Shown here piece after piece: positions 1-38,977 of a stretch of DNA of 38,977 nucleotides. Under the pieces are notes generated by a model. The model was given only the letters and a program-made list of their open reading frames with translations. It did not search any database and had not been told where the DNA came from. The DNA is from Nitrospirota bacterium (GTDB lineage: Bacteria > Nitrospirota > Nitrospiria > Nitrospirales > UBA8639), in contig RFGF01000109.1 in NCBI GenBank assembly GCA_003695915.1, forward strand, positions 1 to 38,977, written 5' to 3'. The position numbers and the translations under genes are program-made. Positions within the stretch are counted from its first letter, which is position 1. Every line of letters starts with the position of its first letter.

Positions 1-603
1 CAGAACGTACGCAAAGCCCTGGCGATCGCCGAAGCCATCGCCCCTTGCGTCCTCTGGCTCGACGAAATCGAAAAAGCCATCGGCGGCCATGCCTCATCGG
101 CCGCCACCGACAGCGGCGTGACCCTCGGCATGGTGGGTACCCTGCTCACCTGGATGCAGGAATTCACAGGCCAGGTATTGGTCATGGCCACCTGCAACGA
201 CTACCAAAAACTTCCAGCCGAGTTCACCCGCGCTGGCCGCTTCGATGAACGGTTCTTTGTCGATCTTCCTTCGAATGACGAACGGCTCGAGATCGCGACG
301 ATCCATCTCCGCCGGTACCTCGAAAAGGACCAGGCTGAATCGTTCGCGCAACTTCTGGTTCCCCTCACCAATCGCTGGACCGGCGCCGAGATCGAGCAAT
401 GCGTGAAAAGCGCCGCCCGGCGAACCCGCAAGCATTTAACTGACGGCGCGCTCAAGGAGGCTGCCGCCAGTATCCGGCCGCTCGCGCAAACGAAAGGGCC
501 GGAAATCGACGCACTCCGGCAATGGGCGCACGACACCTTGCGGATGGCGAACGCCGCCCCTATCATGATCCCGCACTCGGGACGGAAGCTGCGCCATGCG
601 TGA
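1..603 (+). CDS. Ycf46-like AAA+ ATPase, C-terminal part (5' end outside window)
   Basis: The reading frame is open from base 1, so the N-terminus and Walker A lie outside the window. Visible are Walker B (VLWLDEIEKAIG, about residues 17-28 of the fragment), a sensor-1 region (VLVMATCNDYQKLP) and the GRFDE arginine segment, followed by a small C-terminal helical lid. The order and wording match the Ycf46-like AAA+ family, whose substrate in bacteria is not established. The gene overlaps the next one by 8 bp, so the two are probably co-translated. A DUF1257/DUF2997-type gene, a frequent partner of this ATPase family, lies about 14 kb downstream on the same strand. Family assignment is good; the function is not known. 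Confidence 0.85.
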   Translation, partial: QNVRKALAIAEAIAPCVLWLDEIEKAIGGHASSAATDSGVTLGMVGTLLTWMQEFTGQVLVMATCNDYQKLPAEFTRAGRFDERFFVDLPSNDERLEIATIHLRRYLEKDQAESFAQLLVPLTNRWTGAEIEQCVKSAARRTRKHLTDGALKEAAASIRPLAQTKGPEIDALRQWAHDTLRMANAAPIMIPHSGRKLRHA

Positions 604-1201
604 GACCATCGACATCAACACCTGTCGGGCGGCGGCGGAACGCGGACACGTCCAGGCCCAAGTGCTCATGGGTTGGGCGTGCGAGCATGGACACGGCGTT
701 CCCCGCGATCTCTCGCTTGCTGCTTCCTGGTATCGACGAGCCGCAGAGCAGGGCGATGCGCTCGCTCAAGGCAAACTCGGATTGTTCTATGCCGAGGGGC
801 GCGGGGTGCCCAAAGATAAAACGCGCGCCATCGAGTGGTATCAGCGTGCTGCCGATCAGGGACTCCTGGCCGCCCAACTAGCTCTCGGCATCATGTACAC
901 GCAAGGCCGGGGCGTTCCGCGGGATCATGGCCAAGCCGCCACATGGCTTCAGCAGGCCGCCGAACGCGGCGATCCCGATGCCCAATACATGCTCGGACTG
1001 CTGTATGCCGAAGGGCGCGGTGTCACCCGCGACTATTCCCTGGCGGCTTATTGGTGGCAGACCGCCGGCATCCGCTACCTCCGCACAGGACAACCGGATA
1101 AAGCCCGCTGTTGCGCGCTCGCCATCACCCTACTCGCGCCGTACCTTCCAGACCCTTCGTTCGGCAACGATCTTTTCGCCCAAATTACCTTTCACCCGTA
1201 A
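596..1201 (+). CDS. Sel1-like (TPR-type) repeat protein
   Basis: A 201-residue protein made almost entirely of Sel1-like repeats. Four units of 36 residues start near residues 24, 60, 96 and 132, each with the LG.xY..GxGVPxD...A..W...AA..G signature. Such solenoids bind other proteins. No signal peptide is visible, so it is probably cytoplasmic here. The start ATG overlaps the end of the AAA+ gene by 8 bp, which suggests an adaptor for that ATPase (inference). The last 45 residues leave the repeat pattern and contain a cysteine pair. Repeat identity is certain; the partner is a guess from context. Confidence 0.9.
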   Translation: MRETIDINTCRAAAERGHVQAQVLMGWACEHGHGVPRDLSLAASWYRRAAEQGDALAQGKLGLFYAEGRGVPKDKTRAIEWYQRAADQGLLAAQLALGIMYTQGRGVPRDHGQAATWLQQAAERGDPDAQYMLGLLYAEGRGVTRDYSLAAYWWQTAGIRYLRTGQPDKARCCALAITLLAPYLPDPSFGNDLFAQITFHP

Positions 1202-1206
1202 ATCGC

Positions 1207-2265
1207 ATGTCGCATCCGCCGGCCCTCCACCGCTCACAACGTATTCTCCAAGCCGTAGGTCGCCGCTATCCGACATTGTGGCGACTGGTCGATCAGATGC
1301 GGAGCGATCGGGGAAAAGCCCTTCCTGCCTGGCCCGAATGGTGCTTCGTTCCCCTTCACGGTATCGTTGCCATCATCTCCGGGGGACGCCAGCTTCCGAT
1401 CGACCGCATCCATCATGTGGGGATCGTGGGCGCTCTTGCGGCTTGGCGGCCGACACAAGGCATCTATCGCTTCGATCCGGATCTCTATCGCGCCCTCATC
1501 GACACCCCGCTCGATCGCGCCTTGCCGGTCGAGCACTTCTATCATCTGCCGGAATGGTCGGTGTACATCGAAACTCCAGGGATGACATGGCCATCCGGCA
1601 GCGCGCCCCGCCCTGTTCATGGATTTTGGACGTATCTCGATTGGGATATACGCCGTCCCGACGCGCCGCATCATGAGCTTCGCCTTGTTCTCGATACGGC
1701 CGTGACACCGGATCAGGCGCTCGATCCCGAGCACGGCTGCCTATCCATTCCCATGATCCTGGGGAACGGGACCTTGATGGATGCCCTCGACCGGATGGCC
1801 GAGAGCGCCGCCCTCCAAACCGAACGGCACGGCCTTTCGCCAATCACAAGGCCTCAGTCGTTTTCGCCGCTCACCGAGCAACTTGCTTCCATGATCAGCC
1901 TGATGCTGTATCTTGCCTCGGAACAGCCAGATTTCGATCCGCAGGGACAGCGACCGCAGATCCCCGTACCCACGAAAACTAAAGCTGGCCCGCGGTGGTT
2001 TCCCCCAGATCAACCCCGAACCTGGGACGTGGGGCTTCGTATCGGCCATGCGCTCCGGCACGCCCAAACCCATACGACATCACCCGAGACGGATTCTTCC
2101 CTCTCAACGCGCGCTCGCCCGCGCCCGCATATCCGCCGCGCTCACTGGCATACCTACCGCATCGGACCGGGGCGGGAGGCGGCCCAACTCAAATGGCTTC
2201 CGCCGATCCCTATCAACCTCGACAATCTCGACAAGCTTCCAGCCACCATTCGACCGGTCCGTTAA
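1207..2265 (+). CDS. AcrVA2-like protein (putative anti-CRISPR relative)
   Basis: A 352-residue cytoplasmic protein. The ATG at 1207, five bases after the Sel1 stop, is preferred over an in-frame upstream alternative inside that gene. An early aromatic block with AWPEWCFVP (near residue 41) and a C-terminal block with RAHWHTYRIGPGR followed by KWLPPIPIN resemble AcrVA2-family proteins. AcrVA2 was first found as an inhibitor of Cas12a production, and homologues occur on many plasmids and mobile elements. The match is from recalled family motifs, not a search. It sits in a three-gene run with the AAA+ and Sel1 genes. No cas gene is visible in the window. It could be a family member with a different target. 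Confidence 0.55.
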   Translation: MSHPPALHRSQRILQAVGRRYPTLWRLVDQMRSDRGKALPAWPEWCFVPLHGIVAIISGGRQLPIDRIHHVGIVGALAAWRPTQGIYRFDPDLYRALIDTPLDRALPVEHFYHLPEWSVYIETPGMTWPSGSAPRPVHGFWTYLDWDIRRPDAPHHELRLVLDTAVTPDQALDPEHGCLSIPMILGNGTLMDALDRMAESAALQTERHGLSPITRPQSFSPLTEQLASMISLMLYLASEQPDFDPQGQRPQIPVPTKTKAGPRWFPPDQPRTWDVGLRIGHALRHAQTHTTSPETDSSLSTRARPRPHIRRAHWHTYRIGPGREAAQLKWLPPIPINLDNLDKLPATIRPVR

Positions 2266-2322
2266 CCCCATCGAGCGTCATCCCGTATGTTCTTTTTCAA
2301 ACAACACGGGAGGACGCGCACG

Positions 2323-3210
2323 ATGTTTCTTCGTATTTCGCTCTGGCTCTGTTTGCTGATTCTACCTGCATCGGCCCAAGCTACCGTCTTTGCCACGCTT
2401 GAGCCGGGGTGGCACCGCACGCATCTGTTCTGGGCAATCGGCCCTGCCACGAATTTTCCGATCTCAGAACTGTCTTTTGATTCCCATGGTCCCGCCGCCA
2501 TCGGGCGCCTCACATGGATTGCACCCGAGCACGGCTGGCTCATTCAGGGACAGATTCGCGGGGCGTATCATCTGGACGGCGATGTCACTGACGAAGATTT
2601 TTTGTTTCCCAACCACACAGGGCTGTTTTCGCGAAGTGAAAGCCGCATCGACGGCCACCTGGGATTCAGCCTCGATCTCGATGCCGGCTGGCGGTTCTGG
2701 AAGAGTTCAAGAGTCTGGGGGTACTTCATGGGCGGGTTCTTCTTCGACCAGCAACGATTCCGCATCACCGACGGCGTGCAGGTCGTGCCCGACTCCGGCG
2801 CGTTTGCCGGCCTCAATTCGGATTATCGCGCCCGGTGGTATGGCCCCAGCGTGGGCCTGAGACTCTTGGGCCTGCTCCGCCCGCTTCCGTTTCACCTCGA
2901 GCTTCAAGGGCGCTATTACCCGCACACCATCTATCGTGGACGCGGACTCTGGAACCTCCGTACCGATTTCGCGCAATCTCCCAGCTTCGAACACGAAGCC
3001 ACCGGCCATGGCGGCATCCTGCAACTTCATCTTCGCTGGCCGTTCCATCCGCAAGCCGGGTTGCAGGTCGGATGGACCGCCGTTTTCCTCCGTGCCGATG
3101 AGGGCACGGACCGCACGTTTTTTGCCGATGGCACGCAGGACACCACAGGCCTCCTCGAGGTTTCCCAAGACCAGCATGTGTTCGCCGTGGGATTGCTCTA
3201 TCGATTTTGA
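2323..3210 (+). CDS. Outer-membrane beta-barrel protein
   Basis: The chosen start is 2323, because GGAGG lies just upstream and the product then begins directly with a signal peptide (MFLRISLWLCLLILPASAQA). An in-frame ATG at 2287 would put 12 charged residues in front of it. The mature part has alternating hydrophobic and aromatic beta-strand stretches (for example LGFSLDLDAGWRFW) and ends in LLYRF, with the C-terminal aromatic residue typical of barrels recognised by the BAM machinery. The fold resembles omptin-like or Protochlamydia-type outer membrane proteins. I see no catalytic signature that proves a protease. Substrate and function are unknown. Confidence 0.7.
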   Translation: MFLRISLWLCLLILPASAQATVFATLEPGWHRTHLFWAIGPATNFPISELSFDSHGPAAIGRLTWIAPEHGWLIQGQIRGAYHLDGDVTDEDFLFPNHTGLFSRSESRIDGHLGFSLDLDAGWRFWKSSRVWGYFMGGFFFDQQRFRITDGVQVVPDSGAFAGLNSDYRARWYGPSVGLRLLGLLRPLPFHLELQGRYYPHTIYRGRGLWNLRTDFAQSPSFEHEATGHGGILQLHLRWPFHPQAGLQVGWTAVFLRADEGTDRTFFADGTQDTTGLLEVSQDQHVFAVGLLYRF

Positions 3211-3227
3211 GAGACCACAAAGGACCC

Positions 3228-3689
3228 ATGATCCGTCTTTTAGCCATGTTGCTTGCCCATATCCTTCTTGCCATCCCGGCATTCGCCTTCGAATGCTTAC
3301 CGCTTTCGCTTTTCGAGGAAGCCGGAAACGCCTCGCACGTGCCTATCCTGCGCCTGATACGCCCAATCGATCCCCACCCATTCCAGCTTCAGGAAGGCGG
3401 GATTCCCGGACAAGCCTGGAGCGCGATTCCGCACGAAATCCTCAAAGACGCCAATGATACTCTCAGCCGGCGCACACCCATAATCGTATGGATGCCGGGC
3501 GATCCAGCTTTCCTTCCTCCGCTCCATCAAGGCAATCTTGTTTTCGCGCTGCTTGCTCCGTTTCCATCGACCAAATCCTTTCCGGTTTTCTCGCTCAGCA
3601 GTCGCGGATGCCTTCCGCCGATCCGAAACCTCAGCCTCCATCCCTGGACGGAACGCGAACAGCAGGACCTCGCAACCCTGTTTCGTTAA
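3228..3689 (+). CDS. Secreted hypothetical protein
   Basis: A 153-residue product with a clear signal peptide (MIRLLAMLLAHILLAIPAFA) followed by a short mature domain with two cysteines. The ATG at 3228 is preceded by AAAGGA. It lies 17 bases after the barrel gene and may share its transcript. An IVWMPGDPAF segment and a proline-rich centre are visible, but I recognise no family. The pattern looks like an element-borne periplasmic protein, possibly connected with conjugative surface structures (speculation). Confidence 0.6.
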   Translation: MIRLLAMLLAHILLAIPAFAFECLPLSLFEEAGNASHVPILRLIRPIDPHPFQLQEGGIPGQAWSAIPHEILKDANDTLSRRTPIIVWMPGDPAFLPPLHQGNLVFALLAPFPSTKSFPVFSLSSRGCLPPIRNLSLHPWTEREQQDLATLFR

Positions 3690-3712
3690 CTCGTCCCACA
3701 AGGAGTCTTGCG

Positions 3713-4123
3713 ATGGCCAATTACATTGCCCTATGTCGCTCCAATTATTTCGCTGTCCGCAATCCCGATGACTTTCGGCAATTCTGCCAAGACTGGGGTC
3801 TTGGCTGTATTTCAAAAAAAGACACAGACACCGCGCAGGAACTCTTTGGCTTCGTTAATAACGACGGCGGTATTCCAGCTTTCAGATACGACAGCAAAAC
3901 CAACGATTTCGTCGAAGATACTCTCTTCGAGCATCTCGCCGGCCACATTCAGCCGGGCTGGGTCGCTATCGTACAAGAAGTCGGCTTCGAGAAGCTCCGC
4001 TATCTCGTCGGCTATGCCGTTGCCGTCTCATGCGATGGCGAGCTCGAAACCGTTGCGCTTTCTAACATCTACGCGCTCGCCGCCGAGCATGCCGAATTTC
4101 CAATCACCCCTTGCGAATATTGA
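3713..4123 (+). CDS. Conserved small protein of mobile elements, function unknown
   Basis: A 136-residue acidic soluble protein. The start at 3713 has AAGGAG 8-9 bases upstream. It opens with ANYIALCRSNYFAVRNPDDF, a beginning I associate with small proteins common in plasmid and ICE cargo regions, and ends shortly after an LSNIYALAAEHAEF segment. There are no membrane segments or catalytic motifs. It is spaced normally from the secreted gene upstream and is followed by a truncated membrane ORF. I can offer no function. Confidence 0.65.
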   Translation: MANYIALCRSNYFAVRNPDDFRQFCQDWGLGCISKKDTDTAQELFGFVNNDGGIPAFRYDSKTNDFVEDTLFEHLAGHIQPGWVAIVQEVGFEKLRYLVGYAVAVSCDGELETVALSNIYALAAEHAEFPITPCEY

Positions 4124-4134
4124 GGAGATACCGG

Positions 4135-4296
4135 TATGGGGGAACTTTTCGTTGCCATTGCCGCCACCGCTCTGGTTGCACTCATTCTTTGGAAAGCGGC
4201 GATCATCTCGTGGTTAAAGATTCCTCCACGACCTGGCGGATATATTTCTGGTAGGACATGCCTTTCCGGGCGGCTTTTTTCCGTACCTCTTTGAGC
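4135..4296 (+). pseudogene. Small membrane protein ORF, 3' part replaced
   Basis: ATG at 4135 with GGAGAT upstream encodes a hydrophobic N-terminal helix (GELFVAIAATALVALILW, residues 2-19). After about residue 25 the frame runs antisense through the convergent brnA gene, and the product loses any sensible composition before stopping near 4296. This looks like the 5' end of a one-helix membrane protein whose remainder was lost when the BrnT/BrnA module was inserted. Low certainty: it may never have been longer. Confidence 0.35.
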
Positions 4297-4454
4297 AATT
4301 CCGGCGGAAAGCGCAGATTGACCTTTTCGGTTTTCGGTAAAAACTCGAACGTCACGCGCTGTGCCTTGCGCGGATCGATATAATCGGTCAGGTCCTGCTC
4401 AAGGAAGTCTTCGGCTTCCTTGTCGGATTTAAATTTTGGAGCTTTTTTCTTCAT
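4203..4454 (-). CDS. brnA: BrnA/CopG-type antitoxin
   Basis: An 83-residue protein with a lysine-rich start and a C-terminal ribbon-helix-helix-like region (KVNLRFPPELLKEVRKKAAR, then GMSYQKYIRQVVEESL). This is the layout of BrnA antitoxins, which bind their own operator and neutralise BrnT. Its start lies inside the end of the upstream toxin gene (26-bp overlap), as is usual for this module with the toxin first. The module is convergent with the main + strand gene array. The antitoxin frame is intact. Confidence 0.85.
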   Translation of the reverse strand: MKKKAPKFKSDKEAEDFLEQDLTDYIDPRKAQRVTFEFLPKTEKVNLRFPPELLKEVRKKAARKGMSYQKYIRQVVEESLTTR

Positions 4455-4733
4455 ATTCCCTTGCCTCCTTCTCGTGCATGTAACGGGCGCTGATCGGCCT
4501 TATCAGCGTTTCACCTTCCTTGATGCGGAAGGTAAACGCCACAAACATAGGCCGTCCCCTGGCAGGGGAGGGGCCATAGGCGATATAGCGTTCCTCAGAC
4601 TGGGAATGGTGGATATCCGGCATCACGAAGACGCTTTCCTGCCGGAAAAACGCTTCAATCTCCGTCAGGGCCAGACCGTGCTTGCGGCACTTGCGCCGGT
4701 TGCCGGTATCCAATCAAATCCCAGAACCTGCAT
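4429..4733 (-). CDS. brnT: BrnT-type RNase toxin, with a probable frameshift near its N-terminus
   Basis: BrnT is a small ribonuclease toxin. The body is intact: KHGLALTEIEAFF, HSQSEERYIAYG and the closing ISARYMHEKEAREYEE motif. The natural start appears to be the ATG at 4733 (MQVLGFDW), but that frame ends early. The conserved FDWD..KC.KHG beginning is restored only if one G is added to the GG at about 4714, after the TGG codon. As written, translation could start at TTG 4713 and give a 94-residue protein lacking the first beta strand. So the toxin is either slightly truncated or frameshifted. Confidence 0.75.
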
Positions 4734-4738
4734 ATTTT

Positions 4739-4767
4739 ATATTATCATAAGCCTATGCTTTTGTCCA
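4739..4767 (-). promoter_or_regulatory. Promoter of brnT-brnA
   Basis: Reading the minus strand, TGGACA (4762-4767) is followed after exactly 17 bases by TAATAT (4739-4744), a good sigma-70 pair. The predicted start of transcription falls within a base or two of the ATG at 4733, so the native mRNA may be leaderless. The spacer holds an imperfect palindrome (CATAAG/CTATG) that could be the BrnA operator. Confidence 0.55.
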
Positions 4768-4860
4768 TACAAATGTCAACACATCCTTTACCCGCCCGCC
4801 GGATCGGCATCTTCCACCAGTTCCCAGTCGCCGTAATAGGCCGTGTCCGGAACGCTCAGC

Positions 4861-4895
4861 GTCAACCACCCTCCCTGAAGGGAGGGGTGGTTGAC
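4861..4895. repeat. Transposon-end-like hairpin
   Basis: GTCAACCACC-CTCCC pairs with GGGAG-GGGTGGTTGAC around a TGAA loop, with one bulged base. Together with 9166-9190 and the hairpin after iscB (37981-38000), it has the form of an IS200/IS605- or IscB-type right end: a short-loop hairpin followed by a G run. The stomatin-like coding sequence starts exactly where it ends, which marks a junction. Confidence 0.5.
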
Positions 4896-5217
4896 CGTGC
4901 CGCAACAGCAGGCGTTCGTCGTCGAACGGTTGGGCAAATACTCCTCCACGCTTGGTGCCGGCTTCCACCTTCTCATTCCGTTTCTCGATGTGGTCCGCTA
5001 CCGGCATACACTCAAAGAAGAAGCTATCGACATCCCAGCACAAACCTGCATCACGAGGGACAACGTGCAAGTGACCGTCGATGGCATTTTGTATCTGAAG
5101 GTACTCGATCCAGAGCGCGCCTCGTACGGCATCACCGATTACCGGTTTGCCGTTTCGCAACTGGCTCAAACCACGCTTCGAAGCGAAATCGGCAAGCTGG
5201 ATCTGGATAAACCCTTT
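4896..5217 (+). pseudogene. Stomatin/SPFH (band 7) protein, N-terminal-half fragment
   Basis: The frame reads VPQQQAFVVERLGKYSSTLG, then ITRDNVQVTVDGILYLKVLDP and LAQTTLRSEIGKLDLDK, the first half of the SPFH domain of stomatin-like membrane scaffold proteins (QmcA type). It lacks the first ~25 residues with the membrane anchor, replaced by the hairpin ending at 4895. It stops after DLDKPFKEVIP, where an intact family member continues with the FEERE motif. A second piece of such a gene is at 9195-9492. The ~60-70 residues between the two pieces are absent from the window. Confidence 0.85.
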
Positions 5218-5238
5218 AAGGAGGTGATACCTTGAACG
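5218..5238. repeat. Shared junction motif, copy A
   Basis: AAGGAGGTGAT-ACC-TTGAACG matches 9495-9516 at 20 of 22 aligned positions. Each copy lies at the 3' edge of a stomatin fragment and is followed directly by a stem-loop. The first 11 bases are a perfect anti-Shine-Dalgarno match, so it could be a ribosome binding site with a TTG start, or the edge of a mobile element. Confidence 0.6.
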
Positions 5239-5239
5239 T

Positions 5240-5279
5240 TTGATGTACTTTCCCGCTCTTAGGTAAGGGAGTACGTCAA
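5240..5279. terminator. Stem-loop after vapC, possible bidirectional terminator or element end
   Basis: TTGA-T-GTACT-TT-CCC (5240-5254) pairs with GGG-AGTAC-G-TCAA (5267-5279) around a 12-nt loop. The vapC stop codon (minus strand, 5276-5278) falls in one arm. There is no T-run, so terminator activity is uncertain. Its place next to the shared junction motif also fits a transposon end. Confidence 0.4.
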
Positions 5280-5658
5280 CTGACATAGGCAACTCCAGGA
5301 AGATCTTTGAGATCCGCGTCGCTCGTCACCACTTTGGCCCCATGATCCTGGCCTGTCGCGTACACAATGGCATCGGCCATGGCCAGGCCATGACGCAGGC
5401 TCAAGTCGGCGGCTAAGAAAGCGATCGATTCCGTGAGTGGGACGACCTGGGTTGCATTCAGTTGTCCCGCGAACAAGATCGCGGTCTCTTCGCCGCGCTC
5501 CCGCTTGATCTTTTTATAGACCTCGTACAGAATAATTGTCGGTGTGATGAGCTGCGCGGACGGCGTCAGGTAGGAGTCAGGTAGGAGGCGTATCGTTGGG
5601 CCAACGGTCCTACTGTGAAAAACTCAATCCAGCCGCTCGAGTCCACCAAGACCTTCAC
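5276..5658 (-). pseudogene. vapC: VapC-like PIN-domain toxin disrupted by an 11-bp tandem duplication
   Basis: GTG at 5658, preceded by GGGAAAGAAGG, opens VKVLVDSSGWIEFFTVG, the PIN-domain start with the first catalytic Asp. The frame then stops at RYASYLTPT. On the coding strand TCCTACCTGAC occurs twice in immediate tandem. Removing one copy restores LTPSAQLITPTIILYEVYKK and the rest of the gene (5476 down to 5276), with the MADAIVYATG and VTSDADLKDLPG acidic motifs. VapC toxins are RNases, so this lesion should remove activity. GTG overlaps the antitoxin stop (GTGA), the normal coupling. Confidence 0.8.
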
Positions 5659-5865
5659 AGCCGATCCTTCTTTCCCCGGATGTCCGTCGTGGACATCCCT
5701 TTGAGAGCTCCCTTCAGGGTCTTCAACGGCACCTCTGGGATGAGGGTAATTACCCCACCTTTTTCCGGCACCTGAAGATGCTGCTCGGGGACCAAGCGGA
5801 GTTTTTCCCTCACTTCCTTGGGAATCACGATCTGGAATTTGGAGAAATGGTCGTCGTGGCTATGG
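5655..5865 (-). pseudogene. AbrB/MazE-type antitoxin of the VapC, with lost start codon and frameshift
   Basis: The readable frame gives FQIVIPKEVREKLRLVPEQH and later GVITLIPEVPLKTLKGALKG, the swapped-hairpin AbrB-type antitoxin found with this VapC class. AAGGAGATTTCGACC is a good ribosome binding site, but the start that should follow is ATA. The upstream frame (ATA GCC ACG ACG ACC ATT TCT CCA) joins the downstream frame only if one A is added to the short A run in the Lys codon. Two independent lesions plus the vapC duplication indicate a dead module, unless the assembly is wrong. Confidence 0.7.
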
Positions 5866-5869
5866 TCGA

Positions 5870-6199
5870 AATCTCCTTACAAAAGCTTGATCGATCATCC
5901 TATCGTCATACTGCCATTGGATCAAAACCTTGCTTTGTGTCCTGACTGCAATCAGCCCCTCCTGCACGAGATTGCGCTATGGAGAGATCGTCCGGTTGAC
6001 CTGAGACCGGGTGCACTTGTAGCGAGGGATCATCACGCTGACGGCCGAGGACGCCAAGGCCAGAAAGCCCCGGAAAATATTGTGGTACCTGAATTGACAG
6101 AGGTATTCCGCGACTTGTATACAAGCCGAGCCCCAGTCGGAATCTGGCCTTTCTCCGCGTCCGAGAGTCCGGGTTCCGCCTTCGAGACTTTTCCAAGAT
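5870..6199. other. Gene-free stretch, nothing recognised
   Basis: About 330 bases between the broken antitoxin and the tRNA-like gene. Short open frames exist on both strands, but none has a ribosome binding site or recognisable residues. I see no strong hairpin. Confidence 0.4.
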
Positions 6200-6286
6200 G
6201 CCCCGATGGTGGAACTGGCAGACACGCCCAACTCAAAATCTGGTTCTCGCAAGAGAGTGGAAGTTCGACCCTCCCTCCGGGCACCA
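6200..6286 (+). tRNA. tRNA-Leu(CAA)-like, degenerate
   Basis: An 87-nt sequence with class II leucine tRNA layout. It has a D arm GTGG...CAC, an anticodon loop CTCAAAA giving CAA, a long variable arm TCTC-GCAA-GAGA, TTCGA in the T loop, and a 3' CCGGGCACCA that includes an encoded CCA. Base pairing is imperfect: one mismatch in the acceptor stem (C-C at pair 5), two in the anticodon stem and one in the T stem. The compact variable arm is intact. This looks like a decaying or duplicated tRNA gene, of the kind used or left behind by integrating elements, rather than a fully functional one. Confidence 0.65.
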
Positions 6287-6599
6287 AGCCATAGAATCAG
6301 GAGTCATTTATCTATCCTGCTCCTCTGAGCTGGTCGACACATTCCAGAGTGAGTGGATAGGCGCCACCACCCTCAATGAACGCGGTGTTTAGCTGAAGGG
6401 GTGCACCCGGAGGGCAGAGGAAAGCCTGTCTATTGTCTTGCAAGGGGATTACAAAGACTAAGTCGGTGGTCGAGCTCTGCCGCGGGCATCAGATGGCGCA
6501 GACCCCATACACACGTGTTGGGATCGGTTCCTGGTAGTCGGTGTGGCTGGTGGAGGCCTGGCCGCACGCAAGCTGGATGGGAGCGGCGGCGTGATGGCT
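6287..6599. other. Decayed stretch between tRNA-like gene and transposase remnant
   Basis: About 310 bases with no supported gene. The right part may hold the degraded first half of the IS3-type transposase that becomes readable from about 6625, but I could not place the first catalytic Asp motif in any frame. Confidence 0.35.
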
Positions 6600-6998
6600 G
6601 GTTATCTACAGTCACCGACAGGAGCAGGAGGCCGCTTTGGCAATGGAATTGCTGAAGGGCGTGCAGGGGCCGGCTTAAAGCTGGTTTCTGACAACGGGAG
6701 CCAACCGACGGCGACGGGCTTCATGGCCGCCATGAGCCTGTTGGAGATCGAGCAGGTCTTCACCAGCTCTGACAACCCCAAGGGGAATGCCGAGACCGAG
6801 CGGCTGATGCGCACGATCAAAGAGGAGCTGCTCTGGCTGCGGGAGTTCACGTATCTGGACGAGGCGCGATCGGCGGTCCGCCACTGGATCACGGTGGAGT
6901 ACAACGAGCGCTACGTCCACTCGAGCCTGTGGTACAAGAGCCCGCTCGAGTTCGAAGCGGCGCTCAGCGCGCCAGGAGCGGAACAAGCAGATGGCTAA
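6600..6998 (+). pseudogene. IS3-family transposase (orfB) remnant, frameshifted
   Basis: The C-terminal half of a DDE integrase domain. LKLVSDNGSQ carries the second Asp, and NPKGNAETERLMRTIKEEL holds the Glu, followed by YNERYVHSSLWYKSPLEFE. Just upstream, EAALAMELLKGVQGP is readable in the neighbouring frame, which ends in TAA at 6676, so a frameshift lies near 6672. The first catalytic Asp and the N-terminus are missing. The element can no longer transpose on its own. It lies 52 bases upstream of the TonB receptor. Confidence 0.8.
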
Positions 6999-7050
6999 GA
7001 TAACCTATGCGATGCACCTTAACAAGTCTTGACAAACGGAGAGCATTACG

Positions 7051-9114
7051 ATGTTCAACGGCTGCTGGTCGATGCTTGGAATCTGCTTCGCGTTGGTTCT
7101 GCTACCTCTTGTGTGTACCGCGCATGAAGTCGAAGACATCGCGCAATTACCAGAGGTACGAATCGTCGGGGAGCGTCCTCTTGCCGCTTCGTCGGAACGC
7201 ATCATTCCAGACAAGGAAATTCTCCTACAGCCACAAGGACGCCCCGCCGACTTGCTCCGACTCGCTCCCGGTCTGATCACATTGGAACATTCCGGCGGAG
7301 CTGGCAAAGCGGACCAATACTTACTGCGGGGATTTGATGCGGATCATGGGACGGATCTGGCCCTTCACATCGACCATATGCCGATTAATTTGCGCAGTCA
7401 CGCCCACGGGCAGGGATATGCCGATATGAACTTCATCATTCCTGAAACCATCCAGCAGATCCAGGTGAACAAAGGACCGTACCACATCGAGTACGGGGAC
7501 TTTGCCACCGCAGGCGCGGTGAATTATGTGACCAGGAACATCGTGCCCAACGATGTGCTGCAAGTCATGGGAGGAGAGTTTAACACGCAACGCTATCTCT
7601 TCATGACCTCACCGACGAAAGATCGCCTCAAGACGCTCGTCGCTGGAGAGTTTTACTACACCGATGGTCCATTTCTACATGACAATCGAAATAACCGGTA
7701 CAACGGCTTGGCCAAAGTGACAGTGGAGCCAACACCACACTCTCAATTGAGCTGGACTATCTCACAACATTATGGCCGATGGAACGGCTCGGGTCAGATC
7801 CCGCTTCGAGAAGTCATGGCCGGTCGGTTAGATCGTTTCGGCGCCATCGATCCTTCTGAAGGCGGCGAAACGTTCCGCACCACCGCTCGCCTGGATTTTC
7901 ATCATGATTCCCTATCGGGCGATACGTTCTTTGTCCGATTGTGGAGTCAGTACTATCAACTCGACTTGTTTACCAATTTCACGTTCTTCCTTCACGACCC
8001 CGCTAATGGCGATGGCATCGAGCAGAATGACCGTCGGTGGGTATATGGAGGAGATATCGGATACCGGCATGTGCATCGCTTCTTCAATATCGCCGGTCTC
8101 TCGACCATCGGCTTCCAAACCCGTGTCGATGACGCCCACGTGAGACTGGGGACCCAGCGCAAACGTCAGTCCCTAGCCATCACGACGGATTCCGACATTT
8201 TCGAAGTTTCCTATTCACCGTATCTCAAAATGGACATTCAGCTTTTACCCTGGCTGCGTGTGGTCGGTGGAGGAAGAGCGGATGTGTTTACCTTTGATGT
8301 CAAGGATCGGTGCGGGATTGGCTGCTCCATTCGACCTCAGGGAAATAGCCAGGATGTGATCGGGAGCGCGAAAGCCAATGTCATTCTTGGGCCATGGCAT
8401 GACACCGAACTGTTCCTGAACTTCGGCACCGGCTTCCACAGCAACGATGCCCGAGACGTCGTCGCCAATCCTGCAGCTACTACATTGCCACGAGCAATCG
8501 GCTACGAAATGGGCCTCCGCACGCGAGCCATACCCACCACGGAATTCCTCTTCTCGCTGTGGCTTCTCGATTTGGAATCAGAGCTCGTCTTCGTCGGAGA
8601 TGAAGGGACCACCGAAGCCAGAGAAGGAAGCCGACGCTTCGGGATTGAAGTCAGCACCCGGCTCCGCCCGTTTGACTGGCTGACGCTCCGCGGGGATGTG
8701 ACCTACACCAAAGCTCAGTTTCGCGACTCAGGCGATTCTGTTCCCCTGGCCCCCGAATTGACGGCCTTCGCCTCGGCGACGGCCAGCTTGCCGATCGGGT
8801 TGCAAGGCACCTTGCAGATGCTCACCGTGGGAAGCCGCGCCGGCATCGAAGATCGACGCGTCATGCTCGAACCCTTCACGATTTTCGATCTGATTCTTCG
8901 TCAAATGCTCCCGCTTTCGGCCTTGAATGGAAAATTGGAAATGTTTGTGAGCGTTCGCAATCTCATGAATACCGACTGGCGTCAAGCCCAGTTCTTTTAT
9001 GCTTCCCGGCTTCCCGGGGAACCCGGCGGAGGCGTGGAGGATATCCATTTTGTTCCTGGCACACCAAGAATGGTGACAGGCGGATTAACGTGGATATTGC
9101 CCCCTTTAAGGTGA
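7051..9114 (+). CDS. TonB-dependent outer-membrane receptor
   Basis: A 687-residue protein with a signal peptide (MFNGCWSMLGICFALVLLPLVCTA), a TonB-box-like start, a plug domain (LLRLAPGLITLEH...ADQYLLRGFDADHGTD, residues ~66-104; PETIQQIQVNKGPYHIEYG) and a 22-strand-type barrel with many YxxG and aromatic girdle residues. It imports a ligand such as a metal chelate or small organic molecule using TonB energy. The ligand is not evident. GGAG lies 9 bases before the ATG at 7051. The barrel appears complete. It stands alone in the decayed insertion zone with no transport partner nearby. The final codons (CCCCCTTTAAGG) repeat a 10-base string found at 5212-5221. Confidence 0.88.
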   Translation: MFNGCWSMLGICFALVLLPLVCTAHEVEDIAQLPEVRIVGERPLAASSERIIPDKEILLQPQGRPADLLRLAPGLITLEHSGGAGKADQYLLRGFDADHGTDLALHIDHMPINLRSHAHGQGYADMNFIIPETIQQIQVNKGPYHIEYGDFATAGAVNYVTRNIVPNDVLQVMGGEFNTQRYLFMTSPTKDRLKTLVAGEFYYTDGPFLHDNRNNRYNGLAKVTVEPTPHSQLSWTISQHYGRWNGSGQIPLREVMAGRLDRFGAIDPSEGGETFRTTARLDFHHDSLSGDTFFVRLWSQYYQLDLFTNFTFFLHDPANGDGIEQNDRRWVYGGDIGYRHVHRFFNIAGLSTIGFQTRVDDAHVRLGTQRKRQSLAITTDSDIFEVSYSPYLKMDIQLLPWLRVVGGGRADVFTFDVKDRCGIGCSIRPQGNSQDVIGSAKANVILGPWHDTELFLNFGTGFHSNDARDVVANPAATTLPRAIGYEMGLRTRAIPTTEFLFSLWLLDLESELVFVGDEGTTEAREGSRRFGIEVSTRLRPFDWLTLRGDVTYTKAQFRDSGDSVPLAPELTAFASATASLPIGLQGTLQMLTVGSRAGIEDRRVMLEPFTIFDLILRQMLPLSALNGKLEMFVSVRNLMNTDWRQAQFFYASRLPGEPGGGVEDIHFVPGTPRMVTGGLTWILPPLR

Positions 9115-9165
9115 AGCAGTAAATGGTGGCCCCATTCCTGGGAGGCAGTGAGCTCTGAATCTCTC

Positions 9166-9190
9166 CACGGCTAAAGCCAGGGGCTTCCGC
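9166..9190. repeat. Transposon right-end-like hairpin
   Basis: CCACGGCTAAAGCCAGGGG followed by CTTCCG forms a small TAAA-loop stem with a G run. It is the same design as the hairpin after iscB (GCCTTTAGGC plus GGGGG, which also reads CTAAAG on the other strand). The stomatin C-terminal fragment begins immediately downstream. Confidence 0.45.
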
Positions 9191-9194
9191 TGCC

Positions 9195-9492
9195 GCATGA
9201 TTCGGTGGTCAAAGCATCGGAAGCCAAAAAACTCCAGCAGATCAACGAAGCCGACGGCGAGGCGCACGCCATTCTCTCTATCGCCCGGGCAACCAGCGAC
9301 GGCCTTTCGATCGTCGCCGAAGCTGTCAACAAACAGGGGGGCCGAGAAGCTATGCAACTACGAGTCGCCGAACAGTACATCCAAGCGTTCGGCCAACTCG
9401 CCAAATCGAGCACCGCATTGGTCGTCCCGGCCAGTGTGTCCGATCTCGCCGGCATGGCGACTCTGGCCACCACGATTTTCAATCACAAATAA
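9195..9492 (+). pseudogene. Stomatin/SPFH protein, C-terminal fragment
   Basis: VVKASEAKKLQQINEADGEA continues with ATSDGLSIVAEAVNKQ, then LRVAEQYIQAFGQLAKSS and a final stretch ending ATTIFNHK. This is the coiled-coil oligomerisation tail of stomatin-like proteins, joined at its left edge to a transposon-end-like hairpin. A GTG at about 9204 gives a 95-residue ORF but no membrane anchor or SPFH core. With the fragment at 4896-5217 it covers most of one gene, yet the middle is missing from both, so this is not a clean insertion. Confidence 0.85.
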
Positions 9493-9494
9493 GA

Positions 9495-9516
9495 AAGGAG
9501 GTGATTCCCTTGAACG
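9495..9516. repeat. Shared junction motif, copy B
   Basis: AAGGAGGTGAT-TCCC-TTGAACG, the partner of 5218-5238. Here it begins three bases after the stomatin stop codon and leads directly into the structured RNA region. If the region is an omega-RNA, these bases and the following CATAATT lie where its guide segment would be. Confidence 0.6.
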
Positions 9517-9815
9517 CATAATTCATCTTCCGGAAAAGGGTGAACCCGGAAGACCATCGATGGCGCAGGGTAACGCCACACCCCGTTGCCTTTGGGATGC
9601 GCGAACCGTCCCGAGATTTGCGGTTCGCACCGGCTTGTCAGATCGGAATCGCACCCCGGTGCTTCGCCGGGCCTGCGTCGGGTTTGTTTGTCCGGCGGCC
9701 GGCAAACAGCGTGCTTGGACGGCAGGGCGGATACGACCTGTGGAGAGCACGATCTCGAATGCCTGCTCAACGGCCAAGCAATACCCACACGATCCAAGTA
9801 CCTCACACCGAAATC
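9517..9815 (+). ncRNA. Densely structured RNA candidate, IscB omega-RNA (HEARO)-like
   Basis: There is no convincing protein here. Consecutive perfect stems are visible: TCTTCCGG/CCGGAAGA (9526-9533 with 9546-9553), TGGCG/CGCCA (9561-9565 with 9574-9578), GCGAACCG/CGGTTCGC (9601-9608 with 9621-9628), CCCGG/CCGGG (9655-9659 with 9667-9671), GTTTG-T-CCGG/CCGGCAAAC (9686-9707) and TGCTTGG/CCAAGCA (9712-9718 with 9774-9780). The opening CTTCC/GGAAG hairpin and a later GCGGAT..GACCTGTGGAG stretch resemble published omega-RNAs as I recall them. No iscB follows: a reverse transcriptase does. The alternative is a reverse-transcriptase-associated RNA, though I see no long retron-type msd hairpin. Confidence 0.5.
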
Positions 9816-9816
9816 C

Positions 9817-9882
9817 GGTCTTCAAGGCCGGGACAAACTCGGAGCCTCCCCGCCCTCCTGCGTTTGCCCCCACTTGAAGACC
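9817..9882 (+). promoter_or_regulatory. 10-bp inverted repeat just upstream of the reverse transcriptase
   Basis: GGTCTTCAAG (9817-9826) is the exact complement of CTTGAAGACC (9873-9882), with 46 bases between. The right arm ends 18 bases before the ATG. A small CTCC/GGAG stem next to it covers the ribosome binding site. This may control translation of the reverse transcriptase or form part of its RNA template. Confidence 0.45.
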
Positions 9883-9900
9883 TCCTCGCGGAGCGAACCA

Positions 9901-10818
9901 ATGCGCCGTATCCTTATCCCCAAATCCCACCGGACCTGGCGGACAATCTATGTCCCCGGTCCCGCTGAAAAAGCCCGATTGCGCGGGCTCGTCCCTGTGC
10001 TCCATCGCCTCGAACGGTCTGCGGCCGAACGACACGGCACAATTCATGTCGCCCACGGCTTCGTCCCGCACCGCTCGCCGGTCACCTGCGCACTCGCCCA
10101 TCTCAACTGCGCCTGGACACTCACGGCAGATCTTGCCGACTGGTTCGATCACATCCATGAGTCGCAAATCGCTCACGGGATCGAACTCGGTGGCGGCGAT
10201 CCCAACGTGGCCGCTCAACTTTGCGTGGACGGCGCCCCCCAGCAGGGCCTTCCCACTTCGCCCATCGCCGCGAATCTGGCCGCCATCCCCATGGATCGGT
10301 GGATCCTCGATCGTCTGCCTCCCGACGCCGTGTACACGCGCTACGCCGACGATCTCCAGCTTTCACTACGTACCGCACCGCACGATCCTCAGGCCATTGT
10401 CGGTATTCTGGAGGAAGCCGCCTCCCATATGGGCTGGCAGATCGCGCCCCACAAAACACGCATTTACGATGCTCGGCGCGGACACCGTATCATCGTCGGC
10501 ATTGCCGTTGGGTCGCGATCGATCGCCATTCCTCGTACCACCCGCCGGCGACTGCGTGCCGCCCGGCACCAGCGGCCACAACATCCGCACACCCAAGGGC
10601 TCGAAGAATGGTGTCGCTTGTTGTTGCCTCGCGCATTGCGACCGCGACGACGCCTCCGATTCGAACAGGCAACCGATACGCCTCCAGCCGGTCTGTCTTC
10701 GCTTTCGACACCCTCATCTCGTATTTCTCATGCAGGTACGATCGAGCGGTCCCAGCAGCACAAACCAGGCCTTCGGCGGGTGTTTCGATTCAGCGTTCGC
10801 AATCAATCATCGCCTTAA
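9901..10818 (+). CDS. Retron/UG-like reverse transcriptase, compact
   Basis: A 305-residue reverse transcriptase whose ATG at 9901 has GCGGAG upstream. Motifs in order: AHGFVPHRSPV (51-61), the motif A region with Asp77 in TADLADWF, QGLPTSPIAANLA (115-127), the catalytic YADD (148-151) and IIVGIAVG (197-204), with a short arginine-rich thumb after it. The HGF..S and QGLPTSP wording and the small size fit retron or ungrouped (UG) reverse transcriptases, not group II intron maturases: there is no maturase or HNH domain. The last ~70 residues look unconserved. It precedes the Bergerat-fold ATPase by 14 bases, so the two are probably co-transcribed. The template is unknown; the structured RNA directly upstream is the obvious candidate. 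Confidence 0.85.
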   Translation: MRRILIPKSHRTWRTIYVPGPAEKARLRGLVPVLHRLERSAAERHGTIHVAHGFVPHRSPVTCALAHLNCAWTLTADLADWFDHIHESQIAHGIELGGGDPNVAAQLCVDGAPQQGLPTSPIAANLAAIPMDRWILDRLPPDAVYTRYADDLQLSLRTAPHDPQAIVGILEEAASHMGWQIAPHKTRIYDARRGHRIIVGIAVGSRSIAIPRTTRRRLRAARHQRPQHPHTQGLEEWCRLLLPRALRPRRRLRFEQATDTPPAGLSSLSTPSSRISHAGTIERSQQHKPGLRRVFRFSVRNQSSP

Positions 10819-10832
10819 TCCCAGTAGCCGCC

Positions 10833-12488
10833 ATGAACGCAATCACATTGCAAGTCAATGCCCGCAACCTCGTTCAGCATTTGCAATTTGCTTTTACCAA
10901 GCGCACGACTTTTCTGGCCGAACTCATGCAAAACGCCCGGCGGGCTGGAGCCACCGAAGTTTCATTCACCTACGATGAGACCAAACAACAACTCACCGTT
11001 TCCGACGACGGATGCGGTATTGCCAATATGGCCACGCTTCTCACCGTCGCCGAAAGCGGGTGGGACTCTGCAATCCAGGAGGCAGAACATCCCTACGGTC
11101 TCGGCTTTTTGTCCGCACTCTTTGCCGCCTCCTATGTCACCGTCGAATCCAACCGCCAGCGTATCGCCTTTGCACCCTCGGCGGCGCTCAACTTCGAGCC
11201 GATCCCCATTGCATTATCCTCGGTTGAAGCCGGAACCCGGATCGTCCTCGATGGCATCACCTTCAATCCTGAAGGCGCCCTCTACGACTATGCGCGTGGC
11301 TTTCCCATTCCAGTGTACTTCAACGGGACTGCTCTTCCACGTCCACATGCCCTCGACAGCGGTCTCGAATTTCAACCATACGATGAAGGCCAGTTCTCGA
11401 TTTTCGAACTCCACGCCCCGCTCAGAGGAACGCGTATAGGCACAAAAGACGTTGTGCTCTACCTTCAGGGGCTCCCCATCCGCCAGGTACGACCGCTATT
11501 TCGAGGGCGCGAAATCAACATCGTTCATCTCGATCGCAAGCGTTTCACGGGCCGCTTGCCCGATCGCGACACTCTGGTCGACGAATCCACCGCGCTCAAT
11601 GCCATCACATCACGAATCAACAACGTGTGGCGCGAGCGACTACAGGAATTGGCCTCCACTCTTCCACAGGACGAGTTCGCACAATCAAGTCTTGCAACGC
11701 TCACCTTCTGGAACGCTCTCGATCTTCTCGATTCGTGTCCCTTTCTCCCGCCTCAAGTTCTCGATCGCTATAGCTCGTATCCACGCGCTTGCGACGACCA
11801 TTCTCTGCTTCTGGACCGTTTCAGCAGCGAGCCTATCCCACGCGAGCAATTCGAATCCAAGACGCTTACCGTGTTTCAGGTCCTCGACCAGCCTTATGCC
11901 GGAGACCCGTTCCAACGCGCGATGTACCTCTTTACGCTTCAAGCCCCCTTCATTTGGCGCACGCTCCTCGAGCCCAGCCATTGGATCCATCGTTACGTCA
12001 TCCCGTTAAGCGACGACGATCTCGAGTTGGAACTCTGCGAACCATACGAATACGCGGTTTATCGCGGGCATTGGATTTACGATACGCCTGTGGTCTTCTG
12101 CAAATCAGCCATTATCCATGGTCCGGCCGGTCCTGCCCGCATTTCTCGCGCCTTCGTTTATGGGCAGGACCCGATCCGCAATCTCGACTGCCTGCCCCCC
12201 TCGCATCGCCGCGAGCTCGTCGTGGTCCCTGAATCCGAACACTCCGGAGATGTCGTCGAGCAATTGTGCGAGTTCATCGATGATTCGGATCATTACCATG
12301 AGGATGACGCCATAAGGGAAGCCGAACTCTTCGAACGCTTCATCTTAAGCCATCGAAGGGATACGGCCGGTGCACTCCTGAAACGGATACTCAAGGAAGC
12401 CAATGCCCAGTCATACCCCAATCTTTGCGGCAAGACGTTTGCCGTACGCATCGATTCCCAAACCATCCACATTCAAGAGGCGCAATAA
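10833..12488 (+). CDS. Bergerat-fold (HSP90/GHKL-like) ATPase
   Basis: A 551-residue cytoplasmic protein. The N-terminal ATP pocket shows Glu30 and Asn34 in LAELMQNARRAGA, DDGCGI (58-63) and YGLGF (88-92), the N, G1 and G2 boxes of HSP90/MutL/MORC-type ATPases. The remaining ~450 residues lack a recognisable domain and end in a highly acidic stretch (DDSDHYHEDD). The ATG at 10833 starts directly on the fold, although the open frame extends further upstream. One base separates its stop from the AAA+ gene, so the pair forms a translational unit. Proteins of this kind recur in plasmid and ICE cargo, with unknown roles. A client-remodelling or defence role is inference. Confidence 0.85.
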   Translation: MNAITLQVNARNLVQHLQFAFTKRTTFLAELMQNARRAGATEVSFTYDETKQQLTVSDDGCGIANMATLLTVAESGWDSAIQEAEHPYGLGFLSALFAASYVTVESNRQRIAFAPSAALNFEPIPIALSSVEAGTRIVLDGITFNPEGALYDYARGFPIPVYFNGTALPRPHALDSGLEFQPYDEGQFSIFELHAPLRGTRIGTKDVVLYLQGLPIRQVRPLFRGREINIVHLDRKRFTGRLPDRDTLVDESTALNAITSRINNVWRERLQELASTLPQDEFAQSSLATLTFWNALDLLDSCPFLPPQVLDRYSSYPRACDDHSLLLDRFSSEPIPREQFESKTLTVFQVLDQPYAGDPFQRAMYLFTLQAPFIWRTLLEPSHWIHRYVIPLSDDDLELELCEPYEYAVYRGHWIYDTPVVFCKSAIIHGPAGPARISRAFVYGQDPIRNLDCLPPSHRRELVVVPESEHSGDVVEQLCEFIDDSDHYHEDDAIREAELFERFILSHRRDTAGALLKRILKEANAQSYPNLCGKTFAVRIDSQTIHIQEAQ

Positions 12489-12489
12489 C

Positions 12490-13461
12490 ATGGCGCGATC
12501 CGACTTGATCTTACAGCTCATTCGAGCCGCCCTTACCGGCGATCGAGCACTGGTGCGGAAGACCGCTGAGTCACTGGCAGCCGACGAGCGGGCAAAGAAC
12601 CACACGATCTTTGCCGATCGGATCCTCAGCCAACTCGAAACACAAAATGCGCCTCTGGCCACCACATTCCAATCTCCGGCCGTCCATCGGATGGGGCCCT
12701 TTTGGACCGAACTGGCCCCGAAACGCAAACTGTCGGATCTCGTTCTGCCCGAACACATCACGTCATCGGTACGTGAACTTGTCGAAGAACACCACCATGC
12801 CGAGCTCTTGCGCTCCCACGGCCTGGAACCACGCCACCGCGTTCTTCTGTCCGGGCCGCCCGGCAACGGCAAAACATCGCTGGCAGAAGCCATCGCCCAC
12901 GCCCTGCGCGTCCCTTTCTTGGTGGTGCGGTACGAGATGCTCATCGAGAGCTATCTTGGCGAAACCGCCCGACACTTGGGACAACTATTTGACCATGCTC
13001 GCTCGAGGCCGTGCGTGCTCTTCTTCGACGAATTCGACGTGGTGGCAAAAGAGCGCGGCGATGCGCACGAGACCGGAGAAATTAAACGCGTGGTGAGCGC
13101 TCTCTTGCTTCAAGTCGACGCTCTCCCCAGCCATGTCGTCGTTATTGCCGCAAGCAACCATCCTGAACTGCTCGACCGCGCCGTATGGCGCCGGTTTCAG
13201 CTCCGCCTCGAACTCCCCATGCCCAGCCGGGAACAGATCGAAGAATGGATTCGCCGCTTCCAGACACGAACCCAACATGAGCTCGGTCTTGCTTCCGAGA
13301 CTTTGGCACAACATCTGGCGGGAGCTAGCTTCGCCGACGTCGAGCAATTCGGACTCGATGCCTTGCGCCGAATCGTCCTCGCCGGATCACATGCCGATCA
13401 GCAAGCTATTGCAAAAGATTGTCTTGACCACCTCCTAATCTTATATCGAGGTTCAGCATGA
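12490..13461 (+). CDS. AAA+ ATPase
   Basis: A 323-residue single AAA+ module. A helical N-terminal region (1-80) opens with ARSDLILQLIRAALTGD and ERAKNH. Then come Walker A GPPGNGKT (122-129), Walker B CVLFFDE (175-181), sensor-1 Asn223 in AASNHPELLD and the paired Arg234-Arg235 finger. The N-terminal wording matches AAA+ proteins that in other genomes often sit beside a subtilisin-like protease. No protease is present here, and the neighbour is the Bergerat-fold ATPase instead. Its stop overlaps the next start (ATGATGA). Confidence 0.9.
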   Translation: MARSDLILQLIRAALTGDRALVRKTAESLAADERAKNHTIFADRILSQLETQNAPLATTFQSPAVHRMGPFWTELAPKRKLSDLVLPEHITSSVRELVEEHHHAELLRSHGLEPRHRVLLSGPPGNGKTSLAEAIAHALRVPFLVVRYEMLIESYLGETARHLGQLFDHARSRPCVLFFDEFDVVAKERGDAHETGEIKRVVSALLLQVDALPSHVVVIAASNHPELLDRAVWRRFQLRLELPMPSREQIEEWIRRFQTRTQHELGLASETLAQHLAGASFADVEQFGLDALRRIVLAGSHADQQAIAKDCLDHLLILYRGSA

Positions 13462-13910
13462 TGACCCATGTTCACGCTTGCCTAAGCGAACTCTGGCGCG
13501 AAGCACTGACGAAACGGTGGCAGGCGGTCCTATCGTATGTCTATACGTGCGACACCACAGTCACCGTTATCGACGGCGAACGGTTTTCTGAAATCACGGT
13601 TGAGATCGGCGAGCCGCTTTCGATCAAAAAGCGGTTCAACTGCTATCACCTCGGCGATGGCGTCCGCATCAAATGTTATGAATCCGAGCGCTTTTTAAAA
13701 GACCTGATCCCGGAGATTGTCCTCAGCCATGCGCAGAGACTCAAAGATCAGCACCGTCTGATTTTTTTCAAGGACATCATCGATGCTGCTTATTTCTTCG
13801 ATCTCCCCCTCTATATCGCACGACATTTCAATGTCGAGAATGAGCTCGCTCGATACACCGACCTTATTCGCGCCAACACGCAAACCCTGAGCGACCACCT
13901 CGAATCGTAG
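13458..13910 (+). CDS. Unknown protein at the end of the RT-ATPase operon
   Basis: A 150-residue soluble protein starting within the AAA+ stop codon. Beta-rich first half (TVTVIDGERFSEITVEIGE), alpha-helical second half with KDIIDAAYFFDLPLYIARHF. No known catalytic motif. The 4-bp overlap indicates translational coupling with the ATPase, so it is likely a partner or substrate adaptor (inference). Confidence 0.6.
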   Translation: MMTHVHACLSELWREALTKRWQAVLSYVYTCDTTVTVIDGERFSEITVEIGEPLSIKKRFNCYHLGDGVRIKCYESERFLKDLIPEIVLSHAQRLKDQHRLIFFKDIIDAAYFFDLPLYIARHFNVENELARYTDLIRANTQTLSDHLES

Positions 13911-13939
13911 CCATATCCTCGTACAGAAGAAACGAGAAA

Positions 13940-14323
13940 ATGCGCGCCAAACGCCATTCCCACCACATCGCTTTTGTCCTTCCGCTTCCACCGAGCATCA
14001 ATCATCAATACGCCACCGTCTGCGGCCGCCGCGTGCTTTCGGCCGCCGCCAGGCGATACAAGCGGGATGTTGCCGCATTGCTCCTCGGCCATCGATATCC
14101 GGCCCGCACCCTGCATATCCTCACCCATGCCCCGCGACTGTCGCTCAGCCTGTCGTTCTTCTTTGCGAACAACCGACGCGACTTGGACGGCGGACTCAAA
14201 ATCGCCCAAGACGCTATCTGCGAGGCTTTTGGCATCAACGATATTCGGATCGGCGAACTTCACCTTTACAAGGCCTTGGACCGAAACCGTCCGCGGCTCG
14301 AGGTCATCCTGGCTCCTTCTTAA
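13940..14323 (+). CDS. rusA: RusA-family Holliday-junction resolvase
   Basis: A 127-residue protein with the RusA layout: LPLPPSINHQY near the start, RRDLDGGLKIAQDAI (79-93) with Asp81 and Asp83, and GINDIRIGELHLYK with Asp101. RusA homodimers cut Holliday junctions after CC-type sites using Mg2+ held by such aspartates. It is a common recombination gene of phages and plasmids. The spacing of 29 bases after the previous gene suggests the same transcript. Confidence 0.88.
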   Translation: MRAKRHSHHIAFVLPLPPSINHQYATVCGRRVLSAAARRYKRDVAALLLGHRYPARTLHILTHAPRLSLSLSFFFANNRRDLDGGLKIAQDAICEAFGINDIRIGELHLYKALDRNRPRLEVILAPS

Positions 14324-14410
14324 GCCACGCACCATGTTCTCGCTTCACCAAGACGCATGCCGGCATGTTCGCATGTCAGCATTCCCGTACTCTTTTTCTG
14401 GAGGTCACCC

Positions 14411-15022
14411 ATGATTCATCCCTTTTCCTGCCCGCGCACCTGCCGTCTTTTTCTACCCGATCGTTGCCGGTTCCAACCCATTTTCGCCGAACTCGGCCAT
14501 CGCCAGACCGTCACCTCGCACACCGCCAAGATCAACGTCCAATACAAAAACCGTGAAGCCCTCATCCGCGCCGCCCACCAACTCAATGCTCGAATCTTGG
14601 GAGAGGGCAACCACAAACTCTACCAGGGCACCTACCAAGGGTTCGGGATTCATTTTCCCGAATGGCGATACCCCATCGTCGTCCAACCGGACGCCATCTT
14701 CTGCGACACCTTCAACGGCAACTGGGGCAACCCCCGCGACCTTCAAGCGCTCTCCAAGCGGTACACCATCGAATGCGCCAAACTCGCCGCCGAAGCTCAA
14801 GGTTGGTATTGCGAGGAACAAAACGACACGGTCATCATTTACCACCCCGATGGCGGAACGATGACCGTCACACCGGACGGCACCGTCGATGCCTCGGGCT
14901 TCTGCGGACAAGATTGTCATGCAGCCGCCCCTATCGAAGAGGCGCTCGGCAAAATCATCGAAACCGCTTTTAAACCCGAATATTTCCTTCGGCGCACGCA
15001 GATTGCGGAGGCCGAGTCCTGA
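14411..15022 (+). CDS. DUF1257 (Ycf35-like) plus DUF2997-like fusion
   Basis: A 203-residue protein with CTGGAGG before the ATG. Residues ~35-150 resemble DUF1257/Ycf35 (KINVQYKNREALIRAAHQLN, then RDLQALSKRYTIECAKLAAE). The end (DGTVDASGFCGQDCHAAAPIEEALGKI) resembles DUF2997, here fused rather than separate. In other bacteria these two families cluster with a Ycf46-type AAA+ ATPase, which is present at the left edge of this window. The cysteine pair in GFCGQDC could hold a metal. Biochemical function is not known for the family. Confidence 0.7.
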   Translation: MIHPFSCPRTCRLFLPDRCRFQPIFAELGHRQTVTSHTAKINVQYKNREALIRAAHQLNARILGEGNHKLYQGTYQGFGIHFPEWRYPIVVQPDAIFCDTFNGNWGNPRDLQALSKRYTIECAKLAAEAQGWYCEEQNDTVIIYHPDGGTMTVTPDGTVDASGFCGQDCHAAAPIEEALGKIIETAFKPEYFLRRTQIAEAES

Positions 15023-15045
15023 TTGTCGTCACACAGAGAGGAACC

Positions 15046-15414
15046 ATGCCATCTCCACTTGCTCCCGCACTCAAAACCCGTGCCCGTTCACTCGCCGCCG
15101 CACTCCGTGAGTATGGCGTTCGCATCGTCGTAGTCGAATACGACAGATATAGCGGCCAAGACCGCAACTTCCTCAATAAAGACAACCAACGCCTCGAAGT
15201 TCCTGATGCCATCGCCAAATCGATCGAGGCCTTCTTCTACGATCTCCTCGAGAACGGCTGGCAAGACGGTGACAATTGGTTCGGCACGTTCACTTGGCGC
15301 CTCGATCAGGAACTCCTCAACCATCGACATCACGCATGCTACACCGATTACGACACAACCGACGCAACGTACAACCTATACGAATCGCACAACCATGCTG
15401 AGCTATCTCCATGA
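15046..15414 (+). CDS. DUF6878-like protein, paralogue 1
   Basis: A 122-residue acidic protein. VEYDRYSGQDR early on, IEAFFYDLLENGWQDGDNWFGTF in the middle, LNHRHHACYTDYDTT near the end. The YDGxxDxG / W(E)N.(G)xFGxFTWD / HxHxxRYIDY pattern is shared with the genes at 16567 and 16956. These match the DUF6878 layout common in plasmid and ICE regions. No function is known. It sits 23 bases after the DUF1257 gene. Confidence 0.65.
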   Translation: MPSPLAPALKTRARSLAAALREYGVRIVVVEYDRYSGQDRNFLNKDNQRLEVPDAIAKSIEAFFYDLLENGWQDGDNWFGTFTWRLDQELLNHRHHACYTDYDTTDATYNLYESHNHAELSP

Positions 15415-15451
15415 TCGGTGCTTCCGGTGCAATCATTCGAAGGTTTTCCGT

Positions 15452-15982
15452 ATGAGCGAGCCAAAACTTACAGGCTGTACTGAGTTTGAACGCATGCTTA
15501 ACTTTCCAATCGCCATAATTGCCGCAACCGCAAACCGTGTGGTCCAGGGTACACGCCGATTCCACAGCCTCGCGCACCTCATAGCACCACACGTCCCCGG
15601 CTTATCCCTTTCGTTTGTCATCCATCGCCATTTTCCGTACAGCGATCAACTTGCAATCGCTCTTGCGGAGCTCCTCGATCGCGGCATCCTCGATGTCAAG
15701 CAAGCCGCCATCGGCCCTCATGGCGAGCAGGATACGCTCTATACGCTCGCGCCACCAACTGCTACGTCATCCATCATTCTCCCGCAATCGTGCTCTACCA
15801 TTGTCCGCCTGCTCGATTGCTCCAGCACCATCGTTCTCGAAGTCGCCTCCACTCTTGCCTTTTTCCTCGCCCGCGGCAATCAGTGGGATCAAGCCGTTTC
15901 GCAAGCGATGTATCTCAAGCCTGTTAAAGCAATACCACCGATCATCAGCCAAGCCAAAACCCTTCTTCAGTTTTTTCCATGA
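15452..15982 (+). CDS. Unknown soluble protein, winged-helix-like
   Basis: A 176-residue protein. ATG 15452 is chosen; an upstream in-frame ATG at 15398 overlaps the previous gene. YSDQLAIALAELLDRGILDV followed by a beta-type segment (DTLYTLAPP) looks like a helix-turn-helix with wing, but this is weak. It separates the first DUF6878-like gene from the other two. Its end overlaps the next gene by 4 bp (ATGA). Confidence 0.5.
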   Translation: MSEPKLTGCTEFERMLNFPIAIIAATANRVVQGTRRFHSLAHLIAPHVPGLSLSFVIHRHFPYSDQLAIALAELLDRGILDVKQAAIGPHGEQDTLYTLAPPTATSSIILPQSCSTIVRLLDCSSTIVLEVASTLAFFLARGNQWDQAVSQAMYLKPVKAIPPIISQAKTLLQFFP

Positions 15983-16536
15983 CCATGAAACGCCGTGAAA
16001 ATCTAAGCTTCTGGCAATGGTTGCTCAAAGGCAGCGGTGCCAGTCCAGGCTATCAGCGCTATATCAACATCTGGATCGTGCTCCATTTTTGTGTTGGATT
16101 CGTTCTATCCAATCTTGTGCAAGCGGACTTAGTGGACGCAGCGAATGCCGTTTCGCTGCCGCTGGTAGGAATTTTTCTTGGATCATTCGCTTGGGCCAGA
16201 AATGCCCACGCACTCCTGTTAAGCAGAGAAATTGAGGAGATAGCCGATTTTCATGAAGGGGGCTTTGCGGAATACGTCTTTGTTTATCAGGGAGCTCTCT
16301 TTGCGATTTTCCTGACTTTGATCATTTGGGGGCTTGCAAGCCTTGGAGTCTTTACCCACACGTGGCCCACACCAACTCGAAGATTATCGTACAGCGCAAT
16401 CGAAGTCGTCCTCTATGCTTTATTAAGCCTCGCCTTGCGCGAATGCTGGCACATCGTGCAAGGAACGCATTGGATGCTTCTCGCGCAGCGAGAAATCAAA
16501 CGAGCAAAAAAAATACGCTCAGCTAAAACTCCCTGA
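15979..16536 (+). CDS. Integral membrane protein, unknown
   Basis: A 185-residue protein with four probable membrane helices: YINIWIVLHFCVGFVLSNL, VSLPLVGIFLGSFAWA, YQGALFAIFLTLIIWGLASL and AIEVVLYALLSLAL. The tail is basic and cytoplasmic (REIKRAKKIRSAK). It is less GC-rich than its neighbours. ATG overlaps the preceding stop. No family recognised. Confidence 0.6.
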   Translation: MTMKRRENLSFWQWLLKGSGASPGYQRYINIWIVLHFCVGFVLSNLVQADLVDAANAVSLPLVGIFLGSFAWARNAHALLLSREIEEIADFHEGGFAEYVFVYQGALFAIFLTLIIWGLASLGVFTHTWPTPTRRLSYSAIEVVLYALLSLALRECWHIVQGTHWMLLAQREIKRAKKIRSAKTP

Positions 16537-16566
16537 AGATCCAACAACACACAGGAGATTCTACCT

Positions 16567-16929
16567 ATGTCTCAATCATCTCAATCCTTTCAGGAGCGGG
16601 CCGCCACCATCAGGGCCCGCCTTCAAGAACTCGGCGTCACCTCGGTCACCGCTGAATACGACGGCTACGCCGACGAGGGCGCTATTAACGATATCGACCT
16701 CACACCTGAACCCGCGACACCCATTGAGAACACCTTCAAGGAAATACTTTATAACTTTTTCTACGATTTGCTCGAAGAACGCTTCGATGGCTGGGAAAAC
16801 AACGACGGGGCGTTTGGAGAGTTTACCTGGGATCTGCAAACCGACACGATTCGCCACGAACACAAAAGCCGATACATCGATTACGAAATATTCGAGCACA
16901 CCATCAGCTTCTCCGAGAACCAACACTAA
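16567..16929 (+). CDS. DUF6878-like protein, paralogue 2
   Basis: A 120-residue acidic protein with the clearest family pattern: VTAEYDGYADEGAINDI, FFYDLLEERFDGWENNDGAF, GEFTWDLQTD and HEHKSRYIDYE. ACAGGAGATTCTACCT precedes the ATG. It is adjacent to paralogue 3 (26 bases), suggesting duplication followed by divergence. Confidence 0.75.
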   Translation: MSQSSQSFQERAATIRARLQELGVTSVTAEYDGYADEGAINDIDLTPEPATPIENTFKEILYNFFYDLLEERFDGWENNDGAFGEFTWDLQTDTIRHEHKSRYIDYEIFEHTISFSENQH

Positions 16930-16955
16930 GCCATTCACGAACTCAGGAGACAACT

Positions 16956-17315
16956 ATGCTCATCCTCACGACCGATATAAAAACCCTTGCCGAACCTCTG
17001 TGCAACGAATTGCGCCATCTTAACATCACTCTCGTCCGCGTCCGTTACGATGGCTCGGACTACGACGGCGACATCAAAACGCTGCAACTCTTCGACTATG
17101 AGAACATCGACATCTCAGACTTGAGTCCCCATGGAATCATACGTCAAACCTCAACCCTCTTTCTCGATATCCTTCATGAATACGATCCATTATGGGATGC
17201 CGAAGAAGGTTCCTTTGGTTCGTTCGATTGGGATCTCCTTCAGCGCACCCTGCACCACGAACACAACAAACGGTATATCGATCACACGACAGACGATTGC
17301 GATATCGAATTCTGA
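16956..17315 (+). CDS. DUF6878-like protein, paralogue 3
   Basis: A 119-residue protein. VRVRYDGSDYDGDIKTLQLF, then AEEGSFGSFDWDLLQRTLHH and EHNKRYIDHT keep the same framework as the other two copies. An extra segment around residues 45-60 (YENIDISDLSPHG) marks the divergence. AGGAGACAACT is the ribosome binding site. Confidence 0.7.
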   Translation: MLILTTDIKTLAEPLCNELRHLNITLVRVRYDGSDYDGDIKTLQLFDYENIDISDLSPHGIIRQTSTLFLDILHEYDPLWDAEEGSFGSFDWDLLQRTLHHEHNKRYIDHTTDDCDIEF

Positions 17316-17326
17316 GGGGTATCGCC

Positions 17327-17686
17327 ATGCACGCGCTCTATCACGCCAAACGCTCCGCCGCCAAATGGGGCGGTGTTGCGGAAGACTATCTTCCAATCCA
17401 CGAATGGCTCGATGCCACCAAAGAACTCTTTCCCGATTGCCGGCATCGTGCCCTTCGCCATCACTCGCACGGGATCTTCGAGGCTGAACGCCTCTTCGGC
17501 CGCTCCATCACAACCAGCACCGGCAAGCTGGTGCCCGTCCGTGAAATCGCAGAACTCCACATCAAAGAAGACTGCGGCGGATTTATTCCGTCCGTTTCCG
17601 ATTGGCTCAGCCAGATGCGGATCCAGGTCTGGATGAACCGTGGCTATCGCGAGCTAATCAAGCCAACCGAGGAGGTCTCACCATGA
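17327..17686 (+). CDS. DUF6915-like protein
   Basis: A 119-residue protein starting MHALYHAKRSAAKWGGVAED, with LFPDCRHRALRHHSHGIFEA, RLFGRSITTS and VREIAELHIKEDCGGFIPSV. This is the DUF6915 pattern, with several His residues that could bind a metal. A common passenger of plasmid and ICE blocks beside DUF6878, as here. Stop overlaps the next start (ATGA). Confidence 0.75.
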   Translation: MHALYHAKRSAAKWGGVAEDYLPIHEWLDATKELFPDCRHRALRHHSHGIFEAERLFGRSITTSTGKLVPVREIAELHIKEDCGGFIPSVSDWLSQMRIQVWMNRGYRELIKPTEEVSP

Positions 17687-17934
17687 AATGGGAAGCGGTA
17701 AACAGCAACCAAGGCTGGTCTGTACGAGGCGAATGGCCAGGCATCTCACCCAGATATCTCGCCCAACTCATCCCCGACGAGATGGTTGCCAAACTGATGG
17801 CCGATGCACCGGCCATGCTCGAACTGCTTCGCGATATTCGGCCTTTTCTCACTCCATTGCCAGAAGCCGAAGGCCTCTGCCGACGGATCGATCGGCATCT
17901 CACACGCTTCAATGTCCGCGAGCTTCAATCATGA
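17683..17934 (+). CDS. Small unknown protein
   Basis: 83 residues. GGAGG lies 7 bases before the ATG, and 4-bp ATGA overlaps occur at both ends of the gene, so it is translationally coupled in a chain. Tryptophans sit in the first third, and DEMVAKLMADAPAMLELLRD forms a helix resembling the ends of many phage proteins of unknown role. Confidence 0.6.
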   Translation: MKWEAVNSNQGWSVRGEWPGISPRYLAQLIPDEMVAKLMADAPAMLELLRDIRPFLTPLPEAEGLCRRIDRHLTRFNVRELQS

Positions 17935-18149
17935 AACGCTATCGCATCACCGCCACGTTCAACCAATCCAAAATCCCCTATCGCCTCCAAAAAATCACCG
18001 TTTCCGCCTCGAGCTTACCCGGTGCCGTGGCGCGCGGATTGCGGGAAATACTGCGCCGAAAAGGTGTCGCACGCATCCGCCATCGCCACATAGAGTTGAG
18101 CGTCTATGTCTTCCACGACACCCCGCCAGACCACTCATCGTCCGATTAA
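17931..18149 (+). CDS. Small basic unknown protein
   Basis: 72 residues, strongly basic. KRYRITATFNQSKIPYRLQK, then GAVARGLREILRRKGVARIR and HIELSVYVFHD: a beta-alpha-beta pattern compatible with a small nucleic-acid-binding or ribosome-like fold. Start overlaps the upstream stop (ATGA). Confidence 0.55.
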   Translation: MKRYRITATFNQSKIPYRLQKITVSASSLPGAVARGLREILRRKGVARIRHRHIELSVYVFHDTPPDHSSSD

Positions 18150-18167
18150 CACCAAGGATGTATCGCT

Positions 18168-18506
18168 ATGTTTTTGTGCGATTTTTGTGCATGCCATCCT
18201 CCGTCTTGGACTTATCCTTGTACTGATTTTGAATCGCCGGAAATGAGCTTTTCTGTTTCGAAGGGCAACTGGGCAGCCTGCAACGACTGTTACCAGCTCA
18301 TCGAGGCCCGCGATACCCACGCACTCATCCAGCGCTCTGCCACCGCTTTTCTCTCTCGAACAGCGGAAGTCCTTCCTCAAGAACATTTGCCCTCACTCGA
18401 ACATATTTGCGAATATCTCGAAAAACTCTATACCGAATTCGAGCGCCATCGGACCGGCGATCCGCACCCCTTTGATCAAGAACACACCGCCAGCCATGCG
18501 CCGTAA
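18168..18506 (+). CDS. Zinc-site protein, copy 1
   Basis: A 112-residue protein with CDFC at residues 4-7 and ACNDC at 37-41, the likely four zinc ligands. YPCTDF lies between and RHRTGDPHPF near the end. The gene at 19002 shares CDFC, the YPC..F motif, the LACNVC pair and EHRTGPAKPF. It ends 11 bases inside the RadC gene. The family occurs on plasmids and ICEs without an assigned role. Confidence 0.65.
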   Translation: MFLCDFCACHPPSWTYPCTDFESPEMSFSVSKGNWAACNDCYQLIEARDTHALIQRSATAFLSRTAEVLPQEHLPSLEHICEYLEKLYTEFERHRTGDPHPFDQEHTASHAP

Positions 18507-19005
18507 CCTTTTGTCCTTCCTCCTCCGTTCCCATCAGTTTCAACCGTCTTCATCGGGCGAATGGCTTGCCGGTCCTTGGATCACTGTCCACATCAATATT
18601 GAAGAAACTACGGCGACTTTCCCACGTCCACCGCTCGATACACCGAATGCGTTGTATCGATACACTCAGCCGTTGCTGGCCAATCAAGACCGCGAATATA
18701 TGCTGCTCGTCCCACTCGATGCCCGGTATCTTCCCCTGGGCATCCATCTTCTTAGCATCGGAACCGTTAACTATGTTCCGGCTCACCCCCGGGAGGCCTT
18801 CAAGGTCTTGATCAACACCAATGCCGAAACCTATGCTCTCATTCACAATCATCCTCACGGCGATCCACTTCCCAGCCAGGAAGATTGGACATTCACCGAG
18901 CGGTTCATCGACATTTCGCGGCTCATGGAAATCCCCTTGAGCGAGCACCTCGTCGTCGGCCACAATACGTATTACTCTTTCGCCAAAGAGAGCGGACTGT
19001 TTTGA
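18496..19005 (+). CDS. radC: Short RadC-family (JAB/MPN) protein, copy 1
   Basis: A 169-residue MPN-fold protein. The metal site reads ALIHNHPHGDPLPSQEDW (HxH...S..D), preceded by LVPLDARYLPLGIHLLSIG and HPREAFKVL. It lacks the N-terminal helix-hairpin-helix of chromosomal RadC, as usual for the element-borne form. The biochemical function of RadC is still unsettled. It is sandwiched between two zinc-site paralogues with overlaps at both ends, so the three are a unit. Confidence 0.85.
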   Translation: MRRNLLSFLLRSHQFQPSSSGEWLAGPWITVHINIEETTATFPRPPLDTPNALYRYTQPLLANQDREYMLLVPLDARYLPLGIHLLSIGTVNYVPAHPREAFKVLINTNAETYALIHNHPHGDPLPSQEDWTFTERFIDISRLMEIPLSEHLVVGHNTYYSFAKESGLF

Positions 19006-19352
19006 AACACCACGAGCTCGTGTGCGACTTCTGCGACGATCCTACACCAACCTGGGAATATCCCTGCGCGCCCTTCCCAAATCCGCTTATGCAGATAGCA
19101 GCCGACACATCGGGGAGGCTTCTTGCCTGCAACGTCTGCCACCGCATGATCACCAACAACCAATGGGATCTTCTCATCGAGCGTTCGCTTACCAACCATA
19201 TTGCCACCTGCTCATCACTCTATCCCATCGACGATCCCGAAGAACTGAGTTTCCACGAAGCCCGCATTCGAATGGACTTGCGAAGCTTCTTCGCCACATT
19301 CCAAGAACACCGCACTGGTCCTGCTAAACCGTTTAATTTTCCGACGAATTAA
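19002..19352 (+). CDS. Zinc-site protein, copy 2
   Basis: A 116-residue paralogue of the gene at 18168. The TTG at 19002 overlaps the RadC stop (TTGA). CDFC at 9-12 and ACNVC near 42-46 form the probable zinc site, with YPCAPFPNPLM between and FQEHRTGPAKPF at the end. Start codon chosen for the overlap and because it yields the same N-terminal length as copy 1. Confidence 0.65.
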   Translation: MKHHELVCDFCDDPTPTWEYPCAPFPNPLMQIAADTSGRLLACNVCHRMITNNQWDLLIERSLTNHIATCSSLYPIDDPEELSFHEARIRMDLRSFFATFQEHRTGPAKPFNFPTN

Positions 19353-19355
19353 GCG

Positions 19356-19622
19356 ATGACCGCCTCCATCCGTTTGGGCACGCTGGTCGTTGCCAAGCGA
19401 CCGACAGCCATCTGCCAAATTTAAATTGGAGAAATTGGCGTCTGTTATGAAATCTATCGCCGTCCTTCCGGCGAGAATGGGTACTCTTTCATCTTCGAGC
19501 GCGGCGGGTACGATGGCTTCACTGTGAAGGAAGTCCAGCGTTTTCTCAGCGTCAGCCGCCAAATCGACCCGACCATCGCCACCTATCGTTTCTCCACCGT
19601 CCTCGCACTCGAGCGAGATTAA
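19356..19622 (+). pseudogene. Small conserved protein with an in-frame TAA at codon 23
   Basis: ATG at 19356 reads MTASIRLGTLVVAKRPTAIC, then QI, a TAA (19422-19424), then IGEIGVCYEIYRRPSGENGY and SFIFERGGYDGFTVKEV through to the stop at 19622, all in one frame. The product resembles ~90-residue proteins with GERGVCYE..Y and SFIFE.GRYDGF motifs. The stop sits in ATTTAAATT; removing six bases (TAAATT) restores a clean family sequence. Either a recent slippage insertion or readthrough. Confidence 0.6.
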
Positions 19623-19757
19623 CCGATCCGGGCTCTTCCGCCGAGCCTTCTCCACGCCGGTTTTTCTTCCCGCATCCAGCCGTCTTGCCTCCGATCCCCG
19701 CTGATCGAGGCAGCCGGCGAAAATGTTGTGTTGCCTTGCATCAAGGAGTGATCCGCC

Positions 19758-20165
19758 ATGTCTTCTGCGCCCCATCGCCCCCTTTCCTTCGACGAACGCC
19801 AAGCCTTCGAGCGCGCCTACCAATTCAAGCCGCCAAGCCCGCATTGGGGCGAGCGCGCCAGGCTGATCTATGAAAAAACCTTAGAGGTCCGCAGGCTCCC
19901 TGCCGACTACTTTACCGCTTCACCGCCCGAGCCCGATTCTGGATCTGTTCGCTATCGGCTCTGGCACGTGATCGTCACCGATCCGCTCCATGCCTGTTCG
20001 CTCCTTTTCCCCGAGCGGATGTCGGCCATCCAGGTTCGCAATGCCATCCGCCGACTTTTTCCTCACCGCTCGTTTTCGTATCACCCGGGCACATCAATGG
20101 TTCCGATCTTTGACGACGCCCCACCCCGATCCGGGCCTTCGGCAGGGCAATCAGCAACCTCGTGA
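19758..20165 (+). CDS. Unknown protein
   Basis: A 135-residue soluble protein, ATG preceded by AAGGAGTGATCC. RLWHVIVTDPLHACSLLFPE looks like a short alpha/beta segment, and the last 25 residues are low-complexity. No family recognised. It lies between the interrupted small gene and a secreted protein. Confidence 0.5.
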   Translation: MSSAPHRPLSFDERQAFERAYQFKPPSPHWGERARLIYEKTLEVRRLPADYFTASPPEPDSGSVRYRLWHVIVTDPLHACSLLFPERMSAIQVRNAIRRLFPHRSFSYHPGTSMVPIFDDAPPRSGPSAGQSATS

Positions 20166-20198
20166 TTCTCTAATCGAAGAAGAAAAAGGAGGTGCACC

Positions 20199-20576
20199 AT
20201 GTTCCGCATGTTCGCTGCTGCCACGCTCTTGAGTGCTCTGCTTCTCGCTCTTTTCACTCCTCCTGCACAGGCCGATCCGCTGGTCGTCTCTTCCAAGACC
20301 TATAGGAGCCACGCCAGCGTGAGCGGCACCGGCGATGGATATACTAGATGTATGCAGGCGCTGCAGCTGGCCAAATCGCTTCTTCCCGAGCCCAAGCCTT
20401 TCCAGCGTGCCGCTTACCGGATCGTGTCGCTCGACGAACGTGCCGACATCCGGCGCTGCACGGCTGAAGTCGAAGTAACCATTACCTTTCGATTCCCTTC
20501 AAAAAGACCTTCGCACCCGTCTGTTACGTCGCCGTCGTTTCGTCTTCCACCGGAAACATCGCTACTTCAGCGATAG
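20199..20576 (+). CDS. Secreted hypothetical protein
   Basis: A 125-residue precursor with a clear signal peptide (AAATLLSALLLALFTPPAQA). The mature part contains a cysteine pair (C51 and C88 approximately) that may form a disulphide, followed by a beta-type segment (CTAEVEVTITFRFPS). AAAAAGGAGGTG is a strong ribosome binding site. Unknown family; a periplasmic role is likely. Confidence 0.55.
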   Translation: MFRMFAAATLLSALLLALFTPPAQADPLVVSSKTYRSHASVSGTGDGYTRCMQALQLAKSLLPEPKPFQRAAYRIVSLDERADIRRCTAEVEVTITFRFPSKRPSHPSVTSPSFRLPPETSLLQR

Positions 20577-20657
20577 CGTTTCCGATACCAACGTTCGCCG
20601 GAGGTATTTCCGCCACACATCACCACCCATCTCTCAATTGAAGAAAGGGATTTCGCT

Positions 20658-21086
20658 ATGACCGACCGTACCGCTCCCAACACCACTCCCGCTCAAGCTG
20701 CTCCATCGGCGCCGACCGCTAACAGTCATTCGGCGTCCGACAGCCCGCAGTTCATCAACAAAGTTCAGATCACCGGCCATCTCGGCCGGTATCCGGAACT
20801 GCGCTATACACCCAACGGCAAGCCTGTGATCTCGTTTTCGATTGCCCATACGGAGCGCTGGAACGATGCCAACGATGTCAAGCGCCAGCGCACGCATTGG
20901 TTTACGGTCGTCGCCTACGGAGACAAGGCCGAACAATGGGCTAGCGATCTCAATACAGGCGATTATGTGCGCATCGACGGCGCGCTCTCCTATCGGGAAT
21001 GGGAACAGGAAGACGGGAGAAAGCGGAGCGTTGTCGAGATCAAAGCGTGGGATCTAGAAATCCTGCGCAAAAAACAGGCAAAATAA
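20658..21086 (+). CDS. ssb: Single-stranded DNA-binding protein, copy 1
   Basis: A 142-residue SSB with an OB-fold from about residue 32: NKVQITGHLGRYPELRYTPN, SFSIAHTERW, RTHWFTVVAYGDKAEQ and GDYVRIDGALSYREWEQEDG. It coats single-stranded DNA during replication or conjugative transfer. The acidic C-terminal tip of chromosomal SSBs is missing (it ends LRKKQAK), and there is an added Ala/Thr/Pro-rich N-terminal arm of ~30 residues. So it probably does not recruit the usual SSB partners. Confidence 0.92.
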   Translation: MTDRTAPNTTPAQAAPSAPTANSHSASDSPQFINKVQITGHLGRYPELRYTPNGKPVISFSIAHTERWNDANDVKRQRTHWFTVVAYGDKAEQWASDLNTGDYVRIDGALSYREWEQEDGRKRSVVEIKAWDLEILRKKQAK

Positions 21087-21093
21087 GCGCGCG

Positions 21094-21798
21094 ATGAACA
21101 ACCTCCTCCATGCCGAAACGCTCGAGCAGATTTTTACGAGCGATCCACCGGCGCGCGTGACGGCATTTCTCAACGAGCGCTGGAATGGGGAATGCAACTT
21201 CCCCAATTGGGAGCGTGAGTCAGGTTCCCGGCTCTTTGCGCTCGGGCTCTACTATTTTCATCGCCGCCACCCCGACGCCGAGATCACCGCCATCGCGATC
21301 GCCGCTCAAATGTTGGCCCAGATGGCCGTCTTTCCAGTCTTTGGGTTCGGCGTCGAGGCTTACCCGCTCTACGAGCAGGCGCAGACCTGGATCATCGCTT
21401 TTGCCGGCGGCGTTCCGCCGCCACCTGGCGGGATCGTCGGTCGGACGCCACCGATGAATCCAGAAGGCACCTATTCTCTTCCTGGAGGCTCCGAGGCCTT
21501 TACTCGAGCCGCCGTCGAGGTGACGGAGGCGTTGATCTTCGACAGCGAAGCCGCGGCCGAACGCATCATCCACCGCTACCTCGCCGAGCATTGCGACGAG
21601 CTCGGCGAACGGGCTCAGCTTATCTTCAATCGAATTCGGCGCTCACATCTCGGCACACCATCGCCCTGTTGCCAGGATTGCGCGCAACCGCTAGGAGAGG
21701 TGTTCTATACCCAGCGCCTCACCGGTCTCAAGATTTGCGAAGCCTGCTTCCGGCGGCGTGAGGCCCAAGGCGCTTTTTGCGAAGAAGAAGCATCATGA
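21094..21798 (+). CDS. Unknown protein with C-terminal zinc ribbon
   Basis: A 234-residue protein. A helical N-terminal domain is followed by a Pro/Gly-rich linker (GGVPPPPGGIVGRTPP) and a C-terminal four-cysteine site: CCQDC and, about 30 residues later, CEAC. It starts 7 bases after ssb and overlaps the next ORF (ATGA). No family recognised. A nucleic-acid role is possible from the zinc ribbon and the ssb neighbour. Confidence 0.6.
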   Translation: MNNLLHAETLEQIFTSDPPARVTAFLNERWNGECNFPNWERESGSRLFALGLYYFHRRHPDAEITAIAIAAQMLAQMAVFPVFGFGVEAYPLYEQAQTWIIAFAGGVPPPPGGIVGRTPPMNPEGTYSLPGGSEAFTRAAVEVTEALIFDSEAAAERIIHRYLAEHCDELGERAQLIFNRIRRSHLGTPSPCCQDCAQPLGEVFYTQRLTGLKICEACFRRREAQGAFCEEEAS

Positions 21799-22451
21799 CG
21801 CCAACGCCACTCCAACTCCTTTCGCGCTCGCTCGGCGGTCCCGACACACTCGACCGCCCGACATTGCTTCAGTTTCTCGATCCGTGAGCCCAACGCCGCG
21901 ATCGCACCGGAGACCTGGTGCGCTATCTGCTGGCTGCCACCGAGAACGCTCCGCCTCCCCGCGGATTTTTCGGCGGACGGGGCTCGCTCAAGCATCTCCT
22001 CTGGTGGCTCCGTGACCATGCGGGAGAAATGTATGTGCCGGCCGTCCAGGCAGCACTGAGCATGGCGCTCGAGCATCCGGATATCCCGCTTTCCGCCTTG
22101 ACCGCGCATGCGCTGGATCATCCGCTCCTCGGTGTGTTCGCCTCAACCTCCCTGGCAAGCCCGCCGGCACACGATCTGGCCGACAAGCTCCTCTTCGAGG
22201 AGTTGCCTAAAGGCCGAACTGCGTGGAATTTTTCCACGACCAATCTCGCCAAAGTCGCCTTTCGCAGCGGTGCCCGGTTTTACGCGGCAATCAGCGCCCA
22301 GGGCGGCTGTCTCATGGGTGCCCGTGGCGTACTGATCGAGGCGTTTCCATTGCCTCCCACCTGGGTGCAACCCTATCCCAACCTCGTTGTGTTTAAAGAG
22401 CCCGGTACCGCTGAGCACGAAGCGACCATTCGCCGGTACCTGGCGCACTGA
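21795..22451 (+). pseudogene. Unknown gene with an in-frame TGA at codon 31
   Basis: ATG at 21795 overlaps the previous stop and reads MTPTPLQLLSRSLGGPDTLD then RPTLLQFLDP, TGA (21885-21887), then AQRRDRTGDLVRYLLAATEN and on to 22451 in the same frame. The alternative is a later start (GTG 21918) giving 177 residues. The upstream part has sensible composition and the usual ATGA coupling, so CGA to TGA mutation is the simplest reading. The body ends with LIEAFPLPPTWVQPYPNLVV. Function unknown. Confidence 0.55.
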
Positions 22452-22507
22452 ACGAATCTGTTCCCCCCTCTGACCCGTTTTCTTCTTCTCTGGCCTGGAG
22501 GACCACG

Positions 22508-23014
22508 ATGTCTGCCGTATCCGCTCCGATCCGTACACCTGTTCGCCGACCGTCGGGCGAGGGTCTTGCTCCCTACGCGTGGGTTGAGGGACCCTTGATC
22601 ACCCTGCACGTCGCCTATCATGGCACGCTTCAGGATTCACCGATCCGCTCGTCTCGCGATGCGGCATCCTATGTTGAACCCTATCTTCTGCAGAGCGATC
22701 GCGAGCTCATGCTGATGGTGCCGTTAAACACGCGGCACAAGCCGCTCGGCGTACACGTCGTCAGCATCGGCTCGCTTTCGCAGAGCATCGTCCATCCCCG
22801 GGAGGTCTTCAAGGCGGCTATCTGCGTCAATGCCGCCGCGATCATCCTGGCGCACAACCATCCAGGCGGCGATCCTGAGCCCAGCGACGAGGACAAAACG
22901 CTCACACAACGACTCCAGAGCGCCGGCGGGATTCTGGGAATCCGCCTCCTCGACCATCTCATTCTGGTCGATAGCGGACGCTGGTTTAGCTTTGCCGATC
23001 AGGGGCTGCTTTGA
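22508..23014 (+). CDS. radC: Short RadC-family (JAB/MPN) protein, copy 2
   Basis: A 168-residue protein with TGGAGG before the ATG. MPN metal site ILAHNHPGGDPEPSDED, preceded by LMVPLNTRHKPLGVHVVSIG and HPREVFKAAI and followed by LDHLILV. It is closer to the canonical RadC consensus than copy 1 (HNHPGGD versus HNHPHGD). Two diverged copies 4 kb apart suggest separate roles or separate acquisition. Confidence 0.9.
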   Translation: MSAVSAPIRTPVRRPSGEGLAPYAWVEGPLITLHVAYHGTLQDSPIRSSRDAASYVEPYLLQSDRELMLMVPLNTRHKPLGVHVVSIGSLSQSIVHPREVFKAAICVNAAAIILAHNHPGGDPEPSDEDKTLTQRLQSAGGILGIRLLDHLILVDSGRWFSFADQGLL

Positions 23015-23063
23015 TCGACGAAAGACCTGCGATCCCGTATTTATTTGATAAGTAGGAGGACCA

Positions 23064-23291
23064 ATGCCATCCGCTCAAGTTCTGAAAGCCAAAAAACATC
23101 ATCGCCACGGAGATCCGATCGATGCGCCCGTGCCGCCGCGCTATGCAAGCAAGCCCGAGCGATGCGAACACTGCGGAAGCCGGGCTTTGATCGAGCAACG
23201 CGAATCTTGCATGGATGCGGTTTCTATTGCGTATCTTGCAGCTTGGAAGTGTGTTCTCTGCTCGCATTTCCACTGGATGCTCGATTGGTGA
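23064..23291 (+). CDS. Small zinc-ribbon protein
   Basis: 75 residues: a basic N-terminus (LKAKKHHRHG), then CEHC and CVLC about 30 residues apart, the ligands of a zinc ribbon. AGGAGG precedes the ATG. The next gene starts 5 bases after the stop. Unknown function. Confidence 0.6.
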   Translation: MPSAQVLKAKKHHRHGDPIDAPVPPRYASKPERCEHCGSRALIEQRESCMDAVSIAYLAAWKCVLCSHFHWMLDW

Positions 23292-23295
23292 CGCA

Positions 23296-23790
23296 ATGAA
23301 GCATGCCTTTTCCGATATTCGCACACTTTCCGACCGCCCGCCGCGCTGGTACGACCAGTATGGCGTACCGCGATACTGCGAGCCGGAGCCGGCGCACTGT
23401 CCGGACATCTATGCCGATCAAGTCGCATTCTTCACCATCTCATGCCAAGGCTGCACGCAGACATTTTTGGTTCAACTGAGTTGGAATCGGAGCGCCCTCG
23501 TCACCGAGCTCCTCCGTGTGGCGCAATTCCTCAATTTCAGCCTCGAAAAGCTCGACATGGAGCAGCTTGCGGTAGCAATCGACCGAACCGGGTTCGTCTC
23601 TGCGATCTCGCAACGAGACAGCCACGCTCGCTTGCCCGCTGTGTCCTACTATGGCGACCCACCGGTGCACAAGAATCACGATGGAATTTGTCCTGGCAGC
23701 ACGATGACCAGCGAGTTTGTCGGGCTCGATCGTTTGTACGCCAAAAATGCGCTAGGTGTGTGGGTTCAACGCTATCCGTATCCTGGGTGA
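23296..23790 (+). CDS. Unknown conserved element protein
   Basis: A 164-residue protein. PPRWYDQYGVPRYCEPEPAH, then a CQGC pair and later GDPPVHKNHDGICPGSTMTS. The two cysteine groups and His residues suggest a bound zinc. I associate this layout with plasmid and ICE cargo, where it has no assigned function. Confidence 0.6.
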   Translation: MKHAFSDIRTLSDRPPRWYDQYGVPRYCEPEPAHCPDIYADQVAFFTISCQGCTQTFLVQLSWNRSALVTELLRVAQFLNFSLEKLDMEQLAVAIDRTGFVSAISQRDSHARLPAVSYYGDPPVHKNHDGICPGSTMTSEFVGLDRLYAKNALGVWVQRYPYPG

Positions 23791-23796
23791 AACCAT

Positions 23797-24102
23797 ATGA
23801 CTCACCATCTCAAGACAGCCATCTTTCCTATTCAAGGAGTCCAATCGGAGTACGAGCTGCAAACAATCGATCTTATTTTCGCAATGATTGTCGTGGGTCT
23901 TGTTGTATTCGCTGGTTACATAGCCATCAGATTATGGCGCGATTATGCGCTCTCTCAAGCCATACATCGCAACTTAAGTTATATTGACGAAATCCTTGAA
24001 CGACTCCGCCGCATCAATGATGAAGTAGCACGCAAAAAGCGCAAAGCAGAAAACGAGAAGAAGGGATCGGCCGTTAACAATCCGACCCGCTTGCACGGGT
24101 AG
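23797..24102 (+). CDS. Single-pass membrane protein with coiled coil
   Basis: 101 residues: one membrane helix (IDLIFAMIVVGLVVFAGYIA, about 24-43) followed by a charged helix rich in Arg, Lys and Glu (ERLRRINDEVARKKRKAENE). The composition is less GC-rich than its neighbours. Possibly part of a membrane complex; no family recognised. Confidence 0.55.
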   Translation: MTHHLKTAIFPIQGVQSEYELQTIDLIFAMIVVGLVVFAGYIAIRLWRDYALSQAIHRNLSYIDEILERLRRINDEVARKKRKAENEKKGSAVNNPTRLHG

Positions 24103-24138
24103 GTCTCACCTCTTTGCAATCTTCTAATGGGAGGAATT

Positions 24139-24591
24139 ATGTTGCGCTTTCGTCGTGGCGATCTCTTCGCATCCCAGGCGCAGACACTGGTCAACCCCGT
24201 CAATTGCGTTGGCGTCATGGGTAAGGGTTTGGCGCTGGCTTTTCGGCAACGCTTTCCCCGCATGTATCATGATTATCTCGCCCGATGTCGGCGAGGGGAG
24301 GTGAGGCCCGGGCAACCGTATCTATTTGCTGAAACGACGCCATGGATCCTCAATTTCCCGACCAAGGACCACTGGCACAATCCATCCAAGCTTTCTTGTA
24401 TCGAGGATGGATTGAAGGCCCTTGTCGACCAGATCCCGACTTGGGGGATCGAGTCTCTCGCACTCCCTGCCTTGGGATGCGGGTTGGGCCAGCTTTCATG
24501 GGATGCTGTCAGGCCGTTGCTGGTGCGTCATCTCGAGCCATTGGACATCCCTGTCGAAGTCTATCTTTTGCCGTTTAATCGAAAGCCATGA
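24139..24591 (+). CDS. Macrodomain protein, DarG-like ADP-ribosylglycohydrolase fold
   Basis: A 150-residue stand-alone macrodomain. The ATG at 24139 follows GGGAGGAATT, so it is preferred over the in-frame ATG at 24127. FRRGDLFASQAQTLVNPVNC, VGVMGKGLALAF (25-36) and LALPALGCGLGQLSW form the ADP-ribose pocket typical of the DarG antitoxin and related hydrolases that remove ADP-ribose from nucleic acid. No DarT toxin is seen next to it. It may protect the element against host ADP-ribosylation or be a DarG-derived orphan. Overlaps the next gene (ATGA). Confidence 0.88.
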   Translation: MLRFRRGDLFASQAQTLVNPVNCVGVMGKGLALAFRQRFPRMYHDYLARCRRGEVRPGQPYLFAETTPWILNFPTKDHWHNPSKLSCIEDGLKALVDQIPTWGIESLALPALGCGLGQLSWDAVRPLLVRHLEPLDIPVEVYLLPFNRKP

Positions 24592-25038
24592 TATACGCCA
24601 AGCACACCAAGGTCCCGGTCGAGCGCTCGAAACTCGAACTCGACCGGCTGCTCAAGCGATACGGCGCGGAATCCTCGGCAATCTTCACCAGCCAGGATTG
24701 CGCGGTCGTGATGTTTGAATACCGAAACTATCGCATCAAATTCGCCCTTCCTTATCCCCCACTGGATACCTTTCAGCCAAGCCGGCGAGGGCCAAAAGTT
24801 TCGCCATCAGCACTCCGCGAGCAGGCCACCCTCTCTCTGGCGTTCCCTGGTCCTCATCATCCACGCCAAATTCGAAGCAATCGAAAGCGACGTTGTGAGT
24901 GTCGAGGAGGAGTTCCTCTCCTACATCGTGGCGTGGCCCGATGGCAGTTCGATCGGGGAGAAGGTGATCCCGCAATTGCGGGCCATGCCAAACTCGCCAC
25001 CCTTGATCGAGTGGTTTTCATCGCCTGCTTCGTCTTAA
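24588..25038 (+). pseudogene. Conserved element protein, frameshifted in a CT repeat
   Basis: The first ~80 codons read SKLELDRLLKRYGAESSAIF, then YRNYRIKFALPYPP. The end of the gene is readable in the next frame: SLWRSLVLIIHAKFEAIESD, VVSVEEEFLSYIVAWPDGSS and a stop at 25038. The pieces match one ~150-residue family (RYGA..., IRFELPLP..., W+AL.L.IKAKLEAVES..., EEEFLA.IVLPDG) known from phages and plasmids. The switch falls in CCACCCTCTCTCTGG near 24830, a CT dinucleotide run, so slippage is likely. Confidence 0.65.
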
Positions 25039-25050
25039 TACTACACAGCC

Positions 25051-25395
25051 ATGGAAACACCTATTAAGCTCAGCATCCTTCCGTCTCCCGACGGCAAAAC
25101 GTTCATGGTCGAAATTAGCGACCAACGGTATCCGTTCGCGCTCGCTGCCGGTAGCAATAGCGACCATTCGCCAGTGTTGCCCGCCAAAGACTGGAAACGC
25201 GCGGATGTGTCCCAAGCCTCCCTCTCCCGCACCTTTCCATCCACCTACGAGGGACTTTGCCAAGCCAGAGAGTGGAGCCGCACAGTCCTTTCTCTCATCG
25301 CCCGAGAAGAAACGGCCTGGCAACCCATGGCAAAGCAATCGCTTGAAGGTTGTGCGTCTTCGCTCCTTGCGCAACTGCATTGTCTCTTCGCTTAA
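25051..25395 (+). CDS. Unknown protein
   Basis: 114 residues, soluble, with a short beta-rich start (KLSILPSPDGKTFMVEISDQ) and a helical remainder. No motif recognised. It starts 12 bases after the frameshifted gene and is followed by the ATP-grasp gene. Confidence 0.45.
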   Translation: METPIKLSILPSPDGKTFMVEISDQRYPFALAAGSNSDHSPVLPAKDWKRADVSQASLSRTFPSTYEGLCQAREWSRTVLSLIAREETAWQPMAKQSLEGCASSLLAQLHCLFA

Positions 25396-25419
25396 AACAA
25401 CCGACTAGAAGAGAAGCGT

Positions 25420-26115
25420 ATGAATCTCGTTTCGCTCGGCGATTGGCTGTCGCTCTGCCATGGCCTCCACATTCCCACTGTACCCGCCGCACTCGTCGGA
25501 CGTCTTCCGTTTGCCGAGCTCGAACGGGTGTTCGACTATCAAACAGTCTCGGATCATACGATACGCACTCTTGCAACGCTAGCCGAACCGCAACCGGGGA
25601 CCATGCTCCGGTGGGACTGCTGCGCGCCGCTTTCGATCAAACACGCACTGGCCAAAGGTCAACCCGACTGGCAACCGACCTTCTCTCAACTGGAGGTCGA
25701 CGATCCGCGATTCGTAGAGATCGTGTATGCCAGCGGGCTCGATCCCATCGTTATTTGGCGGCGCCCCTGGCTCCATCCGGTCGTGATCGATCGCTATCCG
25801 CTGGAGTACCGAATTTTTGCTTCTCGCGGACAGGTCCAGGGAATCGCCAACTACTACTCCCAGCGGCCGCTCGAGGAAACGCCGGAGATTCTCTCCGATT
25901 GCGAGACCCTCGCCACCTATGCGTCTCGGCTGCTCACCGAAGTGGGTAGCTTTTCCGCCGACTTCATAAAAATGCCGGACGGGCGCCTGCTGTTTCTCGA
26001 AGGCGGCCCGCCGCACGATCCAGCCAATCCGTGGAGCGCCCATCCTTGCTGCTTTGCGCCGGGAGCCATTCGAGGCATTGCGCTGCGCCCGCAACCAGGG
26101 GCGCAAAGCTTCTAG
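25420..26115 (+). CDS. ATP-grasp domain protein (R2K/DUF4343-like)
   Basis: A 231-residue protein. The C-terminal half has an ATP-grasp core: PIVIWRRPWLHPVVIDRYPL, then EYRIFASRGQVQGIANYYSQ and FSADFIKMPDGRLLFLEGGP, where the final Glu-Gly-Gly replaces the usual E-x-N metal loop. Such small ATP-grasp enzymes form amide-type bonds on proteins or peptides and recur in phage and defence loci. The target here is unknown. The gene lies just left of the inserted toxin-antitoxin pair. Confidence 0.6.
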   Translation: MNLVSLGDWLSLCHGLHIPTVPAALVGRLPFAELERVFDYQTVSDHTIRTLATLAEPQPGTMLRWDCCAPLSIKHALAKGQPDWQPTFSQLEVDDPRFVEIVYASGLDPIVIWRRPWLHPVVIDRYPLEYRIFASRGQVQGIANYYSQRPLEETPEILSDCETLATYASRLLTEVGSFSADFIKMPDGRLLFLEGGPPHDPANPWSAHPCCFAPGAIRGIALRPQPGAQSF

Positions 26116-26191
26116 TTTTCTTGACTGCCTTTATCGAACTTGGTCGATTTATAGTCTAATTTCTTGGTAAATTGCTGATAGTTGGGTTGCG

Positions 26192-26509
26192 ATGGAAGAT
26201 ACCATTTTTGAGGTTAATACACCTTTAGGATTTAGTGTGCACTGCACGCGTAAATACTGGAAATTTATTATAGAACATAAGCATCCGATCCTATGCGGCA
26301 AAGAACAAGAAGTTGAGCGCACTCTCGCAGATCCAGATGAAGTAAGACGCAGCCGCAAGGATTACAACGTTTTGCTGTTTTATCGAAATTGGTCGCCTCG
26401 ATGGCTGTGTGCAGTAGCAAAGCAGGAGGACACTTCTGGATTCCTCATTACCGCTTATCCCGCTAATGTCATAAAAATAGGAGATCTTCTATGGAAAAAA
26501 TCAAAGTAG
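26192..26509 (+). CDS. PBECR/DUF4258-like nuclease-type toxin candidate
   Basis: A 105-residue protein with FEVNTPLGFSVHCTRKYWKF, EVERTLADPDEVRRSRKDYN, VLLFYRNWSPRWLCAVAKQE and FLITAYPANVIKIGDLLWKK. This is the compact BECR-type fold (RelE/barnase-like) of small phage- and plasmid-borne RNase toxins, and its partner gene overlaps it by 19 bp. Low GC and different codon use mark a recent insertion. Toxin activity is family inference. Confidence 0.75.
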   Translation: MEDTIFEVNTPLGFSVHCTRKYWKFIIEHKHPILCGKEQEVERTLADPDEVRRSRKDYNVLLFYRNWSPRWLCAVAKQEDTSGFLITAYPANVIKIGDLLWKKSK

Positions 26510-26727
26510 TTCACGACACAATCGGTCATACGCTGACAATCTGGTTCGATGATCCTGTCAAGGAACAGATCTGCGAGGAAACCACCGATGAAATAGTCTT
26601 GATCAAGGATGCCTCAGGACGGGTCATTGGCTTCGAATTGCTGAATTATTATCCGCAAGGAATAGAACAAGGATTCGCGGTTGAAACGCTCATACAGACC
26701 GGCCCATCTGAACTTCCTCATAATTAA
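26491..26727 (+). CDS. DUF2283 antitoxin-like protein
   Basis: A 78-residue acidic protein, VVHDTIGHTLTIWFDDP then TTDEIVLIKDASGRVIGFEL, matching DUF2283, which commonly accompanies DUF4258-type toxins. The start ATG 26491 lies within the upstream gene, with AGGAGATCTTCT before it. The pair forms a two-gene module with clear local AT enrichment. Confidence 0.8.
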   Translation: MEKIKVVHDTIGHTLTIWFDDPVKEQICEETTDEIVLIKDASGRVIGFELLNYYPQGIEQGFAVETLIQTGPSELPHN

Positions 26728-26888
26728 AGAGAAAATAGCTCTTCTCTTTCAGAAAAGAAATCACTTCACGATCACCGGTCGCGGAAAAGCAATAGCTGAA
26801 CTTATCTCCAGTTCACTAAATTGAGTCGCACAAGCCCCTGGCTTTAGACACGGAGATGAGCGGCGCCTCTTCGTTCGTTCCAATTTAG

Positions 26889-27026
26889 TTTTCATCTGCC
26901 TTTCGCACCGTTCATGCCTTGCTCGATGCCGTGTGCGAAGACCACGGCCAGATCACTCTCAACATCGACGGCCTGCGCGAAGCCTTCAGCCATGCGCGCA
27001 CGGCCGCTGCCCTCGACGAACACTGA
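26889..27026 (+). pseudogene. 3' tail of a truncated gene
   Basis: The last ~45 codons of a gene read SSAFRTVHALLDAVCEDHGQ and ITLNIDGLREAFSHARTAAA, ending TGA two bases before the helicase start. The upstream side breaks off at a TAG, in the AT-rich insertion carrying the toxin-antitoxin-like pair. The 5' part appears to have been removed by that insertion. The stop-to-start spacing indicates it was the helicase's operon partner. Confidence 0.6.
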
Positions 27027-27028
27027 CC

Positions 27029-29134
27029 ATGACTGAGCTCATCAAAATTCCATTGACCAATCTGCTCGATCGGATCGCTCCGGCACTGATCGATTCAACT
27101 ACGCTTCAACTCCAGCCCAAAGCCTCCGCCGAGGTCATGGCGGCCCTGGCCCCACGGCTGGCTCCCATCGCCGGCCATTTCTATCCAGAACAACAACCGG
27201 TCGTCCTGGCGCTCGCCCATGTCCTCCGGCATGATCGCTGGGGTATTTTGCGAGGCGAGATGGCCACGGGCAAAACCCGGATGAGCATCGGCGTCAGTGC
27301 CGTACTCGGCGCACCCCGCACGCTCGTGCTCTGCCCGCCGCATCTTGTCGACAAATGGCGGCGGGAAATTCTCCAAATTCTTCCTCACGCCCGGGTGAGG
27401 ATTCTTCGCGCACCGAGCCATGTCGACGCCTGGGCCTGCCATCCGAGCCTGCTGGAGGCGCCGGTTTTCGGGATCCTCTCGCGCGAGCGGGCCAAACTCT
27501 CCTATCGGATCGGCAGTGCCTTGGCTCGAAAGTTTATTCGCGTCAACGACAAGCTTGTAGCGATCTTCGTTTGCCCTGACTGTCTCAAGCAGCCGTTCGA
27601 TAAAAAAACCGAGTTGTTTTATACACCCGAAACCGTTAGTGCCAGCTCCAAATGTTCGCATTGCGGAAGCCCGCTCGTGACGGTCCACCCCAATAGTCCC
27701 CGGCGAATCGATCTTGCTTCCTATCTTCGCCGCCGCCACGCCCGTGCGCTCGATCTCCTCATCGCAGACGAAGCGCATGAATATGTGAACAAAGGCACGG
27801 CGCAAACCCACGTCCTCGATCAGCTTTCCCAGTGTGCTAAGCGGTGCCTCTATCTTACCGGCACCCTCAGCAATGGAAGGGCCAGTTCGGTCTTTCGGAC
27901 ATTGCGCCGGCGACATGCAAGTATTCGGGCCGCTTACGGCTATCACGACGAGGAAACCTGGATCTCTCACTACGGGGTGCGGGAAACCCAGGTCGTCAAA
28001 CCCCTCGACACATGCACCTCCATAGAGCACGGGAAGCAATCGAGCCGTCGCGTCTATGTCAGCGTGCGCGAACGGCCCGGGCTTTCTCCCTCGCTCATTC
28101 CGTATCTGCTTCCAACAACCGCCTTTTTGTCGCTGAGCGACCTCCAACAGCACTTACCGCCGTATGCAGAAGTGCTCGAACCGCTGGCCCTGCCCGATGT
28201 GCTCGAAGCCCCATGGAACACGGTTAACAACGACCTCAAGGCCCTCATCCGCAAGGCCCGGCAGTCACACGATTATCATCTCGCCTCCCGAGCGGTCCAT
28301 GCACTCCTTCGTTTCCCCGATCACGCTTGGCGCGATGAGATCCTGTGCGACGCCAACGACCGGCCCCGCTATCAGCTTCCCTCCATCGATCCTCGCTACG
28401 TGACACCCAAGGAGGAGCGCCTGATCGCGTTGTGCCGGGACGCCACCGACCGAGGAACCAAGGCGCTCGTCTACGTCACCTACACGCAGACCAAAAACAT
28501 CGTCCCGCATCTGATCGCACGGCTATCCGCCGTCGGTCTTCGCGCCGCCGGGATTCAAACGTCCGTCAGCGCCGAACGACGGGAGCGTTGGATTGCCGAG
28601 CACGAATCCAATTGGGACGTGCTCGTCACGAATCCACGGATGGTCAATACAGGCCTGGATCTGTTGAGCTATCCCACGATTATCGTGTACGAGCCCGAGT
28701 ATTCCGTCTTTACCTTCCGCCAAGCCATCCGACGGTCCTGGCGGCCGGGACAGCGCCATCCGGTGACGGTCCATATCCTGTACTATCAGAAAACCGTACA
28801 GGAATTAGCCTGGCGGCTGATCGGCGCCGGAATCCAGCACAGTCTGCAATTGGAAGGCATCGTTCCCCAGGAAGGCTTGGGGGCCGAGCTCGACGAGGAT
28901 GGCAGCCAAAACATCCTTCAGGCGATCATGGATCGCTTGACGAGTCGGTCGCGGGACGATGACGGTCTCCCGAATCTGGAAAGCCTCTTTGCCGCTCCTT
29001 CGCTGGAGCCACGTCCCGATCCGATTCGTCTGGGCGAGTGTCGTGATCGTTTCGATTCCACGGAAAGCGACTTGAGCGACCTTCTCGCCTCCGTTGCCTC
29101 CGTTCGCGACGGCACGCAATTGTCGCTCTTCTGA
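27029..29134 (+). CDS. SF2 (SNF2/DEAH-like) helicase with zinc-ribbon insert
   Basis: A 701-residue ATP-dependent DNA-remodelling enzyme. Walker A GEMATGKT (76-83), motif II DEAHEY (from 247), motif III-like LTGTLSNG, and in the second RecA lobe a motif V/VI region reading NPRMVNTGLDLL...FRQAIRRSWRPGQ. An insert between the lobes' start and motif II carries CPDC (182-185) and CSHC (209-212), a probable zinc ribbon. The DEAHEYVNKGTAQ wording resembles Strawberry-notch-type helicases found in giant plasmids and phages. It starts two bases after the preceding stop. Confidence 0.85.
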   Translation: MTELIKIPLTNLLDRIAPALIDSTTLQLQPKASAEVMAALAPRLAPIAGHFYPEQQPVVLALAHVLRHDRWGILRGEMATGKTRMSIGVSAVLGAPRTLVLCPPHLVDKWRREILQILPHARVRILRAPSHVDAWACHPSLLEAPVFGILSRERAKLSYRIGSALARKFIRVNDKLVAIFVCPDCLKQPFDKKTELFYTPETVSASSKCSHCGSPLVTVHPNSPRRIDLASYLRRRHARALDLLIADEAHEYVNKGTAQTHVLDQLSQCAKRCLYLTGTLSNGRASSVFRTLRRRHASIRAAYGYHDEETWISHYGVRETQVVKPLDTCTSIEHGKQSSRRVYVSVRERPGLSPSLIPYLLPTTAFLSLSDLQQHLPPYAEVLEPLALPDVLEAPWNTVNNDLKALIRKARQSHDYHLASRAVHALLRFPDHAWRDEILCDANDRPRYQLPSIDPRYVTPKEERLIALCRDATDRGTKALVYVTYTQTKNIVPHLIARLSAVGLRAAGIQTSVSAERRERWIAEHESNWDVLVTNPRMVNTGLDLLSYPTIIVYEPEYSVFTFRQAIRRSWRPGQRHPVTVHILYYQKTVQELAWRLIGAGIQHSLQLEGIVPQEGLGAELDEDGSQNILQAIMDRLTSRSRDDDGLPNLESLFAAPSLEPRPDPIRLGECRDRFDSTESDLSDLLASVASVRDGTQLSLF

Positions 29135-29167
29135 TCGCTCCATCCCGCCAAATTGAGGTGTTCTTCG

Positions 29168-29791
29168 ATGTCCCTTGCCCCGTCCGATCACTTTCCCCCG
29201 ATCACCATCGAGGGCTTTTCGGCCCATCTCTTAGCTTCAGCCGTCGATCCGGCGGATCATACGCTCGTTATGCTCGCGCTCTGCGGCCGCATCAGCCACC
29301 TCGAAGCCATGAGCGCCTGTCTGGCAATTCAGAGCACGTTTTCGCTTCCCGGAATCGATGGAGTCCGATGGCCCGGGAATACCGTCCGTCCGCTTATCAC
29401 GCTTCGCCAGCGGCTGGATCATCCTGGATTCGGCACACTGCTGCTCTTGCCCCATCGCGCTTCCCCGACGCTCATGCGGCTGCATGAGCCCGCTTATCTT
29501 ATCATTCCGCCCATCGACCCCGAGTGTGCTCTTTCCGACCCGCTCACTCCGCCATCGAGATTTTTCACCATCCTCAACCAGATCGTCGAAACTCCGCTAC
29601 ATGCAAGCTGGGCGCCGGCGCTTTGGCTCTGGGGACTCGAAGCCGGATGGATCCGCCCACTTCTGACGCATCGCTTGCGCGCCTGGGAGCTCGCCCCAGA
29701 CGACGAGCACCTTCGCGATTGGATTGGGGAACGCCTGCGCGCCCGTCTCCTTCCCGTGCCGTCCGCCATCACGGATGGCGTTGCCGCATAA
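29168..29791 (+). CDS. Unknown protein between helicase and methyltransferase
   Basis: A 207-residue protein; ATG at 29168 is used rather than the upstream in-frame codon. Mostly helical with Leu/Pro-rich stretches (LALCGRISHLEAMSACLAIQ). No catalytic motif. Its position between the helicase and the DUF6094-type methyltransferase in one operon suggests a partner role (inference). Confidence 0.55.
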   Translation: MSLAPSDHFPPITIEGFSAHLLASAVDPADHTLVMLALCGRISHLEAMSACLAIQSTFSLPGIDGVRWPGNTVRPLITLRQRLDHPGFGTLLLLPHRASPTLMRLHEPAYLIIPPIDPECALSDPLTPPSRFFTILNQIVETPLHASWAPALWLWGLEAGWIRPLLTHRLRAWELAPDDEHLRDWIGERLRARLLPVPSAITDGVAA

Positions 29792-29815
29792 CCCTTTGTA
29801 CTGGAGTCCTTTCTT

Positions 29816-30898
29816 ATGCACATCCGCGGCCATGCCAAGGCGGGGTTTTATCCCACACCGCCACGCATCCTGCATATTTTGGCCTCGTTTGCTCAACCGG
29901 CACCTTCTGGCGGGATTCTCTTCGATCCCTGTGCCGGCGAGGGTGCCTCCGCGGCTTTGGCTCGCGCCTGGAACCTGTGTGCCTGGGGGATCGAACTCCA
30001 TGCTGGACGCGCAGCCATCGCCAAACGTCACTTCGATCGCCTGCTCCATAGCGATGCGTTTGCCGTGACCATCACACGCCCCAGCGCGAGCGTCTTATTC
30101 CTCAACCCGCCCTACGGCGAGCTGTTGATCGGCGGGCGACAAGAACCACGCTGGCTGTCGTTTTTCTCCTCCGTGCTGGTGACGCGGGGACTGTTGATCC
30201 TCGTCGTGCAGACTGCCACGATGCCGGATCTTGCCCCCTGGCTGGCCCAGCACTACCGGAGTCTTGCGTTCTATCGCTTTCCCGAGCCGGAATATCGGGA
30301 ATTCGGCCAGGGAGTCGTGATCGGAATCAAGCGGTCGAACGCCGGTGCTTCCGAGAACCACATCGAAGAAGTGCGACAGGCAGCGGCAGGCGATCTGCCC
30401 ATTCTTGCCCCGGTTCCCGCCCCGCTTTTCGAGCTCCCCGATTCCCTTCCCCAGTCCACGCTCACCTTTACAACCTCCTGGTTCGATCCCGACCAGCTTT
30501 GCCCCACCATCGAGCGTTCCATCTGGACGCACCCGCGTGCTAAAGCACTGCTCAGTCTCCAACAACCCATTGCGCGTGCCCGCCCGTTGCTTCCGGTGCA
30601 AACCGGGCACTTAGCACAGCTTCTCATGGCCGGCATGCTGAACAACACGGTGGTCGAAACTGATAGCCACCGCTATCTGATCAAAGGAGCGGCCATCAAA
30701 TGCAGCGAAGTCCGCCCGCCGATCGTCACCGACGACAAAGAGATTATTCGGACCGTGGAATATTTTCGTCCGCGGATTCTGGCCTGGGATCTCCAAGAGG
30801 GCGAGACGTTCGGCCGCTTGCTCGAAGTCACGTTTTCTCCCGCATCGCCTCCACAGGAGGATCAGACTGATGATGGAACAGAGACGAACCGGACTTGA
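29816..30898 (+). CDS. DUF6094-type SAM-dependent DNA methyltransferase
   Basis: A 360-residue enzyme. Motif I FDPCAGEG (36-43) binds S-adenosylmethionine and motif IV NPPY (97-100) is the catalytic loop of amino-group (N6-adenine or N4-cytosine) methyltransferases. The N-terminal RGHAKAGFYPTPP is the characteristic DUF6094 opening. There is no restriction enzyme beside it, so it is probably an orphan that marks element DNA or evades host restriction. The C-terminal half is unassigned. The end overlaps a small ORF. Confidence 0.85.
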   Translation: MHIRGHAKAGFYPTPPRILHILASFAQPAPSGGILFDPCAGEGASAALARAWNLCAWGIELHAGRAAIAKRHFDRLLHSDAFAVTITRPSASVLFLNPPYGELLIGGRQEPRWLSFFSSVLVTRGLLILVVQTATMPDLAPWLAQHYRSLAFYRFPEPEYREFGQGVVIGIKRSNAGASENHIEEVRQAAAGDLPILAPVPAPLFELPDSLPQSTLTFTTSWFDPDQLCPTIERSIWTHPRAKALLSLQQPIARARPLLPVQTGHLAQLLMAGMLNNTVVETDSHRYLIKGAAIKCSEVRPPIVTDDKEIIRTVEYFRPRILAWDLQEGETFGRLLEVTFSPASPPQEDQTDDGTETNRT

Positions 30899-31094
30899 AT
30901 ACGCCCTCCTCGCTCTCTCTTTTTTCCGCCACCGGCACGATCGGATTCCGCTCTATCGGAACCCCAAACGGAAGCGGCAGGTCTATGTTTCACGCTATGC
31001 CGAATCCTGCCGCATTGCGCGAGAATACATCCGGCTTGCGCGGGAACAGGGTTGGCGGGGGAGTATTCGAGATGCACTCGACCGCTTGCCATGA
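30870..31094 (+). CDS. Small basic unknown protein
   Basis: 74 residues, strongly basic: NPKRKRQVYVSRYAESCRIA then REYIRLAREQGWRGS. GGAGG lies 11-14 bases before the double ATG (30870 or 30873), and the start is inside the methyltransferase gene in another frame. Probably binds nucleic acid (charge only). Confidence 0.55.
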   Translation: MMEQRRTGLEYALLALSFFRHRHDRIPLYRNPKRKRQVYVSRYAESCRIAREYIRLAREQGWRGSIRDALDRLP

Positions 31095-31121
31095 TCCTGG
31101 CATGATGGTATTGTTCTGCCC

Positions 31122-31625
31122 ATGGCTAGCTCGACTTCTCTAGACCCGACCCTCACGCGCGCGCTGGAAGACAAACGCCAGCAACTGGCCCAGCTCCAAG
31201 AAGAAATTGCTACGCTTGAGCGGGCGCTGGCTATCCTCTCTCGATCTCTACCAGCCGGTCGGCTTCCGGCTTCCGCCGCCCCACGAGTTCAGCCGACTGA
31301 ACGACCTGGTAGAGCCAGGCGTAAACGCACCATTGGCGAGGTGGTGCTGGCAGCAATGCAAGCTTCGTCTCAGCCGCTGTCGCAGGTTGATATGCTACAG
31401 ATCTGTCGGAAGCAGGGACTGAATGTCAGTCCAGGCGGGGTCAAGTTTTGGGTTGGACAAGCATTAAAAAAAGGACAGATCCAACGGGTGAAACTCGGCC
31501 TCTATACGCTGAGCTCGTCTGCAACCGAAGGCCAGACAATGCCCGCTTCGCCTGCCTCTCCCACACATTCTGCTCCATCCCGGCACGGCCGCAAGGCTTC
31601 AAAAGCCAAAACCGCCAAAAAATAA
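31122..31625 (+). CDS. Coiled-coil plus winged-helix-like protein
   Basis: A 167-residue protein with an N-terminal coiled coil (LEDKRQQLAQLQEEIATLER), a proline-rich linker, a helix-turn-helix-like domain (RKRTIGEVVLAAMQASSQPL, then SPGGVKFWVGQALKKGQIQR) and a lysine-rich tail. It could be a regulator or DNA-organising protein. No strong ribosome binding site is seen; GTTCTGCCC precedes the ATG. Confidence 0.6.
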   Translation: MASSTSLDPTLTRALEDKRQQLAQLQEEIATLERALAILSRSLPAGRLPASAAPRVQPTERPGRARRKRTIGEVVLAAMQASSQPLSQVDMLQICRKQGLNVSPGGVKFWVGQALKKGQIQRVKLGLYTLSSSATEGQTMPASPASPTHSAPSRHGRKASKAKTAKK

Positions 31626-31704
31626 ACAATTCTGATCGCCCCTAGATAGCGGACGACAACGGTACGCCATCCAACTCTTCGTGCTTAGCCCCAGATAAGC
31701 AAAA

Positions 31705-32220
31705 TCAATTTATCGAGGGGCCAAGTTCAACCTCGGTCGCCATCATCCGCACATCATCGAACAGCACCGGCCGCAACAAGAGGCCGACCCGGCGCTCTTC
31801 GTACGGCTTCATCGGACCCCAAGGAAAGTGCTCGCGCAGAACGACCTCGCCCTTCCAGCGATATTCCACGACAATAGACGCCCGGTGGATCTGACGAGGA
31901 GTGGAATTCTTCGCCTCGCCTAAGAGGCAGTATCCTCCGTCCCTGGTGGGTTCAATGGCGATAACCTGAAACCAGAGCGTGCGTTCTGGCCATCGCTGCT
32001 CAAGCCCCTTGGAATCGGCTGGTGACGCCCAAACGGCTGGCCCGTGACCCACAATCGGCATGACTCCCCGATCCGCCACCGTTTGATTGACGCCACTGGG
32101 TCTTTGAGCGAGGACCTGCAACGGCGGGAGCAGCATCGCTATGCTGGCGAGAGCGACAACGAATTGCCGCTTGCAGACGACATGGGCAGAGAGATTCCCG
32201 CGCTTGTTCAGTCTCCTCAT
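31705..32220 (-). CDS. Secreted hypothetical protein
   Basis: A 171-residue precursor on the minus strand. The basic start (MRRLNKRGNLS) and hydrophobic run (VVALASIAMLLPPLQVLA) form a signal peptide. The mature domain has a cysteine and a beta-type body (RASIVVEYRWKGEVVLREHF). Codon use looks like its neighbours. It points against the surrounding genes, as an insert would. Family unknown. Confidence 0.55.
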   Translation of the reverse strand: MRRLNKRGNLSAHVVCKRQFVVALASIAMLLPPLQVLAQRPSGVNQTVADRGVMPIVGHGPAVWASPADSKGLEQRWPERTLWFQVIAIEPTRDGGYCLLGEAKNSTPRQIHRASIVVEYRWKGEVVLREHFPWGPMKPYEERRVGLLLRPVLFDDVRMMATEVELGPSIN

Positions 32221-32465
32221 ACCCTTCTTGTCGGTTCAAGGATGCCGATTTTCAAGGACGAGCTGAACAGCGCAATGGAAGAAGAGGGGAGTTCCTGTCC
32301 CAGGAGGTTCCATGGTTCCCGTTCACTATTTCACCATCACTCTCTCCCCTCTTCTGACCACACACTACGAAGGGCGCTTCAAATTTGTCAATCCTTTTTT
32401 GCTCCTTTTTCTCCAACTTTTTTGACTCGATCGACTCTCTGTCTGAATCCAGATTGCAAGCGTTG

Positions 32466-32864
32466 CGTTCACTTGCCATCATGAGTCCGTACCGCGCTCG
32501 GGTGCGGCTCATCCGGCAGCTTGCCGAGGCGGCCGCCCTCCCCGCCTCGGTTCGGGTGGGGACTATTCACCAGTTCCAGGGCCAGCAGGCAGATCTCGTG
32601 ATCCTCGATACGACCATCGCCGACCGGCTCGTCACCAGCTTTCTCTGCCGCGAATCCGAGACGTTCAGCGCTGAAACGCTCTTGAACGTTGCGCTCACTC
32701 GCGGGCGGGCTAAGGTGATCGGGCTGGGATCGGCCGAAGCCGTCCAGGCTCTTCCAGCCGAAACGTTTCTCAAAACAGTCTTTCGCCATCTCCAGCGAGA
32801 CGGACTGATCGTGGATGTGGATCGATTCTTATATCCGGAGCCGGCCGATACGCTACATATATAA
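32466..32864 (+). pseudogene. SF1 (UPF1/DNA2-like) helicase, C-terminal fragment
   Basis: SLAIMSPYRARVRLIRQLAE, then VRVGTIHQFQGQQADLVILD and LLNVALTRGRAKVIGLGS are helicase motifs Va and VI of UPF1-like SF1 enzymes, in the correct order near the C-terminus. The N-terminal ~80% with Walker A and B is absent. Upstream sequence is AT-rich and non-homologous. A remnant of a larger gene. Confidence 0.8.
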
Positions 32865-32957
32865 ACCGCGATGTTACCGCAGGCAGTGTGATTTTTTATT
32901 GCTCCGGCTGCAATACAAAGCGGCGGGAGTCTCCCTGCTACTCTAATCTGACCAATT

Positions 32958-32979
32958 ATGCTAGCATAAATGCTAGCAT
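32958..32979. promoter_or_regulatory. Operator of the FitA/VapC module
   Basis: Two identical 10-bp palindromes, ATGCTAGCAT, at 32958-32967 and 32970-32979, separated by AA and located 16 bases upstream of the antitoxin start. This spacing suits cooperative binding of two ribbon-helix-helix dimers. Repression by the antitoxin, tightened by the toxin complex, is the expected regulation. Confidence 0.8.
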
Positions 32980-32994
32980 GAGGAGGGTTGACTC

Positions 32995-33225
32995 TTGGGT
33001 CAAGTCATTATTCGCAACCTTGATAACCATATTATCAACACACTCAAGCAGCGTGCCAAATTTCATGGGCGTTCATTGGAAGAGGAACTGCGAACCATTC
33101 TTACCACAGCAGTCAAGTTGCCCGCGGAAGAAAGAGTTCGTATGAGTCAGACCATTCGAGCGATGAGCCCAAGAAGATCCAAAACCGATTCGACAAAACT
33201 TATTCGCAAGGACCGTGAACGGTGA
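32995..33225 (+). CDS. FitA/VapB-type ribbon-helix-helix antitoxin
   Basis: A 76-residue protein, TTG start with AGGAGG upstream: VIIRNLDNHIINTLKQRAKF and HGRSLEEELRTILTTAVKLP are the FitA ribbon-helix-helix signature. It neutralises the VapC encoded directly downstream, whose GTG overlaps its stop by 4 bp, and binds the double palindrome in front of it. Intact, unlike the two modules in the left half of the window. Confidence 0.88.
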   Translation: MGQVIIRNLDNHIINTLKQRAKFHGRSLEEELRTILTTAVKLPAEERVRMSQTIRAMSPRRSKTDSTKLIRKDRER

Positions 33226-33638
33226 AAGTCGTGGTTGACGCCAGTGTCGCCGTCAAGTGGTTTGTCGAGGAACCACGCTCACGGCATGCTGAACGATTGC
33301 TCCAACAGGCCACTACTCTCCTCGCACCAGATTTGCTTGTTGCCGAAGTGCTGAATACAGCGTGGAAGAAATATCGATCTCAGGATATCACCGCCGATCA
33401 TGCCAAGACTATCGTTCTGGCGTTGCCAGCCATGATCGATCTACTAATCCCATCGCTCGAACTCGCTGAATCGGCTCTGAAGTTAGCGCTTCACCACAAC
33501 CATCCCGTTTACGACTGCCTCTATGTCGCCCTTGCCCAACGTGACGATTTGCCACTCGTTACCGATGATGCCAAGCTTATCGCTCTCGCCAAACGCGCAA
33601 AACTCGGCCATCGCATTACACCGCTCAGCCAATTCTGA
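33222..33638 (+). CDS. vapC: VapC-type PIN-domain RNase toxin
   Basis: A 138-residue PIN-domain protein. VVVDASVAVKWFVEE carries the first catalytic Asp (Asp6), VAEVLN the Glu, PVYDCLYVALAQRDD and LVTDDAKL the remaining acidic residues. VapC toxins cut RNA, often tRNA or rRNA loops. GTG start coupled to the antitoxin stop (GTGA). The frame is intact, so this is the one clearly functional module. Confidence 0.9.
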   Translation: MKVVVDASVAVKWFVEEPRSRHAERLLQQATTLLAPDLLVAEVLNTAWKKYRSQDITADHAKTIVLALPAMIDLLIPSLELAESALKLALHHNHPVYDCLYVALAQRDDLPLVTDDAKLIALAKRAKLGHRITPLSQF

Positions 33639-33661
33639 TCAGCCTTAGCACCTCGCTCTAC

Positions 33662-33702
33662 GGCCCGCTCACGCGAGCAGGGTTGTTCTCAGGGTGATTT
33701 TT
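33662..33702 (+). promoter_or_regulatory. Repeated stem-loop motif, copy 1
   Basis: GGCCCGCTCACGCGAGC forms a GCTC/GAGC stem-loop, then AGGGTT, a short spacer and AGGGTGATTTTT. The order stem-loop, AGGG(T/C)T, and G(T/C)(G/A)ATT about 15 nt later is shared with the copies at 34902, 35279 and 36652. It lies ~95 bases upstream of the STAS/HATPase start. Confidence 0.6.
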
Positions 33703-33770
33703 GAAATTGAAAGTCGGCAAAGACGCCGGCTCTGTCGTCCTCGACGACAGAGAGAACGAGATTAGTTCTC
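33684..33770 (+). promoter_or_regulatory. Leader with mutually exclusive stems upstream of the STAS/HATPase gene
   Basis: A perfect 10-bp hairpin CTCTGTCGTC/GACGACAGAG (33730-33739 with 33743-33752, loop CTC) is followed by GAGAAC (33752-33757). That hexamer can pair either with GTTCTC at 33765-33770 or with the identical GTTCTC at 33685-33690, inside the repeated motif. The two pairings exclude each other, as in an attenuator or riboswitch. Confidence 0.5.
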
Positions 33771-33796
33771 AACGCGTACGATATGGAGGAATACCC

Positions 33797-34828
33797 ATGC
33801 CACCAATAATTGACGAGCTACCGCTTTCTATTTATGATCCCGACGCTTGGACAATTTCTTTGGTACAGGAACGCACGCCCACCGTGCCTATTCTTTGGAA
33901 TTTACCACCACAACTTAACGCCCTCAGTGTCTTTGAATTCATTCAACAACTCGGTGCAATCCACAATAGCAATGCTGGTCCTATCATTATAGATTTTTCC
34001 CGTAATTCTTGGGTTGAACCGAGTGGCCTTGCCATCCTTGCCGCACTTATCTCCTACGTTCATTCCCATCACCATGCTATTCGGCTGGAAGGCCTCGACC
34101 AATGCCAAAATCTTACCTATTGGCAACGAAGCAACTTTTTCAACACGCTAGGATTCCAAAGCGAAGAATCATTTTTCCGACATGATCGATCAACCACCCT
34201 CCTTGAGATTTCACGATGCACATGCGATTTTGACGCAGATGAAATCTCCAAACGCTTTGGTGCGTTGGCTAACCGTCTTCAGCCGGAAAGTGCGCGCCTC
34301 GTTTCTTACCTCGCACAAGAAGGCCTACGGAACGTTGTTGATCACTCTACCGTCGCCGGCTATGCTGCGGCGCAAATCTATCCAAACAAGCATATCATCG
34401 AGTTTGCCATCGCCGACGCTGGAATCGGTATCCGCAAGAGCCTCGCGCGCTCTCCTGTTCACACATTCGACAATGATCAGGAGGCGATCGAGAATGCGCT
34501 CAAGCTCGGCATTTCATCGCGATTCCATCTCGGAGTCTCGAATCCCAATCGCAGCAACAATCTCGGGATCGGACTCCATGCGACCGATCGACTTGTCCGT
34601 CATCACCGCGGACTCTGGCTCTTGGCGAGCGGGTCTGCCCTTCGCATCGTCGATGAAACGGGAACGGCCCATTACCGCCGACTGCCTATCAACCTTCCCG
34701 GCGTTTTCTCCTCGATTCGACTCCCGCTCGCTACTCACGCTGCTGAGACGGACCAGGTTCTGAGGCAAATCCGGCAGGAGCACACAACACTGGTCAAAGC
34801 CTTTGCCCGTAAACGACACCCCCATTGA
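33797..34828 (+). CDS. STAS-like plus HATPase_c regulator
   Basis: A 343-residue protein; ATG 33797 is chosen because GGAGG precedes it. The N-terminal ~105 residues resemble a STAS domain: PIIIDFSRNSWVEPSGLAIL, with Ser76 where anti-anti-sigma factors carry the phosphorylated Ser. From ~150 to 320 is a GHKL ATPase: YLAQEGLRNVVDHS (Glu175, Asn179), ADAGIGI (206-212) and NNLGIGLHA (254-262). STAS proteins and RsbW-type kinases normally work as separate partners, so a fusion could self-regulate. Target and trigger are unknown. The leader is highly structured. Confidence 0.75.
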   Translation: MPPIIDELPLSIYDPDAWTISLVQERTPTVPILWNLPPQLNALSVFEFIQQLGAIHNSNAGPIIIDFSRNSWVEPSGLAILAALISYVHSHHHAIRLEGLDQCQNLTYWQRSNFFNTLGFQSEESFFRHDRSTTLLEISRCTCDFDADEISKRFGALANRLQPESARLVSYLAQEGLRNVVDHSTVAGYAAAQIYPNKHIIEFAIADAGIGIRKSLARSPVHTFDNDQEAIENALKLGISSRFHLGVSNPNRSNNLGIGLHATDRLVRHHRGLWLLASGSALRIVDETGTAHYRRLPINLPGVFSSIRLPLATHAAETDQVLRQIRQEHTTLVKAFARKRHPH

Positions 34829-34901
34829 TCAGACCGCTTTCTCTCTGCCGGCTTCAAGCCGCCTCACACGGGATGCTGCAGCCAATCACCTGATCATCAT
34901 C

Positions 34902-34944
34902 CAAGGCCCGCTGACGCGGGCAGGGCTCTGCTGGAAGCGATTCC
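34902..34944 (+). promoter_or_regulatory. Repeated stem-loop motif, copy 2
   Basis: GGCCCGCTGACGCGGGC forms a CCCGC/GCGGG stem, followed by AGGGCT and, 14 nt on, GAAGCGATTCC. It is not directly followed by a gene: the next start is 35355. Confidence 0.55.
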
Positions 34945-35079
34945 CACCGGAGGGCTGACCACCCTCTGTCTTCCCGCCCCATCCTCTTCCCTCTTACTCC
35001 GGTACCGGCCGCCCACCGGTACCGGCCCTGCCTTTTGTCAACGCACTCGTCCCCTCTCCCTGTTGGAGAGCGGGCAGCC

Positions 35080-35119
35080 GGAGTCCTTCGGTTGCTTGCC
35101 GCAGGACTCCAGCCTTTTT
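35080..35119 (+). terminator. Terminator-like hairpin
   Basis: GGAGTCC (35080-35086) pairs with GGACTCC (35104-35110), then AGCC and TTTTT (35115-35119). The loop is long (17 nt). It may end a transcript reading through from the STAS/HATPase gene or from an RNA within this gap. Confidence 0.45.
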
Positions 35120-35278
35120 CTCTCTTTGCCTGGGGACTCCCGGGCGGCTGGAGCCATCCTCGCTCCAGTCTTCTCAGTAGTGGCTGGTCCGGGGACTCTC
35201 GGATCCACTGCTGACCTCGCGCGTGGGTGCCACGGCATCCGCGCTGCGTTGCTCATTCAATCTTCCATCTGACCCCTT

Positions 35279-35320
35279 GGGCGCGCTGACGCGCGCAGGG
35301 TTTTAAGCAAAAGCAATTTT
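35279..35320 (+). promoter_or_regulatory. Repeated stem-loop motif, copy 3
   Basis: GGGCGCGCTGACGCGCGC forms a GCGCGC/GCGCGC-type stem with a TGAC loop, followed by AGGGTT and AAAAGCAATTTTCA. It lies ~35 bases upstream of the 35355 gene start, whose GGAGG follows directly. Confidence 0.55.
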
Positions 35321-35354
35321 CAATTTGGTTTCTTTCATACAGGAGGGATGTGGC

Positions 35355-36626
35355 ATGAGCTACAACGAGACCTTTTGCAACACTTTCATCGCCCACCACG
35401 AAGAGGATGATGACGACCAAACGCGACATTTGCTTCCGGATCACGTACACCTCTCCCCAGAAGACGATCCTCAAGAGAGGGTAGAGGAGATTTTGAGAAA
35501 GTATGAAGAAGAGTACGAAAAGACTGCTGACTCTGCTCGCGAGCGCTATTGGCGCCGAGAAACACGGTTCGAAGAAGACGAAGACGAACCCTCCCTTCCT
35601 ATCATTTCACGAACCGCCAGCCGGGCTCCCAAAGAAGTCCAACGGTTTATCGTCTTGCCGGATGGCCGTCGCGTCCGCAGGCTCTATAGCAGGGACTCGA
35701 AGGACTTTCGCATTGAAACGTTGTGCGGTATCCGACAGATCTTGCCGATCAACCAAGCCTTGTCTGTCTTCCGCCATAAGACCGGCAACCGCGAATGCCC
35801 GCGTTGTCACGGCCGACATCTGCCGGATCCTGTAGTGCATGACCAGGTTGCATCGCATATCAATCCCCCAAAACCTGCCTGCCCCAAATGCCAGCACAGC
35901 GCAACACATCTTTATCATGAAGATGCCTACACCATCGCCTGCGCTATGTGTGGGTATCGCCTGTATCTCCCGCTTCCTACACTGAGCGACGAGGAAGTGG
36001 ACCACAACGAGCAGGTTATCGACGAGTGGATTTATGCGCACGATGTCAATGCGCTAGATGATTCGGTCAACGAACCATTAGATGAGTACGATGATTCAAT
36101 CGCTTTCACCGAACACCTCAGCGTAGTCGAGATTTCGGCCGAGAGCCTGCCGGAAACGATCGCCGAGATCGGGGACCAGCTCCATTGGCCGGCGTTTCGG
36201 CTCTACAAGACACGTTCCCCATTCCGTCAAGCGATGCTGAATCGTACCCTCCAGGATGGTCGATTCGACCAACTCAATATGATCCGCTGGGTGGCCGCCG
36301 GACGCCTGGCGGACGAACTCGGTGATATCAGCGCGAAGAAAAGCGCTGAACTCGTCGAATGGCTGTGGCAACTCAACCAGGCAACGCTCGAATCCATGGC
36401 CGGCGATGATGACAGCCCGATCCCCTGCCTTGCCCATCCGACTATGGATCTGTTCGAGCCCAGCGAGATCATGATTCGCGGGCTTCGAACGCACCTGCTC
36501 ACCATTATCAGCCGGTGCAAGCCAACACCGGCCACTATCAACGGGCTTGCTCACCGGTTCCGGCTTGCCCCTGCCACTATAGAAACGCTCATGGCTCAGC
36601 AGCGATCCGTCTCGACGGCTGCATGA
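35355..36626 (+). CDS. Large acidic protein with two zinc-ribbon pairs
   Basis: A 423-residue protein with a very acidic first 80 residues (HHEEDDDDQTRH, RFEEDEDEPSL), then CPRC, CPKC and CAMC sites between residues ~150 and 210, a second acidic segment and a helical C-terminal half (RQAMLNRTLQDGRFDQLNMI, then NQATLESMAGDDDS). ATG 35355 has AGGAGG upstream. The zinc ribbons and acidic segments suggest a nucleic-acid transaction or transcription role. No family recognised. A motif copy precedes it and another follows. Confidence 0.6.
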   Translation: MSYNETFCNTFIAHHEEDDDDQTRHLLPDHVHLSPEDDPQERVEEILRKYEEEYEKTADSARERYWRRETRFEEDEDEPSLPIISRTASRAPKEVQRFIVLPDGRRVRRLYSRDSKDFRIETLCGIRQILPINQALSVFRHKTGNRECPRCHGRHLPDPVVHDQVASHINPPKPACPKCQHSATHLYHEDAYTIACAMCGYRLYLPLPTLSDEEVDHNEQVIDEWIYAHDVNALDDSVNEPLDEYDDSIAFTEHLSVVEISAESLPETIAEIGDQLHWPAFRLYKTRSPFRQAMLNRTLQDGRFDQLNMIRWVAAGRLADELGDISAKKSAELVEWLWQLNQATLESMAGDDDSPIPCLAHPTMDLFEPSEIMIRGLRTHLLTIISRCKPTPATINGLAHRFRLAPATIETLMAQQRSVSTAA

Positions 36627-36651
36627 GCCGCCCAAACCCTCGTCTGAATAC

Positions 36652-36695
36652 CGGGGCCTTCGGCCAGGGTTGGCAGACAGGGTGATTTTCAGCAA
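36652..36695 (+). promoter_or_regulatory. Repeated stem-loop motif, copy 4
   Basis: GGGGCCTTCGGCC forms a GGCC/GGCC stem with a TTCG loop, then AGGGTT and AGGGTGATTTTCA, the last identical over 12 bases with copy 1 (CAGGGTGATTTT). It lies ~57 bases upstream of the second ssb. Confidence 0.6.
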
Positions 36696-36750
36696 GCGGC
36701 GCGTGAGGGCGTCGCGGATTATTCACTCTTTTCAATCAAGGAGGTACGCC

Positions 36751-37092
36751 ATGGCGTGCAACGTAGTCATTTTACAAGGTCGGTTAACTCGAGACCCTGA
36801 GGTTCGTTACACAACGAACGGGACGCCTGTCAGCGGCTTCACGGTGGCCGTTGATGGGTACAAGAAAGGCGATGAGGCCAGGACCGAATTTATCGACGTA
36901 ACAGTATTCGGAAAGCAGGCTGAGACCGCCGGACAATACCTAACCAAAGGGCAGGAAGTATTAGTAACAGGCCGGCTCCAGCTTCAACGCTGGGAGACCC
37001 AGGATGGGTCTAGGCGATCCAAATTGCAGGTGATCGCAAATCGGATCAGCTTCGGCGCCAAGCCGCGCCAGGCTCAACCCCAAGCGGCCTGA
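36751..37092 (+). CDS. ssb: Single-stranded DNA-binding protein, copy 2
   Basis: A 113-residue SSB starting ACNVVILQGRLTRDPEVRYT, with GFTVAVDGYKKGDEARTEFI, DVTVFGKQAETAGQYLTKGQ and VLVTGRLQLQRWETQDGSRR, the complete OB-fold. The chosen ATG (36751) follows AAGGAGGTACGCC. Like copy 1 it lacks the acidic C-terminal tip (it ends in RQAQPQAA), so it may not recruit the usual SSB-interacting proteins. It is followed by a strong terminator, so it forms a single-gene unit under the motif-bearing leader. Confidence 0.92.
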   Translation: MACNVVILQGRLTRDPEVRYTTNGTPVSGFTVAVDGYKKGDEARTEFIDVTVFGKQAETAGQYLTKGQEVLVTGRLQLQRWETQDGSRRSKLQVIANRISFGAKPRQAQPQAA

Positions 37093-37102
37093 GTCTGATC
37101 GA

Positions 37103-37135
37103 GGGGACCTGGCTTCGGCTGGGTCCCCATTTTTG
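37103..37135 (+). terminator. Rho-independent terminator of ssb copy 2
   Basis: GGGGACC (37103-37109) pairs exactly with GGTCCCC (37122-37128) around a C-TTCG-G tetraloop stem, followed by ATTTTTG. A textbook intrinsic terminator placed 11 bases after the stop codon. Confidence 0.88.
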
Positions 37136-37185
37136 ATTGACTTTTTTCCGATTAGCTGGACATACTCAATAAAAAGGAACAGTCC

Positions 37186-37554
37186 ATGGCTACTCTCGAA
37201 GAGCGTGTTGCGTATCTCGAAGGGAAAGTCGAAGAACACTCGCGTGGATTCGGCGAGATCCGCGAGATGCTCGCCCACCTCGATCGGCGCATCACAGCGC
37301 TCGATCAAAAAGTGGATCTATTTCGAGAAGAACTGAGCCGTCGCATCGATGCCCTCGATCAGAAAGTCGATCGGTTCCGAGAGGAGCTGTCATCGCGGAT
37401 CGATGCCCTCGATCAGAAAGTCGATCGGTTCCGAGAGGAGCTGTCATCGCGGATCGATGCCTTGGACCAGAAAATCGATCGGCATTTTGTCTGGATAATC
37501 GGTGTCCAGATCACCACCTTGCTCGCTATTATCGCCGCCCTTCTCGCCAAATAA
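37186..37554 (+). CDS. Coiled-coil repeat protein with C-terminal membrane anchor
   Basis: A 122-residue protein. After MATLEERVAYLEGKVEEH come four 18-residue repeats (RIDALDQKVDRFREELSS type, residues ~35-106) and a hydrophobic C-terminal helix (WIIGVQITTLLAIIAALLA). The period of 18 residues equals five helical turns (one hendecad plus one heptad), so it forms a long coiled coil fixed to the membrane. AAAAGGAAC precedes the ATG. The family is widespread with unknown role. Confidence 0.75.
   Translation: MATLEERVAYLEGKVEEHSRGFGEIREMLAHLDRRITALDQKVDLFREELSRRIDALDQKVDRFREELSSRIDALDQKVDRFREELSSRIDALDQKIDRHFVWIIGVQITTLLAIIAALLAK
37288..37467. repeat. 54-bp tandem repeats in the coiled-coil gene
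   Basis: Units start at 37288, 37342, 37396 and 37450. The second and third are almost identical in DNA, the first is diverged and the last is cut off. Recombination or slippage could change the number of repeats in phase. Confidence 0.85.
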
Positions 37555-37637
37555 GCAAAAAAGGGGGAACGCGGCACCCCATGCTTTACCCTCTTTTTCT
37601 AGCAACCTTGCCAAGCTGCAACAACTCTGATATTGTC

Positions 37638-37643
37638 TGTACA
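37638..37643. promoter_or_regulatory. TGTACA operator core of the Phd/YefM gene
   Basis: TGTACA, flanked by TTGTC and ACTGC, lies 30 bases before the antitoxin start. TGTACA palindromes are the known core of YefM-family operators, so autoregulation is likely. Confidence 0.5.
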
Positions 37644-37672
37644 ACTGCAATACACCTAAAAGGAAGCTCGCT

Positions 37673-37954
37673 ATGACAACCACCTCGCTGCTTCGAAAAG
37701 CCAAGCCTGTCAATATTCGTGAAGCTCAAGCGAGTCTATCCAAACTCATTCGATCACAGTCTATCTCAATGGTGCTTTCGCACGGTAAACCCGTCTCCTT
37801 TCTCATTCCTTATGAAGAATTGCTCGATCTTGTCGAGACACTCGATGAACTCAAAGATAGGCGTCTGCTGGAAGAAATCAAACGGGCACGAGCTGAATAT
37901 CGACAGGGAAAAGCCGTACCAGCCGAGCGACTATTAAATAAAATGAGTTCATAA
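37673..37954 (+). CDS. Phd/YefM-family antitoxin (orphan)
   Basis: A 93-residue protein with VNIREAQASLSKLIRSQSIS and VLSHGKPVSFLIPYEELLDL, the Phd/YefM DNA-binding fold, then an acidic helix (ETLDELKDRRLLEEIKRARA) that would cover a toxin. No toxin gene follows: the next base of sense sequence is the right end of the IscB element. The toxin may have been lost when that element inserted, or may act from elsewhere. Confidence 0.8.
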   Translation: MTTTSLLRKAKPVNIREAQASLSKLIRSQSISMVLSHGKPVSFLIPYEELLDLVETLDELKDRRLLEEIKRARAEYRQGKAVPAERLLNKMSS

Positions 37955-37980
37955 GTGTCATCCTCTATCCGCGCTGGAGA

Positions 37981-38000
37981 CCCCCGCCTTTAGGCGGGGG
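37981..38000. repeat. Right-end hairpin of the IscB element
   Basis: CCCCCGCC-TTTA-GGCGGGGG is a perfect 8-bp stem with a TTTA loop. The iscB stop codon (TAA, minus strand 37990-37992) sits in the loop. This is the typical 3' terminus of IS200/IS605-like IscB elements. Confidence 0.75.
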
Positions 38001-38977
38001 AGGAAAGCGCGGCTCCGCGTTGGGTAGTTTGTACATACCCATACCCGTCCGCTCGTTGCAGCAGGCGGCAAGAGCGGGCATGGACTCCTTGCACGATGCC
38101 CGTCGGCGTCTGAACGTTGAAACTCCCGCTGGCGCGCACGGCGACACGGCCCCGGTAACGGCCTTTCTTTTTGCCCCGGGCGACGACCGCCTCCACCAGG
38201 TCTCCGGTCTGGAACCCCAAGTGGCGCTTGCGGCGGGTGAGATACCCGCGCGGGAAACCATCCCTGGTGAGCCGGGTTCGCTGGTAGCAGCCCCGGCCGG
38301 TAGCGTGAATGCCAAGAACCGGACGTTGCCAGCCCTCGACTGCGTCCACCGCGCCCACGCACAACGCATCCAGGGCGTGTGTTTTGGGCAGGCTGAATCT
38401 GGTGCGATTCCACTTCGTCCGCCCGCCCGTGCCAACTTCGACCGGCAGGTCCGTCGCCTTGAGCCGGTTCCATAGCGCCCACCGCACGCCGTTGACCGCG
38501 GCGGCGTCCCGGAGCGGGGCTTGCCGCTGCGCCTCGATGCGAGCAAGCCGCCCGGGATCCTGAGCCAGAAAGTCAGACACATCCCGATTGCCCTTTTTCT
38601 GATTGCAGGACAGGCAGGCCAAGGTCAGGTTCGATACCCGATCGGACCCACCTCGGCTGCGGGGATGGATGTGATCGATGGTGAGCGGCACCCCTTCCGC
38701 GTCACAGTAGGCGCACCGGCGGCCCCACTTCTCCAGGAGGTATGCGCGAACCTCGTAGCCGAACAATTCGCCCCGCTGATACTCGACACCTGAGATCTCC
38801 GGATTCTGCAACGCCTGGGTGTCGAACCTCGCCAACTCCTGCGAGAGGGCCGCAACCGGCACCCACCGGCAAAGGCGCGCCACCCAGGCCATCGTCGTCT
38901 CGACGCGGTGTCGCAGACTGGGTGCCAGCCAGCCTGCGGGACGCCGCCGGTTGTCGAACCGCGGCGCGCGGTAGCGA
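37990..38977 (-). CDS. iscB: IscB RNA-guided nuclease, N-terminus beyond window
   Basis: The frame is open to the right edge. Visible: RYRAPRFDNRRRPAGWLAPS (bridge-helix zone), ELARFDTQALQNPEISGVEY (RuvC-II), an HNH domain CAYC...TIDHIHPRSRGG...LACLSCNQKKGN and RuvC-III with THALDALCVGAVDAVEG, then the C-terminal beta domain. IscB is the ancestor of Cas9 and cuts DNA guided by an omega-RNA normally encoded just upstream, here outside the window. All visible catalytic residues (HNH His, RuvC-III His and Asp) are intact. RuvC-I and the N-terminal PLMP domain are not visible. Confidence 0.92.
   Translation of the reverse strand, partial: RYRAPRFDNRRRPAGWLAPSLRHRVETTMAWVARLCRWVPVAALSQELARFDTQALQNPEISGVEYQRGELFGYEVRAYLLEKWGRRCAYCDAEGVPLTIDHIHPRSRGGSDRVSNLTLACLSCNQKKGNRDVSDFLAQDPGRLARIEAQRQAPLRDAAAVNGVRWALWNRLKATDLPVEVGTGGRTKWNRTRFSLPKTHALDALCVGAVDAVEGWQRPVLGIHATGRGCYQRTRLTRDGFPRGYLTRRKRHLGFQTGDLVEAVVARGKKKGRYRGRVAVRASGSFNVQTPTGIVQGVHARSCRLLQRADGYGYVQTTQRGAALSSPA

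Follow-up and report, generated by a model that had tools for sequence, protein, structure and literature searches.

A structured noncoding stretch and the compact reverse transcriptase (RT) encoded directly behind it, on a contig of a Nitrospirota bacterium, probably constitute a retron belonging to a compact family borne mostly by phages (probability roughly 0.8). A retron is a bacterial machine producing short RNA-linked DNA. As read from the sequence, the retron parts are all present in order: a putative a1, an msr hairpin, an msd hairpin, a putative a2, and the RT (Table 1). The window, which is the whole stretch of 38,977 nucleotides analyzed here, is contig C13 of a 3.7-Mb genome, whose relatives carry HEARO and retron loci. 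The first-pass annotation had offered two readings of the noncoding stretch, an orphan omega-RNA or an RT-linked RNA that merely resembles one, and had considered both new. The second reading is retained and the first rejected: the RNA is linked to the RT and can be named, as the probable msr-msd of a retron. Retrons are an established kind of element, and the RNA is not a new type, but the family to which the RT belongs is unusual. Neither this compact phage-type family nor its RNA appears to have been described in the literature searched.

Table 1. Positions of the proposed retron parts and of neighboring genes in the window
Feature	Position	Strand	Evidence or remark
Phage AAA ATPase, C-terminal part (phrog_8638)	118–603	+	Relatives upstream of the RT in L123, L124, and L126
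Noncoding structured region, probable retron RNA (msr-msd) with 5' leader	9493–9900	+	Fold statistics, coding contrast, no Rfam family
5' leader hairpins (9526–9553 and 9601–9628)	9526–9621	+	Perfect-stem search, folding
Putative a1 inverted repeat, GGTTCGCACCG	9622–9632	+	Best helix with the pre-RT stretch, p = 0.043 on shuffles
msr stem-loop, CCCGGTG-CTT-CGCCGGG (7 pairs; triloop CTT at 9662–9664)	9655–9671	+	Family recurrence, covariation, Ec86 register
Putative msd hairpin, 10-bp perfect outer stem GGTCTTCAAG/CTTGAAGACC	9817–9882	+	Stem search, fold, placement in relatives
Putative a2 inverted repeat, CGGAGCGAACC	9889–9899	+	Folding, helix search; ends just before the RT start codon
Compact retron-type RT, 305 aa	9901–10818	+	Catalytic D77, YADD (148–151), putative msr-loop-binding His223
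HSP90-like ATPase	10833–12488	+	15 nt after the RT; effector candidate by position only
IetA-like AAA ATPase	12490–13461	+	Same gene run; effector candidate by position only
DUF2997-containing protein	14357–15022	+	In L123 and L124, relatives lie immediately before the RT

Structured noncoding stretch in front of the RT

The C-terminal fragment of a Band_7 gene and the RT gene are separated by 408 bases. No credible gene is present there, because the codon-position G+C contrast is weak across 9460–9820 while it is clear within the RT, and because the family RTs start at the residue equivalent to the ATG at 9901. At least six perfect stems in a gene-free 9526–9780 and a compact RT as the next ORF had been reported in the first-pass annotation, and both observations were reproduced. 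The six non-overlapping stems of at least 5 bp are at 9526–9553 (8 bp), 9561–9578 (5 bp), 9601–9628 (8 bp), 9655–9671 (5 bp), 9682–9707 (5 bp), and 9710–9751 (6 bp). Their number is unremarkable in a stretch this rich in G+C; dinucleotide shuffles average 4.2 stems and 11.5% of them attain six. Perfect hairpins of at least 8 bp are rarer. There are three in 9493–9900, against a shuffle mean of 0.38, and 1.5% of shuffles attain three. The earlier list of stems includes the msr hairpin, but the third of these long hairpins, the 10-bp putative msd, is absent from it and lies outside the range that was stressed. The whole of 9493–9900 has a moderately low folding energy (z = −2.2), and the two 200-nt windows adjoining the RT show z = −3.4 and −2.9.

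Reverse transcriptase

The RT protein matches RVT_1. Retron RT models outscore all other PADLOC models on it (RT_III-A and RT_X; 3.6e-31 and 2.4e-30), the phage polymerase family PHROG 2825 matches at 9.9e-19, and the sequence search against PDB matched retron RTs. The identity to the Ec86 RT, whose sequence comes from a locus with retron annotation in E. coli, is 27% (E = 5e-17). The RTIY motif is at residue 14 in the window RT and at residue 63 in the Ec86 RT; in the alignment to retron RTs, the window RT begins at the strand before RTIY and is without the N-terminal segment of ~49 residues. The catalytic residues D77 and Y148-A149-D150-D151 are intact. Two motifs are degenerate, with CALAH for NAXXH and IVG for VTG; NAXXH is retained in most family members, and VTG or ITG in many. 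A GGAG ribosome-binding site is well placed before the start codon.

The AlphaFold2 model made from 19 family sequences has pLDDT over 90 for nearly all of residues 1–240 and low confidence for the last 52 residues. Its thumb is short and consists of two helices. In the fold search with this model, the 18 best PDB matches are retrons, Eco2 being the first (E = 3.6e-15), and DRT2 and DRT9 score much lower than retrons. By sequence and by predicted fold, the window RT is a retron-clade enzyme with its catalytic residues intact.

A group II intron was rejected, as neither RNA nor motif supports it: Rfam shows no intron RNA (domain V), and the RT stops after the short thumb, without maturase domain X. 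The RT motif QGLPTSP is not like that of diversity-generating (DGR) RTs, and no direct repeats of 14 nt or longer were found in 9450–9910, the interval searched for DGR-type repeats or arrays.

RT family and its hosts

Scans with the single protein found no close RT relatives in the genome and viral contig collections. Searches of two overlapping genome sets, 396 from the phylum and 236 from the order, gave only RTs ~27–41% identical over part of the length. Scanning with an alignment recovered the family: RTs that start alike and end at a similarly short thumb, on the IMG/VR contigs L123 to L140 and L159 and on one MAG contig, L043. They are ~32–46% identical to the window RT in these alignment-based scans, and no relative above 46–48% identity was found. 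The tree comprised 72 RTs, almost all of the retron type, and a single branch (100/99) separates the 19 family RTs from the others. In it, the window RT is placed with L124 (96/85), then with L123 (97/95), in bootstrap that is not fully settled. Terminase-like genes adjoin the RT in L135, and the surroundings of other family RTs include helicase-, primase-, and polymerase-like genes, as read from ORFs that were in part HMM-tested. This is apparently an undescribed compact, phage-type retron family, with the window as one member; the literature searched, which covers the field in part, yielded no report of compact phage retrons.

Four RTs have a fused C-terminal domain of ~170 aa (L130:5748–6293, L131:5733–6329, L135:4780–5406, and L138:5784–6338) with conserved W.SC and R.YG. 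It has no Pfam match in L131 and L135, and its model is poor (pLDDT 55). This domain is a possible effector candidate. The RT of L125 has a different C-terminal extension.

msr hairpin

Strong structure is frequent in the stretches upstream of the family RTs (z to −9.7). These regions cannot otherwise be aligned, and the best sequence that they share is one hairpin. The pattern GRYGNWTCGYC, which folds as GRYG-NWT-CGYC, is found in the 450 nt ahead of 8 of the 18 family RTs, where the expectation calculated from the same contigs is 0.44. An exact match is absent from that interval in the other 10 loci. Covariation was analyzed with ten hairpins, the eight from the pattern and those of L123 and of L142, the last being outside the family. 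In this set 88.6% of the cells pair, versus at most 54% in slid registers, with 8 double changes, and none of 500 shuffles attains this. Four of the seven pairs are favored by the search pattern; the outer three are not, and they carry five of the eight double changes. Covariation across RT homologues, the check proposed in the first-pass annotation for an RT-linked RNA, is observed together with the enrichment.

The msr sequence of Ec86 was found as an exact match in 48 E. coli genomes, between the retron effector and the RT, and its hairpin falls in the same register as the family hairpin. In the structures of Eco1 and Eco2, the triloop (UUU and AAU, respectively) stacks on a conserved histidine of the thumb, H268 in Eco1 (PMC12405507). 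Ec86 H268 aligns with His223 of the window RT, which is nearly invariant in the family. The family loops are CUU (the window and L127), UUU (L043, L125, L130, L138), AUU (L133), and AAU (L124). On this comparison, a conserved, covarying hairpin of the msr type is present upstream of the RT, and it is a putative ligand of the RT thumb.

The retron of L142 (4767–4870) is on a phage contig and outside the compact family. It has a clear 9-nt a1/a2 pair (TCAGTTACA/TGTAACTGA), the same msr hairpin, CTGGGTGTTTCGCCCAG, and very little space for an msd.

Putative a1/a2 and msd

Folding of the whole flanks as a duplex was uninformative for a1 and a2 because G+C-rich flanks pair anyway. Sequence preceding the msr hairpin was instead searched for its best local helix with the last 45 nt ahead of the RT. 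In the window, this is the helix of the putative a1 and a2 in Table 1, whose a2 side overlaps the GGAG ribosome-binding site. The spacing from the putative a1 to the msr hairpin is 26 nt in the window, L124, and L133, 23 nt in L043, and 22 nt in L123. The a1:a2 helix is individually strong only in L138 (16 nt, reached by no shuffle) and in the L133 group, and most single loci are not significant. Both the MFE and the MEA fold of 9622–9903 close with the a1:a2 helix and enclose the msr and msd hairpins. The leader hairpin at 9601–9628 overlaps a1, and its formation would be at the expense of the a1:a2 pairing; RNA processing or RT binding may choose between the two. The position of the putative msd hairpin is that of the msd-like hairpins in L124, L130, and L131. 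The order of putative a1, msr, msd, putative a2, and RT is common to the window, L043, L123, L124, and L133.

Tandem msd-a2 units in sister phages

Arrays were observed at L133:4541–4985, L137:3119–3556, L140:2990–3553, and L159:3109–3556. Each has one a1 and one msr hairpin, followed by units (three, three, four, and three, respectively) that consist of an msd-like hairpin and an a2 copy able to pair with the single a1. In this group, 13 of 13 a2 copies pair with the one a1 (z −4.3 to −6.9). The msd-like hairpins have a C-rich loop, ACCCAACCCC or TCCCAACCCC, which is an exact match in most. Many orthologous pairs of array units drop to 64–82% identity while their flanking bases are near identical, and the changed stems still pair; stems are replaced between close relatives, and the C-rich loop and a2 are kept. 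In three of the four contigs, two genes separate the array from the RT, one of them matching a phage queuine tRNA-ribosyltransferase family. The repeat search of 9450–9910 found no tandem msd array in the window.

Arrays of this type are possibly a multi-template retron. To our knowledge, no described retron has one a1 and msr with tandem msd-a2 units, and no report of such an arrangement was found in the literature searched, which gives partial cover. If the reading is true, the exchanged stems could let one RT make several interchangeable ssDNAs.

Neighborhood of the probable retron

Relatives of the phage AAA ATPase and DUF2997 genes of the window precede the RT in L123 and L124, and thus the RT is not all that the window element has in common with those contigs. 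RadC-like, RusA-like, helicase, and DUF6094 genes are also present, and the gene content of the window resembles that of a phage- or plasmid-like mobile element.

The HSP90-like and IetA-like ATPases are co-directional with the RT and could be its effectors by position only; they are unlinked to the RT elsewhere. The IetA-like protein matches the PADLOC IetA model at 2.3e-140, and the IetS protease model matched none of the proteins scanned. Relatives of the HSP90-like ATPase are common on large plasmids, without an RT beside them, and the ATPase is absent from the loci of the RT family. It was therefore rejected as a conserved partner of the RT. No effector is linked consistently to the RT across the family loci.

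Several other features were seen in the window. A remnant of an IS200/IS605-type end hairpin is at 9151–9202 (83% over 51 bases to contig C87:11150–11200), directly followed by the 5'-truncated Band_7 gene fragment at 9205–9492, which has a related copy at C49. A transposase-like fragment is near 6543–6998, a RadC look-alike is at 22508–23014, and a macrodomain protein matching the DarG antitoxin is at 24127–24591 (PADLOC 4.7e-62).

Discussion

The orphan omega-RNA of the first-pass annotation, in which an IscB element lost its nuclease, an RT took over, and the iscB at the end of the contig may serve the RNA in trans, is highly improbable and was rejected. Its attraction lies in the iscB genes and one real HEARO in the genome, in the end hairpin remnant of the IS605 type, and in short look-alike strings. 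Those strings, CTTCC/GGAAG and GCGGAT..CTGTGGAG, are outside the conserved HEARO core of the Nitrospirota relatives, and the core itself is absent. Rfam gives nothing at the gathering score in the window, and its HEARO model, the check proposed at the outset, has no match at E ≤ 10 in 9100–10200. The Rfam HEARO search does work in the present genome, because it recovered the one true HEARO there (94 bits), beside iscB on contig C66. A dedicated covariance model of 11 aligned HEARO RNAs from Nitrospirota of the same order reaches at most 0.5 bit anywhere in 9000–10900 with filters off, versus 207 bits for L018 and 200 bits for L036, which are a model member and a near-copy of a member and serve as procedure controls, not as independent finds. 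Pairwise alignment scores between the region and HEARO RNAs are at the shuffle level. Like the HEARO or IscB omega-RNA (RF02033), the window RNA is a structured RNA placed before an ORF in a mobile element, but it is without detectable similarity to it in sequence or structure, and the structured hairpin goes with the RT family, not with IscB. Directly downstream is the RT instead of iscB. The iscB-like gene (RRXRR plus HNH; 37990–38976, minus strand), rightly described as the only one in the window, is 28 kb off on the other strand and is cut by the contig end; its own omega-RNA would therefore lie off the contig.

Three other explanations keep the RNA and the RT apart from a working retron. 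Decay is the most plausible of them, although unlikely: the RNA and RT would be remnants of a phage element making no product, in line with the IS and gene remnants of the left flank (the Band_7 and transposase-like fragments), the substituted RT motifs, and a promoter search that found no sigma-70-like promoter. Against it, the RT is open and intact, keeps the catalytic residues and a well-placed GGAG site, and its model folds with high confidence; the downstream gene run is also intact. It is somewhat less probable still that the RT is linked to the RNA but copies it by another route, as a DRT-like ncRNA-templated enzyme or an RT of the unknown groups. The degenerate NAXXH and VTG, the missing N-terminal segment, the short thumb, and the lack of a consistent effector would suit such a route, but the closest folds and HMMs are retrons, with DRT2 and DRT9 much lower, the msr hairpin and the thumb histidine match Eco1 and Eco2, and the tandem a2 copies match one a1 in the L133 group. 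Chance folding of a G+C-rich spacer, with an RT that works without this RNA, is very improbable: the stem count alone is within shuffles and the fold z of −2.2 is modest, but the hairpin upstream of the RT is enriched and covaries across a diverse family.

The retron reading implies the following mechanism, for which we infer the limits of a1 and a2, the priming G, the DNA product, and the role in conflict. The transcript would run from about 9622 through a1, the msr stem-loop, the msd hairpin, and a2, with the RT gene at once behind. The RT would bind the msr stem-loop via the triloop, with His223 in the thumb. The a1:a2 duplex would present a guanosine 2'-OH as the primer at the template edge, and copying of the msd would yield a short ssDNA hairpin, still attached to the msr RNA. 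The complex of RT, RNA, and DNA might serve in phage–host or phage–phage conflict via an effector, or might control or sense something in phage conflict.

Among known systems, Retron Eco1 (Ec86) has a homologous RT, an in-register msr stem-loop with a triloop, the same position of the loop-stacking histidine, and an a2 that ends a few nucleotides before the RT start. The window RT differs from it in that ~49 residues at the N terminus and a large part of the thumb are absent; its neighbors differ, with no St85-type effector, and one conserved msr hairpin is recognized. Retron Eco2 (Ec67) is the best PDB fold match and likewise has a single msr stem-loop, with the AAU triloop shared with L124, but the window RT is without the Toprim fusion. 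PADLOC RT_III-A and RT_X and PHROG 2825 are the best HMM matches, whereas the RT_III-A and PHROG 2825 profiles reach ~48–54 residues further N-terminally, and no phosphoribosyltransferase or other type III partner was seen in the window.

Most of what is known about retrons concerns anti-phage defense in bacteria and the writing of ssDNA for genome editing. It is conceivable, at somewhat less than even odds, that the compact RTs represent a separate phage-borne lineage of minimal retrons, with RTs missing much of the thumb as well as the N-terminal segment; some members of this lineage would be arrayed, and the window element would be the single-unit form in a bacterial genome. The compact clade could yield smaller tools for writing ssDNA, and the tandem-msd form, if real, would be a retron drawing on several templates. 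RT cores of ~250 residues with small RNAs on phages and phage-like elements raise the question of why phages carry retrons; possible uses are to exclude rivals, to block host defense, or to help replication.

Follow-up and report, generated by a model that had tools for sequence, protein, structure and literature searches.

A repeated hairpin signal, best read as a start signal of establishment genes, in conjugative elements of Nitrospirota

The 38,977-nt stretch of Nitrospirota DNA analysed here (contig RFGF01000109.1, hereafter the window) carries a short stem-loop motif several times over in front of different genes, which raises the question of what such a repeated hairpin does. An earlier note on this DNA had described four copies of a GC-rich stem-loop followed by AGGG(T/C)T and by a second box about 15 nt further on, and had taken the changing stems with their preserved pairing as a sign of selection for RNA structure. 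Comparison with related genomes leads to a broader answer: the most fitting reading of the hairpin is a start signal, present many times, of the establishment genes of a conjugative element, working either through single-stranded DNA or through RNA.

Copies in the window and anatomy of the signal

Inspection and a both-strand scan for perfect GC-rich stems abutting AGGG(T/C)T recovered the four copies where they had been placed (W1-W4), together with a weak match at 31048 (4 bp, 7-nt loop). The four copies are real but are not the whole set, as the final covariance model, run with its filters off, detected a weaker fifth copy (W5). The copies and the genes 3' of them are as follows.

24083-24124 (+): W5, stem ACCCG/CGGGT, AGGTC, GCAATC box; 18.8 bits, E 0.00019
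24139-24591 (+): macro-domain protein (PF01661), directly downstream of W5
33662-33699 (+): W1, GG, stem 33663-33668/33673-33678, loop TCAC, AGGGTT from 33679, GTGATT 33694-33699; 38.4 bits (covariance model)
33797-34828 (+): 343-aa protein without Pfam match; weak local match to the DrmA profile
34905-34942 (+): W2, stem 34906-34911/34916-34921, loop TGAC, AGGGCT, GCGATT at 34937; 35.3 bits
35280-35317 (+): W3, stem GCGCGC 35281-35286/35291-35296, loop TGAC, AGGGTT, AGCAAT at 35312; 35.1 bits
35355-36626 (+): 423-aa protein downstream of W3, zinc ribbon (sub-threshold match)
36653-36687 (+): W4, stem GGCC 36655-36658/36662-36665 (4 bp), loop TTC, AGGGTT, GTGATT from 36682
36751-37092 (+): ssb, single-strand DNA-binding protein, downstream of W4 (PF00436, 1e-32)

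The stem of W1 has one mismatch in the register common to the other copies, and W4, whose stem is too short for the covariance model, was identified by the stem scan and by eye. The placement of three copies upstream of genes held, and so did that of W2 in a gene-free region, as the roughly 370 nt 3' of it hold no gene. Of the gene identities that had been proposed, that of ssb holds and that of the zinc ribbon has a sub-threshold match behind it, but the putative STAS/HATPase gene behind W1 has no Pfam match. The second box proved exact in W1 and W4, where AGGGTGATTTT occurs at 33691 and 36679, and looser in W2 (AAGCGATTCCC) and W3 (AAGCAATTTTC); with up to one mismatch AGGGTGATTTT has four matches, against 0.55 expected from shuffles.

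Twenty-four copies align without gaps save for one loop base, giving GG, the stem GCCCGC/GCGGGC, A(A/G)GG(T/C), a pyrimidine-rich spacer and GTGATT. The signal thus spans about 40 bases, with A(A/G)GG(T/C) abutting a GC hairpin of 6 bp in nearly all copies and some 10 free bases before the second box. In 26 non-redundant copies this box has the consensus GTGATT and begins 15 nt past the stem, and its six columns carry more information than any other window beyond +5, a value matched by none of 1000 permutations. Pairing of this box with the loop (TCAC with GTGA) is confined to W1 and C54, a copy on another contig of the same genome.

The claim that the stems change while pairing is kept was confirmed by counting pairs: 97.9% of the cells are paired and ten double changes occur, which none of 500 shuffles equalled, and the signal was lost when the stem partner was slid. 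Among 233 pair cells in 39 copies, several alternative Watson-Crick pairs are found and not a single G-T (G-U) pair. Certain recurrent variants carry the 3' arm GCTCGC instead of GCGAGC, so that two middle pairs are broken and the remainder kept; they lie at L022:14970 (before DUF488), in copy 292d (L098:5328) and, in G015, G019 and G022 (L005, L006, L004), upstream of the zinc-ribbon gene.

Of 39 copies, 29 have a TNC triloop (10 TGC, 9 TCC, 7 TAC, 3 TTC), an approximate tally in that it includes near-identical relatives (336a-c and 390a-c repeat 292a-c) and mis-registers W1, 15g and 292d, and the tetraloops are mostly TNAC. The central triloop base may be any of the four letters. Read on the opposite strand, these loops become GNA or GTNA closed by C-G, that is d(cGNAg)/d(cGNNAg), and W4 and 319e retain the closing C-G pair and the TNC loop with stems that otherwise differ. 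GNA and GTNA loops closed by C-G are the classic, very stable DNA mini-hairpins, and TNAC (UNAC) loops are stable in RNA as well. Energy tables gave equal values for 3-nt loops on either strand and did not discriminate DNA from RNA.

The GC hairpin is followed by A(A/G)GG(T/C) and not by the T run of an intrinsic terminator, no -10/-35 sequence lies inside the 6-bp GC stem, and the window and the related loci gave no Rfam match at curated thresholds and only chance-level matches in a permissive scan. The earlier view that this is no known riboswitch was upheld to that extent. The signal is a real element without an Rfam entry, and no description of it was found in the literature searched.

Spread and genetic setting

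Covariance models (R1, and R2 built from 24 copies) extended the family beyond the window, to some 40 copies spread over 11 Nitrospirota genomes. Clusters of copies were found on contig C54 of the same genome and in G015, G019, G022, G319, G292, G283, G336 and G390, and the fragmented genomes G424 and G432 hold single copies. Orthologs of the zinc-ribbon gene, 35-37% identical, occur in G015, G019 and G022 with ssb following them as in the window; the carriers are the Nitrospirales MAGs NPIRA01, NPIRA02 and NPIRA04. The intergenic regions by these orthologs carry the signal, for example GGCTCGC-ACAC-GCGAGC-AAGGTGT before ssb, and many more copies lie on the surrounding contigs. No relatives of the gene downstream of W1 were found among the genome contigs searched, and none of the zinc-ribbon protein among the plasmids searched. 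Viral contigs and other bacterial genomes gave only single exact-pattern hits, of which the ones examined lay inside protein-coding frames and were attributed to chance; an isolated match at G005:C83 was judged likewise.

The element that carries the copies has a conjugation system of the F type, and the copies are grouped on one of its strands. F-type TraC was detected in 10 of the 11 genomes with copies, and all five relatives that have no copies lack it; in G319 the copies, all on the minus strand at about 103-120 kb, adjoin a transfer region of the F type that encodes TraC and TraG. In G015, G019, G022 and contig C54, the copy-bearing genes have as neighbours a ParM-like gene and one for the large subunit of exonuclease VII. 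Based on the TraC pattern and these recurring neighbours, the window is most likely part of a conjugative element, either integrative or a plasmid. An HD-domain protein encoded beside the transfer genes of G319 may be a relaxase; Pfam assigns it the HD domain only. The element also encodes a CHC2/Toprim primase (L102:5656-6669).

The window holds several further genes of interest.

6200-6286 (+): tRNA-Leu (CAA) within the element
9586-10818 (+): reverse transcriptase (RVT_1, YADD motif); best PADLOC matches are retron-type RT models
18472-19005 (+): RadC-like reading frame, recognised by eye; typical conjugative-element gene, no hairpin upstream
20658-21086 (+): second ssb, typical of conjugative elements, no hairpin upstream
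22508-23014 (+): RadC gene, typical of conjugative elements, no hairpin upstream
32995-33638 (+): VapBC-like toxin-antitoxin pair (FitA-like RHH antitoxin and PIN), directly 5' of W1
37673-37954 (+): Phd/YefM-like antitoxin, 3' of ssb
37990-38892 (-): IscB-like RRXRR/HNH nuclease, of which the C-terminal part extends to the window end; another, full-length one lies in a related element (L098:8864-10342)

Orthologous genes (RNase H, ssb, DUF488) retain their upstream copy across genomes, mostly at 34-100 nt from the start codon. RNase H has a copy just 5' of it in G319, G390, G292, both G336 loci, G283, G000:C54, G015, G022 and G019; the proteins are 30-48% identical among the copy-bearing loci, with G432 giving a weak match only. 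Further copy-bearing genes encode two kinds of ssb product, DUF488, YAcAr and macro-domain proteins. Alignments of the ortholog groups showed that the few bases just 5' of the hairpin vary, and that the hairpin and the leader are conserved.

Other copies stand apart from this arrangement. Start codons are far from W2, C54 and 283b, C54 lying about 300 nt from its RNase H gene. In four genomes (G015, G019, G022 and G424) a copy sits a few bases 3' of the YAcAr gene and faces the convergent xseA; G319 has a counterpart. Since this copy is conserved and stands behind the final gene of its row, the signal cannot be a 5' leader and nothing else. Between the C54 copy and its RNase H gene (L022:16300-16400, minus strand) there is a sequence similar to a tRNA 3' half (GGGTTCGAGTCCC), which ARAGORN did not call as a tRNA.

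How the signal may be read

Two readings of the hairpin come close in plausibility. The one ranked first, which we hold tentatively, is a tripartite start signal for establishment genes of the leading-region type, acting as a DNA hairpin of the template strand while the DNA arrives single-stranded. In this mechanism, the element, single-stranded after transfer (or supercoiled), would let the strand complementary to the genes fold into a very stable mini-hairpin of 6 bp with a GNA or GTNA loop and a C-G closing pair. A polymerase or primase would recognise this mini-hairpin and start RNA synthesis shortly after it, near A(A/G)GG(T/C), yielding a short leader that carries its own ribosome-binding site; the shortest distance from stem to ATG, 34 nt in 292b, is compatible with initiation right after the stem but not after GTGATT. 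The genes so started, for SSB, RNase H, macro-domain, DUF488 and other proteins, would be those required during DNA entry into the recipient.

This DNA start site is suggested by the one-strand clusters of copies beside F-type transfer genes with the TraC pattern, by the downstream genes (ssb, RNase H, macro, DUF488, YAcAr), and by the other-strand GNA/GTNA loop with its C-G closing pair, which persists in W4 and 319e. It also draws on the lack of any G-T pair in the 233 cells, on the variable sequence just 5' of an otherwise conserved hairpin and leader, on the gene-less copy against xseA in five genomes and the distant C54 copy, and on the precedents of Frpo and phage N4 (PMC9849209, PMC11541004, PMC4496689). 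Several points weaken it: TNAC loops are stable in RNA too, any base can stand at the centre of the loop where the N4 polymerase needs a purine, the -35/-10 boxes are not rebuilt as they are in Frpo, two stem pairs are broken in some copies, and GTGATT at +15 has no part in the model. Furthermore, a search of seven genomes for a T7-like RNA polymerase (PF00940), run without a positive control, found none, and in the pLS20 family strand polarity excluded the same idea (PMC8708921). A scan for sigma70 promoters 5' of the hairpin had no power to decide, with hits at p<0.1 for 7.7% of copies and for only 11% of the control divergent genes.

The reading placed next, a real possibility in our estimate, keeps the RNA nature that the earlier note had proposed: hairpin, A(A/G)GG(T/C) and GTGATT would be bound in the mRNA by a protein of the element or host or by another RNA, opening or closing the ribosome-binding site and co-regulating the genes post-transcriptionally. 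Stem covariation, conserved unpaired flanks and the closeness of most copies to a start codon (34-87 nt) agree with this, and element-encoded zinc-ribbon proteins could be the RNA binders. The ribosome-binding site is paired above shuffles (p<0.1) in 13 of 30 leaders, or in about 7 of 18 groups with orthologs counted once, and such helices are conserved among orthologs, with strong ones in groups a, b and c. However, many leaders show no sequestration (W4, ssb, 319d, 319f and 292a-c, for example), W2, C54 and 283b are remote from a start codon, and the copy with no gene after it is conserved. G-U pairs, moreover, are wholly missing from stems that are otherwise variable. That the element is structured and conserved, with compensatory changes, was upheld; its RNA nature is putative, as the absence of G-T pairs, the GNA-type loop of the opposite strand and the gene-less copy fit a DNA hairpin at least equally well.

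Two further explanations appear unlikely. An intercistronic signal that protects the ends of mRNAs, or on which an antitermination complex assembles between the genes of long transcripts, would suit the copies in gaps between same-strand genes, the one directly past a last gene and the boxA-like spacers of some copies (TGCTCTTT in 22d). The aligned copies, however, share no consistent boxA, and a general boxA in the spacer was not supported; no U-run follows the stem, and copies lie at very different distances from the stop codon before them but close to the next start. Still less probable is a double-stranded operator, a palindrome for a dimeric global regulator of the element comparable with the KorA/KorB sites of IncP plasmids. 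A near-palindrome repeated before many genes of one element is what such a regulator would call for, but the half-site spacing varies between 3 and 4 bases, the half-site sequences change in coordination, and the conserved flanks are one-sided only.

Returning to the template-strand DNA hairpin, a more specific version, in which the conjugative-element family expresses its entry genes while its DNA is still arriving as a single strand, from N4-like mini-hairpin start sites placed separately before many genes and read by a polymerase or primase, is regarded as rather doubtful as a whole. Under either leading reading, the hairpin probably marks where expression begins of genes whose products protect and process the DNA as it enters. 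The family of copies marks one kind of conjugative element and its probable early genes, several of which have no known function. Following it up might reveal what reads the hairpin, be it a polymerase or an RNA-binding regulator. Expression of protective genes before the DNA becomes double-stranded is known for a few enterobacterial plasmids only, and a compact signal may serve it in an environmentally important phylum that includes nitrite oxidisers.

Comparison with known systems

Cis-regulatory RNA motifs of the Rfam type, discovered by comparative genomics, are likewise short covarying hairpins with conserved flanks before functionally linked genes. The Nitrospirota signal matches none of their families and its RNA nature is putative; its compensatory stem changes are equally expected of a DNA hairpin. 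EGeRS1 of the pLS20-family plasmids, for which strand polarity excluded a single-stranded promoter, is also a repeated inverted-repeat region, found on a single conjugative plasmid before several of its establishment genes (PMC8708921), yet it is multi-branched and 400-600 bp long against about 40 nt here.

A parallel in setting is provided by the Frpo/ssi single-stranded promoters, hairpin-forming sequences upstream of ssb and other entry genes in the leading regions of F and ColIb-P9 (PMC9849209, PMC11541004). As in those plasmids, several stem-loops per element precede leading-region-type genes such as ssb, here on the same strand of an element with F-type TraC/TraG. Frpo stem-loops are far larger and rebuild -10 and -35 boxes, which the Nitrospirota copies do not, whereas the present signal is a 6-bp mini-hairpin with putative single-strand activity.

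A parallel in form is offered by the early promoters of phage N4, where a template-strand hairpin with a sheared G-A pair in its loop is read by the virion RNA polymerase with the involvement of SSB (PMC4496689). The Nitrospirota signal differs from these in its additional GTGATT box at +15 and in a central loop base that is not restricted to purines. What the two have in common is a hairpin of 5-7 bp, 6 bp in nearly all the copies described here, and a 3-nt G-N-A loop closed by C-G, the form taken on the complementary strand by 29 of 39 triloops.
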